Source: Methylobacter marinus A45 (lineage in GTDB: Bacteria; Pseudomonadota; Gammaproteobacteria; Methylococcales; Methylomonadaceae). From it: DNA of 64,000 nucleotides. The DNA lies in assembly GCF_000383855.1 (NCBI RefSeq), contig NZ_KB912877.1, forward strand, positions 248,001 through 312,000, given 5' to 3'. Position numbers and translations under genes: made by a program. Of this stretch, positions 1 through 64,000 are shown one piece after another (the first letter of the stretch is position 1; each line of letters opens with the position of its first letter). The notes beneath the pieces were generated by a model. It had not been told where the DNA came from, ran no database searches, and worked only from the letters and a program-made list of their open reading frames with translations.

Positions 1-618
1 CCCCTCGATTCGTATCCAGTTGGCACCGGGCCCGGAGCGCATGAAAGTAAGCGACTTGTGGTACATTTTATTATTTCCGGTATAAGAGGCTTCGAAGGCT
101 TTCAATATCTTGGAGACATCGTCACGGCTGCCGGTCAGAAAATGCCAGTTTTTTCCGGCTTTAAAGCGTTTGGCGTATTCGAACAGTCTCTCGGGCGTAT
201 CCTGTTCGGGATCGATCGATATGGAAATCAGGCGGTATTCATCGCCGGCCAATGCGTCCAGTTCGGGCTGGGCGCTGGCGAAAGAAGCGCTTAGCACCGG
301 ACAAATGGTGGAACAGGTTGCAAAGATGAACTGTACCATGACCGGCCCGCCGTAATCGATCAATTGGCGAAGGTCGACAGCGCTGCCTTCCTTATCAACC
401 ATTTGCAAGTCAGGTATGTCGTACCTGGCCTCGCTACGCGTATAGTTTTTAACCGAAGGTTTTGCATGCTCTTCGCTGGATTGTCGAGTCGGGTTCTCGC
501 TGGCCATGGGCTTGGGATCGGATAGCATCCAGCCCTGCATGATATCGCCGGCTAATGCGCTTTCCCCATAAAGCCATAAAAAGACAATTCCAAGAAACCA
601 TTGATATCGTAAATGCAT
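1..618 (-). CDS. SCO1/SenC family copper chaperone (3' end outside window)
   Basis: The reading frame stays open from an ATG at 618 to the window edge, giving 206 codons with the C-terminus missing. It starts with a signal peptide (about residues 1-23) and continues as a thioredoxin-like SCO domain. The copper-binding CxxxC is present as ATCSTICP near residue 103, and the expected downstream histidine lies in YHKSLTF near residue 192. SCO proteins carry copper to, or keep reduced the cysteines of, periplasmic copper sites such as CuA. Here it is the last visible gene of a minus-strand run that starts with a multicopper oxidase, so metallation of that oxidase or its partner is a reasonable inference. 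The family call is firm; the client is inferred. Confidence 0.88.
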   Translation of the reverse strand, partial: MHLRYQWFLGIVFLWLYGESALAGDIMQGWMLSDPKPMASENPTRQSSEEHAKPSVKNYTRSEARYDIPDLQMVDKEGSAVDLRQLIDYGGPVMVQFIFATCSTICPVLSASFASAQPELDALAGDEYRLISISIDPEQDTPERLFEYAKRFKAGKNWHFLTGSRDDVSKILKAFEASYTGNNKMYHKSLTFMRSGPGANWIRIEG

Positions 619-711
619 TATCCCCCCTATAAAAACAGATAAGCGGCGCCTTGTTCAATACAAGAGCGCCGCCGATTTCCAACGGTTATGTTATAGCTTT
701 AAATCATACGG

Positions 712-2343
712 TTAATGAATCGACCACACCGCAATATCGTGATGCAAAGGGTCGAATTGATACCAGCGTATGCGCCGCGAAGGTTCGAAATTCATTTGCA
801 TGACCAGATTATGCTCGCCGACGACAGTGCTGTCGCCTGAACCCGTTGCGGGCGGTGTTATTATCAGGCTCGGCTTGCCTGATGTGGGCATGCCGGCATT
901 AACCCACCAGTGAGCGCGTCCGAAAGTGAACCATTGTCCAGCCCCTCCGATGGCTTCGGTGGACTGGAAGGTATTTTCCCAACCGCGCCTGCCGCCGAAA
1001 TCGACATTGAAGTAGGCATGGTCGAAATGGTCCCCGTTCAGCAATTTGATTTTTACTGTTTTGCCTCTGAGTTTCCAATCGGGATAGATGACAGCGCTGT
1101 CATCGGTAATACCCTTCATTTGGCCATAGATAGTATTGTTGACGAATAGCAGCGTCCAGTCGCTATCCGGATCGGCTGTTACGCCGTCCGGCAGTTTATT
1201 CCGGTCCTGCCATTGATAGAATGCGCGATCGAGCGCCGCGATATCCTCTGGCGAAGCACTGCCATTCGATTTAATTGACCGCAAGGTGTTCCACATGCGC
1301 TTGGCGGGCGCAAGATCGCCAATTTTAGCGATCGCCGCCAATTTGTCCGCTTCGCTCGCCGTCGGATGTTCGCCGAAAACAGAGGTTTCCCATTGCACCA
1401 ATGTCTTGCCCGCTAACATTTTTCGGGCGTTTTCGGCAACCTGAACCCTTGGCGGATGCCTGCGCCAGCCCCAGTGATAGCTCAAATTATAATATTTGCC
1501 CGGCGCCATCTTTATTTCATACTCGGTCCGGGTGCCGTCCTCCATCGGAAAAAATGTCTGGTCCATCAAGACATTGGGCATCGGTGGCATCCCCGGCGGA
1601 CTCAGAGCCGGGTCGTCGAAATACATCACCATGGGCGCGAAATCCTCATGTCCGCGGTTCAGCGTATCGACTTTATAGTGTATGGTCCAGGGCACGTCCA
1701 ACACATCGCTGGGATCGATCATGTTGGTGTCGGATTCGATATGGCTGTCGAACCAGATTTGATGAATCTCGACAATACCGCCAACTTTGACGCCATTTTC
1801 AAAGATGGGCTGAACATGCTTTACTTTATCAGGGCCGTTGTAATGCAACATCGGCATGCCGCTATAATTCCGACCCGGAATCGGATTGCCTTCCAGTACG
1901 TCGATAGCCTTCTGCACGGCAGCGGCATTTGACCCATTCGAGTCCTTAATCTTCTTGAAAGCCATGGCCAAGTCGTCCGTAGGCGAGGTTTTATCGATTT
2001 CGGAAACGACAGGATCGGGATGCAGGTTATAGGGATGCTCCGGCGTGGACGGCAGGGTATTGGGCACTTCGACGCCGTTGCTATCGCAAACGTTCTTGTA
2101 GACGGTGGGCAGATGATTGCTTCCCGGCGGCTCGGCGAAAGGGTCCTGACTCGGGAAAATAGTATTTTCCGGAGTGATAATGGTGGTTGTTTTCACGCCG
2201 TCGGTTACCGTTACCGATTCCTGAGCTTCGGGAGGCATCGGTTGAGGCATGAGACAGTCCGCGGCGCTCGCCGCGGCAACACTGCCTAAGGAAACCGTCA
2301 TGGCTAACAGCAGACGGCTGTAACTGAATTTTTGTTCTGACAT
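712..2343 (-). CDS. Secreted protein of unknown function in the multicopper oxidase operon
   Basis: A 543-residue protein with a Sec signal peptide ending near ASAA (residue 28). I do not recognise a family. The mature protein is rich in Pro, Asp, His and aromatic residues and looks like a beta-rich periplasmic protein. Histidine clusters that could bind metal include NGDHFDHAYFN in the C-terminal third, YHWGWRRHPP in the middle and DPLHHDIAVW close to the C-terminus. A GGAG ribosome site lies about 10 bases before the ATG. It sits between two SCO-like genes, 60 bases after the upstream one, so it is probably co-transcribed with the oxidase. It may be a partner subunit or a metal-binding accessory of the oxidase, but that rests on context alone. 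Confidence 0.7.
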   Translation of the reverse strand: MSEQKFSYSRLLLAMTVSLGSVAAASAADCLMPQPMPPEAQESVTVTDGVKTTTIITPENTIFPSQDPFAEPPGSNHLPTVYKNVCDSNGVEVPNTLPSTPEHPYNLHPDPVVSEIDKTSPTDDLAMAFKKIKDSNGSNAAAVQKAIDVLEGNPIPGRNYSGMPMLHYNGPDKVKHVQPIFENGVKVGGIVEIHQIWFDSHIESDTNMIDPSDVLDVPWTIHYKVDTLNRGHEDFAPMVMYFDDPALSPPGMPPMPNVLMDQTFFPMEDGTRTEYEIKMAPGKYYNLSYHWGWRRHPPRVQVAENARKMLAGKTLVQWETSVFGEHPTASEADKLAAIAKIGDLAPAKRMWNTLRSIKSNGSASPEDIAALDRAFYQWQDRNKLPDGVTADPDSDWTLLFVNNTIYGQMKGITDDSAVIYPDWKLRGKTVKIKLLNGDHFDHAYFNVDFGGRRGWENTFQSTEAIGGAGQWFTFGRAHWWVNAGMPTSGKPSLIITPPATGSGDSTVVGEHNLVMQMNFEPSRRIRWYQFDPLHHDIAVWSIH

Positions 2344-2402
2344 AGTTGAACTCCGTTCCTTAAAGTACTTCTGGAATCGCGGATTGATAAGACGAAGATG
2401 AT

Positions 2403-3077
2403 TTAAACATCGCGGTTGCTGTGTTTGTCTTTTTTGAGCCGGGTCAGGTCCACGGGCCCGGCGCGCTTAATCCCACTGCCTGCCGGGCTGCCGTTTTGCA
2501 GCCAGCCCAGGCGCGTTACCGCCATATCCGGGTCCGCGTCAGTGGCAAAAGCGCCCCATAAGCCCACGCTGCCGTTTCCATAGTGAACCATGCGCATATT
2601 AATGCCCTCATGGTGATGGTGTCTGGATAGGTGCCTGGCAAACCGGCCGCTGATTGTTTTGGAATCATCTTCCGAGGGACGAAGCAGATGCCATCCCGCC
2701 GGTATACCATGTTCCCCGGCATAGGCGGCAAGCCTCTCCACGGTATCTTTTTCAGGATCGGTGGTAATCGAATAGATACTGAACTCTTTTCCCAATTTAT
2801 CCCCCAAGCGCTGGGCTATCTGAGAAATATGTTCGAGCGATGGAAAATGCTTTTGGCTGTCGATGGACATGAATTGCACCAATACAACCTTGTCGCGTAT
2901 TAGATCACTGTAAAAACGGTAAGCCTTGCCGGTGTGCGAAGTCACTTCCACATCAGGAAACTGATTACCGCCCCTGCCCTGGGTCGGAGGCGGCAACAGG
3001 GCTTTTACTAGCAGGTCTCTGAGTTCCATTTTGGAAATCGGATGGGCTGAAACTTTCTGGTCTTTTTTGTTATTCAT
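2403..3077 (-). CDS. SCO-like thioredoxin-fold protein lacking the CxxxC copper motif
   Basis: A 224-residue protein that aligns by eye with SCO1/SenC: a strand ending in VVLVQFMSID, the ITTDPEKDT motif and a late histidine in MRMVHYGN. At the position of CxxxC it reads SQKHF, so both copper cysteines are gone. It has no signal peptide; the N-terminus is charged. An unusual histidine run, SRHHHHEG, lies near residue 155. A GAGGT ribosome site precedes the start. It lies 45 bases downstream of the multicopper oxidase gene. Cysteine-less SCO paralogues cannot act as classical copper or thiol-disulfide chaperones, so a structural, regulatory or histidine-based metal role is possible. The missing signal peptide makes its location uncertain; it may be cytoplasmic or travel with a Tat partner. 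Confidence 0.75.
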   Translation of the reverse strand: MNNKKDQKVSAHPISKMELRDLLVKALLPPPTQGRGGNQFPDVEVTSHTGKAYRFYSDLIRDKVVLVQFMSIDSQKHFPSLEHISQIAQRLGDKLGKEFSIYSITTDPEKDTVERLAAYAGEHGIPAGWHLLRPSEDDSKTISGRFARHLSRHHHHEGINMRMVHYGNGSVGLWGAFATDADPDMAVTRLGWLQNGSPAGSGIKRAGPVDLTRLKKDKHSNRDV

Positions 3078-3122
3078 AAATACCTCGTGCGAGTCAAATT
3101 CTGTGAGTTACAACAGGCATAG

Positions 3123-4868
3123 TTAATCGCCCTCACCCGGAGGTACAATGTCCCACCGGATCATCATCGCATGATCTTCATGCACGACGTTGTGGCAGTG
3201 CATGACGTGTTTGCCGAGAAAATCCCGCCAGCGCGAGTAAAATTTCACTTCCTCGTTAGGTCCCAGCATGACCACGTCTTTTCTGGCATGCCGAACATCA
3301 TTGCGATCCACCGGTTTTCCGTTTATTTCCAGTATCTGGAACTCTTCGAAGTGGCTGTGAATAGGATGCATCCAGGTGTTCCCGGCATTTCTGAACGTCC
3401 AGATCTCGGCGCTGTCCTGTTCGATCAAGGCGTCGGGTCTGTTAGGGTCCATCAATTTGCCGTTGATCGTCCACAAACCGTTGTCGTAATCGAAAACGAA
3501 CAGGCGTTCCCTTCTGACATTACCCATGCTGATGGGCGGAAGCGTGCGCATGTGGTCGGGTATGCGGCTGGGATCGGGGCCCGTGGCCGCGACGACATCG
3601 AAACGCATGATTTGATCGCCCTGGTCCAGCTGTCTTCCGGTCCAACCCGCGCCATCCTCGCGTATTTCCATGCGATTGACCAGGTAGATAGAGTCGCCGG
3701 GATTGTATTTGGAGAAATCGATGATGATGTCGTGCCGCTCCGCAACGCCGAGCCTGATCTTGTCGGTTTCTATCGGCTGGGGAAGCAGGTTGCCGTCCGT
3801 TGAAATCACAAAGAATTGCTCACCCTTGTCCGGGCCGCCTTCTTTTTGCAGATACAAGTCATATAATCTGGACGGGCCGCCGTTCAGAACACGGAAACGG
3901 TATTTCCGCGCCTCGACGGTGAAATAGGGCTGGATGATCCGGTTGACGGTAAAGCGGTCGCCTATCATGCCGTGCGTTGTATACAGCGCGCTGGGCAGGT
4001 CATTACCGGTCGGCTCGGGATTGAAAAAGTCCCAGACGGCCTGCCCGTTCTGGTCGAACTGGACATCATGCAGAATCAGCGGCACATCGTATTTGCCGCT
4101 GGGCAAGCGGAAGGTGCCCTTTTTTGTCTCATCATTGGCATCCTTTTCATCGAAAAGCAGATAAAAACCGTTCAAACCCGCATACACGTTAGGAGCGGTA
4201 AAATCCAGGCGATGATCGTGGTACCACAGGGTGGACAGGGTTTCACGCTTGTCGAAACCTGCCGGGAAATTGCAGTATTGGTGATCCCAAAATTCGCCGG
4301 GGTTGACATAATCCTGTGGTATTCCGTCGCTTTCCGACGCCGTATGGGCGTTATGCAAATGTATCGTTGGACTGGGCAGGGCAAAGCGCACATTTCCCGC
4401 GCCTACCGTCGGTAAATTATTGATGCGCCGCACGAATACCGGGTCGCCATACTTACAATGAAAGGTCATGCCGGGAGTTATGCCTTTCGACATGCCCGGC
4501 TCGCGGAAGCCCCAGGACCAGGATCCCAGATTGTAAGGAAAATCCGTGTGATACTGCCACAGGAATTCTTCGAGATAATTGACGTAAAACTGCTTCGGCT
4601 CAAATTCATGATACCGTTGATGACGTTGGGGATCGGGCGCCATTCCGCCACCCGCCGCGGTCGATAAAAAATTCTTACTCACGCTTTTGGCTATCGGCAT
4701 CACATTCAACGGTACGACAAATGGCCTTACCGGTGGACTGGGCGCTTCCACGATACTCGGGATAAACCCGTCGGGAAATACCAGATCAGCCTTACTCATT
4801 TTAGGCGCCAGAAGACTATAACCGGCGCCGGCCGCTCCAAACTTTAAAACATCGCGTCTTGTTGCCAT
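3123..4868 (-). CDS. Tat-exported multicopper oxidase
   Basis: A 581-residue oxidase of three cupredoxin domains. The N-terminus TRRDVLKFGAAGAGYSL is a twin-arginine signal, fitting export of a folded copper enzyme. All four copper-ligand segments are visible: HLHNAH near residue 172, WYHDH near 220, HPIHSHFEEF near 510 and HCHNVVHEDHAMM close to the C-terminus, the last supplying type 1 and type 3 ligands. I chose the ATG at 4868 because a G-rich ribosome site ends 6 bases before it; ATGs at 4874 and 4883 are in frame. The family oxidises metals, phenols or bilirubin-like substrates and reduces oxygen to water. The HLHNAH form (usually HxHG) places it near the CotA/bilirubin oxidase-like group. 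The substrate cannot be told from sequence. Confidence 0.9.
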   Translation of the reverse strand: MATRRDVLKFGAAGAGYSLLAPKMSKADLVFPDGFIPSIVEAPSPPVRPFVVPLNVMPIAKSVSKNFLSTAAGGGMAPDPQRHQRYHEFEPKQFYVNYLEEFLWQYHTDFPYNLGSWSWGFREPGMSKGITPGMTFHCKYGDPVFVRRINNLPTVGAGNVRFALPSPTIHLHNAHTASESDGIPQDYVNPGEFWDHQYCNFPAGFDKRETLSTLWYHDHRLDFTAPNVYAGLNGFYLLFDEKDANDETKKGTFRLPSGKYDVPLILHDVQFDQNGQAVWDFFNPEPTGNDLPSALYTTHGMIGDRFTVNRIIQPYFTVEARKYRFRVLNGGPSRLYDLYLQKEGGPDKGEQFFVISTDGNLLPQPIETDKIRLGVAERHDIIIDFSKYNPGDSIYLVNRMEIREDGAGWTGRQLDQGDQIMRFDVVAATGPDPSRIPDHMRTLPPISMGNVRRERLFVFDYDNGLWTINGKLMDPNRPDALIEQDSAEIWTFRNAGNTWMHPIHSHFEEFQILEINGKPVDRNDVRHARKDVVMLGPNEEVKFYSRWRDFLGKHVMHCHNVVHEDHAMMIRWDIVPPGEGD

Positions 4869-4950
4869 AAACATTCCCCCCACAATCTTTTCAATAAAAT
4901 TATTTGCTTTTCAAATTCCCGAAAAGCGCTTTTTCTTGTTGATTTTTTAA

Positions 4951-4977
4951 GACCGGAACGTGAAGCTGATTCCGGTC
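4951..4977. promoter_or_regulatory. Inverted repeat upstream of the multicopper oxidase
   Basis: GACCGGAA and TTCCGGTC form a perfect 8-base inverted repeat with an 11-base spacer, 83 bases before the oxidase start. There is no T-run beside it, so an operator for a dimeric regulator is more likely than a terminator. The nearest regulator gene is the LuxR-type protein at 5254-5949. The rest of 4869-5253 is AT-rich and shows nothing else that I can name. Confidence 0.35.
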
Positions 4978-5253
4978 ACTAGCAATCTAACATTTTGGTT
5001 TAGCCGTTGTCTTGAGGGATTTGGCTCATTTTTTTTAGGATAGATTACCCATTATTTTCATGATAGATAACCTAATGTACTGAGTGCTATTCACCTATTT
5101 TTCAAACGCCAGTTGAAGATTTGGAGAACAACTTGAGTTTTATTCAGGCAAGCAAAAGTCGAGATTGAGGAGGATTCAGCAGAGAAATCGATAGCAGGAA
5201 TCAAGCGATGCATTATCGATAGAGCGCAAACATCATGCCCTTAATAAAACTAT

Positions 5254-5949
5254 TTATTGAGAGGATGCCGGAGAGATTCCGTTGCGGGTTGCAAAAAGGG
5301 CCAACTCCAGTCGATCCCTGACTTCAAGCTTTCCATAGACCGAGTAAATATGATTGCGAACCGTTTTTTCACTGATATGCAGGGTTTTCGCGATCGATAA
5401 TGTATTAAGCCCATTTACAACCAGGTTAACGATTTCCCGTTCACGTTTCGATAAACAAGCCAGGCCATTTTCTTGCAACTCTGCAATCTGATTCGATTTT
5501 TCAATTTCTTGCAGGGCGGAAGTTAATAAGGTTCGATCAAACCATAACTCATTGGATAAAACTCTATCTATTGCCTTGAGCAAAATTCCGGCGCTCTGGG
5601 TTTTTAATACAATGCCTGATACACCGGCCCGAATAAAATCAAAATAAACATTGCTGCGGCAAGGCGATGAAATCAACAAAATATGGCTCTCTTTACACCC
5701 TGACACTAACCGATGAATGAATGGAATGTTATCTTCGTGGTTGTAACAAGGATCCACTAAAATGATATCAGGTTTCAAATCGCCGGCTGTCTCCAAGGTT
5801 TGTTCATTAAACCCAACTTGAGAGATTACATCCAGATGAGGGCATGTGATGATCAGGCTGGCCAAGGCTTCCCTATACAATGTCTGATCATCAACCAGCA
5901 TGACCGTTTTAGCTTGTTTTTGGGTGATACTATCATTATCAGCATGCAT
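5254..5949 (-). CDS. NarL/FixJ-type response regulator (receiver + LuxR HTH)
   Basis: A 231-residue two-domain regulator. The receiver (about residues 14-130) has the acidic pair in MLVDDQ, the phospho-acceptor Asp in IILVDP and the conserved Lys in VLKTQ. The C-terminal LuxR-type helix-turn-helix (about 165-225) has the signature LSKREREIVNLVVNGL and the recognition segment SEKTVRNHI. No cognate histidine kinase is nearby. It is encoded upstream of, and in the same direction as, the multicopper oxidase operon with a 385-base gap, so control of that operon is possible but not shown. The receiver residues look intact, so phosphorylation control is likely. Confidence 0.9.
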   Translation of the reverse strand: MHADNDSITQKQAKTVMLVDDQTLYREALASLIITCPHLDVISQVGFNEQTLETAGDLKPDIILVDPCYNHEDNIPFIHRLVSGCKESHILLISSPCRSNVYFDFIRAGVSGIVLKTQSAGILLKAIDRVLSNELWFDRTLLTSALQEIEKSNQIAELQENGLACLSKREREIVNLVVNGLNTLSIAKTLHISEKTVRNHIYSVYGKLEVRDRLELALFATRNGISPASSQ

Positions 5950-6306
5950 ATTTATCGACCTGGGACGAACTTAAGATAACATTAATAAAAATTTGCTAAT
6001 CCAGTTTAATTGGTCGCATCAATCATTAAAATCTTACAAAAATATGTAGAAAATATTATTGGTCTTTATACGGCACCATTGACTGACACTGCTTACAACC
6101 TGATTAAACCGAACATTCTCAAGCTTAAAGAATCAATGTCAGTCAGAATGGATTGCGTAAATAAAGGACGCATAAACGCCTTATACTATCATGAGCTCGA
6201 TCGCCATTAATTAGCTGCCGTGCAAAGGCTGCCCAAGGAATCAACATTCGCATCAAACGTTACCCGGACCTGGCGGTTCAAGACGGATTAACCTGAATTG
6301 TGCTAA
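5950..6306. other. Non-coding stretch, no feature recognised
   Basis: This stretch lies between the divergent regulator and the sigma-factor relic. An open frame at 6010-6210 begins at a TTG, has no ribosome site and resembles nothing I know, so I do not call it a gene. The stretch may include the lost 5' part of the adjacent sigma-factor pseudogene. Confidence 0.4.
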
Positions 6307-6564
6307 TCAGAGTTCGTTCTGAGTGCGGTAGCGGAAGATTTAGTCCAGAAAGAGCAATTCCGGCAAGTCTTTCACAAATGTCTCACCCATTTGCCGGAAA
6401 CCATGGCTAATTTATTTATACTGCGCGTCGTTGACGGATTGACCAATGAAGATTGTTGTAAGATTTTGAATATCGCTACGATAAACCAATTATATGTTGC
6501 ATTATCGCGCACTCGGATGAAACTCGGATTATGTCTGGAAACTCATTGGATTGATAAGGCGTAA
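6307..6564 (+). pseudogene. ECF sigma factor remnant (region 4 only)
   Basis: An open frame of 85 codons without a start codon encodes the C-terminal half of an ECF-type sigma factor. The segments HLPETMANLFILRVVDGLTN and ALSRTRMKLGLCLETHWI match the region-4 helix-turn-helix pattern of the sigma-70 subfamily, in which LREIDGL, LSRAR and CLE-x2-W are common. An in-frame TAA lies immediately upstream and no region 2 is detectable, so the gene is truncated. In intact loci this type of sigma gene is followed by a small zinc-finger anti-sigma factor and often by bufferin genes (BufA, DUF692/BufB, BufC). That arrangement makes the neighbouring DUF692 gene notable. Confidence 0.75.
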
Positions 6565-6570
6565 AGGCAA

Positions 6571-6679
6571 ATGCTGAGGCGCCATCGATAGGCATTGTCA
6601 GGATATTTTAATGCCGGATGATGTCCGCAACCGTATTCAAGCAAAGTTGGCAACCTTGCAAAAACAGCCTGAACCTTAG
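6571..6679 (+). pseudogene. Anti-sigma factor remnant (C-terminal tail)
   Basis: Directly after the sigma-factor relic, a 22-codon open tail reads MPDDVRNRIQAKLATLQK and ends in TAG. It resembles the C-terminal tail (x-P-x2-VR-x-RI) of the small zinc-finger anti-sigma proteins that normally follow such ECF genes. The cysteine/histidine zinc-binding part is absent and stops interrupt the frame upstream. The call rests mainly on position and a short similarity. Confidence 0.45.
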
Positions 6680-6917
6680 CTCAACACCTAAAGCCTGAAT
6701 ACCGCTCGATTTATTCATTTTTTATGCTCGCGTGGTCGCCGCGTCGAAGCGCCTCAGCTTAACCAGGCAAGACAATCCGCTGGTTGGCATTTATTAACCA
6801 GACGGCCAAGCGGTTGATGAATCAGTTGCGGAGTAACCGGGCATGCCGCGTCATGTATCATGCCGACAAGCCGTTTGACAAGGGAATGGGGCCAGCGGCG
6901 CGGACGTATTGAAAACG

Positions 6918-7844
6918 TCATTGCGAGGCTTGAAACCGGAGTTTAAGTTCGGCCGCATATCCTCCGTTATCAGTTTTTAACAAACCGCCTATTAAGTCCC
7001 TGTTATAAAAATCCTGTAGCGCGGCGATTTGTTCAACCTCGGTCAATAATTCGGCAAGCGGCGGAATATTGAGGTCTCTTTCCAATAAGGTAGGAAATAC
7101 GCCAAAAGACTCATAAGCCAGAGCCAATAGTTTCCAAACCGGATCGATCACTTTTTGCCCATGCGTATCAACAAGAGCGCCGGAACTATCTGTTTCGTGC
7201 CCGGCAATATGGCCATAAACGATACGTGCGCCGGGCAAGCCTTGCAAAAACAGGTAGGGATCATAGCCATGATTGATGCTGTTAACATAAACGTTATTGA
7301 CATCCAGATGAAAAACGCAGTCGGCCTCCTCCAAAACCGCGTTGATGAAGGTTAATTCATTCATATCCGCTAACGGGGGCTTAACATAATATGCCGCATT
7401 TTCAATCGCAATAGGCCGCTCGAGAATGTCCTGTGCCAAGCGAATCCGGTTAGCCACGTATTGCACGGACTCTTCGGTAAAGGGAATAGAATAAAGATCG
7501 TACAAATGACCTTCATCACTGCAAAAGCTCAGATGTTCCGTATAAAACGCAAACTGATGTTGGTCTAGAAAATTTTTCATCCGGCGCAAAAAATCGACAT
7601 CCAGCGGAGCCGAACCGCCCAAAGACAGCGAAAGACCATGCGCTACAAAAGTATACCGTTCGGTGAAATCCCGAAAAATCATACCAAGCCTGCCATCGAC
7701 ATCCATCCAGTTTTCCAGTGATACCTCAAAAAAGTCAATGACAGGCGAAACCTCGTTTTCAAGATCACTCAAGAACTCTCGCCGAAAACCTAGTCCAGCA
7801 CCAGTAACCCCGGATGAACGCAAAGAAGACATGACTTTTTTCAT
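6918..7844 (-). CDS. DUF692 family multinuclear non-haem iron oxidase (MNIO), BufB/MbnB-like
   Basis: A 308-residue TIM-barrel protein of the DUF692 family. Visible landmarks are GAGLGFR near the N-terminus, the HGLSLSLGG segment, YTEHLSF, AIENAAYY, FHLDVNNVYVN, YGHIAGH and LLERDLNIP; the His, Glu, Asp and Asn residues in them are the usual iron ligands. MNIO enzymes modify cysteine-containing peptides, as in methanobactin (MbnB), bufferins (BufB) and related RiPPs, usually with a small partner protein and a precursor gene next door. Neither a BufC/MbnC-type partner nor a convincing precursor is visible. The nearest candidate upstream is a 15-codon frame near 7950 with no ribosome site. The ATG at 7844 is preceded by a weak GGA. 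It may be an orphan enzyme left from the decayed locus on the other strand. Confidence 0.88.
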   Translation of the reverse strand: MKKVMSSLRSSGVTGAGLGFRREFLSDLENEVSPVIDFFEVSLENWMDVDGRLGMIFRDFTERYTFVAHGLSLSLGGSAPLDVDFLRRMKNFLDQHQFAFYTEHLSFCSDEGHLYDLYSIPFTEESVQYVANRIRLAQDILERPIAIENAAYYVKPPLADMNELTFINAVLEEADCVFHLDVNNVYVNSINHGYDPYLFLQGLPGARIVYGHIAGHETDSSGALVDTHGQKVIDPVWKLLALAYESFGVFPTLLERDLNIPPLAELLTEVEQIAALQDFYNRDLIGGLLKTDNGGYAAELKLRFQASQ

Positions 7845-8261
7845 AATTATGATCCATGTAAAAATGCTTATTAATTAATAATTTAAGCACGATAACCTGT
7901 ACTCAACGGCGACTTTTCCAGCGAAAATCACAGCCATCGCTTTTTTTCATGAAGGCAACGGTTGTTAACAACATAACTTTTACGATCAATTTTTAAGATC
8001 AAAGACATCTTTATCAATGAATGATTCAATGATCACCATAACAAAAATATTCGTTGAAAAACCAAATCCACTTCCTAATCCAAAGTATTGATGCGAAACC
8101 ATTCAATTGACGCCTTCATACCGCTATATCGCATTCGTTCATTTGTTGATTGACCTGAGCCGGTACTTGCGTTCCGCTAATTTTGCATACTAAACGGACT
8201 GGATTCAGCCAGTGCGCTACTAAAAAACTGCCAATAAGGATTGGGTCGTCAATCATTTCCC
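7845..8261. other. Non-coding stretch, no feature recognised
   Basis: An AT-rich upstream region of the DUF692 gene. I looked for a cysteine-containing precursor peptide on both strands and found no frame with a ribosome site. Promoter elements cannot be assigned. Confidence 0.4.
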
Positions 8262-8421
8262 TAATTTAAGCATAGGATGTGCCGACGACAGGAGGCGCAC
8301 TTGTGCCCTTTAGGGTATCGTTCGCGAGCAATGCGCTTCACTGCGCCGCCTGGAGCGCCTGGTTTTGCTCAACCCATCCTATGTTCTAATTTCAGGAAGT
8401 CATTTTTAGCTAAATCCTAAG
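8262..8421 (+). repeat. Dispersed repeat family A, copy 1
   Basis: This copy shares the blocks AGGATG(T/C)G, GACGACAGGAG, TCGTTCGCG, GCGCTTCACT, GCCTGGAGCG and CAAGTCATTTTTAGC (or a one-base variant) with 12592-12741, and shares its 3' half with 24299-24401 on the other strand. It also contains the string ACTTGTGCCCTT seen in repeat family B. It encodes nothing and lies between genes. Confidence 0.7.
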
Positions 8422-8670
8422 ACCGTGCCCATGCACCGCTATAGAGAGACAAATCGCTTTTCTAATGCATCAGTCGAACCCGGAAGCGATTACTTACAAT
8501 TTTTTAAAAACGCAAAATCATGCCGAAACCAGGAATATCGAAGGATTTCCGCAGACAAATACCAGTAACTTCATTGAAAGCGGCACGGCTATAGTTGAAC
8601 ATCACGACGAAAAATCACCGCTCATCAATCGGCAAAAGTCAGGGGCTCGAATCTTAAACCATCGGCCAGA

Positions 8671-8686
8671 AGCCGGGAGACCGGCT
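8671..8686. terminator. Short hairpin just after eutC
   Basis: AGCCGG and CCGGCT form a 6-base stem with a four-base loop one base beyond the eutC stop. There is no proper T-run, so termination by it is uncertain. Confidence 0.3.
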
Positions 8687-8687
8687 C

Positions 8688-9443
8688 TCAGGTGAATGTT
8701 GAATCAGGCAGCCATTTCGGCATGTCATCCTTGAGCCCTACGCCGGAAAGACCACGCCGCAGGGCTTCCTGGCTCAGATGAGCCAGTTTCGCCGCTGCAT
8801 CTTGGCAGGACAGGCCTTCGGGCGGATGAATATTGGAGATGCAGTTGCGTTCGGCATCGGTATTGCCGATCCGGGGTGCGTAGGTCAAATAGATGCCCAG
8901 GCTGTCGGCGGCGCTGAGTCCGGGGCGCTCGCCGACGATGATCACGGCCAGGCGCGCGCCAAGCAATGCGCCGATCTCATCCGCCAGCGCCACCCGGCCG
9001 TTGGGCACCAGGCAGACCGGACCGAGCCGCAGACCGTTGCGCCGATACGCCTCGACGATCGTGTTCAGCAGCGCCGGGCCGTGGCGGTCGACCGCGGTCG
9101 ACGACAGACCGTTACTGATGACCAGCGCCACATCGATCGCCTCGCGACTGCGGGTCTCGAGCCGCTCCCGGCTCGCCTCGTCAAGGCGGCGCCCCTGATC
9201 GGGCCGTTGCAGATACTGCACCCGATCGGCGACCGGCGTCGCCAGGCTCAGCGCTTCCAGCCCCAGCGCTTCGACCGCCCGCACGCAGCGGTCGATCGCC
9301 CAGGGCTGGCGCACCGCATCCCGGGCCGCCGCATGGGCGAGCTGGAAATCGAGCAAGGACGAGGTCGGCAGGCCGCAGCCGGACCGGCCCTGGGCGATCC
9401 TGGCCTGCGTATACCGACGCAGCGTGTGCCAGGAATCATTCAT
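8688..9443 (-). CDS. eutC: Ethanolamine ammonia-lyase light chain (EutC)
   Basis: A 251-residue small subunit of adenosylcobalamin-dependent ethanolamine ammonia-lyase, which converts ethanolamine to acetaldehyde and ammonia. Family landmarks are ARIAQGRSGCGLPT near the N-terminus, DVALVISNGLSS in the middle, IIVGERPGLSAADSLGIYLT and RNCISNIHPPEGL. The open frame continues far upstream inside eutB, but the ATG at 9443 gives the usual protein and shares an ATGA with the eutB stop, so the two are translationally coupled. No eutA reactivase, microcompartment shell gene or permease is nearby. Ethanolamine is therefore probably used as a nitrogen source or split without a microcompartment. Confidence 0.95.
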   Translation of the reverse strand: MNDSWHTLRRYTQARIAQGRSGCGLPTSSLLDFQLAHAAARDAVRQPWAIDRCVRAVEALGLEALSLATPVADRVQYLQRPDQGRRLDEASRERLETRSREAIDVALVISNGLSSTAVDRHGPALLNTIVEAYRRNGLRLGPVCLVPNGRVALADEIGALLGARLAVIIVGERPGLSAADSLGIYLTYAPRIGNTDAERNCISNIHPPEGLSCQDAAAKLAHLSQEALRRGLSGVGLKDDMPKWLPDSTFT

Positions 9444-10822
9444 GTCGGCTCCTCCGAAAGCACCGGGAAATGACTCAACAATGGCGTGGCAGCCTGCCCA
9501 TCCGCCAGGCGGTTCCGGCCATCGAAAATGCCCATCCTCTCCAGCCAGTCCTCGAACTCCGGCGCGGGCCTCAGGCCCAGCACTTGCCGCAGATACAGGG
9601 CATCGTGGAACGAGGTGCTCTGATAGGCCAGCATAATATCGTCGGCGCCCGGAACGCCCATGATGTAACTGCATCCGGCAACGCCGAGCAGGGTCAGCAG
9701 GTTGTCCATGTCGTTCTGGTCCGCCTCGGCGTGATTCGTGTAACAAATATCGCAACCCATCGGCAGCCCCAGCAGCTTGCCGCAGAAATGATCCTCCAGG
9801 CCGGCGCGAATGATCTGCTTGCCGTCGTACAGATACTCGGGGCCGATAAAGCCGACGACGGTGTTGACCAGCAGCGGCGAAAATTCCCGGGCGACGGCGT
9901 AGGCCCGCGCTTCGCAAGTCTGGGCATCGACGCCGTGATGAGCGTTCGCGGACAACGCGCTGCCCTGGCCGGTTTCGAAATACATCAGATGGCGGCCGCC
10001 GCGCCCCAGCGACTCGGCCATGGCCCGGGCTTCCCGCAACAGAGCCAGATCGATGCCGAAACCGCGATTGGCCGCTTCGGTGCCGGCGATGGATTGGAAC
10101 ACCAGGTCGACCGGCGCACCGCGCCGCATCAGTTCCATGCTGGTGGTGACATGGGACAGCACACAGGACTGTGTCGGGATTTCATGACGGCTGATGATCT
10201 CGTCGAGCAGGTTCAGCAGCGTATGGACATTGTCGAGATGATCGGTCGCGGGGTTGATGCCGATAACGGCGTCGCCGCTGCCGTAGAGCAAGCCGTCCAG
10301 GATGCTGGCGGCGATGCCGCGCGGATCGTCCGTGGGATGATTCGGCTGCAGGCGCGTGGCAAGGCGCCCGGGCAGGCCGATCGTGTCGCGGAAGCGGGTG
10401 ACCACCCGGCAGCGGCGCGCCACGGCGATCAGGTCCTGATTGCGCAAAATCTTGCTGACCGCAGCGACCATCTCCGGCGTCAGCCCGGCCGCCAGCGCCG
10501 ACAAATTGCCACGGTCCGCCAGCAGCCAATCGCGAAATGCCCCGACGCTCAAGGACGCGACGGGAGCAAAGGCCTCATCATCATGCCGGTCCAGGATCAG
10601 CCGGGAAACCTCGTCGTGTTCCGGCGCGATCAGCGGCTCCTCAATAAAAGTCTTTAGCGGCACTTCGGCCAATAGCCGCTGGGCGACCGCCCGCTCGAGA
10701 TCGGAATCCGCGGCCAGGCCGGCCAGTTCGTCGGCCGCCCGCCGGGGCGAGGCCTTGGCCATCAAGGTCCGCAGATTGCGGAAGTTGAAATTCTTAGCGT
10801 GCACGGTCGTGGAATAGTTCAT
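9440..10822 (-). CDS. eutB: Ethanolamine ammonia-lyase heavy chain (EutB)
   Basis: A 460-residue large, catalytic subunit, close to the usual family length. It is a TIM barrel that binds ethanolamine and holds the cobalamin with EutC. Landmarks are LSVGAFRDWLL, LPGRLATRLQPNHPTDDP, GDAVIGINPATD, FQSIAGTEAANRGFG, MYFETGQGSALSANAHHG and GCDICYTNHAEADQNDMD. The gene starts with an ATG at 10822 and runs into eutC with a 4-base overlap. I see no cobalamin riboswitch in the 216 bases that separate it from the divergent amine oxidase. Both flanking enzymes act on amines, so the region may serve amine nitrogen use. Confidence 0.96.
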   Translation of the reverse strand: MNYSTTVHAKNFNFRNLRTLMAKASPRRAADELAGLAADSDLERAVAQRLLAEVPLKTFIEEPLIAPEHDEVSRLILDRHDDEAFAPVASLSVGAFRDWLLADRGNLSALAAGLTPEMVAAVSKILRNQDLIAVARRCRVVTRFRDTIGLPGRLATRLQPNHPTDDPRGIAASILDGLLYGSGDAVIGINPATDHLDNVHTLLNLLDEIISRHEIPTQSCVLSHVTTSMELMRRGAPVDLVFQSIAGTEAANRGFGIDLALLREARAMAESLGRGGRHLMYFETGQGSALSANAHHGVDAQTCEARAYAVAREFSPLLVNTVVGFIGPEYLYDGKQIIRAGLEDHFCGKLLGLPMGCDICYTNHAEADQNDMDNLLTLLGVAGCSYIMGVPGADDIMLAYQSTSFHDALYLRQVLGLRPAPEFEDWLERMGIFDGRNRLADGQAATPLLSHFPVLSEEPT

Positions 10823-11038
10823 GTCTTGCCCGGTTGTTGACCTTTACCTTGTCATTCGATAAACCTCGAGCATATGACAACAATATGACTCGAATGTGAC
10901 AACCTGAATAGCGCGCCCCCGCGAAATTGAATTTTCCCCGTCCCTGACAAGTCTTTTGGCGCCCGAATCAGGCAGCCACATTTAAGCCAACTATTCAATC
11001 GGTCTTGCAGCCGCTGTGTCACACATTCAGTCATTTGA

Positions 11039-12529
11039 GTGCATAATTACAGACTGTTTTTAATTCCAACCCAAATGGCGATGCAAATGATGGTTAAATT
11101 CCCCTCCCGCGTATACCGCTTTACATTATTAGCTGTTTTGATTCTCACGCTCGGTTTCCGGCCCGGCTGGGCGCTGGCCGGGGACAATAGCGCCGACGTG
11201 CTGATCGTGGGGGCCGGCCTGTCCGGCTTGAGTTCGGCCTATTATCTGAAAAAAGCCGGCAAATCCGCTGTCATACTCGAGATGAGTCCGCATATCGGCG
11301 GCCGCATCCGCACCGCCACATACGCCGACAATGCCCATGCGGAGATAGGGCTGGAGGAATTCTGGGAAAGCAACCCGGCCGTTGACATCATGCGCGAGCT
11401 CAATATTCCGCTGGAGACTTTCTACACCAGTTTTTCAAGCTTTTACTATCATGGCAAACTGTATCCTTTCCTGCACGATTCCAACCTGGCATTCCTTGAA
11501 TCGGTGATTGGCGCCGGGGAAATGGCCGCCTACCAACACTGGGACCGGAAAATGGCCTCGCTCTATAAGCAGCTCGACAGCCGGCCTCTGCCCGATGAAA
11601 TCCTGGCGCTCAAGGACATATCTTTCGCCGACTGGATGCAAGCCACCAGCGGGCTGTCCCCCAAGGCCCTGGAATTTGTCCGCATCGAAACCGAACCCGA
11701 GTATGCCACCTCATGGGATCAAATCAGCGCGCTCGACGGCATCGCCGAATGGCATATCTTTTCAGGGCAAGGACAGGCGCCTTATCACGTCATAGGCGGC
11801 AACCAGCGCGCCGCGGAAGCGATCGCCGACTTTATCGGCAAGGACACTATACGGCTTAATCAGCTCGTTACCCACATCAGATCGACCGACTCCGGCGTCG
11901 AAGTCACCGCGACCGACCAGGGCAGCTTTCAGCAATATGTTTACCGCGCCCGTCACGTCATTGTCGCGGTGCCCTTATTCAGGCTCAACGATATCCAGTT
12001 CAGCCCGTCGCTGTCCGCGGAACGGCAACAGGCGATACAAACGCAGGCAGGCGGCGCCTACTTTACCGCCCATGTGCGGGTAGACCGCCAGGCCAGCCGG
12101 TTCTGGACGCATGACGGCGAGAGCGTTCTGCCTATCCTTTCCGATGGCCCCCTGGGCGTGATTTATGAAGGCAACTTTGAAAACGGCAACGATGCGCTAT
12201 TGAACCTACTGGTCACCGGCGCTTATGCCGAACGGTTCAATTCCCGGCTCAGCAGCCCGGAAGATATTCAGGCTACCTTGCTGGACGCCTTCGAGAAACA
12301 GTGGCCCGGTTTCCGGCAAGCGTTCAGGCAAATGACCTTTTACCGCTATCATCCCCGCGCCATCGCGTCCTGGCCTGTGGGCCGCTCGCGCTACGACAGC
12401 CTTTCCGATTCGTTAAGACAGCCCCAGGGCCGCATTTATTTTGCCGGTGATTTCACCGAGGACACCCACTCCAACGGCGCAACCCATGCCGCCATGCGCG
12501 CGGTGAAAGACATTTTGCGGCAAGATTGA
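11039..12529 (+). CDS. Exported flavin-containing amine oxidase
   Basis: A 496-residue FAD enzyme of the monoamine oxidase/phytoene desaturase superfamily. After a hydrophobic N-terminus (about residues 25-47, ending WALAG) comes the dinucleotide fold VLIVGAGLSGLSSAYYLKKAG, with ILEM as the ribose-binding acid segment and GGRI following. The C-terminal FAD-binding motif reads IYFAGDFTED. The leader looks like a Sec signal, which is unusual because most family members are cytoplasmic; covalent or early flavin loading would then be an issue. In-frame ATGs at 11075, 11087 and 11090 would also keep the signal. Substrate unknown; the divergent eutBC suggests amines. No partner gene is adjacent. 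Confidence 0.85.
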   Translation: MHNYRLFLIPTQMAMQMMVKFPSRVYRFTLLAVLILTLGFRPGWALAGDNSADVLIVGAGLSGLSSAYYLKKAGKSAVILEMSPHIGGRIRTATYADNAHAEIGLEEFWESNPAVDIMRELNIPLETFYTSFSSFYYHGKLYPFLHDSNLAFLESVIGAGEMAAYQHWDRKMASLYKQLDSRPLPDEILALKDISFADWMQATSGLSPKALEFVRIETEPEYATSWDQISALDGIAEWHIFSGQGQAPYHVIGGNQRAAEAIADFIGKDTIRLNQLVTHIRSTDSGVEVTATDQGSFQQYVYRARHVIVAVPLFRLNDIQFSPSLSAERQQAIQTQAGGAYFTAHVRVDRQASRFWTHDGESVLPILSDGPLGVIYEGNFENGNDALLNLLVTGAYAERFNSRLSSPEDIQATLLDAFEKQWPGFRQAFRQMTFYRYHPRAIASWPVGRSRYDSLSDSLRQPQGRIYFAGDFTEDTHSNGATHAAMRAVKDILRQD

Positions 12530-12561
12530 TACCAACGATGCCTCGGGGTTACGTTCGCGCT

Positions 12562-12588
12562 TTTACGGCCTATGGATCCGGCCGTAAA
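12562..12588. terminator. Strong hairpin after the amine oxidase gene
   Basis: TTTACGGCC and GGCCGTAAA form a 9-base perfect stem around a 9-base loop, 32 bases past the stop. The following sequence is AT-rich without a clean T-run. It may terminate transcription or stabilise the mRNA end. Confidence 0.45.
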
Positions 12589-12591
12589 TAT

Positions 12592-12741
12592 ATCCCTGTT
12601 TAAACACAGGATGCGCAGACGACAGGAGACGCATCGTTCGCGGGCGATGCGCTTCACTATGCTGCCTGGAGCGTCTACTTTTGGTCAACACATCTTATGC
12701 AGGATTCTGGTTTCAGCAAGTCATTTTTAGCCCAATCCCAT
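12592..12741 (+). repeat. Dispersed repeat family A, copy 2
   Basis: Homologous over most of its length to 8262-8421 and, over the CTGTTTAAACA end and the AAGTCATTTTTAGC end, to the inverted copy at 24299-24401. It lies next to repeat C, so this intergenic region is a repeat cluster. Confidence 0.7.
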
Positions 12742-12781
12742 GGTTGAACCTGGTCTACTGCTCAAGCCTGAAATTGTCGTT

Positions 12782-13105
12782 ATAACTGATGTTACGCGGC
12801 CAGTTGAATTTAGATCAATTTAATAAAGTGTCGCTAGCGCGACGGTTTTATTTAATCGGGTTTATCGCACCCGAAGGCGAGTTACTTTCTTTTGCGCGGC
12901 CAAAAGAAAGTAACCAAAGAAAAGGCCGCCCGTTGCCGCTTGCTCCCTGTGCTCCTCGCTTTCGCCGAGGGTTGCCAAAAGGGACTCCTGTCCCTTTGGC
13001 AACGCGCGGCTTCCCTGCCGCGCCCCTTCGGGCTGTTCTCGGCGAAAGCTCCGGTGCTCGGCGCGGCAAACGGGATGAAACCGTCCGTGCGTAACATCAG
13101 GTTAT
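12782..13105. repeat. Repeat C: 324-bp MITE-like element with terminal inverted repeats
   Basis: The ends ATAACTGATGTTACGC and GCGTAACATCAGGTTAT are inverted repeats with one extra base. The interior has the blocks AAAAGAAAGTAACCAAAGAA and, further on, a pair of self-complementary arms around GGCGAAAGC/GCTTTCGCC. Frames on both strands are open for 70-100 codons but read through the hairpin arms and have no ribosome sites, so I do not call genes in it. A partial copy lies at 22222-22262. Confidence 0.65.
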
Positions 13106-13286
13106 AATCGTTTCTGCCCGCTATTCCAGATATCGGTTGATACCAAGGCGTTTGCAGCTCTCTGTGAGAGCGAATTCATTCGACCCGAAACACCACACCA
13201 CGTCCCGGTTTTATTTTCAACCGTCATTACCCTGTCATAACCCGCTTGAATAATACAGCCTGATTTTCAAATTCAGAGCTTGTGTT

Positions 13287-14885
13287 ATGTTGAATGACTA
13301 TCAAAAATCCCGCCGTAACTTCATCAAAAACGCAGGTCTTGCCGTGGGCGCCGGCGTTGCCCCTTCATGCACCGGATTAAGCAATATTGCCGCCGCCTTG
13401 AATCCGACGTCATTGTCCGTCCAACCCCAATTGACGCATGGCGTTCAATTTGGAGACGTGCTGTCGGACCGGGCGATCGTCTGGAGCCGGGCCGACCGCC
13501 CCGGCCGGATGCTTGTCGGCTACAGTTTTAATCCCGACTTTAACGATGCAAAGCTGATACAAGGCCCCTTAGCCACCGTACATAACGACTATACCGCCCG
13601 CATCGATTTAACCGGACTGCCTGCCGGACAGGATGTCTTCGTTCAGGTCATGTTTCATGACAGCAATAATCACCGGGCATTGAGCCAGGCCGGCCACGGT
13701 TATTTTCGTACCGCCCCGGCGCATATGAAAAGCATCCGCTTCCTGTGGTCCGGCGATACCTGCGGCCAGGGCTGGGGCATCAACCCCGACATCGGCGGCA
13801 TGAGAATCTATGAAACCATGCGCCTGACCGACCCCGATTTTTTTATCCATTGCGGCGACAGCATTTATGCCGACTGCCCTATTTCGGAATCCCAGCCCGT
13901 CCATGAGACCGGTGACGTCTGGCGCAACATCGTCATTCCGGAAGTCACCAAGGTTGCCGAGACGCTGGACGAGTTCCGCGGCCGTTACAAATATAACCTG
14001 CTGGACCATAACCTGCGCCGTTTTAATGCCGAAGTCCCATGCGTCTGGCTATGGGACGATCACGAGATCACCAACAACTGGTCGCCCTCGAAAAACTTGC
14101 AGGGCGATGCCCGCTATGTCGAAAAGAATATCGCCGAACTCAAGACGCAAGGCACCGTCGCGGCCCTGGAATATGCGCCCATCCGCTACTATTCGGCAAG
14201 CCAAAGCCAGCGGATCTACCGCAAACTGCCGTATGGCCCGCTGCTGGAACTGTTTGTGCTGGATATGCGCTCCTATCGCGGACCCAATAACTATAACCGC
14301 CAGACGCAACCCGACGCCGATACCGCCTATCTGGGCCGCGAGCAATTGGACTGGCTGAAAGCCGGGCTGAAAAATTCGACGGCCGTATGGAAAGTGATTG
14401 CCGCGGACATGCCGATCGGCTTACAGTTGCCGGACGGCCTCGATGAACAAAACCGGCGCCAGTTTGAAAACTTCGCCAATGGCGACGGACCCGTTTTGGG
14501 GCGCGAGTTTGAAATCGCGGAGTTGCTGGCCTTCATCAAACAGGAAGGCATTGCCAATACGGTCTGGTTTACCGCCGACGTCCACTATTGCGCCGCGCAT
14601 TATTACGATCCCGGCAAAGCCCGGTTCAAAAACTTCGAACCGTTTTGGGAGTTCGTTTCCGGCCCGCTGAATGCCGGAAGTTTCTGTCCGCATCCGCTTG
14701 ACGATACGTTCGGGCCGCAACTGATCTTTCAAAAAGCCTCGCCCAGCCCCAACCAGTCGCCCTTGTCGGGACTCCAGTTCTTCGGCCAGGTCGATATCGA
14801 CGGCGACAGCCGGGTGATGACAGTCGCCTTGAAAGACATCGAAGGCGACACCCTGTTCACGCAGGACATTTATCCGTCAGCCTGA
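13287..14885 (+). CDS. Tat-exported alkaline phosphatase D (PhoD) family protein
   Basis: A 532-residue metallophosphoesterase of the PhoD family. The N-terminus KSRRNFIKNAGLAVGAG is a twin-arginine signal. An N-terminal beta domain (to about residue 140, with HGVQFGD and IVWSRADRP) precedes the phosphatase domain, whose metal-ligand motifs are SGDTCG, HCGDSIYAD, VWLWDDHEITNN and WFTADVHYCAAHYYDP. PhoD enzymes release phosphate from phosphodiesters and phosphomonoesters in the periplasm, using iron and calcium. No Pho box could be seen upstream, where repeats A and C fill the intergenic region. Confidence 0.92.
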   Translation: MLNDYQKSRRNFIKNAGLAVGAGVAPSCTGLSNIAAALNPTSLSVQPQLTHGVQFGDVLSDRAIVWSRADRPGRMLVGYSFNPDFNDAKLIQGPLATVHNDYTARIDLTGLPAGQDVFVQVMFHDSNNHRALSQAGHGYFRTAPAHMKSIRFLWSGDTCGQGWGINPDIGGMRIYETMRLTDPDFFIHCGDSIYADCPISESQPVHETGDVWRNIVIPEVTKVAETLDEFRGRYKYNLLDHNLRRFNAEVPCVWLWDDHEITNNWSPSKNLQGDARYVEKNIAELKTQGTVAALEYAPIRYYSASQSQRIYRKLPYGPLLELFVLDMRSYRGPNNYNRQTQPDADTAYLGREQLDWLKAGLKNSTAVWKVIAADMPIGLQLPDGLDEQNRRQFENFANGDGPVLGREFEIAELLAFIKQEGIANTVWFTADVHYCAAHYYDPGKARFKNFEPFWEFVSGPLNAGSFCPHPLDDTFGPQLIFQKASPSPNQSPLSGLQFFGQVDIDGDSRVMTVALKDIEGDTLFTQDIYPSA

Positions 14886-14954
14886 AACGGCTTGCGTGGA
14901 AACCGATGGGCGCTGGCGACAACTTGACGAACCCGACTGGAGAAGTGATTAAAC

Positions 14955-15251
14955 ATGGATAACGACACGCTGATAAACCAAGCGCGGCGCCTTTATGCCG
15001 TGTTACACGTCAAGCAATATGTGCTTGCCATAGGCAATAAAGCCGAATTCGACCGCCTTGACCATCTGGTCATGTGGGCTTATTGCCGATACCAGCGCCG
15101 GCTGAACCGCTGTGTTTTATGTTATCAGCACCGGCTGACCGACTGCAGCCGGGAGTTTGAAGGCAAAAAACGGCGCTTCTGCCCCAACCTCACGCATCGC
15201 CCCCATAAGCCCGACCCGGCCACGGCGGACGCATTCGAGGAAAAGCCGTAG
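14955..15251 (+). CDS. Small conserved-looking protein with a cysteine cluster
   Basis: A 98-residue basic protein without signal peptide or membrane segment. The motif CVLCYQHRLTDC lies in the middle and another Cys in RRFCPN follows, a pattern that could bind zinc or iron. I do not recognise a family. The ATG has a good GGAGAAG ribosome site 9 bases upstream. It follows phoD by 69 bases in the same direction and could be co-transcribed. The tail is Pro/Lys/Glu-rich. Confidence 0.6.
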   Translation: MDNDTLINQARRLYAVLHVKQYVLAIGNKAEFDRLDHLVMWAYCRYQRRLNRCVLCYQHRLTDCSREFEGKKRRFCPNLTHRPHKPDPATADAFEEKP

Positions 15252-15262
15252 ATATCCATGGA

Positions 15263-15296
15263 ACGGATGTTACGCCACCCCGCGCGTAACATCCGT
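15263..15296. terminator. Perfect 13-bp hairpin between convergent genes
   Basis: ACGGATGTTACGC pairs perfectly with GCGTAACATCCGT around an 8-base loop, exactly between convergent genes. This suits a bidirectional terminator, although no T-run follows. The core GATGTTACGC is the same as the terminal repeat of repeat C, so it may derive from two element ends placed back to back. Confidence 0.5.
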
Positions 15297-15303
15297 CATC
15301 GTA

Positions 15304-16743
15304 TCAATGCCTTCTCGCTTTCTGCCAGTTACGCCAGGTCGCCCAGAAATCCTCTCCCATACTTTTCAGCATCTGAGGTTTTTTCTCGGATTCGACGGCG
15401 GCATAGTTCATCAGCACTGCTTCCATGAAGGTACTGTAATCCAGCGCCACCGCGCCCGGCTTCTGGCTTTGCGGCACGGTCCCCGGCCGATTCTTGAACC
15501 ATTCGTTCCACTCGTCCGAGCCGGGCGTGTACATGTTCCAGGGCTGGCCCTCGATCACCGGCATTTTCACCGGATAAAAGAAGGTCAGCGGCTGAAATGA
15601 TCCGGGAAGGAAGCTGGAGGTGCCGTGGCAGCTCAGGCAGGAGGAACTGGGCAGTTTGGCGACGATCTTGCCATCGACCTCGACATTGGTTTTAACGGCG
15701 ATGTCGAACGGCCCCGACATGCGGCCGCCATACCCCAGGGTGACTTTGGCATAAGCCGGCGCCGCGGGATTGATATAGGTTTCCAACAATGGCTGCCCGG
15801 GATTCCGCGCGGAATTAACCTCAGGATCATTGCCCCACATCGCGCCGAGCGGCACCATTTTATCCCAGGCATCCTTGCCCGACGCGTCCTTGTCATAAAC
15901 CAGCGTGGTGAACACCCAGCCGGTTTCCGGCGCGGCGACGCTATCCTTGACGATGATGTCGAAAATGCCGACATAAATATCGCTCACTACCGGCGGTTCG
16001 TTGGGAACGGTGCCGTCAAGGTTGAACGGCGGACGATAGATTTGCCACTTCGCCGCCCCCTGCATCACCGGCCATTGTTCGCCGGAAGCATTAACGCCGG
16101 CGGATTTGACCACCAGCGAGCCTTCATCGAATTGCGCGGCATTGTTGTGCAGCGTCGGCACGCAACGTCCCTGCCCCGACCGGCATTTTTGCCAGACGCG
16201 GTGCAGCGTGTAAGCGGCAACATCGTTGTAATAAATGGTGGCGTAATTGCGGATATCGACTTTCAGCCCGGACTCTGCATACGTCGAAGCCGGCAGGATC
16301 TGCCCGGTATAAGTACCGTAAATCGCTTCCCTGCCCTCCCAGCCGGTTTTATCCACGGCAGCGCCGGCCCACGGCATGCTGTACCACTCATGCGTCGTGG
16401 CGTTCCATTCCTTAGGCCGCGTCACCATCACCCGCATGTCCCGGGTGACGGCTTCTTTCAGCGCCTCGATATAGGCATGGGCGTTATCCTTGGTCAGCGG
16501 CTTGCCATTCAAAACTTTTTGCCACGGCTGCTCGGCATTCGGCGGCGTTTGCGGATAGGCGTGATTGAACCGCCAAAGCGGCCCCTCGTATTCGACCCTG
16601 GACGGAATCTGACCGTTATTGACCGCGAACGGGTCCACCATTGCCGCCGTTTTTTGCTGCAGGGCCTGGGCGGCTCCCGCCCCCAGCAGTAACGCCAATC
16701 CTGCCGAAAATATGATCAATGGCCTGTTGTTTCTGAACTGCAT
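15304..16743 (-). CDS. Secreted protein with a single c-type haem motif, function unknown
   Basis: A 479-residue protein with a Sec signal (hydrophobic stretch LIIFSAGLALLLGAGAAQA). One haem c attachment motif, CLSCH, lies near residue 375 in a short cytochrome-like segment with downstream Met residues (FYPVKMPVIE) that could supply the axial ligand. The first 350 residues are not a known cytochrome fold to me; they contain Trp-rich segments such as EGPLWRFNHAYPQ and WVFTTLVYDKDA. It is probably a periplasmic monohaem electron carrier or haem-dependent enzyme. It stands alone on the minus strand, with 224 bases to the next gene upstream. Confidence 0.7.
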   Translation of the reverse strand: MQFRNNRPLIIFSAGLALLLGAGAAQALQQKTAAMVDPFAVNNGQIPSRVEYEGPLWRFNHAYPQTPPNAEQPWQKVLNGKPLTKDNAHAYIEALKEAVTRDMRVMVTRPKEWNATTHEWYSMPWAGAAVDKTGWEGREAIYGTYTGQILPASTYAESGLKVDIRNYATIYYNDVAAYTLHRVWQKCRSGQGRCVPTLHNNAAQFDEGSLVVKSAGVNASGEQWPVMQGAAKWQIYRPPFNLDGTVPNEPPVVSDIYVGIFDIIVKDSVAAPETGWVFTTLVYDKDASGKDAWDKMVPLGAMWGNDPEVNSARNPGQPLLETYINPAAPAYAKVTLGYGGRMSGPFDIAVKTNVEVDGKIVAKLPSSSCLSCHGTSSFLPGSFQPLTFFYPVKMPVIEGQPWNMYTPGSDEWNEWFKNRPGTVPQSQKPGAVALDYSTFMEAVLMNYAAVESEKKPQMLKSMGEDFWATWRNWQKARRH

Positions 16744-16967
16744 CGCTGACTCCCGATAATTGCATGTAATGGGCGACGGCAGGCACTTAGCGTCTGCCGG
16801 AGAAGGAACGAGAATGAAATAAAACCCGCCATTGCTGAGGATGGACGGCAGGACAAGTCAGTCTCGGGAGTTATAACATTCACGCTCCTAAGCTTAGCAA
16901 CAATCGGGAAAATAGCAGATTAAGCGTCATGATTTGGCCATTGCGCATGAAAGCAGCGCGCGGCCTG

Positions 16968-19900
16968 TCAGGCGAGCGCTATCTGAACGATGCCGTTGCG
17001 GCCGCTTTTCTTGACTTGGTAAAGCGCATCATCGGCGGCCTTGATCAACGCTGACGGAGAAATTTGATACGCGGGCATTGCGCTGGCGATACCGATGCTG
17101 ACGGTCACGCATTCGGCCACCTGCGAGCCTTGGTGCGGGATGCGCAAACTGGTCACCGCCTGGCGGATTGAATCGGCAATCTGGATCGCGCCCTGCGCAT
17201 CGGTCTGCGGCAGGATCACCGCGAACTCCTCGCCGCCGTAACGGGCCGCCAGATCGGCGGGACGCCGCAACGCGTCGGCAATCGCCTGCGCGACGCGTTG
17301 CAAGCACGCGTCGCCGGCCTGATGCCCGTAGCGGTCGTTAAACACCTTGAAATAGTCGATATCGCACAAAATCAGCGCCAGCGGCGTTTTATCGCGCTGC
17401 AAACGCAGACATTCGCTTTCCAGGCAGGCGTCGAAACGGCGGCGATTGGCGATTTGGGTCAGGCCGTCCACCGTCGCCAGGCGCTGCAACTCCTCATTGG
17501 CTTTCTGCAATTCCCGTTCCGCCAACCGGCGCTCCTGGTTTTCGCTTTGCAGGCATTGGTTAAGCGCCGAAATCGTGGCATTACGCGCCTGCAGTTCGCG
17601 ATTTGTGTCCTCCAGAGCCGCTTTCTGGGTTTCGATATGCGCGGTGCGTTCCGCGACCTTGTCTTCCAGCAGTTGGTAGCCTTGCGCATTGTCGATGGAA
17701 ATGGCGATCTGGCCGCTCAAGTGCTGTAACAGAAACACGCGCTCGCCGGTAAACACCGCATCGGCGGCATTGTTTTCCAGATACAGCACGCCTCGCAGTT
17801 CGCCGCGCAGCAGCAGCGGCGCGCACAGCAGCGAGCGTGCCCGGCGCTCGACGATAGCCGGATCACGACCATAAACGGTGCTCTGCCCGGCATTTTCCAG
17901 CACCACGGTTTCCCGGCTGCGCGCCACGAAATTGATCACGCTATGCGGCAGGCTGGCGGCAGCCGACAGTGGCAGCCGCTGCAGCACCGTCACGTCCCGC
18001 ACGTCAATCTCCGCTTCGGCCTGAACCATCAGCCCGCCCTCTTCCTGCAACAGCAAAACGCCGCGCTGGGCGCCGGCATTTTCGATCACGATATGCATCA
18101 GGGTTTGCAGCAAAAGCGGCATGCGCCGCTCCGCGGCAATGGTTTCGGCGGCCTTGATCAATGTCACGGTATCCAGAACATGGGCGGTGCCTTGCCGGGC
18201 CGGCGCGGCATGAGACGAAGACCGGGCCTGGCCGTGGACGGAATTGAAGCGCTGCAAATAACCGCTCGCGCCCCAGCGCCGGTAACAATACCCGGCCTCT
18301 TCAAAATGAAAGCGCGCCAGCCTGTCCTGGCCCAACTCCGCGTACACCCCGGCGGCCAGTTCATTGGCCAGGGCTTCCAGATGCAATTGCCCGTTCGCTT
18401 CCGCATCGATGGCGGCCTGCTGATACGCCACCACCGCCAGGGCCGGACGCTGCCGCAGGCGATGAATCTCGCCGCCGAGCAAATGCCAGCGGCTGAGGAA
18501 ATTTTGCGGGCAGCGCCGCGCCCAACGCCGCAGTTTTTTTTCGGTGCGGCGAACAGTCCGCAAGGTTTTGCGGCGACTGTCGCGCGACCTGCCCGGATAC
18601 AGCCTGGCCAGGATCAATGCCGTATAGAAATGATGTTCGACCGCATGCAGCATGCCCGCCGAATCCTTCAGATAACCGGCGGAGATCCGACTCAGTTCGA
18701 GGGCGCGGTCGTATTCGCCCCACAAATACAGGCACTGCATTTTATTGACGAAATAATAATGCGCGAAATGCCGAGAGCCGTACTCGGCCAAGGACTCGAC
18801 AAACGCGGCTTCGTCGAAACCGGCATCGCCGAACGAATCCGGCGCATCGGTATGGCCGCGCAGGTTCCGGACCGCCTGGCGTATGCCCCGGAGCACGCCC
18901 GCATGCTCGCGGCTGTCGATGCGTTTCAGCGTCGCCAGCATGTGGTCAATGTCATGGCACAGCGTATCCAGCGGCACCCCGCGCATGAACTGGCTTTGCG
19001 CCAGTCCGCAACAGGCGCAGCCGCTATGGAACCAGTCACCGCTTTCCAATCCCGATTCGAGCGCGACGCGCCAGTAGGTTTCGGTATCCGCCGCCGGATG
19101 CGTCCAGGAATGGGCGAAATAGCCGTAGACGAAATGGACTTCGGCTTTTTGTCGTTGATTGGCGTAGCGGTCCAACAGGCCCAGCGACAAACGTCCGTAG
19201 TCGTAGCCGGCCTGATGATTGCCCAGCACGCCGCCGAGGAAAATCACGCCGAACACCATGTAGCCGATCACCGCCTCGGCATTATTGCCGTGTTGCAGGC
19301 AGCGACCGACCTGTTTCACCGATATCGCCGCGCATAATTCCGGCTGCAACTGATAGGCCACCTTTAAAGTGGCCGACAGCAAGCGGATGGCGATGTCCAT
19401 TCTGGCGTCGTGCACGGCCGGCAGCGCGAGCAAATCATCAACAGTGAACGCCCGCAAGCGGTACTTCAGGCGCAGGAAGTCGGCCAAAAAGGCCAGGCGA
19501 TTGAAGCGTGCCGGCAGATCGATACCGAACAAGGCCGCCGCCTGCCGGCTGACCTGATAGGCCTGGTCGAACTGCGCCAGATCCGCATGAAACTGGATCG
19601 TCAGTTCAAAGACGCGCGCCTTTTCCAGGTCGGACCGGGCCAACTCGACGGCCTGCCCGAAAAGCTGCAAGGCCGTTTGATGATGACCGCAAAGATGCTC
19701 GCATTCGGCGCGATGGCGCATCACGGCCGCGAGCCCGCCGAAGTCCAGCGAATTCTCGGCCAGTATCGCCGAGGCATGCCGCAGAAAGGACAGCGCCTGC
19801 TCGAACGCGCCCCGACGCTTGGTCCACAGGCCCAGCTTGAAGTTACCGACGCCCAGGCGGCGCCTCTCTTTGCTTTCGACAATCAACACCTGCGCGGCAT

Positions 19901-22028
19901 TGAGATGCTCGACCGCCCGAAACAGCAATTCCCGGTCATGGCCGATTAAAGCCTTGCCGGCCCAATAGCGGCCTAATTTCAACCGGTTGGCCAACAACTC
20001 ATGCCCGGCCAACAATGAATGGGCAGCCTGTTGCACGCGATCGTGCGAGAAAACATAACGTTCCTTGCCTGTTTTGCCGTCGCCGGGCAGTTTCACCAGC
20101 AACCCCAATGCCTCGGCGGCCGCCAGATTCTCCCGCGGAGAGGTTTGTCCGCCGAACACGGCGTCGATCAACCCGGCGTCAAAGTCGCTGCCGATGCTGG
20201 CGGCTATTTTCAGCAGCTCACGCACCGGCTCGTCCAGCGAAGCGAAACGCATCAACATGAATTCGGCGACATTGTCGCTGATGCCGATGGCGCTGATCCT
20301 ATCGCTATCGTAGCGCCAGCTGCCGGACCCGGCCTGGCAGGTCAAGACGCCATCTTGCTGCAACTCACGCAGATACTGGACGAAAAAGAACGGGTTGCCC
20401 TGGGTCTTGGCGTATATCGCGTCGCAGAGTTCAGCGGCCGAACCTTCGCCGAGCGGGATGGAATCAGCGATCATCTCCGCCAACGCCGGGGCCGGCAGCT
20501 CCGCCAGCTCGACAGTCTCGACCGGACGGCCGTTGTTGCGCAATTTATCCGCCAGGGCCATCAGCGCGCCATCCGGCGTTACCTCATTGTCCCTGTAAGC
20601 CGTTATCAGCAGTAAATGCCTGATGTCGAACAGCATGGACTCCAGCCACTCAAACAAGGCCGGCTCGGCCCACTGCACATCGTCCAGGAACAGGCATAAT
20701 GGCCGGTCAGGCCGGCAAAACGTCTGCACGAACCGCACCCACAGCCGCTTCAGCCGGGTATTGGCCTCGCCGGCCGGCAGCTCCGGCAGGACCGGCTGCG
20801 GCCCCAGCAGCAGTTCCAGTTCCGGGACCAGTTCGACGACGGGTTGGGCTTCCCCGCCTAATCCGTCAACCAGTCGCCGCCGCCAGTCAGCCAGCGTTTC
20901 CTCGTTCTCGCCCAGCAATTGCTGGAGCAATCCCCGGAAAGCCGCGGGAAAAATCCGCGCCGGGGGATTGGCTTGGTATTGATCGCATTTGGCGGCGACA
21001 ACATAGCTGTCGGTCGGCAGCACCTGCCGGCCGAAGGCCTCGAACAGCCGCGTTTTGCCAACGCCGGACCGGCCGGCGACCAGGCACAACACGGCCTGGC
21101 CGCGCCGCGAACCGGCAAATGCTTCAGCCAATTGCGCAAGCTCGGCGTCGCGCCCGTACAAACGATCGGAAATCCTCAAGATCGCCGGCCGGTCGGAGTC
21201 GACAGCCCCGCCGGCGAGCATCGCCTGCCGGCAGCCGGCAATATCCGCCAATAACTCCGCCGCCGTCGCATAACGGTCATTGGGATCCTTGGCCAGCATG
21301 GTGATGACGACCCGCGCTAGGCTTTCCGGCAGTTGCGGGCGGAACTGGCGGGGGTCGGGGATGCTTTGCGCAATGTGGCGATGAATCAGGCCGATGGAAT
21401 CGTCCGATGCAAACGGCGTTCGACCGGTCAACAATTCAAACAGGATGATCCCCAGCGCATAAATGTCGGCGCGGCCGTCGACGCGCCGGTTCATGCGTCC
21501 GCTTTGTTCCGGCGCCAGATAATCGATGCATCGCACCGGCAGCGCGGACGGATTCGTTTCCTCATCGAGCTGGTCGATGAATTTCGCGCAGCTGAAGCCG
21601 ATCAGCTTTAGCTGCATCTGCTCCGGATCGAGCAACAGATTGTCGGGATTGAGATTGCCGTGGACGATGCCGCGCCGATGGATCGCGTCCAGCGTTTCGG
21701 CGAGCGCCGCCATCAAGCGGTAAACGGCATCCATCGGCAATGCCTGCCCGCCCGCGTACTCCCTTAAGGATTGTCCCGGAAAATATTCGCGCACCAGTAT
21801 CAGCTGCCGGCCGTGGTCCTCCAGGGCCAGGGCATTGATCACGGTCGGCAGGGCCAAGTGCCGCAAGATTTGATATTCCGAACGGAAACAGGCCAGCATG
21901 GCCGGCCCAGGATGGCTGTCGGCCAGATATCTAAGCATCACTTCATGGCAGTGCCGCCGGCACACAGCCCGATAGAGCCGGTACCAGCCTCTATCGTGTA
22001 TGCATTCCTTGATTTGATAACGATCCAT
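16968..22028 (-). CDS. Giant signalling protein: pseudokinase - AAA ATPase - helical repeats - GAF - GGDEF diguanylate cyclase
   Basis: From the ATG at 22028 the protein has 1686 residues. Order: protein-kinase fold (about 1-275), STAND/AAA ATPase (P-loop GRSGVGKT near 320, Walker B LCLFLDD near 445), long helical-repeat region (about 620-1270), GAF domain (about 1330-1470), coiled coil, and a C-terminal GGDEF domain. The GGDEF motif reads RYGGEEF with an RxxD inhibitory site (RPAD) five residues before it, so an active, product-inhibited diguanylate cyclase is expected. The kinase part is degenerate: the catalytic loop reads HGNLNPDN instead of HxD, the DFG segment reads LIGFS, and the usual strand-3 lysine is absent (VMLRYL). 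Upstream in-frame starts at 22091 (ATG) and 22121 (TTG) exist; none has a clear ribosome site, and kinase similarity begins at 22028. Confidence 0.85.
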   Translation of the reverse strand: MDRYQIKECIHDRGWYRLYRAVCRRHCHEVMLRYLADSHPGPAMLACFRSEYQILRHLALPTVINALALEDHGRQLILVREYFPGQSLREYAGGQALPMDAVYRLMAALAETLDAIHRRGIVHGNLNPDNLLLDPEQMQLKLIGFSCAKFIDQLDEETNPSALPVRCIDYLAPEQSGRMNRRVDGRADIYALGIILFELLTGRTPFASDDSIGLIHRHIAQSIPDPRQFRPQLPESLARVVITMLAKDPNDRYATAAELLADIAGCRQAMLAGGAVDSDRPAILRISDRLYGRDAELAQLAEAFAGSRRGQAVLCLVAGRSGVGKTRLFEAFGRQVLPTDSYVVAAKCDQYQANPPARIFPAAFRGLLQQLLGENEETLADWRRRLVDGLGGEAQPVVELVPELELLLGPQPVLPELPAGEANTRLKRLWVRFVQTFCRPDRPLCLFLDDVQWAEPALFEWLESMLFDIRHLLLITAYRDNEVTPDGALMALADKLRNNGRPVETVELAELPAPALAEMIADSIPLGEGSAAELCDAIYAKTQGNPFFFVQYLRELQQDGVLTCQAGSGSWRYDSDRISAIGISDNVAEFMLMRFASLDEPVRELLKIAASIGSDFDAGLIDAVFGGQTSPRENLAAAEALGLLVKLPGDGKTGKERYVFSHDRVQQAAHSLLAGHELLANRLKLGRYWAGKALIGHDRELLFRAVEHLNAAQVLIVESKERRRLGVGNFKLGLWTKRRGAFEQALSFLRHASAILAENSLDFGGLAAVMRHRAECEHLCGHHQTALQLFGQAVELARSDLEKARVFELTIQFHADLAQFDQAYQVSRQAAALFGIDLPARFNRLAFLADFLRLKYRLRAFTVDDLLALPAVHDARMDIAIRLLSATLKVAYQLQPELCAAISVKQVGRCLQHGNNAEAVIGYMVFGVIFLGGVLGNHQAGYDYGRLSLGLLDRYANQRQKAEVHFVYGYFAHSWTHPAADTETYWRVALESGLESGDWFHSGCACCGLAQSQFMRGVPLDTLCHDIDHMLATLKRIDSREHAGVLRGIRQAVRNLRGHTDAPDSFGDAGFDEAAFVESLAEYGSRHFAHYYFVNKMQCLYLWGEYDRALELSRISAGYLKDSAGMLHAVEHHFYTALILARLYPGRSRDSRRKTLRTVRRTEKKLRRWARRCPQNFLSRWHLLGGEIHRLRQRPALAVVAYQQAAIDAEANGQLHLEALANELAAGVYAELGQDRLARFHFEEAGYCYRRWGASGYLQRFNSVHGQARSSSHAAPARQGTAHVLDTVTLIKAAETIAAERRMPLLLQTLMHIVIENAGAQRGVLLLQEEGGLMVQAEAEIDVRDVTVLQRLPLSAAASLPHSVINFVARSRETVVLENAGQSTVYGRDPAIVERRARSLLCAPLLLRGELRGVLYLENNAADAVFTGERVFLLQHLSGQIAISIDNAQGYQLLEDKVAERTAHIETQKAALEDTNRELQARNATISALNQCLQSENQERRLAERELQKANEELQRLATVDGLTQIANRRRFDACLESECLRLQRDKTPLALILCDIDYFKVFNDRYGHQAGDACLQRVAQAIADALRRPADLAARYGGEEFAVILPQTDAQGAIQIADSIRQAVTSLRIPHQGSQVAECVTVSIGIASAMPAYQISPSALIKAADDALYQVKKSGRNGIVQIALA

Positions 22029-22221
22029 GGCCGGCAAAAGTGAGCTCTGTAAATGACATGATTGAATCAACAAGCGTAGCAGATAATCCATAAAAAACAA
22101 AACCTTGCCGGCATTGAGCAAACAACCGGGAGTTTGACGCTTGAAAGCGCGGGGCTGATGCAGCCTGGCCCTTATTCAGGGGGCATGGCGGAGATGAGTT
22201 ATTGACTGATGCTGCGTGTAA

Positions 22222-22283
22222 ATTGAATCGATCTAACTTCAGCTGGCCGCGTAACATCAGTAACTAAATTGACTGAGTACTAG
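22222..22283. repeat. Solo ends of repeat C and repeat B side by side
   Basis: Bases 22222-22262 are an inverted copy of the left end of repeat C (GGCCGCGTAACATCAG). Bases 22266-22283 are the right-hand terminal repeat of family B (AAATTGACTGAGTACTAG). Together they look like scars of two elements. The rest of the interval 22029-22523 holds no gene. Confidence 0.55.
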
Positions 22284-22384
22284 CTTGAATATTTCACCAC
22301 GAAGGCTTTGAAATTCAAATATTTGCCTATGTTTCCGTAGTAATTCATGAAGTCACGGGAAGAAAATGGCAACAACTTGATTTC

Positions 22385-22421
22385 CTTCGTGTTCTCTGTG
22401 TTCTCTGTGTCCTCTGTGGTT
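22385..22421 (+). repeat. Short tandem repeat of TTCTCTGTG-type units
   Basis: Consecutive imperfect 8-10 base units (TTCTCTGTG, TTCTCTGTG, TCCTCTGTG) follow CTTCGTG, and the complementary CACCACGAAGG lies about 90 bases earlier at 22298. Such CTCTGTG repeats occur as non-coding dispersed sequences in many bacterial genomes; no function is known to me. Confidence 0.5.
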
Positions 22422-22523
22422 ATTATGAAATATCCGGGCTAGTTACGCCCGGTTATTAAAATCTCCTGTTTCCGTCGGCACAGATTCAGGTAAACTTGAA
22501 CTTTAGTTCTTGAGGAGCATTGT

Positions 22524-23852
22524 ATGATGGTTACTCGGCGTAGATTTCTCGGTTATGCTGGAGCTAGTGCGATACTGGCAGGTTGCAGTCCTAATGCCTA
22601 TCTTACCGCCCACCCGCTTGCCTCCTCAGAGGCGCAAGTTGCATCAACCGACCTGCAAGCCATGCAGGACCTTTCCCGGAACAAGGATCTTCTTCTGGGC
22701 TACCCCGTCAACATGAACACGCCGCCGAAGGCATTTTTCGATTGGCGCGGACAATTGTTCAATGCAGGCATTAATCAATTTGCGTTTAACAATGTCGGCG
22801 ATCCTTATGAGGAAAGTCCCATTCCATTTAACACCCACCCGATGGAAACAGAACTCATAAGCCGTTTTTCTGGAATCTATGGTTTTAACCCGGAGAAGAC
22901 CTGGGGATTTCTCACCAATAGCGGCACAGACAGCAATATGCATGGATTGTATATGGGCCGCACCATTCTCAAGAACCGCACTGGCTTGGTGCCAAAAATA
23001 TATTTTACCAAGGAAGCACATTACTCCATTCAAATCCTGAGGGATCTTCTATTACTCGATTGGGTAGAAGTCGGTACTAATCCCGACGGCAGCATGGACG
23101 TTGAATCTCTCGCGCAGCAGCTTGATGAGTATCGGAATTATCCGGCCTTGGTCGTGGCAACCATAGGGACCACATTTAAAGGCGCCATAGATCCGATTGA
23201 TGCCATCCGGGCCAAGCTGAAAGGGCGGGAAGCTTTTCTCCATCTGGACGCGGCGTTGTTCGGCGGCTATCTTCCGCATACAAAATTCGCGGCCGACATG
23301 TCTTATATGACAGCCCCCGACACGTCCGGTAAGCGACAGCCGCGCTATGACGCGCTTGCTGTATCGTGTCATAAATTTTTTGGCTTCCCCGCGCCCGCAG
23401 GCCTGTTTATGACGGGGTCACACATTTTCAAGGAATTCCATGCTTCTTTCAGCAAAGTGCATGACCCCGAATACATCCGCCATATTCCCGGCACTATCAC
23501 TTGCTCCCGAGATGGGGTCAAACCAGCCGAGTTCTATTTTTTCAGCTCCGAATCAGCCTTTGCCAAGCAAGCGGAAGATGCTCGCGCAATGCTTCGCAAT
23601 ACGGATTATCTTATGAAAGAGCTGGAATCTCATTTTGCCCAGCTTCAACCAATGCGCGCAAACGATCGGTCTAATACGGTTTATTTTCGAAAACCGAGCG
23701 ACGATATTGTCAACCGGTACTCGCTGGCAACGATGGAACTGGAAATGGCCGGCAAACGTGAAGCTTACGCGCATGTAGTGGTCATGCCCCATGCCAGGAA
23801 GGCTGTGCTCGATCGCTTCCTGAATGACTTGAAGCAAGATGCTTGGGCTTGA
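22524..23852 (+). CDS. PLP-dependent group II amino-acid decarboxylase-like protein with Tat/lipoprotein signal
   Basis: A 442-residue fold-type I PLP enzyme resembling histidine decarboxylase. Landmarks are FLTNSGTDSNMHGLYMGR for the cofactor phosphate region, ATIGTTFKGAIDPID, the Asp that pairs with the pyridine nitrogen in HLDAALFGGY, and the Schiff-base lysine in SCHKFFG. The N-terminus VTRRRFLGYAGASAILAGCS is both a twin-arginine signal and a lipobox (LAGC), so the folded holo-enzyme is predicted to be exported and lipid-anchored, which is unusual for this family. The ATG at 22524 has an AGGAGC ribosome site. Likely activity is amine formation from histidine or another amino acid. The 3' end overlaps the VanZ gene by 14 bases. 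Confidence 0.82.
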   Translation: MMVTRRRFLGYAGASAILAGCSPNAYLTAHPLASSEAQVASTDLQAMQDLSRNKDLLLGYPVNMNTPPKAFFDWRGQLFNAGINQFAFNNVGDPYEESPIPFNTHPMETELISRFSGIYGFNPEKTWGFLTNSGTDSNMHGLYMGRTILKNRTGLVPKIYFTKEAHYSIQILRDLLLLDWVEVGTNPDGSMDVESLAQQLDEYRNYPALVVATIGTTFKGAIDPIDAIRAKLKGREAFLHLDAALFGGYLPHTKFAADMSYMTAPDTSGKRQPRYDALAVSCHKFFGFPAPAGLFMTGSHIFKEFHASFSKVHDPEYIRHIPGTITCSRDGVKPAEFYFFSSESAFAKQAEDARAMLRNTDYLMKELESHFAQLQPMRANDRSNTVYFRKPSDDIVNRYSLATMELEMAGKREAYAHVVVMPHARKAVLDRFLNDLKQDAWA

Positions 23853-24267
23853 TTTCAATGCCGGCAACTCGCGTGCCTGCATTGTTTGGCCATTGCTCTA
23901 TATGGCCGGGATTTTCTGGCTTTCCTCTATTTCAGGCCAAGGCACAGCAAACAATGGTTTAAGTCCGCTTGTTTGGATATCACCCAATTTTCAGAACCTT
24001 CTGCATCTGCCGCTATACGGCGGACTTGCCTGGTTGTGGCTTTGGAGCTTGCGTGATTGGGTTTCCAATGCTGTTTGCAGAACTCGATCCGCGCTGATCG
24101 TAACGATGGGTTATGGCTTGCTGGATGAGTGGCACCAAAGTTTCGTACCGGGACGTTACAGTTCTCTGACTGATGTCAGCTTTAACTTTATCGGTGCGAT
24201 TATGGGAGTGCTGGCCTATAAAGCGTGGGTTTCCGTTAATAAAGGCCGTGAGCCGGATGAAGAATAA
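23839..24267 (+). CDS. VanZ family membrane protein
   Basis: A 142-residue protein with about four membrane segments. The family signature is visible as LLDEWHQSFVPGRYSSLTDVSFNFIGA, in which DE-x2-Q and GR-x3-xxD-x4-N-x2-G are the conserved positions, and NLLHLPLYGGLA, the helix that holds the usual H-x3-Y. VanZ-like proteins are of uncertain role; some confer low-level glycopeptide tolerance, most are housekeeping membrane proteins. Its start overlaps the end of the preceding decarboxylase gene by 14 bases, so the two are probably translated from one message, though no functional link is evident. Confidence 0.82.
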   Translation: MLGLDFNAGNSRACIVWPLLYMAGIFWLSSISGQGTANNGLSPLVWISPNFQNLLHLPLYGGLAWLWLWSLRDWVSNAVCRTRSALIVTMGYGLLDEWHQSFVPGRYSSLTDVSFNFIGAIMGVLAYKAWVSVNKGREPDEE

Positions 24268-24298
24268 AACACAGAGTCACATAGCCACATCCGATCGT

Positions 24299-24401
24299 GG
24301 GATTTGGCTAAAAATGACTTCCTGAAACTGGAATCTTACATGAGATGTGCTGACCAAAAGTAGGCGCTCTAGGCGGCACATCCTATGTTTAAACAGGGAC
24401 A
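24299..24401 (-). repeat. Dispersed repeat family A, copy 3 (inverted, shortened)
   Basis: Read on the minus strand it contains CTGTTTAAACATAGGATG, GCGCCTACTTTTGGTCA, TTCAGGAAGTCATTTTTAGC, matching copies at 12592-12741 and 8262-8421, but lacks their middle part. It lies between the convergent VanZ and MarR genes. Confidence 0.7.
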
Positions 24402-24447
24402 TTATTGACGACCAAATCCTTAGTAGGATGTGGCAAAATAGGGTGAT

Positions 24448-25008
24448 CTACGAAACAGCGTGCTCCTGACAGATTTTTTCACTATCGCTTTGACTTAGCG
24501 GTCCTTTCGTTAAACCACAGCGATAACCTTCCGGAGTGTTCATGAAATATTTACACGTTTTGCACAGGCCAAAGGATTGCGATCGATTGGCTTTTTGCAG
24601 TGCCGAAAGCGCTTTGACAAAAACTTCTTCATGGCTACTGAAATCAATCTCTTTCAATATAGACGAAGCTTGATTGAATAATTCCGAAGGCCGGGCCTGC
24701 TTCAGGATGGACTCGCCCTCCGGCAGAAGCTCGAGGTGCACCATGCGCCGGTCATTCGCATCAGGCGTCTTTTTTATGAAACCTTTTTTTACCAGCAACA
24801 GCAGTGTTTGTGAGACTGTTCCTCGCGTCATGCCCAGATAATTAGTAACAGCCGCGGGCGTGTCGCTATACCGGTTGCAGCGCGATAAATAATCCAATAC
24901 TTGTAAATGCACAGGCTGGAGCCCCAGTTCCGTACATTTCTTGCGCTCCTCGGAACGAATCAGCGCCGCCATCCGTTCAATCAGTTCAAATACATCAACT
25001 TTTTCCAT
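24448..25008 (-). CDS. MarR family regulator with a four-cysteine C-terminal tail
   Basis: From the ATG at 25008 the protein has 186 residues. The winged helix-turn-helix occupies about residues 20-110, with MTRGTVSQTLLLLVKKGFI as recognition helix and NDRRMVHLELLPEG as the wing. The C-terminus adds CKTCKYF, then RCGLT and ICQEH, four cysteines that could hold an Fe-S cluster or zinc; typical MarR proteins end before this. The frame stays open to 25146 upstream, but that extension covers the probable promoter and operator, so I prefer the internal ATG. A palindrome TTGTCA-N6-TGACAA lies 18 bases before it, suggesting autoregulation. A redox- or metal-responsive role is inferred from the cysteines. 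Confidence 0.82.
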   Translation of the reverse strand: MEKVDVFELIERMAALIRSEERKKCTELGLQPVHLQVLDYLSRCNRYSDTPAAVTNYLGMTRGTVSQTLLLLVKKGFIKKTPDANDRRMVHLELLPEGESILKQARPSELFNQASSILKEIDFSSHEEVFVKALSALQKANRSQSFGLCKTCKYFMNTPEGYRCGLTKGPLSQSDSEKICQEHAVS

Positions 25009-25025
25009 AGAACCCATATAAACAT

Positions 25026-25043
25026 TTGTCACACAGTTGACAA
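25026..25043. promoter_or_regulatory. Palindromic operator candidate upstream of the MarR gene
   Basis: TTGTCA and TGACAA are exact inverted repeats with a 6-base spacer, placed just before the MarR start. The size and symmetry suit a MarR dimer site. It could also reach a transcript going the other way toward DUF2024. Confidence 0.5.
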
Positions 25044-25182
25044 CGAAAGATATCTTAACATATTCTTGCCCCGTATCGAATCGATACCATAATAAATTTA
25101 AGCGAGAATGTCTCCTGATTTTTTTTGTTATGCAATCAAAAGCCATTATTTATGTGTTGCCAAACCGCATAAATACCGACTT

Positions 25183-25267
25183 AGGAGTTTCACTCCTCAA
25201 GGATGATTATAATATCCTAATTTTAAGCATAGTTATTGTACCGGCGACTGTTCGCCGGTTTTTTTTA
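25183..25267 (+). terminator. Tandem hairpins ending in an intrinsic terminator before DUF2024
   Basis: Three hairpins follow each other: AGGAGT/ACTCCT (25183-25197), AGGAT/ATCCT (25200-25218) and ACCGGCGA/TCGCCGGT (25240-25259), the last followed by at least seven T residues, a textbook rho-independent terminator. It ends 15 bases before the DUF2024 start and no coding gene precedes it on this strand. It may close a small RNA or form a conditional leader (attenuator or riboswitch-like) of DUF2024. I could not match it to a known riboswitch. Confidence 0.65.
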
Positions 25268-25281
25268 TAGGACTTGAAGTT

Positions 25282-25545
25282 ATGTCTATTTCACATGTAT
25301 TCGACACTTATGCAAAAACGGAGAAAGGCAGGATTATGCATTTCGATGTAGTCCTTGATGAGAAAGATCAAGAGAAGGCCTTGAATTATGCCAAACAATG
25401 GCTGCAAAGCATAGGTCAAGAAAACGCTACCGTCACGCAAGCGAACTGCTGCTTTTGTCACAGCGCGGAAGCGCCTGCTGATCTAAGAGCGCAAATCGAC
25501 AAACAGGGCTATGCAATTTATAAACTGGAAGGTTGTCCGAAATAA
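25282..25545 (+). CDS. DUF2024 family protein
   Basis: An 87-residue soluble protein. The N-terminus HVFDTYAKTEKGRIMHFDVV, the QWLQSIG segment and the motif CCFCHSAEAP with a final EGCP match my memory of the DUF2024 family, small alpha/beta proteins of unknown function whose conserved Cys-x2-Cys-His may bind metal. The start is 15 bases after a strong terminator, so expression may depend on read-through or on a promoter inside the leader. The downstream gene is convergent. Confidence 0.78.
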   Translation: MSISHVFDTYAKTEKGRIMHFDVVLDEKDQEKALNYAKQWLQSIGQENATVTQANCCFCHSAEAPADLRAQIDKQGYAIYKLEGCPK

Positions 25546-25596
25546 AAATACAGGGCTCAGCTACGCCTTCTGAGCGTATCCCCCCCTTGATTTTTA

Positions 25597-26337
25597 TTAT
25601 TTCTTAAGATTATTGACAATATCTATAGGCAGCGGAAAAACAATCGTCGATGATCTATCCCCGGCAATTTCAGTCAGGGTTTGCAGATACCTAAGCTGTA
25701 TGGCCTGTGGTTGCTGGGCAAGGATATTAGCCGCGGACAAAAGTTTTTCCGATGCCTGCATTTCACCTTCCGCATGAATGATTTTGGCGCGACGGGTACG
25801 CTCGGCTTCAGCCTGTTTGGCTATCGCCCGAATCATGCTTTCATCAAGGTCAACATGCTTGATTTCCACATTGGCCACCTTAATGCCCCAGGCATCGGTC
25901 TGCTGATCCAGGATAGTTTGTATATCCATATTCAACCGGTCTCGTTGTGCCAGCATTTCGTCCAGTTCGTGCTGCCCCAGGACGGAACGCAATGTCGTCT
26001 GGGCCAACTGACTGGTCGCCTCAAGAAAGTTCTCAACCTGAATAATGGCTTTATCGGGCTCGATAACCCTGAAATAGACCACGGCATTAACTTTTACAGA
26101 GACATTATCGTGGGAGATAACATCCTGGGACGGCACATCCATGACGATAGTCCGCAAATCCACACGCTCCATCTGCTGAATCAATGGGATTACGATAATC
26201 AACCCGGGGCCTTTCACACTATAAAAACGCCCGAGGAAGAAAATGACACCGCGCTCGTATTCTCTCAGAACCCTGAAGGCGCTGATTAAAAAAATCAATA
26301 CGATACCGCCGACGATATACCAGAAATATGCAAACAT
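25597..26337 (-). CDS. Slipin / stomatin-like SPFH membrane protein
   Basis: A 246-residue stomatin/prohibitin-family protein. It has one N-terminal membrane segment (residues 3-21) and an SPFH domain with [39 protein letters not shown] and the helical tail with [19 protein letters not shown]. Slipins form oligomeric rings that organise membrane microdomains. Its ATG overlaps the stop of the NfeD-type protease gene (TAATG), the classical partner pair in which the protease is believed to cleave the slipin C-terminus. Confidence 0.93.
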
Positions 26338-27710
26338 TATTTGTACTCCTCTTTAATCGGACTAACCAATAAAGTCAGGCCATCCAGACCCGTCACCTTG
26401 ACTTTCTGTTCCTTGCCTATCGCGCTGGCGCTACGGGCCTGCCAGATTTCACCATGAATACGAATCATGCCGGCGCCGGTAAAGTCTTCGAGAGCCATGC
26501 CTGTCTCACCTATTAACCCTTCCCTGCCGCTGACGACCGGCACCTGCCTGGACTTAAACAATAACCCCAAAGTAAGAATAAAAAAGGCGGCGCTGCTCAG
26601 GGCAACAGCCCCGATAATAGCCGGATTAATACCGAACCCCGGTTGGTCGGTATCGATAAGAATCACCGAACCCACGATAAAAGCCAGTAAACCGCCAAAG
26701 CCTAGAATGCCGAAACTGGGCTCGAAGGCTTCCGCAACCATTAACGAGATTCCCAACAGAATCAACGCCACGCCGGCATAATTAATCGGTAATAACTGAA
26801 AGGCAAATAATGCGAGCAATAAACAGATGCCGCCGATTGTGCCCGGCACGATGGCACCGGGATTGGAAAATTCCAGAATCAACCCGTAAATGCCGATCAG
26901 CATTAGCAGGTAGGCGATATTAGGGTTGGTAATAACAGATAACAGTTCACTGCGCCAATCAGGATCTATCCGTTTTATCACAGCCCCATCGGTCAATAAT
27001 GTGACGTCCTGGCCCAACACATTGATTTTACGGCCATTCAGTTGCTTTAATAAATCAACCTGATCGGTTGCGATTATTTCAATGACCTGCTTGGCCAGCG
27101 CTTCTTCGGCGGGAATACTCACGGCCGCGCGCACCGCCTGCTCGGCCCAGTCCGCATTCCTTCCGCGCATCTGAGCCAATCCGCGGATATAAGCCACGGC
27201 ATCATTGACAATTTTGTGCGTCATGGAACTTGCTGCGCCTGGCGTTTCATCCTTGGCATCTTTGTCATCCTTATCATCAAAACCGCCTGGACCCAGCATT
27301 TGCACCGGCGTGGCCGCCCCCAGGTTGGTGCCAGGCGCCATGGCGGCAACGTGGCTGGCATAGAGAATGTAGGTACCGGCACTGGCGGCCCGAGCGCCGC
27401 CGGGAGCAACATAAGTGACAACAGGGACCCGCGAAGCGATGATTTTTTTGATGATGTCGCGCATGGAAGTATCCAGTCCGCCGGGCGTATCCATGCGAAA
27501 AAGCACACAAACAGCGCCCTCTTCGGCGGCTTTATCGAGATTTCTACTGATATAGTCAGTGATGGCAGGGCCTATCGCCCCGTTAATCTCAAGCTGGATA
27601 ACGGTTGCGGCTTTGTCTGGCTGGATGTCGTCGTCTGTTTCGGCTTGCAGCATGGGAGCCAGAATCATCAGGAAAACAAAGATAGCCTGTCTCATCATCG
27701 TCATAATCAT
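26337..27710 (-). CDS. NfeD family membrane-bound ClpP-class serine protease
   Basis: A 457-residue protein of the long NfeD type: signal peptide, ClpP-like protease domain (about 35-230), four to six membrane segments (about 255-385) and a C-terminal OB-fold (about 390-450). Protease landmarks are [13 protein letters not shown], then [12 protein letters not shown] containing the nucleophilic serine, and the [12 protein letters not shown] segment. A low-complexity insert rich in Asp/Lys ([11 protein letters not shown]) is found near residue 155. It overlaps the slipin gene by one base. The pair acts in membrane protein quality control; the gene start at 27710 is in a divergent region. Confidence 0.92.
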
Positions 27711-27901
27711 TGTTTTCCTCTACCATCTGATACCTAAAAGCAAAGTGGATTCGGTATTTTTGCTAGTCCTCAACACTATAGCATTGAACAAAAAAAGCCG
27801 CATTAGTTCGAATAAACCGGCGCCTATCAACATGGGCTTGATTTTTAGTTTTAATCGGGGTAAATGTTTAGCCATGCACTGCCTCTATCCCACAGGATTT
27901 T

Positions 27902-28654
27902 ATGAGTAAAAACCAGTTACGCGTGGTGACTTACAACATCCATAAAGGCTTCAATATCGGCAATCGTCGATTCGTTCTGCACCAGATACGCGAAGCACTG
28001 ATTGGCACAGGCGCCGATCTGTTGTTTCTACAGGAAACACAGGGCGAACACAGCTTACATGAAAAAAAGATACTGGACTGGCCTGACCTTTCCCAGTCGG
28101 AATTTTTGGCCGATGGCGGCTGGCCGCATTTTGCCTACGGTAAAAACGCCATATATAGCGCGGGTCATCATGGCAATGCCATTCTCAGCAAATATGATCT
28201 GGAGTTCTGGGAAAATGTGAATGTTTCACCTTATCCCTGGGCCAGTCGCAGTCTTTTGCATGGCGTTATCAACGTTCCCGCTGTCAATAAAACCGTCCAT
28301 ATCGTCTGTATTCATTTCGGCCTTATGGGAACTGAGCGCCGGCGTCAGGTCGAAACATTATGTAACCGCATAGACAGCCATATACCGCATGATGCGCCGT
28401 TGATCGTAGCCGGCGATTTTAATGACTGGATGGGGTTGATCGAGCGCCATTTTCATGACCATTTGAAATTAAAAGAGGTATTTCGGACTTTACATGGGCG
28501 TCATGCACGAACTTTTCCTGCCTGGATGCCTTTTTTACCGATGGATAGAATTTATTATCGAGGCCTTGAACCGGTTGTCTGCAACCGGCTGGGCCAGTTG
28601 CCCTGGCGTTTGCTGTCGGATCATGCCCCGCTGTCTGCAACTTTTCAGTTATGA
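27902..28654 (+). CDS. Endonuclease/exonuclease/phosphatase family protein (YbhP-like)
   Basis: A 250-residue metal-dependent hydrolase of the EEP superfamily. Conserved motifs are VVTYNIHKG, LFLQETQGE, the VAGDFNDW metal site and the terminal LSDHAPLSATF with its catalytic Asp-His. Proteins of this size (such as E. coli YbhP) are encoded next to a cardiolipin/phosphatidyl-transfer gene, as here, where the next gene is a CDP-alcohol transferase overlapping by an ATGA. The pairing suggests a role with phospholipids rather than DNA. Confidence 0.88.
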   Translation: MSKNQLRVVTYNIHKGFNIGNRRFVLHQIREALIGTGADLLFLQETQGEHSLHEKKILDWPDLSQSEFLADGGWPHFAYGKNAIYSAGHHGNAILSKYDLEFWENVNVSPYPWASRSLLHGVINVPAVNKTVHIVCIHFGLMGTERRRQVETLCNRIDSHIPHDAPLIVAGDFNDWMGLIERHFHDHLKLKEVFRTLHGRHARTFPAWMPFLPMDRIYYRGLEPVVCNRLGQLPWRLLSDHAPLSATFQL

Positions 28655-29268
28655 CTATGAACCTGAAGCCGAACCCGGAATTATTAACCCTGCCCAATTT
28701 GTTGACCTGTTTCCGGTTTGTGATCGCACCGGTGCTGTTATGGCTGGCCTGGCACGGCTACGAAAACCCGTTTCTGGTTTTACTGGCGGTCGCTTTTCTT
28801 TCCGATGCACTGGACGGCATCGCCGCACGCCTGACCGGGCAAGTGACTCAATTTGGCGCCATGCTCGACAGCTGGGCCGATGTCATCATCTATTTAATTA
28901 TCGCCATCAGTGCCTGGTGGCTGTGGCCCAATGTGGTTAAGCGTGAATTGATTTATGTCATTCTGATAATCAGCAGCTATCTGCTGCCTGCCATCGTAGG
29001 CATAATCAAATTCGGCTCCTTTACCAGCTACCATACATGGATGGTCAAATTCGCGGCGGCGACGATGGCGCTGACATTGTATATCTTGTTTCTGGGTGGT
29101 CCGGCCTGGCCATTCCGAATCGCATCCATCATTTGTGTGCTTGCCGCCGCCGAAGAAATTGCCATTACGCTGCTGCTCTCCGAGAAGCGCTCAAACATTT
29201 CGTCCCTCTGGAATGTTTTAAAAAACTTAACCCGGAAATCTTCACAACCCAATCGGCACAATCAATGA
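28651..29268 (+). CDS. CDP-alcohol phosphatidyltransferase family membrane enzyme
   Basis: A 205-residue integral membrane enzyme with about six helices. The CDP-OH signature is intact: SDALDGIAARLTGQVTQFG followed by MLDSWAD, that is D-x2-DG-x2-AR-x8-G-x3-D-x3-D. It transfers a phosphatidyl group from CDP-diacylglycerol to an alcohol; the acceptor cannot be named. It overlaps both neighbours by ATGA, so endonuclease-like, transferase and DUF1289 genes form a translationally coupled set. Confidence 0.9.
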   Translation: MTMNLKPNPELLTLPNLLTCFRFVIAPVLLWLAWHGYENPFLVLLAVAFLSDALDGIAARLTGQVTQFGAMLDSWADVIIYLIIAISAWWLWPNVVKRELIYVILIISSYLLPAIVGIIKFGSFTSYHTWMVKFAAATMALTLYILFLGGPAWPFRIASIICVLAAAEEIAITLLLSEKRSNISSLWNVLKNLTRKSSQPNRHNQ

Positions 29269-29462
29269 GCTCATCCCAGGAATGCATCTACTCACCATGC
29301 ATCCGCAAATGCTGCCTGGATAATGATGATATCTGTCTTGGTTGTTTTCGTGCTCTCAATGAAATTATCATCTGGACCCAACTAGACGAGAAAACCCGCC
29401 TGCAGTTGCTTGAAAAGGCAAAAATTCGTCAACAGCAGCGCAAGAACAGCAATTGTTTTTAA
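29265..29462 (+). CDS. DUF1289 family small cysteine-motif protein
   Basis: A 65-residue protein with the DUF1289 pattern SPCIRKCCLDNDDICLGC followed by RALNEIIIW; the four cysteines probably bind zinc or iron. The frame is open further upstream, but the ATG at 29265 yields the normal size and overlaps the previous stop as ATGA. The basic, Gln-rich tail ends in Cys-Phe. Function unknown. Confidence 0.85.
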   Translation: MSSSQECIYSPCIRKCCLDNDDICLGCFRALNEIIIWTQLDEKTRLQLLEKAKIRQQQRKNSNCF

Positions 29463-29529
29463 GAGTGCGCAACCAAACAAGCGTTATCTTGTCATTATTA
29501 TTGGTTAATTATAAAAAAGGGGATTACCT

Positions 29530-29937
29530 ATGAATGTCCTGGCCAGTAAAAAATGTGAAGCCTGCGAAATTGGTGCGCCTTTATTGACTCATGAAGAAAT
29601 TGACGAACTTATGCCGCAATTGAAGAACTGGATAATAATTGAAACGGACGGCGTCCGGCATCTGTCCCGGACATTCAGGTTTAACAACTTTAAAGAAGCC
29701 TTGTCTTTTACCAATAAGGTCGGCACTCTGGCTGAACTGGAAGGCCATCATCCTTCTATTACAACGGAGCGGGGACAAGTAACGGTCTGCTGGTGGTCTC
29801 GAAAGATAAAAGGCCTGCACCTTAATGATTTTATAATGGCCTCTAAAACTGATACCCTTACTCAACCCGCGCATGAAGACAATGCAATTAAAAATAAGTA
29901 CCGGCAGGGTTTGGGCCTGGGACTTAATTTCTGGTAA
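29530..29937 (+). CDS. Pterin-4a-carbinolamine dehydratase (PhhB-like)
   Basis: A 135-residue protein with the PCD signature EGHHPSITTERGQVTVCWWS and the downstream GLHLNDFIMASKTD. The enzyme recycles tetrahydrobiopterin cofactor by dehydrating its 4a-hydroxy form, usually for phenylalanine hydroxylase, which is not encoded here. Compared with the usual 110-118 residues it has a C-terminal extension of about 25 residues (from THE QPAHED region onward). A second, more divergent member is encoded at 51190-51573. Confidence 0.9.
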   Translation: MNVLASKKCEACEIGAPLLTHEEIDELMPQLKNWIIIETDGVRHLSRTFRFNNFKEALSFTNKVGTLAELEGHHPSITTERGQVTVCWWSRKIKGLHLNDFIMASKTDTLTQPAHEDNAIKNKYRQGLGLGLNFW

Positions 29938-30007
29938 ACCATGCCCCATGCCGGACAGATAGCCATTATCGATAATCGGAATTTTTGAAGTAAACAAGAG
30001 CGCCATC

Positions 30008-30607
30008 ATGAAACAATTACATCGAAAAGACCTGTTTGGCTGGTCGGTTTTTGATCCAGAACGCAATCTGGACTTTCACAGTGTGCTTTGGATACGCGAT
30101 GACGGCAATGTTCTGATCGACCCTTTGCCCTTATCCGAACATGATCACAGCCATCTACAAAGACTGGGCGGTGCCGGTTTCATCGTCATTACCAATAGCG
30201 ACCATTGCCGCGATGCCGAACATATTGCCAGCATTACAGGCGCTGTGCTTTGCGGCCCCGCTGCCGAGGAAGATACATTCCCTCTGTCCTGCAGTCGCTG
30301 GCTTTATGATAACGAAGAGATCGTTCCCGGTTTGGTTGCTTATGAGCTTGAGGGCTCTAAAACACCGGGAGAGCTTGCCTTGGTTCTGGAACATACTACA
30401 CTGATAACAGGCGATTTGATTCGCTGTCATGTCGGCGGTGAATTATGCCTGTTGCCGGAAAGCAAGCTGACGGACGTGGACAAGGCTATTCATTCGGTCA
30501 AACGCCTGGCTGATTTGCCAGGCATTAAAGCCGTGTTAACCGGCGATGGCTGGCCGCTGTTCAACCATGGCGCCGAAGCGTTGCATCGCCTGGCCAGATC
30601 CCTTTAA
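30008..30607 (+). CDS. Metallo-beta-lactamase-fold protein with atypical metal motif
   Basis: A 199-residue protein with the layout of an MBL-fold hydrolase: VLIDPLPLSEHDHSHL, then TNSDHCRDAEHIA where the standard HxHxDH is expected, TLITGDLIRCH and VLTGDGWPLF. The metal motif keeps a DH, a D and a later H but not the first two histidines, so metal binding, if any, is altered. Its start has no strong ribosome site. It follows the pterin dehydratase by 70 bases. Confidence 0.75.
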   Translation: MKQLHRKDLFGWSVFDPERNLDFHSVLWIRDDGNVLIDPLPLSEHDHSHLQRLGGAGFIVITNSDHCRDAEHIASITGAVLCGPAAEEDTFPLSCSRWLYDNEEIVPGLVAYELEGSKTPGELALVLEHTTLITGDLIRCHVGGELCLLPESKLTDVDKAIHSVKRLADLPGIKAVLTGDGWPLFNHGAEALHRLARSL

Positions 30608-30741
30608 CATCAATCGTCTACCTGGCATAATTTTATAGCTTGACCGGGCTTGTCTTGGCTGTACCAAAACAAGAGTTCCTGCAGAACCCAACCCCACACG
30701 TTATGCATTAGCCCCTGACAACGGAATTCAGTGATCTAGTA

Positions 30742-33141
30742 ATGGTTAGAATTATTGGCCTAAAGTTATACAGTCTTTTGTTTTTTATCCTCTTAAGCTG
30801 TTTTATTATTATCTATAGCCATGTCAATCTTGCAACTACAGGCAACACGGCGACCCAATCCCAAATACTTATACCCCCCCAGTCATTTCGCCAGGTCTCC
30901 TACTATAATGACATCAAGCCCATCCTGGATTCGCGTTGCGTCGCTTGTCATTCCTGTTATGACTCGCCTTGCCAGCTTAAGCTTAGTTCGTTTGAAGGGG
31001 TAGACAGAGGCGCGAGCAAAAAAACGGTATATGATCATGAAAGATTAATCGCCCAGGAACCGTCCAGGCTATACATTGACGAAACCACGACCGCAGGCTG
31101 GCGGGAAAAAGGTTTTTTTCCCGTTCTGAACGAACAAGCCCCATCGCCCGAGACCAACCTGAACAACTCGCTGATTGCTAAATTATTACAGTTAAAGCGT
31201 GACAATCCCTTGCCATCCAGCGGCAAATTGCCAAAGTCCATTGAACTTGATCTGGAGCGATCATTACAATGCCCCAGTCCCGATGAATTTCAAAAATACC
31301 GGCAAGATCATCCGCTTTGGGGGATGCCCTATGGCCTGCCTCCGCTTACCCGGGATCAGGAAAATACGCTTTTAAGCTGGTTACAGGCTGGAACTAAACC
31401 TGATGTTCAGCATGTCTTATCTTCCGCGGCCGAAGCTGAGATTGAAAAATGGGAACTATTTTTTAATGCCCCGTCATTAAAGTCGCAATTGGTCGCCCGC
31501 TATATTTATGAACATTTGTATATCGGTGACATGCATTTTAAGGGTCATCCGGCTAACGAATTTTATAAGCTGGTCCGTTCCAAAACGCCGCCGGGACAAG
31601 CCATAGAAGAACTGAAAAGCATTCGTCCATTCGATGATCCCGGCATCGACCGGTTTTATTATCGGTTGCGCCCCATTACCTCCACTATTGTCGACAAAAA
31701 CCATTTTGTTTATGAATTGAGCGACAATAGGATGCGACGCTTACAGGAGCTATTTTTCAAACCCGACTTCACAATAACGAAACTGCCAGGGTATGACCCT
31801 CAGTCAGCCGCCAATCCGTTTAATACCTTCAGCGAACTGCCGGCTATTTCGCGCTATCAATTCCTGCTCGACGATGCCCAGTATTTTTTCTCCGGTTTCA
31901 TCAAAGGCCCGGTTTGCCGGGGGCAGGCCGCGGTTAATGTTATCCGTGATCAGTTCTGGATAGCCTTCATCAAACCTCAAAACGACTTTATGCAGGAAAG
32001 CACTGAATTCCTGGCCGAAAACAATCACTACCTGCGCATGCCCGCTTCCGAAGGCGAAAAGATCGGCTTAATCTCATGGCTCGACGTTAATAAGCTGCAG
32101 CAGCAATATGTCGATAAGAAAGAAACCTTTATTCATAAGGCCTTGCTAAGGCATCATGATGTCGATTTCAATCTGATATGGGATGGCGACGGTCATAATG
32201 ATAATGCCCTGCTAACGGTCTTTCGGCATTTTGACAACGCGACTGTTGTGAAGGGACTGGTGGGCAAAACACCGCTGACAGCCTGGGTCGTCGACTACCC
32301 CCTGTTTGAGCGCATTCATTATCTGCTCGTGGCCGGTTTCAACGTCTACGGCACGGCAGGACACCAGGTAACCACGCGCTTGTATATGGATTCATTACGC
32401 ATGGAGGCTGAAAATAATTTCCTCCGGTTTATGCCAGTGCAGTACCGAAAAGCGATGCGTGATTCCTGGTATCAAGGCATCGATGCCAAACTGTTCAGCT
32501 TCTTCGAAAAGCCCTTGTATGGCATCAGCAAAGAAACGGCTATCAGTTATGAGACCAATGATTACAAAAAGGAGTTTTTTGAAAAAATCCAGCAACGCCT
32601 GGGCCCTGCGGCCGGAGAGCCCGACTTGATTAATCGCTGCATGCAAGAGCCCTGCATCAGAAAGAACAGCACTGACGATCAGCGACAAACAGATGCCATG
32701 ATACGCCAATTAGCCAATTTAAAAGGTCATGAAATTCAAGCCCTGCCTGAAGTATCATTTTTGCGCGTAACAACAGACAACCCTGACAAGGACCTCGTCT
32801 ACACGCTGATCCGCAACCAAAAACTTTTGAACGTCTCGTTTATATTTGCTGAAAACCTGAGGCGAGAGCCTGAGAAAGATACGTTGACCGTTGTACCCGG
32901 GTTTCTCGGCAGTTATCCGAATATATTTTTGAGCGTGCAAAAACAGCAGTTGCCGGATTTCATCGAGCAACTGAAACATACCCGAACCGAGTCAGAAAAA
33001 GACTTGCTTTACGGGCGTTATGGTATCCGCCGCAATAATCCGCGGATTTGGCAATACTATGATTGGTTTAATCAGAAGTACCTGAATGAACAGCCTGAAA
33101 CCGCCGGACTTTTCGATATGAACCGGTATGAAAATTTGTAA
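30742..33141 (+). CDS. cti: Fatty acid cis/trans isomerase
   Basis: A 799-residue periplasmic enzyme with an N-terminal membrane/signal segment (about 8-30) followed by a haem c motif in SRCVACHSCYDSPCQLKL, the hallmark of Cti. Further family segments are SRLYIDETTTAGWREKGFFPVL, HPLWGMPYGLPPL, YIYEHLYIGDMHF, RPFDDPG and DNATVVKGLVG. Cti converts cis-unsaturated phospholipid acyl chains directly to trans, lowering membrane fluidity under solvent, heat or metal stress. It appears to be a single-gene unit with gaps on both sides. Length is slightly above the usual 760-780 residues. Confidence 0.95.
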   Translation: MVRIIGLKLYSLLFFILLSCFIIIYSHVNLATTGNTATQSQILIPPQSFRQVSYYNDIKPILDSRCVACHSCYDSPCQLKLSSFEGVDRGASKKTVYDHERLIAQEPSRLYIDETTTAGWREKGFFPVLNEQAPSPETNLNNSLIAKLLQLKRDNPLPSSGKLPKSIELDLERSLQCPSPDEFQKYRQDHPLWGMPYGLPPLTRDQENTLLSWLQAGTKPDVQHVLSSAAEAEIEKWELFFNAPSLKSQLVARYIYEHLYIGDMHFKGHPANEFYKLVRSKTPPGQAIEELKSIRPFDDPGIDRFYYRLRPITSTIVDKNHFVYELSDNRMRRLQELFFKPDFTITKLPGYDPQSAANPFNTFSELPAISRYQFLLDDAQYFFSGFIKGPVCRGQAAVNVIRDQFWIAFIKPQNDFMQESTEFLAENNHYLRMPASEGEKIGLISWLDVNKLQQQYVDKKETFIHKALLRHHDVDFNLIWDGDGHNDNALLTVFRHFDNATVVKGLVGKTPLTAWVVDYPLFERIHYLLVAGFNVYGTAGHQVTTRLYMDSLRMEAENNFLRFMPVQYRKAMRDSWYQGIDAKLFSFFEKPLYGISKETAISYETNDYKKEFFEKIQQRLGPAAGEPDLINRCMQEPCIRKNSTDDQRQTDAMIRQLANLKGHEIQALPEVSFLRVTTDNPDKDLVYTLIRNQKLLNVSFIFAENLRREPEKDTLTVVPGFLGSYPNIFLSVQKQQLPDFIEQLKHTRTESEKDLLYGRYGIRRNNPRIWQYYDWFNQKYLNEQPETAGLFDMNRYENL

Positions 33142-33266
33142 CAGTAAATAAACCGGCAAGCTGACCTGTCTTATTCCTGTCGGCTTAGCCGCCTGGATTA
33201 GTTGAACTTTCTAATGTATCAGCCTGTCCTTGATAAAAATCGCTCAGTACCTGAAGGTAGAAAACA

Positions 33267-33575
33267 ATGGACATAATTGATTCGCGCAGAGGCTCACGGC
33301 GCACCTTGGCAAACCGACGCATAACTGACAGACGTACCTGTCCTTATCAATTCGGCTCACCGGAATGGGTGGAAAATATACAGAAGAATTATCTGGCATG
33401 GCCAAAGTCTGATCGCCGTATGAAGGAAAGGCGCACCGAAGACCGGCGCGTACTGGATCGCAGGCAACAGCCACTTCCCGATCGTAGCCGCTACGAAAAA
33501 GAGCACCCGTGGCTCTTGCTTGCTCCCGAAGAAAGAGAGTTGATTAAATCTTTATACTTAAACGATATGGAATAG
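33267..33575 (+). CDS. Small arginine-rich protein, function unknown
   Basis: A 102-residue highly charged protein with repeated (D/E)RR units: SRRGSRR, ITDRRT, SDRRMKERRTEDRRVLDRRQ. It has no signal peptide or membrane segment. A GAAGG ribosome site precedes the ATG. The composition resembles small DRR-rich proteins seen next to signalling genes, but I cannot name a family. It stands between cti and prkA in the same direction. Confidence 0.6.
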   Translation: MDIIDSRRGSRRTLANRRITDRRTCPYQFGSPEWVENIQKNYLAWPKSDRRMKERRTEDRRVLDRRQQPLPDRSRYEKEHPWLLLAPEERELIKSLYLNDME

Positions 33576-33882
33576 CCGACTTTTGCCGGAAGGTCTTGCT
33601 GAAAGACTATAAGCAGGTTCCGTTAAAGCGGCCGTTTATTCACCGAAAGACTATCTTTGAGTCTCTAATGAAGAGGAACTCCGTAAAGAACTACACGTGA
33701 GTAACTATTTCTTGTATATGTAACCATTACCATGAGTTTGTAGCATTCTTTTCATGGCACGAGTTGAACCATAGACCTCCCGTTCAGCTTAAATTAATTG
33801 CGCCCATGGAGATAATGAGCAAATACATGGTCTATATTGGTGTTGTATTTATAAAACAGGACAAACCATTGTGGGGGTTGTG
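33576..33882. other. Upstream region of the prkA operon
   Basis: No gene is visible in these 307 bases. The position suits the promoter of the three-gene prkA operon. I could not pick out a convincing sigma-S or sigma-54 element. Confidence 0.4.
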
Positions 33883-35805
33883 ATGAGTATATTTGAGCGC
33901 TATACATCAAAATTTGAAGAATTGAAGGAGGAAGAATTAACGCTTCCGGAATACCTGGATCTGTGCAAAAAAGATCCTCTAACCTATGCGAGTCCCGCAG
34001 AGCGAATGCTGGCCGCTATCGGCGAACCGGAACTGCTGGACACGCATAACGACTCCCGACTCAGTCGGATTTTTTCCAATAAAGTCATAAAAATTTACCC
34101 CGCTTTCCGCGAATTTTATGGCATGGAAGAAGTGATTGAGCAAATAGTCTCTTTCTTCAGGCACGCGGCACAGGGCCTGGAAGAGAAAAAACAAATCCTT
34201 TATCTGCTCGGCCCGGTCGGCGGCGGCAAATCATCCCTGGCTGAAAGGCTTAAGTCGCTGATGGAGCAAACGCCTTTTTACGCTATTAAAGGCTCCCCTG
34301 TGTTCGAATCGCCGTTAGGGCTATTTAATGTCGAGGAGGACGGCGACATTCTTGAAAAAGATTATGGTATTCCCAGACGCTACCTCAACACAATCATGTC
34401 GCCTTGGGCTACTAAACGCCTGCATGAATTCAATGGCGATATACGCCAGTTCAGAGTCGTTCGCATACGCCCATCCATCCTGAGACAAATTGCCGTTGCC
34501 AAAACCGAGCCGGGCGATGAAAACAACCAGGATATTTCATCATTGGTAGGGAAAGTCGATATCCGTAAACTGGAAAAATATTCTCAGGATGATCCCGACG
34601 CCTACAGCTATTCCGGCGGTTTGTGCCGGGCCAACCAGGGCTTGCTTGAATTCGTCGAGATGTTCAAGGCTCCTATCAAGGTTCTGCATCCCCTGTTGAC
34701 GGCAACACAGGAAGGCAACTACAAAGGTACTGAAGGGTTCCCGGCAATTCCGTTCCAGGGCATTATTCTTGCGCACTCGAATGAATCGGAGTGGCTGGCG
34801 TTCAGGAACAATAAAAACAACGAGGCGTTTCTCGACCGCATTTATATCGTCAAAGTGCCCTACTGCCTGCGCGTTTCGGAAGAAATAAAGATTTACAACA
34901 AACTGCTCGAAAACAGCTCTCTGCATGATGCCCCATGCGCACCCGGCACGCTGCAAATGATGGCGCAGTTTGCCGTGTTATCCCGACTGAAAGAACCTGA
35001 AAACTCCAACATCTTCTCCAAAATGCGGGTTTACAATGGCGAGAACCTCAAAGATACCGATCCCCATGCCAAGTCCTATCAGGAATACCGCGATTATGCC
35101 GGTGTCGATGAAGGCATGACGGGGCTGTCCACGCGTTTTGCGTTCAAGATTCTATCCAAGGTTTTCAACTTCGATAATACCGAAGTCGCGGCCAACCCGG
35201 TTCATCTGTTGTATGTCATCGAACAGCAAATCGAGCGTGAACAGTTCCCTGCGGATGTTGAAGAAAGGTATCTGTCTTATCTTAAAGGCTACCTGACACA
35301 GAAATATATAGAGTTTATCGGCAAGGAAATCCAAACGGCTTATCTGCAATCCTATTCGGAATACGGTCAGAATATTTTCGACCGTTATGTCACTTATGCC
35401 GATTACTGGATACAGGATACCAATTACCGGGACCCCGATACCGGCGAAATGTTCGATCGGAGCGCCTTGAATGAGGAGTTGGAAAAAATCGAAAAACCTG
35501 CGGGCATCAGTAATCCAAAAGATTTTCGCAACGAAATTGTGAACTTTGTCTTGCGAGCGCGTGCCAAACACGGAGGTAAAAACCCGGCTTGGACCAGTTA
35601 TGAAAAACTGCGCACGGTAATCGAAAAGAAAATGTTTTCAACCACTGAAGATCTGTTACCGGTTATTTCCTTTAATGCCAAGGCATCGCCTGAAGATCAG
35701 AAAAAACATGAAGAGTTTATTGATCGCATGATTGAAAAAGGTTATACAGAAAAACAGGTACGCTTACTCAGCGAATGGTATTTAAGAGTACGTAAATCGT
35801 CTTAA
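33883..35805 (+). CDS. prkA: PrkA family serine protein kinase (YeaG-like)
   Basis: A 640-residue protein. The AAA-like N-terminal domain has the P-loop LLGPVGGGKSSLAERLK (near residue 110) and the PrkA C-terminal kinase-like domain follows, with YLTQKYIEFIGKEIQTAYLQ and VTYADYWIQDTNYRDPDTGE. An in-frame GTG at 33871 exists, but the ATG at 33883 gives the standard MSIFERY start and has a G-rich ribosome site. PrkA with YeaH and SpoVR forms a conserved stress/starvation operon; the enzyme phosphorylates proteins or acts as an AAA ATPase, the exact targets being poorly known. YeaH follows after 17 bases. Confidence 0.95.
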   Translation: MSIFERYTSKFEELKEEELTLPEYLDLCKKDPLTYASPAERMLAAIGEPELLDTHNDSRLSRIFSNKVIKIYPAFREFYGMEEVIEQIVSFFRHAAQGLEEKKQILYLLGPVGGGKSSLAERLKSLMEQTPFYAIKGSPVFESPLGLFNVEEDGDILEKDYGIPRRYLNTIMSPWATKRLHEFNGDIRQFRVVRIRPSILRQIAVAKTEPGDENNQDISSLVGKVDIRKLEKYSQDDPDAYSYSGGLCRANQGLLEFVEMFKAPIKVLHPLLTATQEGNYKGTEGFPAIPFQGIILAHSNESEWLAFRNNKNNEAFLDRIYIVKVPYCLRVSEEIKIYNKLLENSSLHDAPCAPGTLQMMAQFAVLSRLKEPENSNIFSKMRVYNGENLKDTDPHAKSYQEYRDYAGVDEGMTGLSTRFAFKILSKVFNFDNTEVAANPVHLLYVIEQQIEREQFPADVEERYLSYLKGYLTQKYIEFIGKEIQTAYLQSYSEYGQNIFDRYVTYADYWIQDTNYRDPDTGEMFDRSALNEELEKIEKPAGISNPKDFRNEIVNFVLRARAKHGGKNPAWTSYEKLRTVIEKKMFSTTEDLLPVISFNAKASPEDQKKHEEFIDRMIEKGYTEKQVRLLSEWYLRVRKSS

Positions 35806-35822
35806 ACCATGAGGAGAAATTT

Positions 35823-37088
35823 GTGACTCAAATTGTAGATAGACGCCTGAACGGAAAGAATAAGAGTGCCGTTAACCGGCAGAAATTTATTCGCCGTTTT
35901 CGCAACCAGATTAAAAAAGCCGTTGCCGACGCTGTAACCGAGCGTAGCGTGACCGATCTGGATAAAGGTGAAAAGGTTTCTATCCCCGCAAGAGACACCT
36001 CTGAACCTTTCTTCCATCATGGTCAGGGTGGCTATCGGGAAAGCATTCATCCAGGCAATAAAGAATTTCGGCAGGGCGATAAAATCGCGCGCCCCGAGGA
36101 TGGCGCCGGACAAGGTCAAGGCAGTCAAGCCTCCAACACCGGCGAAGGACTGGATGAATTCGTTTTTGAGCTGACCCGTGAAGAATTTCTGCAATTCTTT
36201 TTTGAAGATCTTGAATTGCCTAATCTGGTCAAGACCAAACTGGCGACTATACACGAAACCAAAAAGGTGCGGGCAGGACATACCAGCGAAGGAATTCCCA
36301 CCAATATCAATATTCTTCGTTCATTACGAGGGGCCTTGGGTCGGCGCATCGCCCTACGCGCCCCTCATATCAACAGTATTGCCGAAGCCGAAACGGAACT
36401 GGAGGATTTGCTCAAGCGCCATAGTGAGACCGATGCCGTGGTTATTGCGCTACGCGAGGAAATCAATCGGCTCAAGAGAAAAGTGGATCAGATTCCTTTT
36501 ATCGATACCTTTGACTTGCGTTATGACAACCGTATAGACAGGCCCAAACCCACGACTCAAGCAGTCATGTTCTGCGTTATGGATGTCTCGGGCTCCATGG
36601 GGCCTGAAGAAAAAGACATGGCAAAACGGTTCTTCATGTTGTTATATCTGTTTCTGACCCGAACGTACGAAAAAATCCAGGTTGTCTTCATTTCCCACCA
36701 TACCGAAGCCAGCGAAGTCGATGAAGAAACCTTCTTTTATTCCAGGGAAACCGGTGGTACGGTCGTATCCAGCGCGCTCAATCTGATGGGCAAGATTATT
36801 CAGGAACGTTTTCCAACTTCCGAATGGAATATTTATGCCGCGCAGGCTTCAGATGGCGATAACTGGGATAACGACTCAAAAGACTGCACGCAAATACTAT
36901 CCGAGCAGATCATGCCTTATATGCAATATTATGCTTATATTGAAATTACCGAAGACAGGCATCAGAACCTCTGGCATGAATATCTGACTCTGAAAAGCAA
37001 ATGGAGCAATTTCGCCATGCAGCGTATCGCAGGAGTCGCTGATATTTATCCTGTATTCCGCAAACTTTTTGAGAAGCAAAGCGCATGA
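35823..37088 (+). CDS. yeaH: YeaH/YhbH family (DUF444) protein
   Basis: A 421-residue protein of the DUF444 family with a GTG start and a strong GGAG ribosome site. The N-terminus RRLNGKNKSAVNRQKFIRRF is typical. A von Willebrand-type fold with the metal site MDVSGSMG begins near residue 255, and GGTVVSSALNLM follows. It is the standard partner of PrkA; its role is probably in assembling or regulating that stress complex. The stop overlaps the spoVR start by 4 bases. Confidence 0.95.
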   Translation: MTQIVDRRLNGKNKSAVNRQKFIRRFRNQIKKAVADAVTERSVTDLDKGEKVSIPARDTSEPFFHHGQGGYRESIHPGNKEFRQGDKIARPEDGAGQGQGSQASNTGEGLDEFVFELTREEFLQFFFEDLELPNLVKTKLATIHETKKVRAGHTSEGIPTNINILRSLRGALGRRIALRAPHINSIAEAETELEDLLKRHSETDAVVIALREEINRLKRKVDQIPFIDTFDLRYDNRIDRPKPTTQAVMFCVMDVSGSMGPEEKDMAKRFFMLLYLFLTRTYEKIQVVFISHHTEASEVDEETFFYSRETGGTVVSSALNLMGKIIQERFPTSEWNIYAAQASDGDNWDNDSKDCTQILSEQIMPYMQYYAYIEITEDRHQNLWHEYLTLKSKWSNFAMQRIAGVADIYPVFRKLFEKQSA

Positions 37089-38587
37089 GCATGAGTAGAA
37101 AGCCCCTCTCGGAAACATCGGAATGGACATTTGAGCTGATAGAAAAATATCACACACAAATAGCCCGTATCGCCAATAATTTCGGATTGGATACCTACCC
37201 GGTTCAACTGGAAATTATTACAGCCGAACAAATGATGGACGCCTATGCTTCAGTTGGCATGCCCATTGGTTACAGTCATTGGTCATTCGGCAAGGAATTC
37301 GCTAAAAACGAAAAGCGTTATAAAAGAGGCCAGATGGGATTGGCATACGAAATCGTGATCAATTCCAATCCTTGCATCGCCTATTTAATGGAAGAAAACA
37401 GCATGACCATGCAGGCGCTGGTTATCGCGCATGCCGCCTACGGGCATAATTCCTTTTTCAAAAAGAACTATTTATTCACGACCTGGACCAGCGCGGACTC
37501 CATTATCGACTATCTGCTGTTTGCCAAAAACTATATTGCGGACTGCGAAGAACGTTACGGAGAAGAACAGGTTGAGGCCATACTCGACTCTTGTCATGCC
37601 TTAAAAAACTTTGGCGTGGATCGATACAAACGCCCATCGAAATTATCGCTGCAGGAAGAGCAAGCCCGGCAACGGGATCGTGAAGCCTATCTGCAATCTC
37701 AGGTTAACGAATTATGGCGCACTATCCCCACCAAGGAAGTGTTGCGTGATGAAATTGAAGAAGAAGCCCGGTTTCCCGAAGAACCCCAGGAGAATATCCT
37801 TTACTTCATCGAGAAAAATGCACCTTTCCTGGAACCTTGGCAACGCGAAATTATCCGTATCGTCCGCAAAATTTCCCAGTATTTTTATCCTCAACGACAG
37901 ACTCAGGTAATGAACGAAGGCTGGGCCACGTTTTGGCATTACACGATCCTGAATCAGCTTTATGATGAAGGGCTGGTGACGGATGGCTTTATGATTGAAT
38001 TCCTGCAATCGCATACCAATGTAATTTATCAGCCACCTTTCGACAGCAAATACTACTCAGGCATCAACCCCTACGCGCTGGGTTTTGCCATGATGAGCGA
38101 TATCCGCAGGATCTGTGAAAACCCGACGCCAGAAGATAAACACTGGTTCCCGGAAATAGCCGGTAGCGACTGGAATAAAACGTTACATTTTGCCATGCAA
38201 AATTTTAAGGATGAAAGTTTTATCAGCCAGTATTTGTCGCCTAAAGTCATTCGCGACCTCAAACTGTTTTCTATCCTGGATGATTCCAGGGAAAGAGAGA
38301 TTGCAGTGACCTCCATCCATGATGAAGACGGTTATCAATATATCCGCCAGGCATTATCTGAACAATACAATCTGGGCAGCAATGAACCCAATATCCAGGT
38401 TTATCATGTTGATCGCAAAGGCGACCGCTCATTGACTTTACGTCATACCCAGTATCACCGAATGCCATTAGCTAAAAATGCTGATGAGGTGCTGAAACAT
38501 GTCGCAAGACTCTGGGGATTCGATGTCCGTCTTGAAACACTTGAAGAGGATGGATCTGTGTTTACTGCATTTGAATGCAATCTGTAA
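37085..38587 (+). CDS. SpoVR family protein (YcgB-like)
   Basis: A 500-residue soluble protein. Landmarks are MPIGYSHWSFGKEF, IAHAAYGHNSFFKKNYLF, CEERYGEEQVE, MNEGWATFWHY and the C-terminal LRHTQYHRMPL. It is the third gene of the PrkA-YeaH-SpoVR set and shares ATGA with yeaH. Histidine and acidic clusters in the conserved core suggest a metal site, but no activity is established for the family. A GC-rich hairpin 20 bases after the stop may end the operon. Confidence 0.95.
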   Translation: MSMSRKPLSETSEWTFELIEKYHTQIARIANNFGLDTYPVQLEIITAEQMMDAYASVGMPIGYSHWSFGKEFAKNEKRYKRGQMGLAYEIVINSNPCIAYLMEENSMTMQALVIAHAAYGHNSFFKKNYLFTTWTSADSIIDYLLFAKNYIADCEERYGEEQVEAILDSCHALKNFGVDRYKRPSKLSLQEEQARQRDREAYLQSQVNELWRTIPTKEVLRDEIEEEARFPEEPQENILYFIEKNAPFLEPWQREIIRIVRKISQYFYPQRQTQVMNEGWATFWHYTILNQLYDEGLVTDGFMIEFLQSHTNVIYQPPFDSKYYSGINPYALGFAMMSDIRRICENPTPEDKHWFPEIAGSDWNKTLHFAMQNFKDESFISQYLSPKVIRDLKLFSILDDSREREIAVTSIHDEDGYQYIRQALSEQYNLGSNEPNIQVYHVDRKGDRSLTLRHTQYHRMPLAKNADEVLKHVARLWGFDVRLETLEEDGSVFTAFECNL

Positions 38588-38607
38588 CTTAAATCTCGAG
38601 TACTGAA

Positions 38608-38627
38608 CAGGCTCGTTCAAGAGCCTG
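38608..38627 (+). terminator. Hairpin after spoVR
   Basis: CAGGCTC and GAGCCTG form a perfect 7-base stem with a 6-base loop, 20 bases past the spoVR stop. No T-run follows, so rho-independence is doubtful. Confidence 0.4.
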
Positions 38628-38647
38628 CGACAACCTGCAGCCCTCTT

Positions 38648-38803
38648 CTAGTACTCAGTCAATTTAATTATGGCGGATAAACTGTAGGTGCGAATTCATT
38701 TATGCCCTATGGGTACTTGTGCCCTTCAGGGTATTCGCACTATTCGCATGCTATGGATACTCCGCAAATTTTACTCGTCAGAACAAGGCTGACTGAGTAT
38801 TAG
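38648..38803 (+). repeat. Repeat B (MITE-like), copy 1
   Basis: A 156-bp element bounded by inverted repeats CTAGTACTCAGTC and GACTGAGTATTAG (one mismatch). Inside, GTGCGAAT and ATTCGCAC form a long hairpin around a second small stem (CCCT...AGGG). No coding capacity. Copies lie at 46639-46795 and, inverted, at 50690-50862; a solo end is at 22266-22283. It is a non-autonomous element; no transposase is in the window. Confidence 0.8.
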
Positions 38804-38836
38804 GACAACAGATACCCTGGCATTTATCGCTTCATA

Positions 38837-38868
38837 CAGCGCACTGTAGCAACAGCAACAGTGCGCTG
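38837..38868. terminator. Perfect 11-bp hairpin downstream of the PEP-CTERM gene
   Basis: CAGCGCACTGT pairs with ACAGTGCGCTG around a 10-base loop. It lies 145 bases beyond the stop of the minus-strand PEP-CTERM gene and may terminate it; there is no T-run. Confidence 0.4.
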
Positions 38869-39012
38869 GCAAAATATGGTCTATAAATAGCCAGCGCTGG
38901 TTACGACAGCCGATTGCAAAGCTTTAAGCGCATCAGGCTTTCGCAAAGGACTCTATCCAACATACAAAACCGCGCTCAACCATCTAATTATAAAAACGCC
39001 CTCCGTGGTTTA

Positions 39013-40455
39013 TCAGCTAATACTGACTGAATAAGAAAATTTACGTTTTCGGCTTTGGCCTATAATAGATAAACCCGCTAATCCCAAAGCAAACAAAATA
39101 AAGCTATTTGGCAGAGGAACCGCTGTCGGGGCTGTTAAAGGTGCGCCGCCGAAAGACAGAATGGTTTTCGCGGCAGCATTGAAATTATGCTTCCAGATAT
39201 TTCCGGCATTATCAACCGGATCAAAACCGATAAATAACTCAGGCAATAAAAGAGAATCAAGTCCAGTCTTGCTAAGATAGTCACGTAACCAATTTGAGTT
39301 ATTTTCATCGGCTTCAAGAATATTAAGTATCGGAGCAAACATATTAAACCCTTGGCTTTCGAATAATCGATCATCGAAAACCAGATTCGGCAGACTAGCC
39401 CTATACAAGACATTCCCGTTTTTATCGACAAGCCTTAGCTCTTTACCGGCAAAATACTCGCGACCGTCATAACTGGTTATGAGTTGTAACGGATCAATCT
39501 CCAGCATGCCGCCATTTAGTGGATCATTTTCGTAATGTTGATTGAACTCATTGGTAAGCGTATTAATGGATAAATCATCAAACGATAATATCTTGCGGTC
39601 CGCATCCCAATGAACCTGGCCGCTTTTACTATCTGGTGCAAAATGCCCTATCTTGTCTTCGACCTGATAGGCAGCTGCTGGAGGTGCTTCATATGATATC
39701 TCGGTATGGGTATTATCGATACCCAGCACCACTAAACCATTGTGGGTCAGTAAAGGAATATCCACATTCAGAGCCTGCGCATCTTCTTTTAACATGAGTT
39801 GATTCTGAAAATGCATTATATTGTCGTCAAACCAGTTTCTCAGAGAGTCGGCTACATTAAAATCACCTAAAAATTCCGTTGTGTGTTTCCCGTTTTCCAC
39901 AAAAGTAAAAAATCCGTAGCTGGACGTTGTACGCAAACCCGATGCCGACAGCTGTGTGATATTGATCGTATCGCTAATATAAGCAAAAGCAGAAACAGGC
40001 TCTGTCTTTAAATTAAATTTCGTGAAGTCCCAGTTAAGGTTTAGAAAAGAGGATGTTGTGTTTGTGAGATTGACTACCGAACCATGGCCAATGGCTGCCC
40101 CTTTTGAAAAAAGAGGCTCGGCCGAAAATGCTCCAGACGCAGTGTGAAAGGTATTATGAAATGTTGCTGTCGTTTCCCCGTCATTAGGAATCTGTACCAT
40201 GGCTGACGCTATGGCGCTGTGCATTGTCGGGGATGTCTGCTGGCCTGTGCTGGTGCTAACCGCCCTCGTATACGTTTCGCTGCTGGCATTGGCAAGGCTA
40301 TACAAAGGCACACTGTCGGGAATTGAGACTGTTATTACCAAATCACTCGATGTTTCTGCGAACGGTATTGATGTTGCTTGAGCATTTAAAGATAAAGATG
40401 AAGCGACTATAAATAAGCCCGTTAACTGAAATATGATGATCCTATGAGTATTCAT
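39013..40455 (-). CDS. PEP-CTERM-like sorted secreted protein, function unknown
   Basis: A 480-residue protein with a Sec signal (residues 5-27) and a C-terminal sorting signal: VPLPNSFILFALGLAGLSII, then a basic QSRKRK. This is the VPLP variant of the PEP-CTERM signal used with exosortase and exopolysaccharide-linked sorting. The body is Ser/Thr/Asn-rich with no recognised domain and no cysteine motif. A GGGAG ribosome site precedes the ATG. It is in the same orientation as the Fap-like cluster but 1.17 kb downstream of it, so co-transcription is unlikely. No exosortase gene is in the window. Confidence 0.78.
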   Translation of the reverse strand: MNTHRIIIFQLTGLFIVASSLSLNAQATSIPFAETSSDLVITVSIPDSVPLYSLANASSETYTRAVSTSTGQQTSPTMHSAIASAMVQIPNDGETTATFHNTFHTASGAFSAEPLFSKGAAIGHGSVVNLTNTTSSFLNLNWDFTKFNLKTEPVSAFAYISDTINITQLSASGLRTTSSYGFFTFVENGKHTTEFLGDFNVADSLRNWFDDNIMHFQNQLMLKEDAQALNVDIPLLTHNGLVVLGIDNTHTEISYEAPPAAAYQVEDKIGHFAPDSKSGQVHWDADRKILSFDDLSINTLTNEFNQHYENDPLNGGMLEIDPLQLITSYDGREYFAGKELRLVDKNGNVLYRASLPNLVFDDRLFESQGFNMFAPILNILEADENNSNWLRDYLSKTGLDSLLLPELFIGFDPVDNAGNIWKHNFNAAAKTILSFGGAPLTAPTAVPLPNSFILFALGLAGLSIIGQSRKRKFSYSVSIS

Positions 40456-41627
40456 TAAATTACTCCCTCTGAAGATTGAATAACTGATACTGCGCTGTTC
40501 TTATTTCTTGAAACTAACAAGCCTGATAAGCTGCTTTAAAAAATTCTCCTATAAAACAAAATGATTGAATATTTATATTCAAGCGCCTTTTCACGGCCTG
40601 CTGGCCAACTGCATACCGCATATATCGCTTAAATTCAGATTACCTGAAAAGCATCTTCGTTTCGGTAATCAACCTATTCAGGCGGTTGCCTTTGTATTAC
40701 GGCCATGAAATTCTTTTTTTTCTTAATAAATTCAAAGTCCTTATTAACTGTAAATCAGCAATCTATCAGAGGATGAGTAGAACTTGATATTATTAAAGAC
40801 GAAATCAGTTATTTATCTCTTGCATCAATAAATTTGCTGCCAGACAGGAAGTCTCTGCCCTTTGCTTGCTGAAATCATCGTATTTAAGACGACGAAACTA
40901 ATACGCAAGGATCGGTAGAACGCTAAATTGTTTATGGATTAATGTTCCGAGCCTTCGCTGGATCGAAACAAAGAATATAGGACTGCCAGCAATGGTGATG
41001 ATTGTATTGGTGAGACTTTATGCGCTAAATGCTCCCAAATTTAATTCAGTGAAGCGATAAGCTTAATTATTTATGATGTGTTACTGCTCTGTTAAATCGG
41101 CAAGCAGCCATGTCATAAATTGATTTGCCAATCACTCCTATGCGGCCTTTATCTCTGTTTTGATAAAATACATCAAGCAGACCGTCACCCTTTCACTATC
41201 ACTTTTTGAGGAAATCATAATGTGAGCATACTGCTGAGGTCAAGCTTTTTAGGGCGCTGAGTCAAGGCGCTAATTTATAACTTTTCCATGCAGCAATATT
41301 AAGATGTTTGAAATGCTGGCGCGGCCATATCATAGCTATTAAACCTGGCTGGCTTTCGATGATTCAAGGGGTGGGGTTTGACATTCAACAATCGTGATTT
41401 TCTATACTCACCTGTCTTGAACATGCGTTAGACGCACTGATTGCATACTGCAGCAACCTGATGAATTTGTTGATAGTCTATTATCTCTAAGGCAGCACTT
41501 AAAATCAGCGGTAATCAATCAAGCACTGCAGACGTAAGCGCACACTACGAGGAGGAGTTTCAGCCCACCTTTGTGCAGCCGCTAAAACGCCTCCGGTTGT
41601 TTTGTGCGTAAAAAGAGATAGGAGAAG
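40456..41627. other. 1.17-kb gene-free AT-rich stretch
   Basis: I see no gene, RNA or repeat that I can name in this stretch between the PEP-CTERM gene and the fapF-like gene. All frames are interrupted by stops. It may hold promoters for the minus-strand gene at 39013-40455 or an unrecognised RNA. Confidence 0.4.
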
Positions 41628-42896
41628 CTAAAGTTCCGATTTAAAAGGAATATCAAACCTGAATGGAATGGTTACGTTTAAAAAATAATCAGGTGATGAC
41701 TCCGTCAGACCGATACCGCCGAGAACGGAGAAAAATAATCTGTGCCCGATGGTCGATGAAGCACCAAAAGTAAAGGCGCTCGAAACACCGTCACTGCCTG
41801 GCAATTCAATATCATTAATCTTGGTTTCTTGAATAAATGCCTGCTGTAAACCGATATTCAAAGAGGTCTGCGGACTGGCTGCCAATATTGCGGAGACCGA
41901 GAAATTAACCTGATCACCCGGTTCTATACCATTTCTCTCCAAGCTTGTTTGATAAGCGACTCTACCGGTAAAAGCCAGCGGATCCTGACGTTTTAGGAAT
42001 GTTAATGAACCAATGAAATCGTCAAATCCGATTCCCGTTGAAACATTATTGTCAGTAATATTGCCACTCGCGGAATCCCATGTAAATCGGGCTATTACAT
42101 CCGGAAGCCAATCACTCTCATGCATTAAGGTTTTAGCAATGCCGACACTCACATCACCAAAAGTTGAAGCACTGGATTTCATATCATTAGGGAATGCTCC
42201 GGGTATCGAGGTGACCACGGATTGTTCGATAAACCGGCCGGGAATACGCATTTCAGCCTGAGATTCAAAAGGCAGGCCAATCAGTAATGTTGCACCTGCA
42301 TCGATTTCGTCTCGGCGGACGCGTTGGTTGAGCACTAGCCCTCCTGCAGTGGCCAAAATAGGCGTATCAGCTTCTCTCCGTGTGTAGGTTGCATAGGGTT
42401 GAATTTCTGCCAGACCAAAGGGTAACAGTAAAGCACCAGTTTGGACTAATGTACGTTCCAATGCGCGTTGGGCTGCATCTTCATCTATTTCAAAACTACC
42501 TGGAGCTGAACTGGCTGATTGCTTGTTAGCCGATTTATTTTGAGCCTGCGGCTGATTCGCAGGTGGCAGTGATGCGGTTCTTTCAGGAGCACTTGTCGGA
42601 GCAACGCTACCTTTGGCGCTAGAATAGCGGCCGGCATCAGGGGCTGTAACAAGTTGCTCCAAATGCTGAACCCGACGCTGAAGATCAGCAATGACTTGAT
42701 CCCGTTCAGCAATTTTTTGTATCAGTTTGTTTTGTAAATTTGTTTCCGAAGTTTTATCTATTGCGTCCTGTGCGGCATAGCTCCAACTCGATACCAGCAT
42801 CCCCGTGCTAATCAATAAGATAAATTTTGATGAAATTTTCCAAGGTGGGACAGAATATTTCAGTGAGTTTATCCGATTATTATTATTTTTGGTCAT
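41628..42896 (-). CDS. FapF-like outer-membrane exporter with periplasmic coiled coil
   Basis: A 422-residue protein with the architecture of FapF, the outer-membrane channel of the functional amyloid (Fap) system. Order: signal/membrane segment (about 24-41, ending SYAA), a heptad coiled coil (about 50-87, with AERDQVIADLQRRVQHLEQL), a Pro/Ser/Gln-rich linker (about 90-135), a short helix ALERTLVQTGALLLPFGLAE and a beta-barrel to the end. FapF is a trimer whose coiled coil and helical plug gate export of amyloid subunits. The upstream neighbour is a C39 peptidase (FapD type) 7 bases away, as in fap operons. No FapB or FapC gene is present; the likely cargo is the small proteins at 43893-45171. 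Recognition rests on architecture and the helix-barrel junction. Confidence 0.72.
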   Translation of the reverse strand: MTKNNNNRINSLKYSVPPWKISSKFILLISTGMLVSSWSYAAQDAIDKTSETNLQNKLIQKIAERDQVIADLQRRVQHLEQLVTAPDAGRYSSAKGSVAPTSAPERTASLPPANQPQAQNKSANKQSASSAPGSFEIDEDAAQRALERTLVQTGALLLPFGLAEIQPYATYTRREADTPILATAGGLVLNQRVRRDEIDAGATLLIGLPFESQAEMRIPGRFIEQSVVTSIPGAFPNDMKSSASTFGDVSVGIAKTLMHESDWLPDVIARFTWDSASGNITDNNVSTGIGFDDFIGSLTFLKRQDPLAFTGRVAYQTSLERNGIEPGDQVNFSVSAILAASPQTSLNIGLQQAFIQETKINDIELPGSDGVSSAFTFGASSTIGHRLFFSVLGGIGLTESSPDYFLNVTIPFRFDIPFKSEL

Positions 42897-42903
42897 AAAA
42901 TAC

Positions 42904-43680
42904 CTATCGTGTCATTACAAATTCGCGTGATTCAGGCTTCAAGCGATTAGGCGGTTCAGCTCCATCAAGCCTAGTAATTACAAAACCGACCTTGCCTATT
43001 TTAGGGAAATCGATTCTCATCTTTTCAAACATATCAACAAGCATTGTCCGGTTACCCCACGCAGGATCCGCCAATAATACACGGTTGCCTTGTATCCCCC
43101 GAAAGATAACAAAATGGTTATATCCCATAATACTTATCGGAACAATGATTGGAGCCTTTTTAATAAGGTCATCAAGCGTGAGTTTACCATAGCCCATGCC
43201 TTTGTAACCATGAGCATCTGCATAACGTTTAAGGTCCAGTAACGAAAAACCCTGGCGAATATTGACCAACCCCGGATTTTTGATGTATTCATCCCTGCTC
43301 ATCAGCGCTTTTGCAACTTCCTTTTCCGTTACCGGATCACCATGCTGGTAATTTAAAAGCGTGGTTAGAGTTGCCGCGCCGCAACTCAGATCCCATTGTT
43401 GTATAACGACATTCTCGTGCCGCATTTCAATCAATGACTTCACAGAACGGGCCGGGGAAATTCCTGGATAGCTTCCTATCAGACACAGCAATAGCCCCAG
43501 TTTTTTAGCTGTTAAAAAATCCCTCCAAGTCAGTGTCATTAATTTTTGCATACCTGTTATGCCGGAGATAATAGGTTTTTCAGAAGTAAGCCTTGAACAA
43601 AAGCGCTTCAGCATTGAAACAAGGGAAAACCCGTGACCGAATAAACAATAACTATCTTTTTTATATGTAAATATAGGCAT
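42904..43680 (-). CDS. C39-family peptidase, FapD-like
   Basis: A 258-residue protein with a C39 papain-like domain. The catalytic Cys is in QWDLSCGAATLTTLLNY, the His in GYNHFVIFRGI and the Asp/Asn region in VLLADPAWGN. A hydrophobic segment about 60 residues in (LGLLLCLIGSYPGISPA) is a signal peptide or anchor, so the domain is periplasmic. The ATG at 43680 has a GGAG ribosome site; ATGs at 43707, 43551 and 43539 are alternatives, the last two giving a normal Sec signal. C39 peptidases cut after double-glycine-type leaders. In fap operons FapD is needed for amyloid export. Here it lies between the FapF-like gene (7-base gap) and the small cargo genes. Confidence 0.82.
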   Translation of the reverse strand: MPIFTYKKDSYCLFGHGFSLVSMLKRFCSRLTSEKPIISGITGMQKLMTLTWRDFLTAKKLGLLLCLIGSYPGISPARSVKSLIEMRHENVVIQQWDLSCGAATLTTLLNYQHGDPVTEKEVAKALMSRDEYIKNPGLVNIRQGFSLLDLKRYADAHGYKGMGYGKLTLDDLIKKAPIIVPISIMGYNHFVIFRGIQGNRVLLADPAWGNRTMLVDMFEKMRIDFPKIGKVGFVITRLDGAEPPNRLKPESREFVMTR

Positions 43681-43768
43681 TTTTATCTCCAGTAGAATTA
43701 TTTCCATTGAAGCTTCCGAATGGAGCCAGGAGAAATCATTTTTTGATATTTTTATTTTTTGTAAAAAA

Positions 43769-43815
43769 GTCGTGGAAAAAGAAAACGCCCCGCATTATCA
43801 TTTAATGCGAGGCGT
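43769..43815 (-). terminator. Rho-independent terminator between cargo and exporter genes
   Basis: On the minus strand ACGCCTCGCATT pairs with AATGCGGGGCGT (12 pairs, one G-U) around a 7-base loop and is followed by TTTTCTTTTT. It lies 78 bases past the stop of the last small cargo gene and before the C39 gene, so it would give excess cargo transcript over exporter transcript. Confidence 0.8.
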
Positions 43816-43892
43816 AACTTGAACTAGTGCGCTTTGAGTGGGATCCGCCTCTCACGCTTCAACATAAAGAGGCGTTTCCTGCTTTTTCTTCT

Positions 43893-44237
43893 TTAGAATA
43901 ATGTAGCTGATGAAGAAGAGCCGCTGAAAGCTACGGCGCCATTAGTAGGGACACCTAAAGCATAGCTAGAAAGCGCTGCTGAAGTGCCTTCCGCACCTGA
44001 AACAACAAAACCCAAACCAGGTTGAACATCAACTTCAGCATTTGTATATGTTATGCCGAGCAGGTTAGAAATAGCTCCAGCACCAGAATCAGCATAGCCA
44101 GCGCCTTCAAATACCACTAATGCACCAGCACTGACGCCGTCCATTTGATCTGCGGACAAAGCCATAGGTTCAGCGCTTACGCCGCCAGCAATTACCAACA
44201 TTGAAGCACCTGCTAACAAACTAGTTAATTTATTCAT
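43893..44237 (-). CDS. Small Sec-exported protein with QMD-x-V-SAG leader motif (cargo 3)
   Basis: A 114-residue protein. A Sec signal (ending GVSAEP, about residue 24) is followed by the motif LSADQMDGVSAG (about 28-39), then a Gly/Ala/Ser/Thr-rich body with almost no charge, ending SSATLF. The motif LxxxQMDxVxAG occurs in the two genes upstream. Its AG end resembles the GG/GA sites cut by C39 peptidases, and a C39 gene lies 200 bases downstream. The uncharged, small-residue composition would suit an amyloid or secreted structural subunit. GGAGA ribosome site. No family name known to me. Confidence 0.75.
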   Translation of the reverse strand: MNKLTSLLAGASMLVIAGGVSAEPMALSADQMDGVSAGALVVFEGAGYADSGAGAISNLLGITYTNAEVDVQPGLGFVVSGAEGTSAALSSYALGVPTNGAVAFSGSSSSATLF

Positions 44238-44295
44238 TTTATATTCTCCAAATTATTGAATAGCACATTACTTTAAATACAATATTAGACAGGTC

Positions 44296-44580
44296 TTACA
44301 GCGCAGCACCTGATGCAGAAGAGTAAGAGAATGTATAATCTTGAGTAATCTGGCCAGCTTGAGTTGGAATGGATTGCAAAACGATAACACCTGTTGCAGT
44401 GTTAGTGTATGTCGCAGCGGCAAATAAACCTGCGGCAGCAGCATAAGCGTCAGCCACGGCAAGACCAGCGGCCGATACATTATCCATTTGTGTTTCTGTC
44501 AGGGCGACTGGCTCATCAGCAAATGCAGAACCCATGCCCAAAACCAGTACGCTTGCAGCAATTGTTTTTATTAATTTCAT
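44296..44580 (-). CDS. Small Sec-exported protein with QMD-x-V-SAA motif (cargo 2)
   Basis: A 94-residue protein with Sec signal (residues 1-21, ending SAFA) and LTETQMDNVSAAG immediately after, then an Ala/Thr-rich segment (LAVADAYAAAAGLFAAATYT) and a Ser/Ala C-terminus YSSASGAAL. Fifty-eight bases separate it from cargo 3. The ribosome region AACTGAGG-N8-ATG is nearly the same as that of cargo 1 at 45171, supporting common descent or regulation. Predicted substrate of the FapD/FapF-like pair. Confidence 0.72.
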   Translation of the reverse strand: MKLIKTIAASVLVLGMGSAFADEPVALTETQMDNVSAAGLAVADAYAAAAGLFAAATYTNTATGVIVLQSIPTQAGQITQDYTFSYSSASGAAL

Positions 44581-44727
44581 AGCAAAACACCTCAGTTTAA
44601 TTTATCTAACAAATACCTTAAGTCCTTTAAAACTTAAGGGGTTTCTTAGCCTGTCCCAAGCATAATGCTCGAAGACATTCTAAATTCTTTCAATCTGAAC
44701 AAACCAAGCTGATGTCAGTGATTCGTG

Positions 44728-45171
44728 TTAAAAAGGAAGAGCTGTAGGCGCAATGACCGCAACAATGGCACTTCCGCTCAGGTTACTTATAGAGCCTGAT
44801 GATTTAACGTCGACTTGGATGGAATGAACATTTGAGCCGGTTATGCCCACTGTTGGTGTTACAGATGTGTCCGCCGCAGCTCCATCGCCCACAGCGCTTG
44901 CCTGGGCCAGCCCTCCGACAGCAAATCCCCCTCCCGGAAGTTTGGGATTATCGCCGCCCGCCACTGTAATGGCCGCAGTAGTGGTTTTTGTGAGCGCTAA
45001 AACATTGGAAATAGCTATTGCCCCCGCATCAACGTCGATACTTGAACCTGCAGTCACCTGATCCATTTCACCCGCTGTAAGTAGTGTCGGACTTGACTTC
45101 ATTGTTTCCGCTTCTGCAACTGATATAGCTGCACAGGCAGGTATTAATATATAAGCAAATTTTTTAATCAT
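44728..45171 (-). CDS. Small Sec-exported protein with EMD-x-V-TAG motif (cargo 1)
   Basis: A 147-residue protein and the first gene of the cargo group. The signal peptide (1-20) is followed by LLTAGEMDQVTAGSS, the same motif as in the two downstream genes, and a long low-charge body with AGAIAISNVLALTKTTTAA, Gly/Ala-rich stretches and the end IAPTALPF. AISN-x-L is shared with cargo 3. The C-terminal aromatic residue also recurs (TLF, LPF), reminiscent of the end of FapC. GAGGGG ribosome site. Predicted exported amyloid-like or matrix subunit. Confidence 0.72.
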   Translation of the reverse strand: MIKKFAYILIPACAAISVAEAETMKSSPTLLTAGEMDQVTAGSSIDVDAGAIAISNVLALTKTTTAAITVAGGDNPKLPGGGFAVGGLAQASAVGDGAAADTSVTPTVGITGSNVHSIQVDVKSSGSISNLSGSAIVAVIAPTALPF

Positions 45172-45336
45172 TATTTTACCCCTCAGTTTTCTAAATCAGC
45201 TTAGAAACATTACGATCAATTAATAGCTAATTAATCGATTTGTCATATAAATATATATCGCATTATAACCACTTCATCCATTAACGACTTAATAAAGGAT
45301 TAGACTTAGAATTTATAATACTATTATTTTTATTTA

Positions 45337-45363
45337 TTACCATTAGTACTGTTACCATTAGTA
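45337..45363. promoter_or_regulatory. Two direct repeats TTACCATTAGTA
   Basis: The 12-base TTACCATTAGTA occurs at 45337-45348 and again at 45352-45363, 15 bases apart and 170 bases upstream of cargo 1. Such spacing may mark binding of a regulator, but it is not close to a known box. Confidence 0.4.
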
Positions 45364-45412
45364 ATATTACTTAATATTAACCCAACCCTTGCTTTAAGTT
45401 TTTACTAATTTC

Positions 45413-45433
45413 TTGATACGGTTACAGTATCAA
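45413..45433. promoter_or_regulatory. Operator-like inverted repeat TTGATAC-N7-GTATCAA
   Basis: A perfect 7-base inverted repeat with a 7-base spacer, 242 bases upstream of the first cargo gene. Symmetry and spacing suit a dimeric transcription factor. Confidence 0.4.
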
Positions 45434-45984
45434 TTAATAAACATCAAAAAGACATAGATGAAATCTTAAAAAACACTTAAAATTTAAGTATTGCTAAATT
45501 AACTTCTGTTGAAGCTTTATTGACAATCGATGACAGTAGAAATCCAGTTTTTTTCAAATACTGAAACAGGCTATATTTAGCTCAAACCGTTGAGTAACGC
45601 GGTTGTGTCATTTGAAATTATGCGCATCGATTAATACTGATCATTTCTCGACCTCGTAGTAGATAATTTCTTTATATCCGCATAGCCGACCCGCTAAATT
45701 CAGCCTCGCTTTCAAGTTCAGAAAAAGCGGCCACGTCAGTACGCAATGGTTATCCCATCCCTACAAAATACACAAACAACCAATAACTATTTGATAAATA
45801 ATATAAAAATAACAATAAAACAAAGAAACTCTTTCTCCAACCCCGCTTTCCGAAGCTCTTCATAACCACTTAAGTGCATTGAAAAACAAGATAATTTAGT
45901 ATCTTCTTATTTAGTTCCGGAATGATCTAAATATTCGATTAAAACAACAAGATGATTAATATTTATTTAAGCTTTTGATGTAAA

Positions 45985-46010
45985 AATAAAAAAAGGGTTT
46001 TCACACCCTC
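45985..46010 (-). terminator. Intrinsic terminator for the sulfite dehydrogenase unit
   Basis: On the minus strand AGGGT and ACCCT form a short stem with a 6-base loop, followed by seven T and then ATTTTTA. It lies about 250 bases past the stop of the cytochrome gene. Confidence 0.55.
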
Positions 46011-46260
46011 TTGACAGACAATACCTGAAATAAAAGCAAGCCTAACTTATCGATAGTAATTACTTAATATTTCATAAATATTAAAAACTTATGTTTTTAC
46101 TTTATTGCAGATCAAAGCTTACAATATTATTTTATTGCCATCTTTTAATGAAATTGACGTCCATTTCATTGGGGCAGATATTGGGAATAATTTCCTGATG
46201 AAATTGGAATTATTAATGGGGAACGGCATTAAACAACAAAGCCGGCTATGGAGTTAAGAA

Positions 46261-46626
46261 CTATTGCTCTTGATTTAACCAATACCAGTTCTCAACAATC
46301 AGATTTGCACGACGTCCTTTGTGCTCAGAAGGATAATTTTTCGCTAAATATGTCAGTATTTCTTCTTCGGTTTCCGCAGTCAGTTGATGCAAGCCTTGCG
46401 TATCTTGCATCCATCGAATCGTTTTCAACCAACCTTCTCGGGTTGCCCTGTTTTGTATGATCAATTTTGCTGAATGACAAACAGTGCACTCGGATTTTAC
46501 CTTGAGATATCCCTGATCAATAATCAAACCCGTCTTAGCGTCTATATTAGGTCGCGATACCAGCTGCTGAGCGAATAACAGCGACAAGACAAAAATCATA
46601 ACCCTAACCCTAACAGATAAACTCAT
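46261..46626 (-). CDS. Small monohaem cytochrome c, probable sulfite dehydrogenase subunit
   Basis: A 121-residue protein with a signal peptide (to about LVSRP) and one haem motif CTVCHS near residue 50. The WLKTIRWMQDTQGL segment carries the likely axial Met. Downstream of a molybdopterin sulfite oxidase gene in the same direction, it matches the electron-accepting cytochrome subunit of SorAB/SoxCD-like enzymes. The ATG at 46653 falls inside the repeat B copy; the ATG at 46626 has an AGGA ribosome site 8 bases upstream and starts directly before the signal, so I use that. The two subunit genes are separated by the 157-bp element. Confidence 0.78.
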   Translation of the reverse strand: MSLSVRVRVMIFVLSLLFAQQLVSRPNIDAKTGLIIDQGYLKVKSECTVCHSAKLIIQNRATREGWLKTIRWMQDTQGLHQLTAETEEEILTYLAKNYPSEHKGRRANLIVENWYWLNQEQ

Positions 46627-46638
46627 GACAGTTCCTGA

Positions 46639-46795
46639 CTCGTATTCAGTCAATTTAATTTTGGCGGTTAAATTGTAGGTGCGAATTCATTTACGCCCTA
46701 TGGGTACTTGTGCCCTTGAGGGTATTCGCACTATTCGTACACCATGAATGCTCTGCAACTTTTTACTCGTCAGAACAAGGCTGACTGCGTACTAG
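46639..46795 (+). repeat. Repeat B (MITE-like), copy 2, between sulfite dehydrogenase genes
   Basis: Homologous to 38648-38803 along its full length, with TIRs CTCGTATTCAGTC and GACTGCGTACTAG. Its right end (complement of CTA) supplies the TAG stop codon of the molybdopterin subunit gene, so the element inserted at or just inside the original gene end. Its internal hairpin now lies in the intergenic message between the two subunits. Confidence 0.8.
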
Positions 46796-48111
46796 GTTAC
46801 TTTAACGGCAATTCGGTGGCAGGCATTATTGAGGTAACCTTTCGGATTCCAGCCCGGCACCACCATGGGCTGCATTTTTCCGGCACTGTCGGTCGCCCTG
46901 ACCCAGACCTCGTAATAACCGGGACCGGGAAAATCCAGCTCCGCCTGCCAATGCTGCCAGGCCAACCGGTTTTTAGGCTGCCGCAGCTTACAACGCTGCC
47001 AGGTCGCACCGAAATCATTGGAAATATCCACAGCCGATACACTCAAATCTCCCGCCCAAGCATGGCCACGCAGTGACAACTTCTGTCCAGCCTTGATCAT
47101 CGCCCCTGTTTTTGGATAGGTAATCAGCGATTTAACCGGCATGGACTCGATAATACACATATCCTCATCCTTAACATTGCTTCCCGGCTCAACAGGGTGG
47201 CAAGGCACCTTATAAGAAAGCCCGGTCATTTTGGCGCCATCGTGGATTTTATTGCGCACGACAATTTTACTGAGCCATTTTCCCGACGTGGAAGCAGGCC
47301 AGCCTCCGCAGACCAATCTTAACGGGTGACCGTTCATGGCCGGCATATCCGCACCATTCATGGCCCATGCAATCAGCGTTTCATCTTCAAGCGCCTTGCT
47401 CATCGGTACGCCTCTGGAAATAGAATCAAGACTGGATTTGCCGCTGATATGTGTATCACGCCCGTAATAGCCTATATAAACCGCGTCATCTTTAATGCCT
47501 AACGATTCCAGCACATCCCGAAGACGCACGCCGGTCCATTCAGGACAACCTACCGCCCCAACCGTCCATTGCCCCTCGGGAACTGGCGGATTAAATTCAC
47601 TCCTGCCATTACCGGCGCATTCGATCGTTAATTGGTACGTATAATGTTTAAATTTCCGTTTCAGCTCTTCAAGGCTGAACTGGGCATGGGATTCGATGGA
47701 TTCGCCTTCGATGCGCAGCATCCAGGCGGCGGGATCAATGTTTTCAGGCGGAATACCATTGTTGCGGATAAATAATTTATCAACCGGGGTAATTAAATCA
47801 TCCAGTAGGTGGGCTGGTGTTTCCGCACTGACGGGCCTGTCATTCACCACAATCAGGCCGGGATGCTTACCAGGAATATGGAAAGATTCATCGGTATCTG
47901 CAAAAGCGGCTGGTATCAACCCGCCAGGCATATTGTCGGCAAAAGGGATATGGGCGCCCAGTGCAGCGCTCATCGCCCATAACCCGCTTTTCTTTAAAAA
48001 CCCTCGCCGGGAAACCGGCTCGACTTCCCTGCCCCAAATGAGCTGATCTGCTTTCTCAGGATTGTCTCTATATAGCTCATGAATACCTCTCAGGATGCTT
48101 TTGTTCTTCAT
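46792..48111 (-). CDS. Sulfite oxidase/dehydrogenase molybdopterin subunit (SorA/SoxC-like)
   Basis: A 439-residue Tat-exported enzyme. Twin-arginine signal PVSRRGFLKKSGLWAMSAAL begins near residue 33. The molybdopterin domain shows HLLDDLITPVDKLFIRN, the Mo-ligating Cys in LTIECAGNGRSEF, GAVGCPEWTGVRLRDVL and LRLVCGGWPASTSGKWL; the dimerisation domain follows (ISNDFGATWQRCKL, WVRATDSAGKMQP). It oxidises sulfite, or a sulfur intermediate in Sox-type pathways, to sulfate in the periplasm and passes electrons to the cytochrome encoded next. Its stop codon lies inside a repeat B end, so the last residues could differ from the ancestral ones. Confidence 0.9.
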   Translation of the reverse strand: MKNKSILRGIHELYRDNPEKADQLIWGREVEPVSRRGFLKKSGLWAMSAALGAHIPFADNMPGGLIPAAFADTDESFHIPGKHPGLIVVNDRPVSAETPAHLLDDLITPVDKLFIRNNGIPPENIDPAAWMLRIEGESIESHAQFSLEELKRKFKHYTYQLTIECAGNGRSEFNPPVPEGQWTVGAVGCPEWTGVRLRDVLESLGIKDDAVYIGYYGRDTHISGKSSLDSISRGVPMSKALEDETLIAWAMNGADMPAMNGHPLRLVCGGWPASTSGKWLSKIVVRNKIHDGAKMTGLSYKVPCHPVEPGSNVKDEDMCIIESMPVKSLITYPKTGAMIKAGQKLSLRGHAWAGDLSVSAVDISNDFGATWQRCKLRQPKNRLAWQHWQAELDFPGPGYYEVWVRATDSAGKMQPMVVPGWNPKGYLNNACHRIAVKVT

Positions 48112-48268
48112 GATAAATCCCTCTAATCTCTTAATGAAGGAGGAAGCTAATCCATGGATCTAGTCTTATCAGCCTTAAAAATCAAGGCTAAAGTAATCAT
48201 TATCATCTCAAATTAGCTAGAGAACTATAAGTTCTAATACTTACAACCTTTGCTATTACAAGAAGTCA

Positions 48269-49951
48269 TCAGCGTTTATGACCACTTTGCCACATAGAAA
48301 GCAGTACCCAGACAAATCCCAGGGTTGCAAGCGTAAAGCCAAGAAAAGCGAAAGCCGGCACCCCGAAGATATAAGGCCCTCTTTCTATCGTCGTGATAAT
48401 GGATGAACCAATAATAAGCGCGGCGGTTATGATGCCCATGGTGAGCCGGCTCATGGCATTATCGGTTTTGTTGGCGTAGTATTCGAGATGCCTGACGTCG
48501 ATATCGATCTGAAAAGCGCCTTTGCGCGAGGCATGCAGCAATTTGCGCATATCCTTCGGCAAGTTGGAAATTATATCGGCGACACTGACCAGATTACGCC
48601 AGCCACGCCTGGCAATGGCTTCCGGCCTGTAGCGTTCCATCATGATTTCCTCAAGATAAGGCGCCGCAAAGACCAGGGTGTTGAAGTCGGGGTTAAGGTG
48701 CCTGCCGAGGCCATCCAGGGTAATATAAGCCTTGATCAGCAGAGCCAGATCCGCGGGCAGAATCAGATTGTGATCCCTCAGCAAGGCCATCAGATCGCCC
48801 ATCATGTCCGTCAGACTCAAATCCTTGACCGTGAGCGAACTGTATTGATCGACAAAGGCTTCTATCTCCACGGTAAGCGCTTGTTCATCTACGGTAGGGT
48901 TGTCCGACCAGTCTTCCAGGATTTCAACTACCCTGGCAGGGGCATGGTTGACCATGCCGTACAGCAAACTGACGACCTGCTCCCGACGCTCTTCAGTCAG
49001 GCGGCCGATCATGCCGAAATCGATGAACGCCAGTTTATTATCATGCAGATAAAATACGTTGCCCGGATGCGGATCAGCATGAAAAAAACCATCTTCCATG
49101 ATCATTTGCATGACTGCCTTGGCGCCACGATCAGCCAGCAGTTTTCTGTCCAACCCTGCTCGTTCGACCGATTCCAGGTCTCTGCCTTGCACGCCTTCAA
49201 TGTATTCCTGAACATTCAGTCTTTCGCACGTCCATTCCCAATAGACCTTGGGAATTTTGATATTAAGATCGCCGCTTAAATTGAGAGCGACCTGTTCCGA
49301 ATTCCGGCCCTCACTGGCGAGATCGAGTTCTCGGCGCAATGATTGATTAAATTGACGCAGTATATTTCGCGGATGAAAACGTCGAAGCTCCGGTTCTTCG
49401 GATTCGGCAATATCCACAATGCGTTGTAAAAGCCTCAAATCCGCTTCAATAATTTTACGCAGGCCGGGACGCCGGACCTTCAAAATAACCTGAGTGCCGT
49501 CCTTGAGCACGGCTTTATGAACCTGGGCAACTGATGCGGCGGCCAGCGGTTGTCTGTCAACATACGCAAAAACCTCATCGATGCAGCCGCCGATATCCTC
49601 TTCAATCTGGGGAAGCAGTTCATCAAACGGCAGAGGAGGCGCCTGATCCTGAAGTTTTTCAAATTCGGCGATATAGGGCGGTGGAAACACGTCCACTCGA
49701 GTCGCCAGAATTTGTCCTAGTTTGATATATGTGGGCCCCAAATCCTCTAGGACGCGCCGAACGCGTTGCGGCGTATCGAGCCTCACGTATTCCTCCACGT
49801 GCTTCCAATGCAACACCTTTCCCGCCCGCTCGAGCGCCTGCCCCATCCCCAGGACACGCACAAAACCGCCAAAGCCGTAACGGATCAATATGGTCGCTAT
49901 TTCCTGGGCCCGCCCCAGATCCCTGGCCGCGTTTAGCATCTGCCACAGCAT
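48269..49951 (-). CDS. ubiB: UbiB family (ABC1/AarF) atypical kinase/ATPase
   Basis: A 560-residue protein of the UbiB family. Motifs are YIKLGQILATR (KxGQ), ASVAQVHKAVLKDG (A-rich nucleotide loop), EYIEGVQGRD, FFHADPHPGNVFYL and FIDFGMIGRL, with two C-terminal membrane helices (about 498-552). UbiB proteins support ubiquinone biosynthesis, probably by extracting lipid intermediates. No other ubi gene is here, and the gene lies in an operon-like array with two unknown small genes, so it may be an additional UbiB paralogue rather than the one of the main ubi operon. Confidence 0.88.
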   Translation of the reverse strand: MLWQMLNAARDLGRAQEIATILIRYGFGGFVRVLGMGQALERAGKVLHWKHVEEYVRLDTPQRVRRVLEDLGPTYIKLGQILATRVDVFPPPYIAEFEKLQDQAPPLPFDELLPQIEEDIGGCIDEVFAYVDRQPLAAASVAQVHKAVLKDGTQVILKVRRPGLRKIIEADLRLLQRIVDIAESEEPELRRFHPRNILRQFNQSLRRELDLASEGRNSEQVALNLSGDLNIKIPKVYWEWTCERLNVQEYIEGVQGRDLESVERAGLDRKLLADRGAKAVMQMIMEDGFFHADPHPGNVFYLHDNKLAFIDFGMIGRLTEERREQVVSLLYGMVNHAPARVVEILEDWSDNPTVDEQALTVEIEAFVDQYSSLTVKDLSLTDMMGDLMALLRDHNLILPADLALLIKAYITLDGLGRHLNPDFNTLVFAAPYLEEIMMERYRPEAIARRGWRNLVSVADIISNLPKDMRKLLHASRKGAFQIDIDVRHLEYYANKTDNAMSRLTMGIITAALIIGSSIITTIERGPYIFGVPAFAFLGFTLATLGFVWVLLSMWQSGHKR

Positions 49952-49966
49952 TTTATTGGCCGGCGA

Positions 49967-50602
49967 TTATTTTTTAGCCTGAGATGAACGCAGGCTTTCA
50001 GCAATGCCTGATAAAATTCCGCTGCCTATTTCAGCTAATGCGGAAGTTGCCGCCACCGTACTTGATATAAGCGTGTCCTTGCTAATCCGCGGCAGGCCTT
50101 TCAGCGCGTCCATAGCGATTGAAGCCTGCTGACCAACCGCCGTCCCGCTTTGCCGCGCATGCGTAGTAAAGTCATTGACGATATCCGCAATGATTTGATT
50201 GCTGTCCTTGGCAATTTTCTTGACCGTACCCAGAAACAGCTCTTCTAGCTGCTGTATATCGTCAGCAGCCTTGTTAAAATCATGTTGGGAATAATCACTG
50301 ACCTTGGAAGCCGCCTCCTGGATAGCCAGTTTTGATGCTTCCGCAGCCGTCGCCAGAGCATCATCCAAGGCCGATACCGCCTGCGTAAAAGCCTCTTTGG
50401 AATATTCGCCCTGACTTCCCATCCCCTCGCCGATACCTTTGCTGACAGCGTCAGCCACATTGCTGATATTTTCCATATCCAGCCGCCGTTCCGTCAGAGC
50501 TTTCAAGGTAATATCCTTGACTCGCCGATAAATATCGGAACCCGAGTCCACCGCGTCCCGAACTGCTTCTTGTACATCTTGTTGCCGGTTTAATTCAGTC
50601 AT
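49967..50602 (-). CDS. Helical protein of unknown function (DUF6781-like)
   Basis: A 211-residue, wholly alpha-helical, Ala/Ser/Asp-rich soluble protein without signal or membrane segment, similar in style to phasin or DUF6781-type proteins. The motif TLKALTERRLDMENISNVADAVSKGIGEG is in the N-terminal part. It lies 15 bases before ubiB in the same direction, so the two are probably co-transcribed. The family name is from memory and uncertain. Confidence 0.65.
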   Translation of the reverse strand: MTELNRQQDVQEAVRDAVDSGSDIYRRVKDITLKALTERRLDMENISNVADAVSKGIGEGMGSQGEYSKEAFTQAVSALDDALATAAEASKLAIQEAASKVSDYSQHDFNKAADDIQQLEELFLGTVKKIAKDSNQIIADIVNDFTTHARQSGTAVGQQASIAMDALKGLPRISKDTLISSTVAATSALAEIGSGILSGIAESLRSSQAKK

Positions 50603-50689
50603 AGCCGTTCTCCAAACGCCTGCGTAAACAAAAGACCCTCTATATTTTATATAAAAAAGTCACGATAGGATTCATGCTGATACGCGTCC

Positions 50690-50862
50690 CTGGTGCTTAA
50701 GTCGACCTTGTTCTGACGAGTAAAAAAGTATGGCACGGGTTACTTGTGCACTCCTTAGAATTCATAAAGTGCGAATACCCTCAAGGGCACAAGTACCCAT
50801 AGGGCATAAATGAATTCGCACCTGCAAATTTACCCGTCATAAATAAATTGACTGACTAATAG
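50690..50862 (-). repeat. Repeat B (MITE-like), copy 3, inverted
   Basis: Minus-strand copy of the 38648-38803 element with ends CTGGTGCTTAAGTC and GACTGACTAATAG and about 17 extra bases, between the genes at 49967-50602 and 50910-51116. The TIR on one side has decayed more than in copies 1 and 2. Confidence 0.75.
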
Positions 50863-50909
50863 CATGCTGGCCCTACCTTTTCTTTAGAGCAACAGAGAGA
50901 ATAACACAA

Positions 50910-51116
50910 CTACTCCAGATCGATCTCTCCCTTAATGTTGTAATTCAGGTTTATAGAAGGGATATCAAGCGTCATCGAGACATCGAGCGTTTCGGAACCA
51001 TTCAGTTTCCCCGATTCAATCGCTTGCGCAACGGCGTGCTCGATTTCTCGCTGCGATGTCACGCCGACTTTTTTGAGGTATTTTCTGACTTCCATATTCA
51101 AAGTATCTTCATTCAT
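50910..51116 (-). CDS. DUF6494 family small protein
   Basis: A 68-residue acidic protein: MNEDTLNMEVRKYLKKVGVT at the start, SQREIEHAVAQAIESGKLNG in the middle and a beta-like tail SINLNYNIKGEIDLE. This fits my memory of DUF6494, a family of unknown function often found with stress and methanotroph/Azotobacter-type genomes. It stands alone between repeat B copy 3 and the pterin dehydratase-like gene. Confidence 0.7.
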   Translation of the reverse strand: MNEDTLNMEVRKYLKKVGVTSQREIEHAVAQAIESGKLNGSETLDVSMTLDIPSINLNYNIKGEIDLE

Positions 51117-51189
51117 TTCGACCTCCAGTGGATCAAACTGCGAAATTATTCTACTTTAACTGACAGGTTACCCGGCCGCAGTCAGACGC

Positions 51190-51573
51190 TCAATCGTATT
51201 TAATGTATTTGAAGCGTGGATCATCGGGGGTCCCTGGCAAAGCGCCGCCCTCCTTACCGGGCTGCCAGCAGATCACCTCCTCGATTTTTTTAGCCAGTTC
51301 AAAATCTTTATCGGTAATGCCCTTGGCTTCATGATTCATCAACTTAACGATGACAAAAGCATAGGAAACGGTGAGATCGGGATGGTGAAAAGCCGCCTCT
51401 GCCAGATGCCCGATAGTGTTCACAACCATTAACGTCGATTTCCAGCCGCTGGTTTTATATTTGCGGCGAATCCAACCTTTTTCAAGATACCAGTGCGGCA
51501 GTTCTTCTTTCAACCGCTCTTCAACATCGGCATCGGAATAAGTTTCTTGTTGTTTGCGTTCTCTCCAGCCCAT
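51190..51573 (-). CDS. Second pterin-4a-carbinolamine dehydratase-like protein
   Basis: A 127-residue protein that ends in the PCD fold: GHLAEAAFHHPDLTVSYAFV and LMNHEAKGITDKDFELAKKI, where E-x3-HHP carries the catalytic histidines. It is more divergent than the protein at 29530-29937, has a longer basic N-terminus (WRERKQQETYSDADVEERLK) and a C-terminal extension (CWQPGKEGGALPGTPDDP). PCD-like proteins have also been recruited as RuBisCO assembly factors; no RuBisCO gene is nearby. Either a pterin recycling enzyme or a recruited paralogue. Confidence 0.8.
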   Translation of the reverse strand: MGWRERKQQETYSDADVEERLKEELPHWYLEKGWIRRKYKTSGWKSTLMVVNTIGHLAEAAFHHPDLTVSYAFVIVKLMNHEAKGITDKDFELAKKIEEVICWQPGKEGGALPGTPDDPRFKYIKYD

Positions 51574-51820
51574 AACAGCTTACCTCGTATTTGATTATTA
51601 ATTTAGAGTTCTCAGTAAACCGGCAGTCAAGTTATCGAAGCACATGAACCATAAAACGGATTAGAATGTTTTTACATGATTTTGTTGCACTAACAATAAC
51701 CTAGGTAATCAGTCCAATTGCGCCATACTGTTCTATCAGAAACAATACCGGCCTATCCGAGGATAACGTAAGCAAAAAATTAAGTTAACCCTACTTTTAA
51801 GCAATGAAAAGGAAGGCTTT

Positions 51821-51979
51821 ATGTTTAATAAGTTGATAATATTCATCAATTTCTTCATCAGTCTGAGTATTTTAATAATACTTTTCCTGATCAAAGAATT
51901 TTCTTCATCCCTAAAACATACCAAAATTCGACCTGTCAATCGCTTCTCCTTACCAGAGAAACAAGATGAAAGCGTATAA
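51821..51979 (+). CDS. Small single-span membrane protein
   Basis: A 52-codon open frame with a good ribosome site (AGGAAGG, 4 bases before the ATG). The N-terminal half is a membrane helix (LIIFINFFISLSILIILFLI) and the rest is a charged cytoplasmic or periplasmic tail. It stands alone between two minus-strand genes. I have no family for it; the ribosome site and coherent composition make it more likely than not to be real. Confidence 0.5.
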   Translation: MFNKLIIFINFFISLSILIILFLIKEFSSSLKHTKIRPVNRFSLPEKQDESV

Positions 51980-52056
51980 CAAACCGAACGTTAAATAAAG
52001 CCAGACTGACAGCCTGATATCGGGATGATCAATTGAGGTGTCGATTCTTCTTTATC

Positions 52057-52665
52057 TCATTGACCTTCCGTTTCCGGCTCGAGATGAGCGGCTTCACAGC
52101 CATTCTGATAAAAAATAAGGGAAGGTGGGAATGGAACGACATCAACGGTTAAAGTCGTTTCATTTTGAAATGCGTCAATAGCTGCCGCTACGGCATTACG
52201 GAAATTCTTACTCAACTGCTTGGCCAGCTTCTGCTGTGCCTCATCCTCTCCAAGGGAAAACGGATCTTCGGCAAGATTAGTGGCCTCAACGGCCTCCTGC
52301 AGGGCATCAATTGAGAATGCTTGTATTTTATTTTCGAATTCGGCGAAGACCTCAGGACCTTTCTCTCTCTTGATACGCTCTATATCGTCGGCGTCCGCAT
52401 AAACCAGAAACACCCCTTTAGCGCCTTGAAAATCATTCTTACAGACGCCGCCATCCATGATTCTGACCAGCTTTAGGGTTTCATCGCCTTTATTGATGGT
52501 AAGCGGCGGATTCTGCCCTGACATGTCCGGAGCATCTTCAGGCACGGCTGGCGTCTCGGTGGTTGCAGGCATCCCGACATCTGCCCCCTGTTTGACTTCC
52601 TGGGTGGAACACGCCGCCAGCAGAATAAATAGCACACCTGTTAAAGATTTTACGCTTGCCTTCAT
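52057..52665 (-). CDS. Secreted lipoprotein, function unknown
   Basis: A 202-residue protein with a lipoprotein signal ending LLAACS (lipidated Cys at residue 19) followed by Gln/Thr/Pro-rich linker and a globular domain with Asp/Glu-rich helices (IERIKREKGPEVFAEFENKI). Two further cysteines (GGVCKN and NGCEAA) could form a disulfide. No family recognised. The gene stands alone. Confidence 0.75.
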   Translation of the reverse strand: MKASVKSLTGVLFILLAACSTQEVKQGADVGMPATTETPAVPEDAPDMSGQNPPLTINKGDETLKLVRIMDGGVCKNDFQGAKGVFLVYADADDIERIKREKGPEVFAEFENKIQAFSIDALQEAVEATNLAEDPFSLGEDEAQQKLAKQLSKNFRNAVAAAIDAFQNETTLTVDVVPFPPSLIFYQNGCEAAHLEPETEGQ

Positions 52666-52784
52666 AAATACTCCTTTCGCGATGGTTACGGCTGGGACGT
52701 AAGCTTGCCATATTATAAGCTTTAAGGGACTCTTAAGATAAGAGAAAGATTGCGCTAAACAGCTTCAGATAAAAGGCCGATGTT

Positions 52785-52915
52785 TTAGAGCGTTGTAAGC
52801 GTGCCATCACGATAATCGCGAAAAGCCTGTTCGCTTTCCGCCTGGTTACTCATGACAAAAGAACCGGATTGCGGCTGCTTCCATTAGCGGCCTGGCCGCC
52901 AATATCAAAACTGGC
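52785..52915 (-). pseudogene. Pirin C-terminal relic with frameshift
   Basis: On the minus strand one frame reads ILAARPLMEAAA and, one base shifted, the next frame reads QSGSFVMSNQAESEQAFRDYRDG before a stop at 52785. Together they match the end of pirin (LLAG-x-PL-x-EP...GPFVMN-x3-EI-x-QAF-x-DY). No upstream pirin domain can be read. The region 52916-53111 shows no intact frame. Confidence 0.65.
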
Positions 52916-53111
52916 TGTCGACATCTTGAATTTTCAGTTCGATGTCCGGTCCATGCCGGTCGCCAACAGTCCAAGCTGGCCTGCCATTAAGCAATCCGTG
53001 GCAGTCACCGACATTAAGCTCCCCCAAACATTAATCAGCACAGCCCGCTGTCCATGCGTAGACTGCAGGCCTGATTTTTTGTTCCGTCAGGCGACTGATC
53101 ATGATCCGGCC

Positions 53112-53903
53112 TTAAAGCCCCCACAACAATGCGCCCCAGAGCAAAAAAACGACGCCACCCGCTTTACAGATGAAGCCCGACTCGACAGGCAGCCATTTCT
53201 CGACAATAACCAGCAGGGTGATCAGCGCCATGGCGGGCAGATTCATCACCCCGACGGCAAACATGATCAACATCTGCGCCCAACAACAGCCAAGACAGGT
53301 CGCCCCATGCCTGAACCCCATGATCAGCGCGCCTGAAGCCCCTTCGCGCCATTCATTGAGCAGGAACCCCATCGGAGACTTGCAGTGCGTCAGGCAGGCG
53401 TTTTTAGCCGGCATGAACTGATAAATGCCGGCCAGAAACAACACACCGACCGCCAATACGGTGCTCTGATTGTCCATCATCGGCGTCAGCCAGGACCAGC
53501 CGTGAAACTGCCATTGCAACAGCGTCAGCACGCTGCTGAACAGAAACCAGACCAACAGATAGGCCAGGACAAACAGATAACCGAGCCGATGCGGCGCTTT
53601 TGTGCGCTGTTGGCAGACGCGATGAAAAGCCATGATCATGGGGATAGCGGACGGCAGCATCATGGCCGCCATCATGACCGCCCACATGCTGTAAACCAGC
53701 GCGAAGTCGATAAAACGCCAGGCTGCCATTTCCGACGGCGGCATCCACATCTGCGACATCGGCGATGAGACCATCTGCCAATGCTGATAGAAGAGCCAGC
53801 CCCAGGCCGCAACAATCACCGCCAGTACAACGGCCAGAACAGATATTTGTGCTCTAAAAAACAAATTATTAAGGCGTGTAGGTAAATGCCGAGAAATAGC
53901 CAT
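53112..53903 (-). CDS. DUF2182 family integral membrane protein
   Basis: From the ATG at 53903 the protein has 263 residues and about seven membrane helices. The DUF2182 landmarks are AVMMAAMMLPSAIPMI, GIYQFMPAKNACLTHCKSP and GFRHGATCLGCCWAQML, rich in Met, Cys and His that suggest metal binding. Families with this domain are paired with DUF1326 proteins, as here (35-base overlap with the upstream gene). The role is unknown; copper or other metal handling is often suspected. The frame opens further upstream at 53969 but would overlap the DUF1326 gene by 100 bases. Confidence 0.85.
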   Translation of the reverse strand: MAISRHLPTRLNNLFFRAQISVLAVVLAVIVAAWGWLFYQHWQMVSSPMSQMWMPPSEMAAWRFIDFALVYSMWAVMMAAMMLPSAIPMIMAFHRVCQQRTKAPHRLGYLFVLAYLLVWFLFSSVLTLLQWQFHGWSWLTPMMDNQSTVLAVGVLFLAGIYQFMPAKNACLTHCKSPMGFLLNEWREGASGALIMGFRHGATCLGCCWAQMLIMFAVGVMNLPAMALITLLVIVEKWLPVESGFICKAGGVVFLLWGALLWGL

Positions 53904-54477
53904 TGCGCCCGGAAAACGTCCAGTCCTTGTCATAATCCTGATAGCGATACTGTTTGGACCGGCTGACAATGGATGGATGGCTGGTCACCACGCACAACGG
54001 CGGATTGTTGATCGTGGCCGGACCGCCGGATATGCCCGCAATACTTTCTATCTCGGCCTGGGCGATGCCGGGAATGGTCAACTGCCGGCTGATGCCCTGC
54101 CCCTGATAATCGATTTTAACCTTCTTGACGCCCAGCACCTCGCCGACAAAGCTCATCAGCACAGCCGGATGGCCGCCCTGCTGGCCGCTGAATATCTGCA
54201 CGATCGCATCGGACTGACTGTCGCTGGCGCGCTCATCGACATACAAAGCCGCCTGCCAGCCGCCGTCTATCATCAGCCCCGGCGCGTAGCAGGCCAGCGC
54301 GACATTCAGGCCGTCCAGCGATTGCCCGTCCAGCTGCCCCTGGTCGATATGCCAGGCCACCAGCAGCTTGCAATCGCCCTCGGTGGGCGGTTGCAGCCAG
54401 ACGCAGGGACAGGACGTTTCGCAGTTACAGGTTTCGAAATAATCGCCTTGCAAGGACCAGTTCTTTGTTTGCGGCAT
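53869..54477 (-). CDS. DUF1326 family protein
   Basis: A 202-residue soluble protein. The N-terminal DYFETCNCETSCPCVW motif with four cysteines is the DUF1326 signature and could bind metal or iron-sulfur. DYDKDWTFSGRNGYFS near the C-terminus is typical too. Its gene overlaps the DUF2182 gene, so they are translationally coupled. Function is unknown; the pair is common across proteobacteria. Confidence 0.88.
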   Translation of the reverse strand: MPQTKNWSLQGDYFETCNCETSCPCVWLQPPTEGDCKLLVAWHIDQGQLDGQSLDGLNVALACYAPGLMIDGGWQAALYVDERASDSQSDAIVQIFSGQQGGHPAVLMSFVGEVLGVKKVKIDYQGQGISRQLTIPGIAQAEIESIAGISGGPATINNPPLCVVTSHPSIVSRSKQYRYQDYDKDWTFSGRNGYFSAFTYTP

Positions 54478-54486
54478 AACACTCTC

Positions 54487-55218
54487 CTAAAACGGTTCTT
54501 TGAACGGGCGCAGATCCAGTTCATGCGTCCATGCGCTCGGATGCTGCTTATGGATAGCCCAGTAGGTCCGGGCTATCGCACTCAGTTTCAGCAGACCATC
54601 CCTGCCTTTGGCCTTGACGTAATCCGGAAATTGCTGCCGGGCGCGGTCACCGTCGATCACGCCGTCGATCACGGCATGCACGACATGGATGCCCTGTGGC
54701 GAGAATTCCCGTGCCATGCCCTGTGCCAAGGCTCTTAATCCGGCCTTGGCGCTGGCAAATGCCGTAAAAGGCGGTTTGGCCCGCAACGAGGCAGTCGCGC
54801 CGGTAAAAAACAGCGTGCCTTGATGCCGCTCCTTCATGGCATTCACGGCGGCTTTGCCGAACAGGAACGCCCCCAGGCAATTTTGCTCCCAGAGCACGGC
54901 GAAGGTCTTCTCCTCGGTTTCAAGCAACGGTGCAGGAATATTACTGTCGACGTTATAGGCGGCAATCTCGACCTGAAAACCGCCCAATTCCACCATCTTG
55001 AACAAATGCGCGACATCGCGCTCGACAGTGGCGTCGGCAATCACAGAGGTGACCGCGCCGCCTTTTTGCCGAATCACGTCAGCAACCCGCTGCAGTTTAT
55101 CTTCGCTGCGGCCGGCGATGAAGACGTGCAAACCTTTTAAAGCAAAATACTTGGCGAGCGTCGCGCCTAGTCCTTGCTCTGGACCAACACCAATAATAAC
55201 GGCTGAACATGGCTGCAC
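54487..55218 (-). CDS. Short-chain dehydrogenase/reductase
   Basis: A 243-residue SDR. The cofactor motif appears as GVGPEQGLGATLAKYFALKG, a variant of TG-x3-G-x-G, and the segment ending FFTGATASLRAKPPFTAF holds the region of the catalytic Ser; the usual YxxxK is replaced by FASAK, so the catalytic tyrosine is missing and activity is doubtful. The gene is third in the sigma-54 operon, 9 bases upstream of DUF1326 and 3 bases downstream of the carbonic anhydrase. Atypical SDRs of this type have unknown substrates. Confidence 0.82.
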   Translation of the reverse strand: MQPCSAVIIGVGPEQGLGATLAKYFALKGLHVFIAGRSEDKLQRVADVIRQKGGAVTSVIADATVERDVAHLFKMVELGGFQVEIAAYNVDSNIPAPLLETEEKTFAVLWEQNCLGAFLFGKAAVNAMKERHQGTLFFTGATASLRAKPPFTAFASAKAGLRALAQGMAREFSPQGIHVVHAVIDGVIDGDRARQQFPDYVKAKGRDGLLKLSAIARTYWAIHKQHPSAWTHELDLRPFKEPF

Positions 55219-55221
55219 TAT

Positions 55222-55794
55222 TTACTTTCCCGCTTCGGTTGCCTCAGGCACTTCGATTAATTTCCCTGATTTGACGTCATAAATATAACCGTAAACCGGA
55301 ATATCGGACGGCACCAGGGGATGCGACTTGATACGTATGACATCTTCGAGCACGCTTTGTGCCTGGTCCTTAATCGTCAGCCAGTCGATGTACTTGCCTT
55401 CCGCCGAGCCCGGCCCCTCGCAGCAATCGTGCCAGCCGCTTTCATCGACAGAAGCCGTCTTCAGGCTGCTGCTCAGCAGATCGCGCATGATTTCGTCGTT
55501 AAAGGTCTCCATGCCGCAGTCGGTATGATGAATAACAAACCATTCGCGCGTGCCCAGCAATTTATAGGAAATCACCAGCGAGCGGATGGCATCATCACTG
55601 GCCCTGCCGCCGGCATTGCGGATCACATGCGCGTCACCTTCGGACAGACCGGCATATTTGGCCGGGTCCAGGCGCGCATCCATGCAGGTCAGAATCGCGA
55701 AATGCCGGCCGGGCGGCATCGGCAAATCGCCTTTATCGAATCCTGCCGCATAATCGTGATTCGCGGCAAGCACTTCATTCAATATTTTGCTCAT
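55222..55794 (-). CDS. Beta-class carbonic anhydrase
   Basis: A 190-residue protein. Zinc ligands are seen as CMDAR (Cys-x-Asp-x-Arg) and HHTDCG (His-x2-Cys); the strand [11 protein letters not shown] and the motif [15 protein letters not shown] are family signatures. It interconverts CO2 and bicarbonate. It is the second gene in the sigma-54 operon and overlaps none. The N-terminus has no export signal, so the enzyme is cytoplasmic. Confidence 0.92.
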
Positions 55795-55812
55795 GGAAAC
55801 TCCTCCCTTTGG

Positions 55813-56466
55813 TTATTTTCTGCCGAATATCAACGAGAAATTATTGGCCGGCATGTCGATCTGTTCTTTTAATTCCAGGCCATGCTTTTCGGCCGCTTTT
55901 TTCAGATCGGCCACATCCTTAAGACCCCATTCCGAGACGCCGGCGGAACTTAAAGTGTCGTGGAACTCCCTGTTGGAATCGGTCGTGAACTTTCCTTCCA
56001 TCTGGAAAGGTCCGTAGATCAGCAGAATACCGGTATCATCGAGCAGATAAGAGGCGCATTCCATCATGCCGTCGGCTATTGAAATCGGCGCGACCTGAAA
56101 AATATTGATGCAGAAAATGGCCGAGAACGATCCCGGACTGCCAGGATTAAACCAGGTCTGCGGATCGGTTAAGTCCAGATGCACCGGATCGGCAATATTG
56201 TCGTTGCTGTGATCGACCGACAACTGTTTGATGTTGTCGAAAACGCTTTGATCCTTATCGGACGGATGAAAATGCAAATGCTCGAAATGCGGCGCAAAAT
56301 AATTGATATGCATACCGCTGCCGCTGGCCATCTCCAGTACGCGGCCAGGGCCTTTAGGGAGTTTTTCTTTCAATACGCCCAAAAGCGGTTCGCGGTTACG
56401 GCTGCCGGCCCAGGCAACATATTCACTTAAAGGATGCGGATCCAAGGGGGGTCTTTGTTGATTCAT
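55813..56466 (-). CDS. DUF938 family SAM-dependent methyltransferase
   Basis: A 217-residue protein of the DUF938 family, a class I methyltransferase fold. The SAM-binding motif is RVLEMASGSGMHINYFAPHF and the later landmark is GSFSAIFCINIFQVAPISI. It begins 46 bases after the sigma-54 promoter and leads a five-gene run (DUF938, carbonic anhydrase, SDR, DUF1326, DUF2182). The methyl acceptor is unknown. The start at 56466 is close to the promoter and no better ATG is seen. Confidence 0.85.
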   Translation of the reverse strand: MNQQRPPLDPHPLSEYVAWAGSRNREPLLGVLKEKLPKGPGRVLEMASGSGMHINYFAPHFEHLHFHPSDKDQSVFDNIKQLSVDHSNDNIADPVHLDLTDPQTWFNPGSPGSFSAIFCINIFQVAPISIADGMMECASYLLDDTGILLIYGPFQMEGKFTTDSNREFHDTLSSAGVSEWGLKDVADLKKAAEKHGLELKEQIDMPANNFSLIFGRK

Positions 56467-56511
56467 CGTTAAACTCTCAATTGGTTATTGTTAAGGTGCG
56501 ATTCAATAATC

Positions 56512-56527
56512 AGCAAACTACATGCCA
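56512..56527 (-). promoter_or_regulatory. Sigma-54 (-24/-12) promoter of the DUF938 operon
   Basis: On the minus strand TGGCATG-N4-TTGCT matches the sigma-54 consensus TGGCAYR-N4-TTGCW at every defined position. It lies 46 bases upstream of the DUF938 start, and the divergent gene encodes a sigma-54 activator, so direct activation is very likely. Confidence 0.85.
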
Positions 56528-56604
56528 GCAAATTTAAATAATATTTTACTTAAAAAACAAAGACTTGATTTTTTACTTTACATCAATTGAGAAGCCATGC
56601 TTCA

Positions 56605-58200
56605 ATGAGTGAAAATCAATTTCACAAAGCAGTCATGAGCAATAACTCTCTTTCCGATTTAACGCCCGTTTTCTTCCTCCAGACTTTTATTCTTGAATTG
56701 ATGCATGCCAGCGAGCAACAGGGGCAAAAGCACTGCGAGCAATTAATCGAACACATCGCCAAAACGGCCGGTTGTTTTTTTGAAGAAACCTATCGTAGCG
56801 ACACCAACAAAAGCGGCATGCTCGATAGAGAAAGCTATACCGAACTCATTCTGGGGCTTAAAAACAATATCGGCGGTAAATTTTCGCTGGCTTCGAGTAA
56901 TCAGTCGTGTATTACGGTGACCAACTCCAGCTGCCCCTTCGGCGACCGCGTGACCAATTTCCCGGAATTATGCGGCATGACCTCAAGCGTATTCGGCGGT
57001 ATCGCGGCCAGAAACTTCGGTTACGCCAAGGTCGAGATCAAAAAGAGCATCGCCCGCAACCATGGCTGTTGCGAAGTTTGCGTTTACACCAACCGCGAAG
57101 CCGGCAAGGACCGCCCCGGCATCGAATACACCGACACGACGCCGGTCAAGGAAAAGCAGGATATCGATAACCTGCAGGAACGCATCGAGGAAAGCATGCA
57201 GCAGATCTGGCGCAAGCAAGCCAAGCCGCCCGCCAAAAAGCACCAGCCGCCGGCCATTGTCGCCAAGTCGCCCACCATGCAGAAAGTTCTGCAATCCATA
57301 GAAGTGGTTGCGCCCACATTGGCGACGGTACTGATCCAGGGCCAAACCGGCGTCGGCAAGGAATTGATCGCGCGCGCCATCCACGCGATGAGCGAGCGCT
57401 GCCGGAAACCGTTTATTCCGATCAACTGCGGCGCCATCCCGGAAAGCCTGCTTGAAAGCGCGCTGTTCGGGCATGAAAAAGGCGCGTTTACCGGCGCCAT
57501 CGAAGTGCATCAAGGGTATTTCGAGCGCGCCGAAGGCGGCACGCTATTTCTCGATGAAGTCGATTCCCTGTCGCCGGCCGCGCAAACCCGCCTGCTGCGC
57601 GTGATTCAGGAGGGCGAACTGGAACGGGTCGGCGGCAAGCAGACCCTGCCGGTCGATCTGCGCATCATCTCGGCGACCAACCAGGATCTGGAAGAGCAGG
57701 TCAAGCAGGGGCTGTTCCGTCATGACCTGTACTACCGTATTAATGTAGTCCGACTCAGCATTCCGCCCCTGGCCGAACGCCCCGAAGATCTGCCTTACCT
57801 GGTTCACCTGATCATCCAGCGCCTGAACAAGAAATACAACAAACAAGTCCAATCGGTCAGCCGCGAAGTCATGCAGAAAATACGCACCTACCCCTGGCCG
57901 GGCAATGTCCGCGAACTGGAAAACATCCTCGAACGCAGCCTATTGTTTACCCAGAGCGAAGAAATTACCGACCTGGATTTGGAACTCCCGACCACGGTAA
58001 ACGTCGCCGACGAATGGAAGGACATCAAGGAAAGCGCCCTGGTCCGAGTCGAGCAGGCCTATCTGAAAACGGCACTAAAAGCCCACCGGGGCGATGTCAA
58101 TAAAATTGCCGAGAGCATGGGCGTCACGCCGCGCGCCGTCTACGGCAAGCTGAAAAAATACGCTTTCAACCCGGCCGAATACCGAAGCCCGTCACCGTAA
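56605..58200 (+). CDS. Sigma-54-dependent transcriptional activator with cysteine-bearing sensor domain
   Basis: A 531-residue activator. The N-terminal domain (about 1-170) has the pattern VTNSSCPFGDRVTNFPELCG, MTSSVFGGIAARNFGYAKVE and NHGCCEVCVY, resembling the MetOD1-like sensor domain found with other regulators; its cysteines suggest redox or metal sensing. The AAA domain follows (Walker A GQTGVGKE, GAFTGA loop for sigma-54 contact, LFLDEVDSL Walker B, arginine finger region) and a Fis-type helix-turn-helix at the end (KIAESMGVTPRAVYGKLKKY). A TTG start at 56587 is in frame; the ATG at 56605 is preferred. It is divergent from the DUF938 operon and next to its sigma-54 promoter. Confidence 0.88.
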   Translation: MSENQFHKAVMSNNSLSDLTPVFFLQTFILELMHASEQQGQKHCEQLIEHIAKTAGCFFEETYRSDTNKSGMLDRESYTELILGLKNNIGGKFSLASSNQSCITVTNSSCPFGDRVTNFPELCGMTSSVFGGIAARNFGYAKVEIKKSIARNHGCCEVCVYTNREAGKDRPGIEYTDTTPVKEKQDIDNLQERIEESMQQIWRKQAKPPAKKHQPPAIVAKSPTMQKVLQSIEVVAPTLATVLIQGQTGVGKELIARAIHAMSERCRKPFIPINCGAIPESLLESALFGHEKGAFTGAIEVHQGYFERAEGGTLFLDEVDSLSPAAQTRLLRVIQEGELERVGGKQTLPVDLRIISATNQDLEEQVKQGLFRHDLYYRINVVRLSIPPLAERPEDLPYLVHLIIQRLNKKYNKQVQSVSREVMQKIRTYPWPGNVRELENILERSLLFTQSEEITDLDLELPTTVNVADEWKDIKESALVRVEQAYLKTALKAHRGDVNKIAESMGVTPRAVYGKLKKYAFNPAEYRSPSP

Positions 58201-58208
58201 CCCGATCA

Positions 58209-61200
58209 TTACCTGCGCCTTTCCTGAACCTGCAGCACCAGACTGTAAATCACCGGAAACACCAAAAGACTCAGCATCAGCACGGTCACCATGCCGCCCA
58301 GTACCGGCGCGGCGATGCGCTGGGTCACATCGGCCCCGGTGCCGGTGGCCCACATGATCGGCACCAGTCCCAGCATGGTCGTGAAGGCGGTAATGGCCAC
58401 CGGGCGCACGCGCAGGGAGGTGGCCGCTTCGACGGCTTCCCTGATTTCCGGCGCTGTTAACGCGGCCTGCTTTTGCTCGCGCAGCCTGGCGATTTCGATG
58501 TCGATAAAATTCAGGACCATGACCCCGGTTTCGGCGGCCGTGCCGGCCAGCGCGATAAAGCCGACATAGACCGCGACCGACAGGTTGAAGCCGTACCCGT
58601 AAATCACCCAGATGCCGCCGATCAAACCAAAAGGAATCGTCAACATGACGATGACCGGCTCGACGAAATTCCGGAACGTGAAATACAGCAGCAAAAAAAT
58701 CAGCAGCAGCGTCAGCGGCACCACGATCCGCAACCGCTGTGCCGCCCGCTCCATGTATTCAAACTGCCCCGACCAGCTGACCGTGTAGCCGGCAGGAATC
58801 TCGACCTGCTGCGCCAGCGTCTTCTGCGCCTTGGCGACGAAGCCGCCGATGTCGGCCGTGTTGATGTCGACATAAATCCAGGCGTTGGGCCGGGCGTTTT
58901 CGCTCTTGATGACGGGCGGCCCGCGCCGCAAATTAAGGTCGGCCACCAGGGCCAGCGGTATCTGCGCGCCGGTCGGGGCTGGGATCAGGACCCGCCTCAG
59001 GCTTTCGAGGTTGTCCCGCAGCTCGCGCGGATAGCGCAGGTTGACCGGATAGCGCTCCAGGCCTTCCACGGTTTCGGTCACGTTCATGCCGCCGATGGCG
59101 GTCTGGATGACGTCCTGCACGTCGCCGACCGTGAGCCCGTAGCGGGCGGCGGCATCCCGGTTGATGTCGAAATCGAGATAATAGCCGCCGACGGCGCGAT
59201 CGCCGAAGGCCGACAGGGTCTCCGGCAGCGTTTTCATCGCCTGCTCGATGGCCCTGGCCAACCTTTGCAGTTCATTCAGATCCGGTCCGGACACCTTGAT
59301 GCCGACCGGCGTTTTAATGCCGGTCGACAGCATGTCGATGCGGGTCTTGATCGGCATGGTCCAGGCATTGGCGATGCCCGGGAAGCGGATCGCCTCGTCC
59401 ATTTCGGCCATCAATTGCCGGGTGGTCTTGCCGGGATCGGGCCACTGCGCTCTCGGCTTGAGGCGGACGATGGTTTCCAGCATCGACAACGGCGCCGGAT
59501 CGGTCGCCGTATCGGCCCGGCCGACCTTGCCGAAGACATGCTGAACCTCGGGAAAGGTTTTCAGAATCTTGTCGGTCTGCTGCAGCAGTTCCCTGGCCTT
59601 GGTGATGGAGATGCCGGGGAATGCGCTCGGCATGTACAGGATGTCGCCTTCATCGAGCGGCGGCATGAACTCGCTGCCGGTTTTCGCCAGTGGATAGGCT
59701 GTCGATGCCAGCAAGATGACGGCGATCAGCAAGGTCACAAAGCGCCAGCGCATGGCCATTCTTAAGACCGGCGCATGAATAAAGTGCAGAAAGCGGCTGG
59801 CCGGATTCTTGTGCTCGGGAATGATTCTGCCACGGATGAAATAGCCCATCAGAACCGGCACGACCGTGATCGTGAGCAGCGCCGCCGCGGCCATCGCATA
59901 GGACTTGGTATAAGCGAGGGGGCTGAACAGGCGGCCTTCCTGTGCCTGCATCGCAAAAATAGGAATGAACGAAACGGTGATGACCAGCAGCGAAAAAAAC
60001 AGCGCCGGCCCCACTTCTTTCGAGGCGTTGGCGATGGCCTGCCAGCGCTCCTGCCGGGTCAGTTCGGCCTGTTTCTTTTCCGCGGCCTCGGCCAGATGCT
60101 TGTGGGCGTTCTCGACCATGACGATAGCGCCGTCGACCATGTCGCCGATGGCGATGGCAATGCCGCCCAGCGACATGATGTTGGCGTTAAGCCCCTGCAG
60201 CCGCATGACGATAAAGGCGATCAGGATCCCTAACGGCAACGTGATGACGATAACCAGCGACGAGCGCAGATGCAGCAGGAACAGGGCCACCATGACGCAG
60301 ACGATGACCAGTTCCTGGGTCAGCGCCGTGTACAGCGTATCGACGGCGCGCTCGATCAGATCGCCGCGGTCATAGACCGGCACGATTTCGACGCCTTCCG
60401 GCAACCCCTTGGCCAGTTCCGCCAGTTTAGCCCTGACCCCTTCGATGGTCGCCCTGGCGTTCTCGCCGAAACGCATGATCACGACGCCGCCGGCGGTCTC
60501 GCCTTCGCCGTCCAGTTCCACCAGGCCCCGGCGCAGTTCGGGACCGATATGGACATGGGCCACGTCTTCCAGACGAACCGGCGTACCGTTGGCATCGACG
60601 CCCAGCGGTATGCCGTTGATGTCGTCGATGTCACGGATGTAGCCCAGCCCCCTCACCATATACTCGGTTTCGGCCATTTCGATCAGGCGGCCGCCGACAT
60701 CGTTGTTGGAGCGCTGAATGGCCTGCCTGACCTTGGCCAGCGGGATGCCGTAGGCGAGCAGAGCATTCGGATCGACTTCGATCTGGTACTGCTTGACGTA
60801 ACCGCCGACGGAAGCGACTTCGGCCACGCCGGGCACGGTTTGCAGCGGGTAACGCAGATACCAGTCCTGGATCGAGCGCAACTGGGCCAGATCGCGCTCG
60901 CCGGTTGTATCGACCAGCGCGTACTCGAATACCCAGCCGACGCCCGTGGCATCGGGCCCCAATGCCGGACTGACGCCCTGGGGCAGACGGTCGCTGGCGT
61001 AATTGAGATATTCCAGCACGCGCGAGCGAGCCCAATAGATGTCGGTGCCGTCCTCGAAAATGATATAAACGAAAGACAGGCCGAAAAAGGAATAGCCGCG
61101 GACGACGCTGGCCTTCGGAACCGCCAGCATGGCCGTCGTCAGCGGATAGGTCACCTGATCCTCGACCACTTGCGGCGCCTGCCCCGGATATTTGGTAAAG

Positions 61201-61346
61201 ACGATGACCTGTACATCGGACAGGTCCGGTATCGCATCCAGCGGCATGGTTTTAAAAGACCACAAGCCCGCCGCGCCCAGAATAACGGCGCCCAGGAGCA
61301 CGATAAAACGGTCTTTCAGCGACAGGTCGATCAAGGCCTTAATCAT
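58209..61346 (-). CDS. cusA: CusA-type heavy-metal RND efflux pump
   Basis: A 1045-residue inner-membrane pump of the HME-RND family with twelve membrane helices. The helix 4 motif DMVDGAIVMVENAHKHL is of the Cus (Cu+/Ag+) type, not the CzcA (Zn/Co/Cd) type. Periplasmic Met pairs and the FMPPLDEGDILYMPSAFPG segment fit that family. I chose the ATG at 61346 (MIKALIDLSLKDRF), which overlaps the cusB stop by 8 bases; a longer frame exists to 61385. It exports monovalent copper or silver from the periplasm or cytoplasm through the CusBC complex. Confidence 0.92.
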   Translation of the reverse strand: MIKALIDLSLKDRFIVLLGAVILGAAGLWSFKTMPLDAIPDLSDVQVIVFTKYPGQAPQVVEDQVTYPLTTAMLAVPKASVVRGYSFFGLSFVYIIFEDGTDIYWARSRVLEYLNYASDRLPQGVSPALGPDATGVGWVFEYALVDTTGERDLAQLRSIQDWYLRYPLQTVPGVAEVASVGGYVKQYQIEVDPNALLAYGIPLAKVRQAIQRSNNDVGGRLIEMAETEYMVRGLGYIRDIDDINGIPLGVDANGTPVRLEDVAHVHIGPELRRGLVELDGEGETAGGVVIMRFGENARATIEGVRAKLAELAKGLPEGVEIVPVYDRGDLIERAVDTLYTALTQELVIVCVMVALFLLHLRSSLVIVITLPLGILIAFIVMRLQGLNANIMSLGGIAIAIGDMVDGAIVMVENAHKHLAEAAEKKQAELTRQERWQAIANASKEVGPALFFSLLVITVSFIPIFAMQAQEGRLFSPLAYTKSYAMAAAALLTITVVPVLMGYFIRGRIIPEHKNPASRFLHFIHAPVLRMAMRWRFVTLLIAVILLASTAYPLAKTGSEFMPPLDEGDILYMPSAFPGISITKARELLQQTDKILKTFPEVQHVFGKVGRADTATDPAPLSMLETIVRLKPRAQWPDPGKTTRQLMAEMDEAIRFPGIANAWTMPIKTRIDMLSTGIKTPVGIKVSGPDLNELQRLARAIEQAMKTLPETLSAFGDRAVGGYYLDFDINRDAAARYGLTVGDVQDVIQTAIGGMNVTETVEGLERYPVNLRYPRELRDNLESLRRVLIPAPTGAQIPLALVADLNLRRGPPVIKSENARPNAWIYVDINTADIGGFVAKAQKTLAQQVEIPAGYTVSWSGQFEYMERAAQRLRIVVPLTLLLIFLLLYFTFRNFVEPVIVMLTIPFGLIGGIWVIYGYGFNLSVAVYVGFIALAGTAAETGVMVLNFIDIEIARLREQKQAALTAPEIREAVEAATSLRVRPVAITAFTTMLGLVPIMWATGTGADVTQRIAAPVLGGMVTVLMLSLLVFPVIYSLVLQVQERRR

Positions 61347-62703
61347 GCCGGTGCCCCTCATGCCGATTAGGTTCCGCCTCTCCATCCGTATTGCCCGAGT
61401 TTTGCGGGGTCGGTAAAGGCAAAGGCTTACTGCTCAAATCGGCGGGCTCGTCAGGCTCTCTCATCTTGGTGGTGACTTCGCGCAGCTTGGATTCCGAATC
61501 GAGCAGAAATTGCGCGGAAGTGACGACCTTTTCGCCCGCTTCCAGACCTTCCAGCACCGCCACCTTGCCGTTGGATGCGAGCCCCAGCGTTACCGTGCGC
61601 GGCTCGAACTTGCCGGGGGCTCGCACGACAAAGACCTGATTGCGGGCGCCCGAGCGGATCACGGCCTGGGCGGGAATCGTGACCGCGTCTACTTTTCTGC
61701 CGGCAAAAATCGTCACTTCGGCGAACATGTCCGGCTTCAGCAGCAACTCCGGGTTATCGAACGTGAGCCGCACTTTGATGGTCCGCGTTTTGGGCTCCGC
61801 ATAAGGGTAGATATAGGCCAGATGCCCCTCGAAGACGCGGCCGGGAATGCCGGCCAGGCGCATTTCGACCCGGTCGCCGACCTGGACCCAGGGCAGTTCG
61901 TATTCATAGATATCGGCATAGACCCAGACGGTGGACAGATTAGCGATCATGTAGAGTTCGGTGGCCGGCGTCACATACTGGCCCTCGCGGACGCCGATAT
62001 TCATGACGATGCCGGCCGCCGGCGTATGAATATGCAGCGTTTTTTTGATTTCATGCGTGCGGGTCAGATCACGCAGCTGATGCGCGGGGACATCCAGCAG
62101 TTTCAGGCGCTCGCGCGAACTCTTGACCAATTCCTCGGCGCCGCGCCGGATATCTTCAATCGGGCTTTTCTCCAAGGCCTTGAGATTGTTCAGGGCCAGA
62201 ATATACTCCTGCTGGCTGGCCACCAGCTGCGGTGAATAAATGCTCAGCAGATCCTCATTCTTTTTGACCCATTCGCCGGTTTTATCGATCCGCAATGTCT
62301 CGATCCAGCCTTCCGTTTTCGGATGCAGGCGCACCAGGCGCTCCTCGTCGTACGCCACCCGACCGACGGCGCGCACGACGTGCGAGAGCGTTTCCTTACC
62401 GGCAACGGCCGTGCGCACGCCGATATTCTGTTCGGTCACCGGATCGATTCTGACGGTACCCGGAGCGGTTTCGGCGGCCTGCTCTTGGTCGGCATAGACG
62501 GGTACATAGTCCATGCCCATCGAATCTTTCCTGGGGACCGGGGATGTAACCGCAGGGTCCATCGGGCTTCGGTAATACAACGGTTTTCTGGGGACCGGCG
62601 TTGTCTCGACCTTTGGCTGAAACTTTTCGGCGGCAAACCAGTAACCGATACCCAAACCCAGCAAGAGTGCCAGAAAAACCGCGATGATGAGCCGCTTATT
62701 CAT
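61339..62703 (-). CDS. cusB: CusB-type membrane fusion protein
   Basis: A 454-residue periplasmic adaptor. Order: signal-anchor (residues 4-24), a heavy-metal-binding segment YYRSPMDPAVTSP and KDSMGMDYVPVY (about 40-75), barrel-sandwich and beta-barrel domains with long alpha hairpin, and a His-rich C-terminus (HEGHRHD). I chose the ATG at 62703, which has GGAGG upstream and overlaps cusC by 8 bases; a longer frame starts at 62721. It links CusA to the outer-membrane CusC and helps load metal. Confidence 0.9.
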   Translation of the reverse strand: MNKRLIIAVFLALLLGLGIGYWFAAEKFQPKVETTPVPRKPLYYRSPMDPAVTSPVPRKDSMGMDYVPVYADQEQAAETAPGTVRIDPVTEQNIGVRTAVAGKETLSHVVRAVGRVAYDEERLVRLHPKTEGWIETLRIDKTGEWVKKNEDLLSIYSPQLVASQQEYILALNNLKALEKSPIEDIRRGAEELVKSSRERLKLLDVPAHQLRDLTRTHEIKKTLHIHTPAAGIVMNIGVREGQYVTPATELYMIANLSTVWVYADIYEYELPWVQVGDRVEMRLAGIPGRVFEGHLAYIYPYAEPKTRTIKVRLTFDNPELLLKPDMFAEVTIFAGRKVDAVTIPAQAVIRSGARNQVFVVRAPGKFEPRTVTLGLASNGKVAVLEGLEAGEKVVTSAQFLLDSESKLREVTTKMREPDEPADLSSKPLPLPTPQNSGNTDGEAEPNRHEGHRHD

Positions 62704-63982
62704 AAATATCCTCCTGGCCAACCACGGCAGATAATTGCGCTAAAGCCTGCTGCGCTTCGGTAAAGGCGTTCCAGTACTGCATTTCGTAGTTGAACAGCGT
62801 GATCTGGCTTTGCAGCAGGTTGAGAAAATCGACCTTGTTGACCTGATACCCGGACAGCATCGAGGCGACCGTCTGCCGCGCCTGCGGAATGATGCCGGTT
62901 TTGAACAGCTCGCTCTGCTCCCTGGCCCGCCGGTAGTCGCTGTGGGCCTGCGAAATCTGGCCGCGCACCTGATTCCACTGGTCCTGCAGGGCATACCTTT
63001 GCTGCATCAGTTCGCTGGTGCGCTGATCGACGGCCTTGGCCTGCTTGTCGGCCAGGAAGACCGGCACGCTGACGCTCAGCCGCATGCTCAAAAAGTCCGC
63101 GCGCTCCTGGCCGGACAGCGTGTCGTCGCGGGCGCCGTAAGCCGCGCCGACATCCAGATCGGGGAAGTAATCTTTCTCGGCCAGATCGAGGCGCGCCTGG
63201 GCCGCGTTAATGTTTTCGCGCTGCGCCTCCAGCAACGCCCGAGCGGACTCGGCCCGTTGATAAAGACCGGCTTCGGCCATGATGGCCGGCAGCTTCTCGT
63301 CCACGCTGTCGGGCAGCATGATCTCAAGATTTGCGGGCCTGTCCAGCAGCACGTTGAGCTGAGCCGCAAGATTGCGCCGGCTGCCCTCGAACTTGATCTG
63401 CTGGTCCAGCAGCTTTGACAATTCCAGTTGCGCCAGCAGCACCTCCTGCTGCAAACCTTCGCCCACTTCGTATTTGGTGCGGGTGATCTGGATGAACTGG
63501 CGCAGCAGCGTCTGGTTGCTGTCGATAATCTGCAGGGCATGATCCAGATAGAAAATTCCCCACCAGATCGTTTTGACGTTTTTCTGCAGCCACCAGCGCG
63601 CTTCCGTGACGTTTTGCAGAGCGGCGGCGGCTTCGAAAGCGGCCGCCTGCTCGCGCAGCGCGAGCTTGCCCGGAAACGGAATGGTCTGGGATATGCCCAC
63701 CTGTATCTGGGTCATGGGCTCCTGCCGGATATCAAAACTGTCCACCGGCAGATTCAAGGCGTTAAAGCTGATCATGGGGTCCGGCAAGGCGCCGGCCTGC
63801 GGCGGGATGGCCGCCATCGCCTGCGCCCTGGCCTGCATCTCCGCCAGATCGGGGTTGTCCTGAACCGCCTGTTCAGTCGCGGCTTTCAGCGTTAAAACCG
63901 GCGACTCCCCGGCGCCGACAGCGCCGCCGGCCAGCAGAAAAACGGCTAAGGCAAAACGCTTGAGCAGGGTTGATGGCGACAT
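62696..63982 (-). CDS. cusC: CusC-type outer-membrane factor (TolC family)
   Basis: A 428-residue TolC-family protein with signal peptide (to about GGAVGA). Repeated outer-membrane-efflux-protein halves with long helices are seen (PDLAEMQARAQAMAAI, AESARALLEAQRENINAA, YRRAREQSELFKTGI). The ATG at 63982 has a GAGGA ribosome site and begins with a positively charged signal; an upstream GTG at 63997 is in frame. It is the first gene of the efflux operon, followed by cusB with an 8-base overlap. The family is clear; the Cus assignment comes from its neighbours. Confidence 0.9.
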   Translation of the reverse strand: MSPSTLLKRFALAVFLLAGGAVGAGESPVLTLKAATEQAVQDNPDLAEMQARAQAMAAIPPQAGALPDPMISFNALNLPVDSFDIRQEPMTQIQVGISQTIPFPGKLALREQAAAFEAAAALQNVTEARWWLQKNVKTIWWGIFYLDHALQIIDSNQTLLRQFIQITRTKYEVGEGLQQEVLLAQLELSKLLDQQIKFEGSRRNLAAQLNVLLDRPANLEIMLPDSVDEKLPAIMAEAGLYQRAESARALLEAQRENINAAQARLDLAEKDYFPDLDVGAAYGARDDTLSGQERADFLSMRLSVSVPVFLADKQAKAVDQRTSELMQQRYALQDQWNQVRGQISQAHSDYRRAREQSELFKTGIIPQARQTVASMLSGYQVNKVDFLNLLQSQITLFNYEMQYWNAFTEAQQALAQLSAVVGQEDIYE

Positions 63983-64000
63983 GATATCCTCGCACACGTG

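Follow-up and report, generated by a model that had tools for sequence, protein, structure and literature searches.

The window analysed here, a stretch of 64,000 nucleotides from Methylobacter marinus A45, carries at positions 41628-45171 on the minus strand three small Sec-type cargo genes, followed by a C39 peptidase gene and the gene of an outer-membrane protein with the FapF fold. Together these probably constitute a compact Fap/Fil-type module, in which the cargos would be exported by Sec, lose their leader to the C39 peptidase in the periplasm, leave through the FapF-type pore and form an abundant extracellular fibre or matrix. The open reading frames, strand and coordinates of the original prediction held for all five genes.

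Results

Cargo 1 (44728..45171, minus strand, 147 aa) comprised a Sec signal, a leader and a Gly/Ala/Ser-rich mature part of 105 aa, and its homologues adjoin the C39 gene in relatives. Its leader, LTAGEMDQVTAG (45046..45081, minus strand), spans positions -12 to -1. For cargo 2 (44296..44580, minus strand, 94 aa), the leader LTETQMDNVSAA (44467..44502, minus strand) was followed by a mature part of 56 aa, and for cargo 3 (43893..44237, minus strand, 114 aa), the leader LSADQMDGVSAG (44124..44159, minus strand) was followed by one of 76 aa. The QMD-type motif predicted to follow the signal peptide was thus present in all three, directly behind the Sec-type signals, as L-x3-[QE]-M-D-x-V-[ST]-A-[GA].

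The end of this motif had been likened to a C39 cleavage site, and the register bears this out. The cargo motif corresponds to a double-glycine leader with L-12, E/Q-8, L/M-7, V-4, A-2 and G-1. In PCAT1, the leader L(-12)xxxE(-8)L(-7)xxxxG(-2)G(-1) was seen bound to C39 (PMC6959990). The AG leaders follow the double-glycine consensus (L-12, E-8, L-7, -4, G-2, G-1), the deviations being Ala instead of Gly at -2 and Asp at -6. The leader starts 3-5 residues after the AxA signal-peptidase site.

Across loci the leaders were 57% identical, while the mature parts were no more alike than shuffled sequence. Each locus encoded 1 to 6 divergent cargo paralogues, the mature parts of which showed less helical and slightly more beta alternation than shuffles. 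A TIGR03118 domain of 332 residues makes up one cargo; it was the sole real domain found when the larger cargos and a sample of the others were searched with Pfam and NCBIfam. The three window cargos matched no Pfam or NCBIfam family and lacked obvious N/Q amyloid repeats, and the AlphaFold2 model of cargo 2 was uninformative (pLDDT 53).

Secreted antimicrobial peptides are likewise marked by double-glycine leaders, a C39 peptidase and small mature parts that are rich in Gly/Ala and change fast, and the cargos could be class II microcin- or bacteriocin-like products matured by C39 and released via the FapF-type pore. We consider this quite unlikely: the locus has no ABC transporter, no recurring small immunity gene was found beside the cargos, a Sec signal precedes the leader, the periodicity of an amphipathic helix was below the shuffled level, and the cargos include the TIGR03118 domain and precede a strong hairpin, as if they were abundant products.

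The stand-alone C39 peptidase (42904..43707, minus strand) has an N-terminal hydrophobic signal and the catalytic residues Cys109, His198 and Asp214. It matched Pfam Peptidase_C39 (E 1.3e-12), NCBIfam FilB (3e-30; 105 bits, below the curated cut-off of 475) and NCBIfam FapD (5e-24; 85 bits, below the equivalog cut-off of 330). In the C39 tree, the window type formed its own clade of 83 rows (bootstrap 100) with AG-type leaders only. The Cys/His/Asp catalytic residues were present in 83/83 members of this clade, and the first Gln was invariant in the alignment. The peptidase had been described as FapD-like, which stands as far as the C39 and FapD profile matches go; it does not extend to membership, since the protein scored below the FapD cut-off and fell outside the FapD-like clade.

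Other C39 clades were associated with the same leader register, namely FapD-like ones with RGG/RGR endings, a FilB-like clade with VTGQ and a fourth clade with TEGG. The tree groups were labelled manually, on the basis of clusters in which a plausible secreted protein carries the leader; the automatic RGG label was loose, also catching arginine-rich out-of-frame ORFs, and was not used for them. A lone C39 match at C1:2.99 Mb was set aside, as it lies within a 730-residue frame that is likely an ABC transporter.

The outer-membrane protein (41628..42896, minus strand, 422 aa), the putative exporter, matched NCBIfam FapF at E 1.4e-6 (27 bits, cut-off 700) and did not match NCBIfam FilC. A profile built from 46 of its relatives matched the solved FapF at 5e-24. 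The AlphaFold2 model revealed a coiled coil, a linker, a helix and a 12-strand barrel, and the top 18 Foldseek matches were all FapF chains. By DSSP on the model, the coiled coil comprises residues 51-84 (42645..42746, minus strand). The most conserved stretch was the plug-type helix at residues 139-152 (42441..42482, minus strand), starting with DEDAAQRALERTL. The beta-barrel covers residues 162-415 (41652..42413, minus strand) according to the model and the fold comparison. Profile, model and fold comparison therefore all match FapF, as the original prediction had it, with an NCBIfam score below the cut-off.

Between the cargo and machinery genes lies a terminator-like hairpin (43785..43815, minus strand) of 13 bp, 7 of them G-C, followed by TTTTCTTTTTC. 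Its folding energy was -20.7 kcal/mol (z -5.4), and similarly strong hairpins occupied most of the testable gaps between cargo and machinery genes of other loci. In the neighbourhoods of related loci, only the cargo, C39 and FapF genes recurred in most cases; no further recurrent secreted gene was found there.

This bears on the possibility that the leader-bearing proteins act as accessory or gating factors in the manner of FapE, their cleavage by C39 opening the pore for main subunits encoded elsewhere. In Fap clusters it is FapE that bears a leader and not the main repeat protein, and Rouse et al. propose that cleavage of FapE activates FapF (PMC5557850). Such a role is nevertheless rather unlikely for the window proteins. 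The neighbourhoods offer no other recurrent secreted gene, and in five carrier genomes this C39 is the only one, so a Fap operon of standard composition is absent from them. Moreover, there are one to six divergent paralogues per locus, and the pairing of a conserved leader with a mature part under no constraint is typical of cargo rather than of a conserved regulator.

Motif censuses were run by DNA pattern search. In the 80 related C39 loci, 173 motif ORFs were found at 67, against none in control (reversed) DNA; the remaining 13 had no motif protein nearby. Among the 151 genomes of the family, the pattern gave 36 matches and the reversed pattern none. The occurrence of the motif is not due to chance. 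It was present in all 11 genomes with this C39 type and in 1 of the 140 without (Fisher p 7e-16, uncorrected for the kinship between the genomes, which inflates the figure). Both motif and C39 type were patchy within genera, their presence going in step. As to linkage, 24 of the 36 family sites adjoin a C39/FapF pair, and 155 of the 176 cargos of C39 loci, from three proteobacterial classes, lie less than 3 kb from the C39 gene, in keeping with the association originally proposed. Two congeners carry cargos unlinked to the C39/FapF pair, with both still present.

A further explanation would give the C39 peptidase and the pore another role, for example in uptake of hydrophobic substrates, with the motif proteins as mere neighbours. 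The COG4313 channel 4rl8 was indeed the next structural match after FapF. Even so, this is highly improbable given that the motif register matches C39 leaders, that the genes co-occur even in genomes where they are unlinked, and that leader types are specific to C39 clades.

Discussion

The two-step export route put forward in the original prediction remains the best-supported reading, and neither of the two refuting conditions named with it held: profiles of FapF and FapD/C39 matched the two machinery proteins, and most motif proteins lay by C39/FapF pairs. Sec would take the cargo across the inner membrane and the signal peptide would be removed, leaving a chain that begins with a propeptide of approximately 17 residues, in effect a leader of the double-glycine type transferred to the periplasm. 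There, the stand-alone C39 peptidase would dock on L-12, M/L-7 and V-4 and cut behind A-G or A-A. The mature chain thus released, mostly of low charge, may then leave through a FapF-type pore, presumably trimeric, and such chains could build a fibre outside the cell or a matrix on its surface, in either case an abundant one. The cleavage and the passage are inferred, and the fibre or matrix is the most conjectural step. The leader would serve as a conserved address, the mature part being free to change.

It is about an even chance that stand-alone periplasmic C39 peptidases and FapF-type pores constitute a general modular secretion pathway of Gram-negative bacteria. In such a pathway, the double-glycine-type leader behind the Sec signal would act as an address code, its ending (AG, RGG, GQ or TEGG) naming the peptidase clade, and Fap amyloid and Fil fimbriae would be special cases. 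The AG type would be a third, unnamed branch, and its hypervariable exported cargos would range from peptides of 25 residues up to entire domains. Fap amyloid secretion depends on FapD (PMC5557850), the substrate of which papers of 2017-2018 still described as undetermined (PMC5557850, PMC6173800); the code would predict FapD substrates, and the register common to four C39 clades makes this question directly testable. If the pathway is real, the trio of tag, protease and pore defines an export route recognisable from sequence alone, and it could be used to bring cargos of choice to the cell surface in laboratory strains. Hosts include methanotrophs, ammonia oxidisers, purple sulfur bacteria and others with poorly known surface matrices.

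Comparison with known systems

No earlier account of cargos with AG leaders in combination with C39 and FapF was found in the open-access literature, which is not proof of absence. PCAT1/CtA, LahT and ComA share with the window a C39 domain and leader positions -12, -8, -7, -4, -2 and -1; they differ in that the window has no C39-fused ABC transporter and its leader, behind a Sec signal, would be offered in the periplasm. The COG4313 hydrophobic-substrate channels have a related barrel fold, but no C39 peptidases are reported from their operons (PMC6173800).

The Fil system (FilA-F, Acinetobacter and relatives) also has a C39 peptidase (FilB) and a homologue of FapF (FilC); its FilA (DUF6160), which bears a leader, is a putative fimbria subunit, reported as that of the Fil fimbria (PMC3498257; PMC11784438). 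For Acinetobacter FilA the N-terminus has been determined by the Edman method (PMC3498257). A FilA relative among the compared clusters bears a VTGQ leader, and comparison cluster L238 does contain FilA/DUF6160. At the window locus, by contrast, the leader ends in AG and not GQ, the cargo is unrelated to FilA, and none of FilA/DUF6160, FilD, FilE and FilF was found.

In Fap clusters, a leader was found on the FapE-like protein and a second small protein only. The main amyloid subunits bear no such leader, on which ground the window's leader proteins could be accessory.

The Fap system (FapABCDEF, Pseudomonas) resembles the window in its Sec-exported C39 adjoining a pore of FapF fold that has a coiled coil, a linker and a helix, and FapE-like proteins of Fap-like clusters bear a leader in the same register as the window cargos. 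Secretion of FapC requires the catalytic Cys of FapD (PMC5557850). The window differs in that every cargo bears a leader, ending in AG rather than RGG, that its C39 belongs to a separate clade, and that its proteins fall well short of the equivalog cut-offs for FapF and FapD (27/700 and 85/330 bits). The original statement that FapA, FapB, FapC and FapE are missing holds for the locus, with the correction that a Fap-like cluster lies elsewhere in this genome, at C1:1.429-1.433 Mb. The window module is best read as a variant of the Fap/Fil kind that stands apart from this cluster.

Locus organization and leader motif

The genome comprises 5.0 Mb, and the window corresponds to positions 248001-312000 of its main contig. 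An ORF check of the region at 41628-45171 showed that the original prediction had the coordinates, motif and architecture of the locus right. All genes lie on the minus strand and encode, in order of transcription, cargo 1 (147 aa), cargo 2 (94 aa), cargo 3 (114 aa), a C39 peptidase (267 aa) and an outer-membrane protein, the exporter (422 aa). The downstream flank encodes a PEP-CTERM protein (window 39013-40455) and the upstream flank a sulfite dehydrogenase-like pair (46261-48111; cytochrome c and a molybdopterin oxidoreductase-like protein); nothing ties either to the system. A loose similarity grouping placed a regulator-like gene family near the cluster in 26 of the compared loci L114-L193, mostly on the opposite strand (for example, the AAA_16-TPR-LuxR gene at L182:3416-6313).

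The motifs of the three cargos are LTAGEMDQVTAG, LTETQMDNVSAA and LSADQMDGVSAG. With the last residue numbered -1, these place L at -12, Q/E at -8, M at -7, D at -6, V at -4, A at -2 and G/A at -1. In the PCAT1 structure, the C39-bound leader has the consensus L(-12)xxxE(-8)L(-7)xxxxG(-2)G(-1), with a hydrophobic knot formed from -7 and -12 and specificity from -4 (PMC6959990). Judged by its sequence, the motif fits the register of such a C39 leader, in line with the proposal that it ends like a C39 cleavage site. Among 176 related cargos, Q/E-8 was present in 153, V-4 in 149, A-2 in 172 and G-1 in 155; M/L-7 and D-6 were found in all 176, as imposed by the search pattern. An AxA signal-peptidase site was located 3-5 residues ahead of the leader start in 132 of 174 cargos, so that a cargo stripped of its Sec signal would still carry a propeptide of ~17 residues.

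Co-occurrence of the motif and the C39 peptidase

When GTDB genomes were scanned with the C39 alignment, 80 loci were obtained, one in a Nitrospirae bin and the others in alpha-, beta- and gammaproteobacteria. Of these, 67 contained motif ORFs preceded by a hydrophobic stretch (173 such ORFs in all), compared with none in the same DNA reversed or complemented. With the window included, 155 of 176 cargos were encoded less than 3 kb from the C39 gene, and 151 on its strand. The motif proteins are thus found near C39/FapF pairs and not mostly elsewhere, as had been anticipated.

In a census of 151 family genomes, with this C39 type defined by at least 55% identity, the motif occurred in 11/11 carriers and 1/140 non-carriers (Fisher p 7e-16, kinship between genomes not corrected for); the reversed pattern gave zero hits. 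The carriers were spread over six genera, most of which also contained non-carriers, which argues that the C39 type and the motif were gained or lost together. Among 397 genomes sampled across the phylum, the strict motif was found in two, the window's own and one other, and this C39 type was confined to the same two. The sole exception among the 140, genome G016, has two AG-leader cargos beside transposase genes (L112:5665-7369) and no matching C39 in the genome; these are probably a decaying copy of the system. In two congeners, the C39/pore pair lacked neighbouring cargos and the motif was carried by different small proteins encoded outside the locus, showing that the association outlasts lost linkage. 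The window's genome also encodes an orphan 83-aa AG-leader protein (L022:3154-3405; G000:C1:4235.7 kb), likely a cargo in trans. The combination of motif cargos, C39 and pore is genuine and greatly exceeds what chance would give.

The peptidase and the FapF-fold exporter

The window peptidase matched Pfam Peptidase_C39 (E 1.3e-12); the nearest named models were FilB and FapD (NCBIfam) and the nearest solved structures PCAT C39 domains, LahT first. For the exporter, a profile built from 46 relatives matched solved FapF (E 5e-24). In its AlphaFold2 model (pLDDT 84 overall, barrel mostly >90), a disordered linker separates a coiled coil (51-84) from a helix (139-152), and the barrel that follows has ~12 strands. 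FapF chains filled the first 18 places of the Foldseek search (target TM-score 0.71-0.80, E 1e-17 to 3e-13). The conserved stretch DEDAAQRALERTL is the counterpart of FapF's pore-plugging helix, and the exporter is assumed to be trimeric, as FapF. The predicted FapF architecture and FapD-like identity were therefore confirmed; neither protein reached the NCBIfam FapF or FapD cut-offs, so the designations FapF-fold and FapD-like are used in place of FapF and FapD. Several other exporters (L059-L062, L117) have a lipobox-like SGCASV or SSCASV at the N-terminus, suggestive of a lipid anchor; the window exporter has no lipobox.

A tree built from 116 C39 domains placed the window type in a single clade of 83 (bootstrap 100, SH-aLRT 90), in which the catalytic Cys, His and Asp were kept in 83/83 members and the leaders nearby were of the AG type or absent. 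The RGG/RGR leaders of Fap-like clusters, the VTGQ leaders of Fil-like clusters and the TEGG leaders each belonged to other C39 clades, the RGG group (23 rows) with lower support (89/62). The register was common to all four types, for example ASDSELDLLRGG, LQDSELASTEGG and LDDAALADVTGQ. The TEGG proteins, a fourth type with a C39 clade to itself, are small Sec proteins with ELASTEGG-like leaders beside C39/FapF-like pairs in methanotrophs (L065:4157-4447, L066:8777-9577, L067:7374-7700, L071:5203-5514). In the Nitrospirae bin (L193:3974-7852), the C39 enzyme has a leader-like site of its own, TSDEELELITAGG, in its C-terminal tail, and the cargos are large (270-339 aa) with N/Q-containing repeats, LRALTLNNVFGENQVATGTNI.

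Cargo proteins and their expression

Between loci, mean leader identity was 57%, while mature-part identity, per shorter length, was 27.9% compared to 26.3% for shuffled sequence. The mature part has a median of 81 residues, 58% of them G/A/S/T/V and 9% charged. Its hydrophobic periodicity was under the shuffled level at 100 degrees (z -0.44 +/- 0.08) and slightly over it at 170-180 degrees (z +0.35 to +0.38 +/- 0.1), weakly suggesting a lean to beta, away from amphipathic helix. In a large cargo at L190:5796-6914, directly upstream of a C39, the AG-type leader LNDAQLDAVVAG is followed by a TIGR03118 domain, whose name derives from PEP-CTERM proteins; the leader can therefore precede a known domain.

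The gap between the cargo 3 and C39 genes contains a 13-bp hairpin followed by TTTTCTTTTTC. At 36 testable loci, the best 40-nt hairpin in the cargo-C39 gap had a median of -22.7 kcal/mol and a mean z of -4.8 against shuffled gaps. The hairpin may act as a partial terminator raising cargo over peptidase and pore, an excess that would fit a structural product.

Comparison with the Fap and Fil systems

FapD is periplasmic, and its catalytic Cys is required for FapC secretion; Rouse et al. did not name its target but suggested GG/GA motifs in FapE (PMC5557850). Passages of a 2018 review give the FapD substrate as still undetermined and report fapD/fapF pairs in five further phyla, with the cargos not described there (PMC6173800). 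In Fap-like clusters, the NCBIfam FapE model matched the FapE-like proteins over the signal and leader region only, and several clusters had an RGG/RGR-like site on a second small protein as well. The window's genome has such a cluster at L014 (G000:C1:1428943-1433186), encoding a FapF-like protein (445 aa), a FapE-like protein with DLAQLRGGF, a C39, a 124-aa protein and a 256-aa N/S/D-repeat protein; the AG system is therefore not its host's Fap operon. In a Methylobacter bin (L117:5224-11485), an AG-leader cluster is directly followed by a Fap-like cluster that includes a separate C39, and a second FapF was not found nearby; one pore possibly serves two peptidases and two leader types.

In one Fil-like cluster, L238, FilB and FilC are encoded together with a FilA-type protein that carries a VTGQ leader; FilC itself matched FapF. 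FilA is reported to be the subunit of the Fil fimbria (PMC3498257; PMC11784438) and is the strongest precedent for a fibre formed by a leader-bearing protein. The window system shares its leader register with both systems but differs in how the leader ends, which is of the AG type as opposed to RGG/RGR in Fap-like clusters and VTGQ in the Fil-like cluster. By analogy, it would operate like Fap/Fil secretion, yet is outside both by the membership tests run. As read from the sequences, it is most likely a third branch beside Fap and Fil, with a leader on every cargo.
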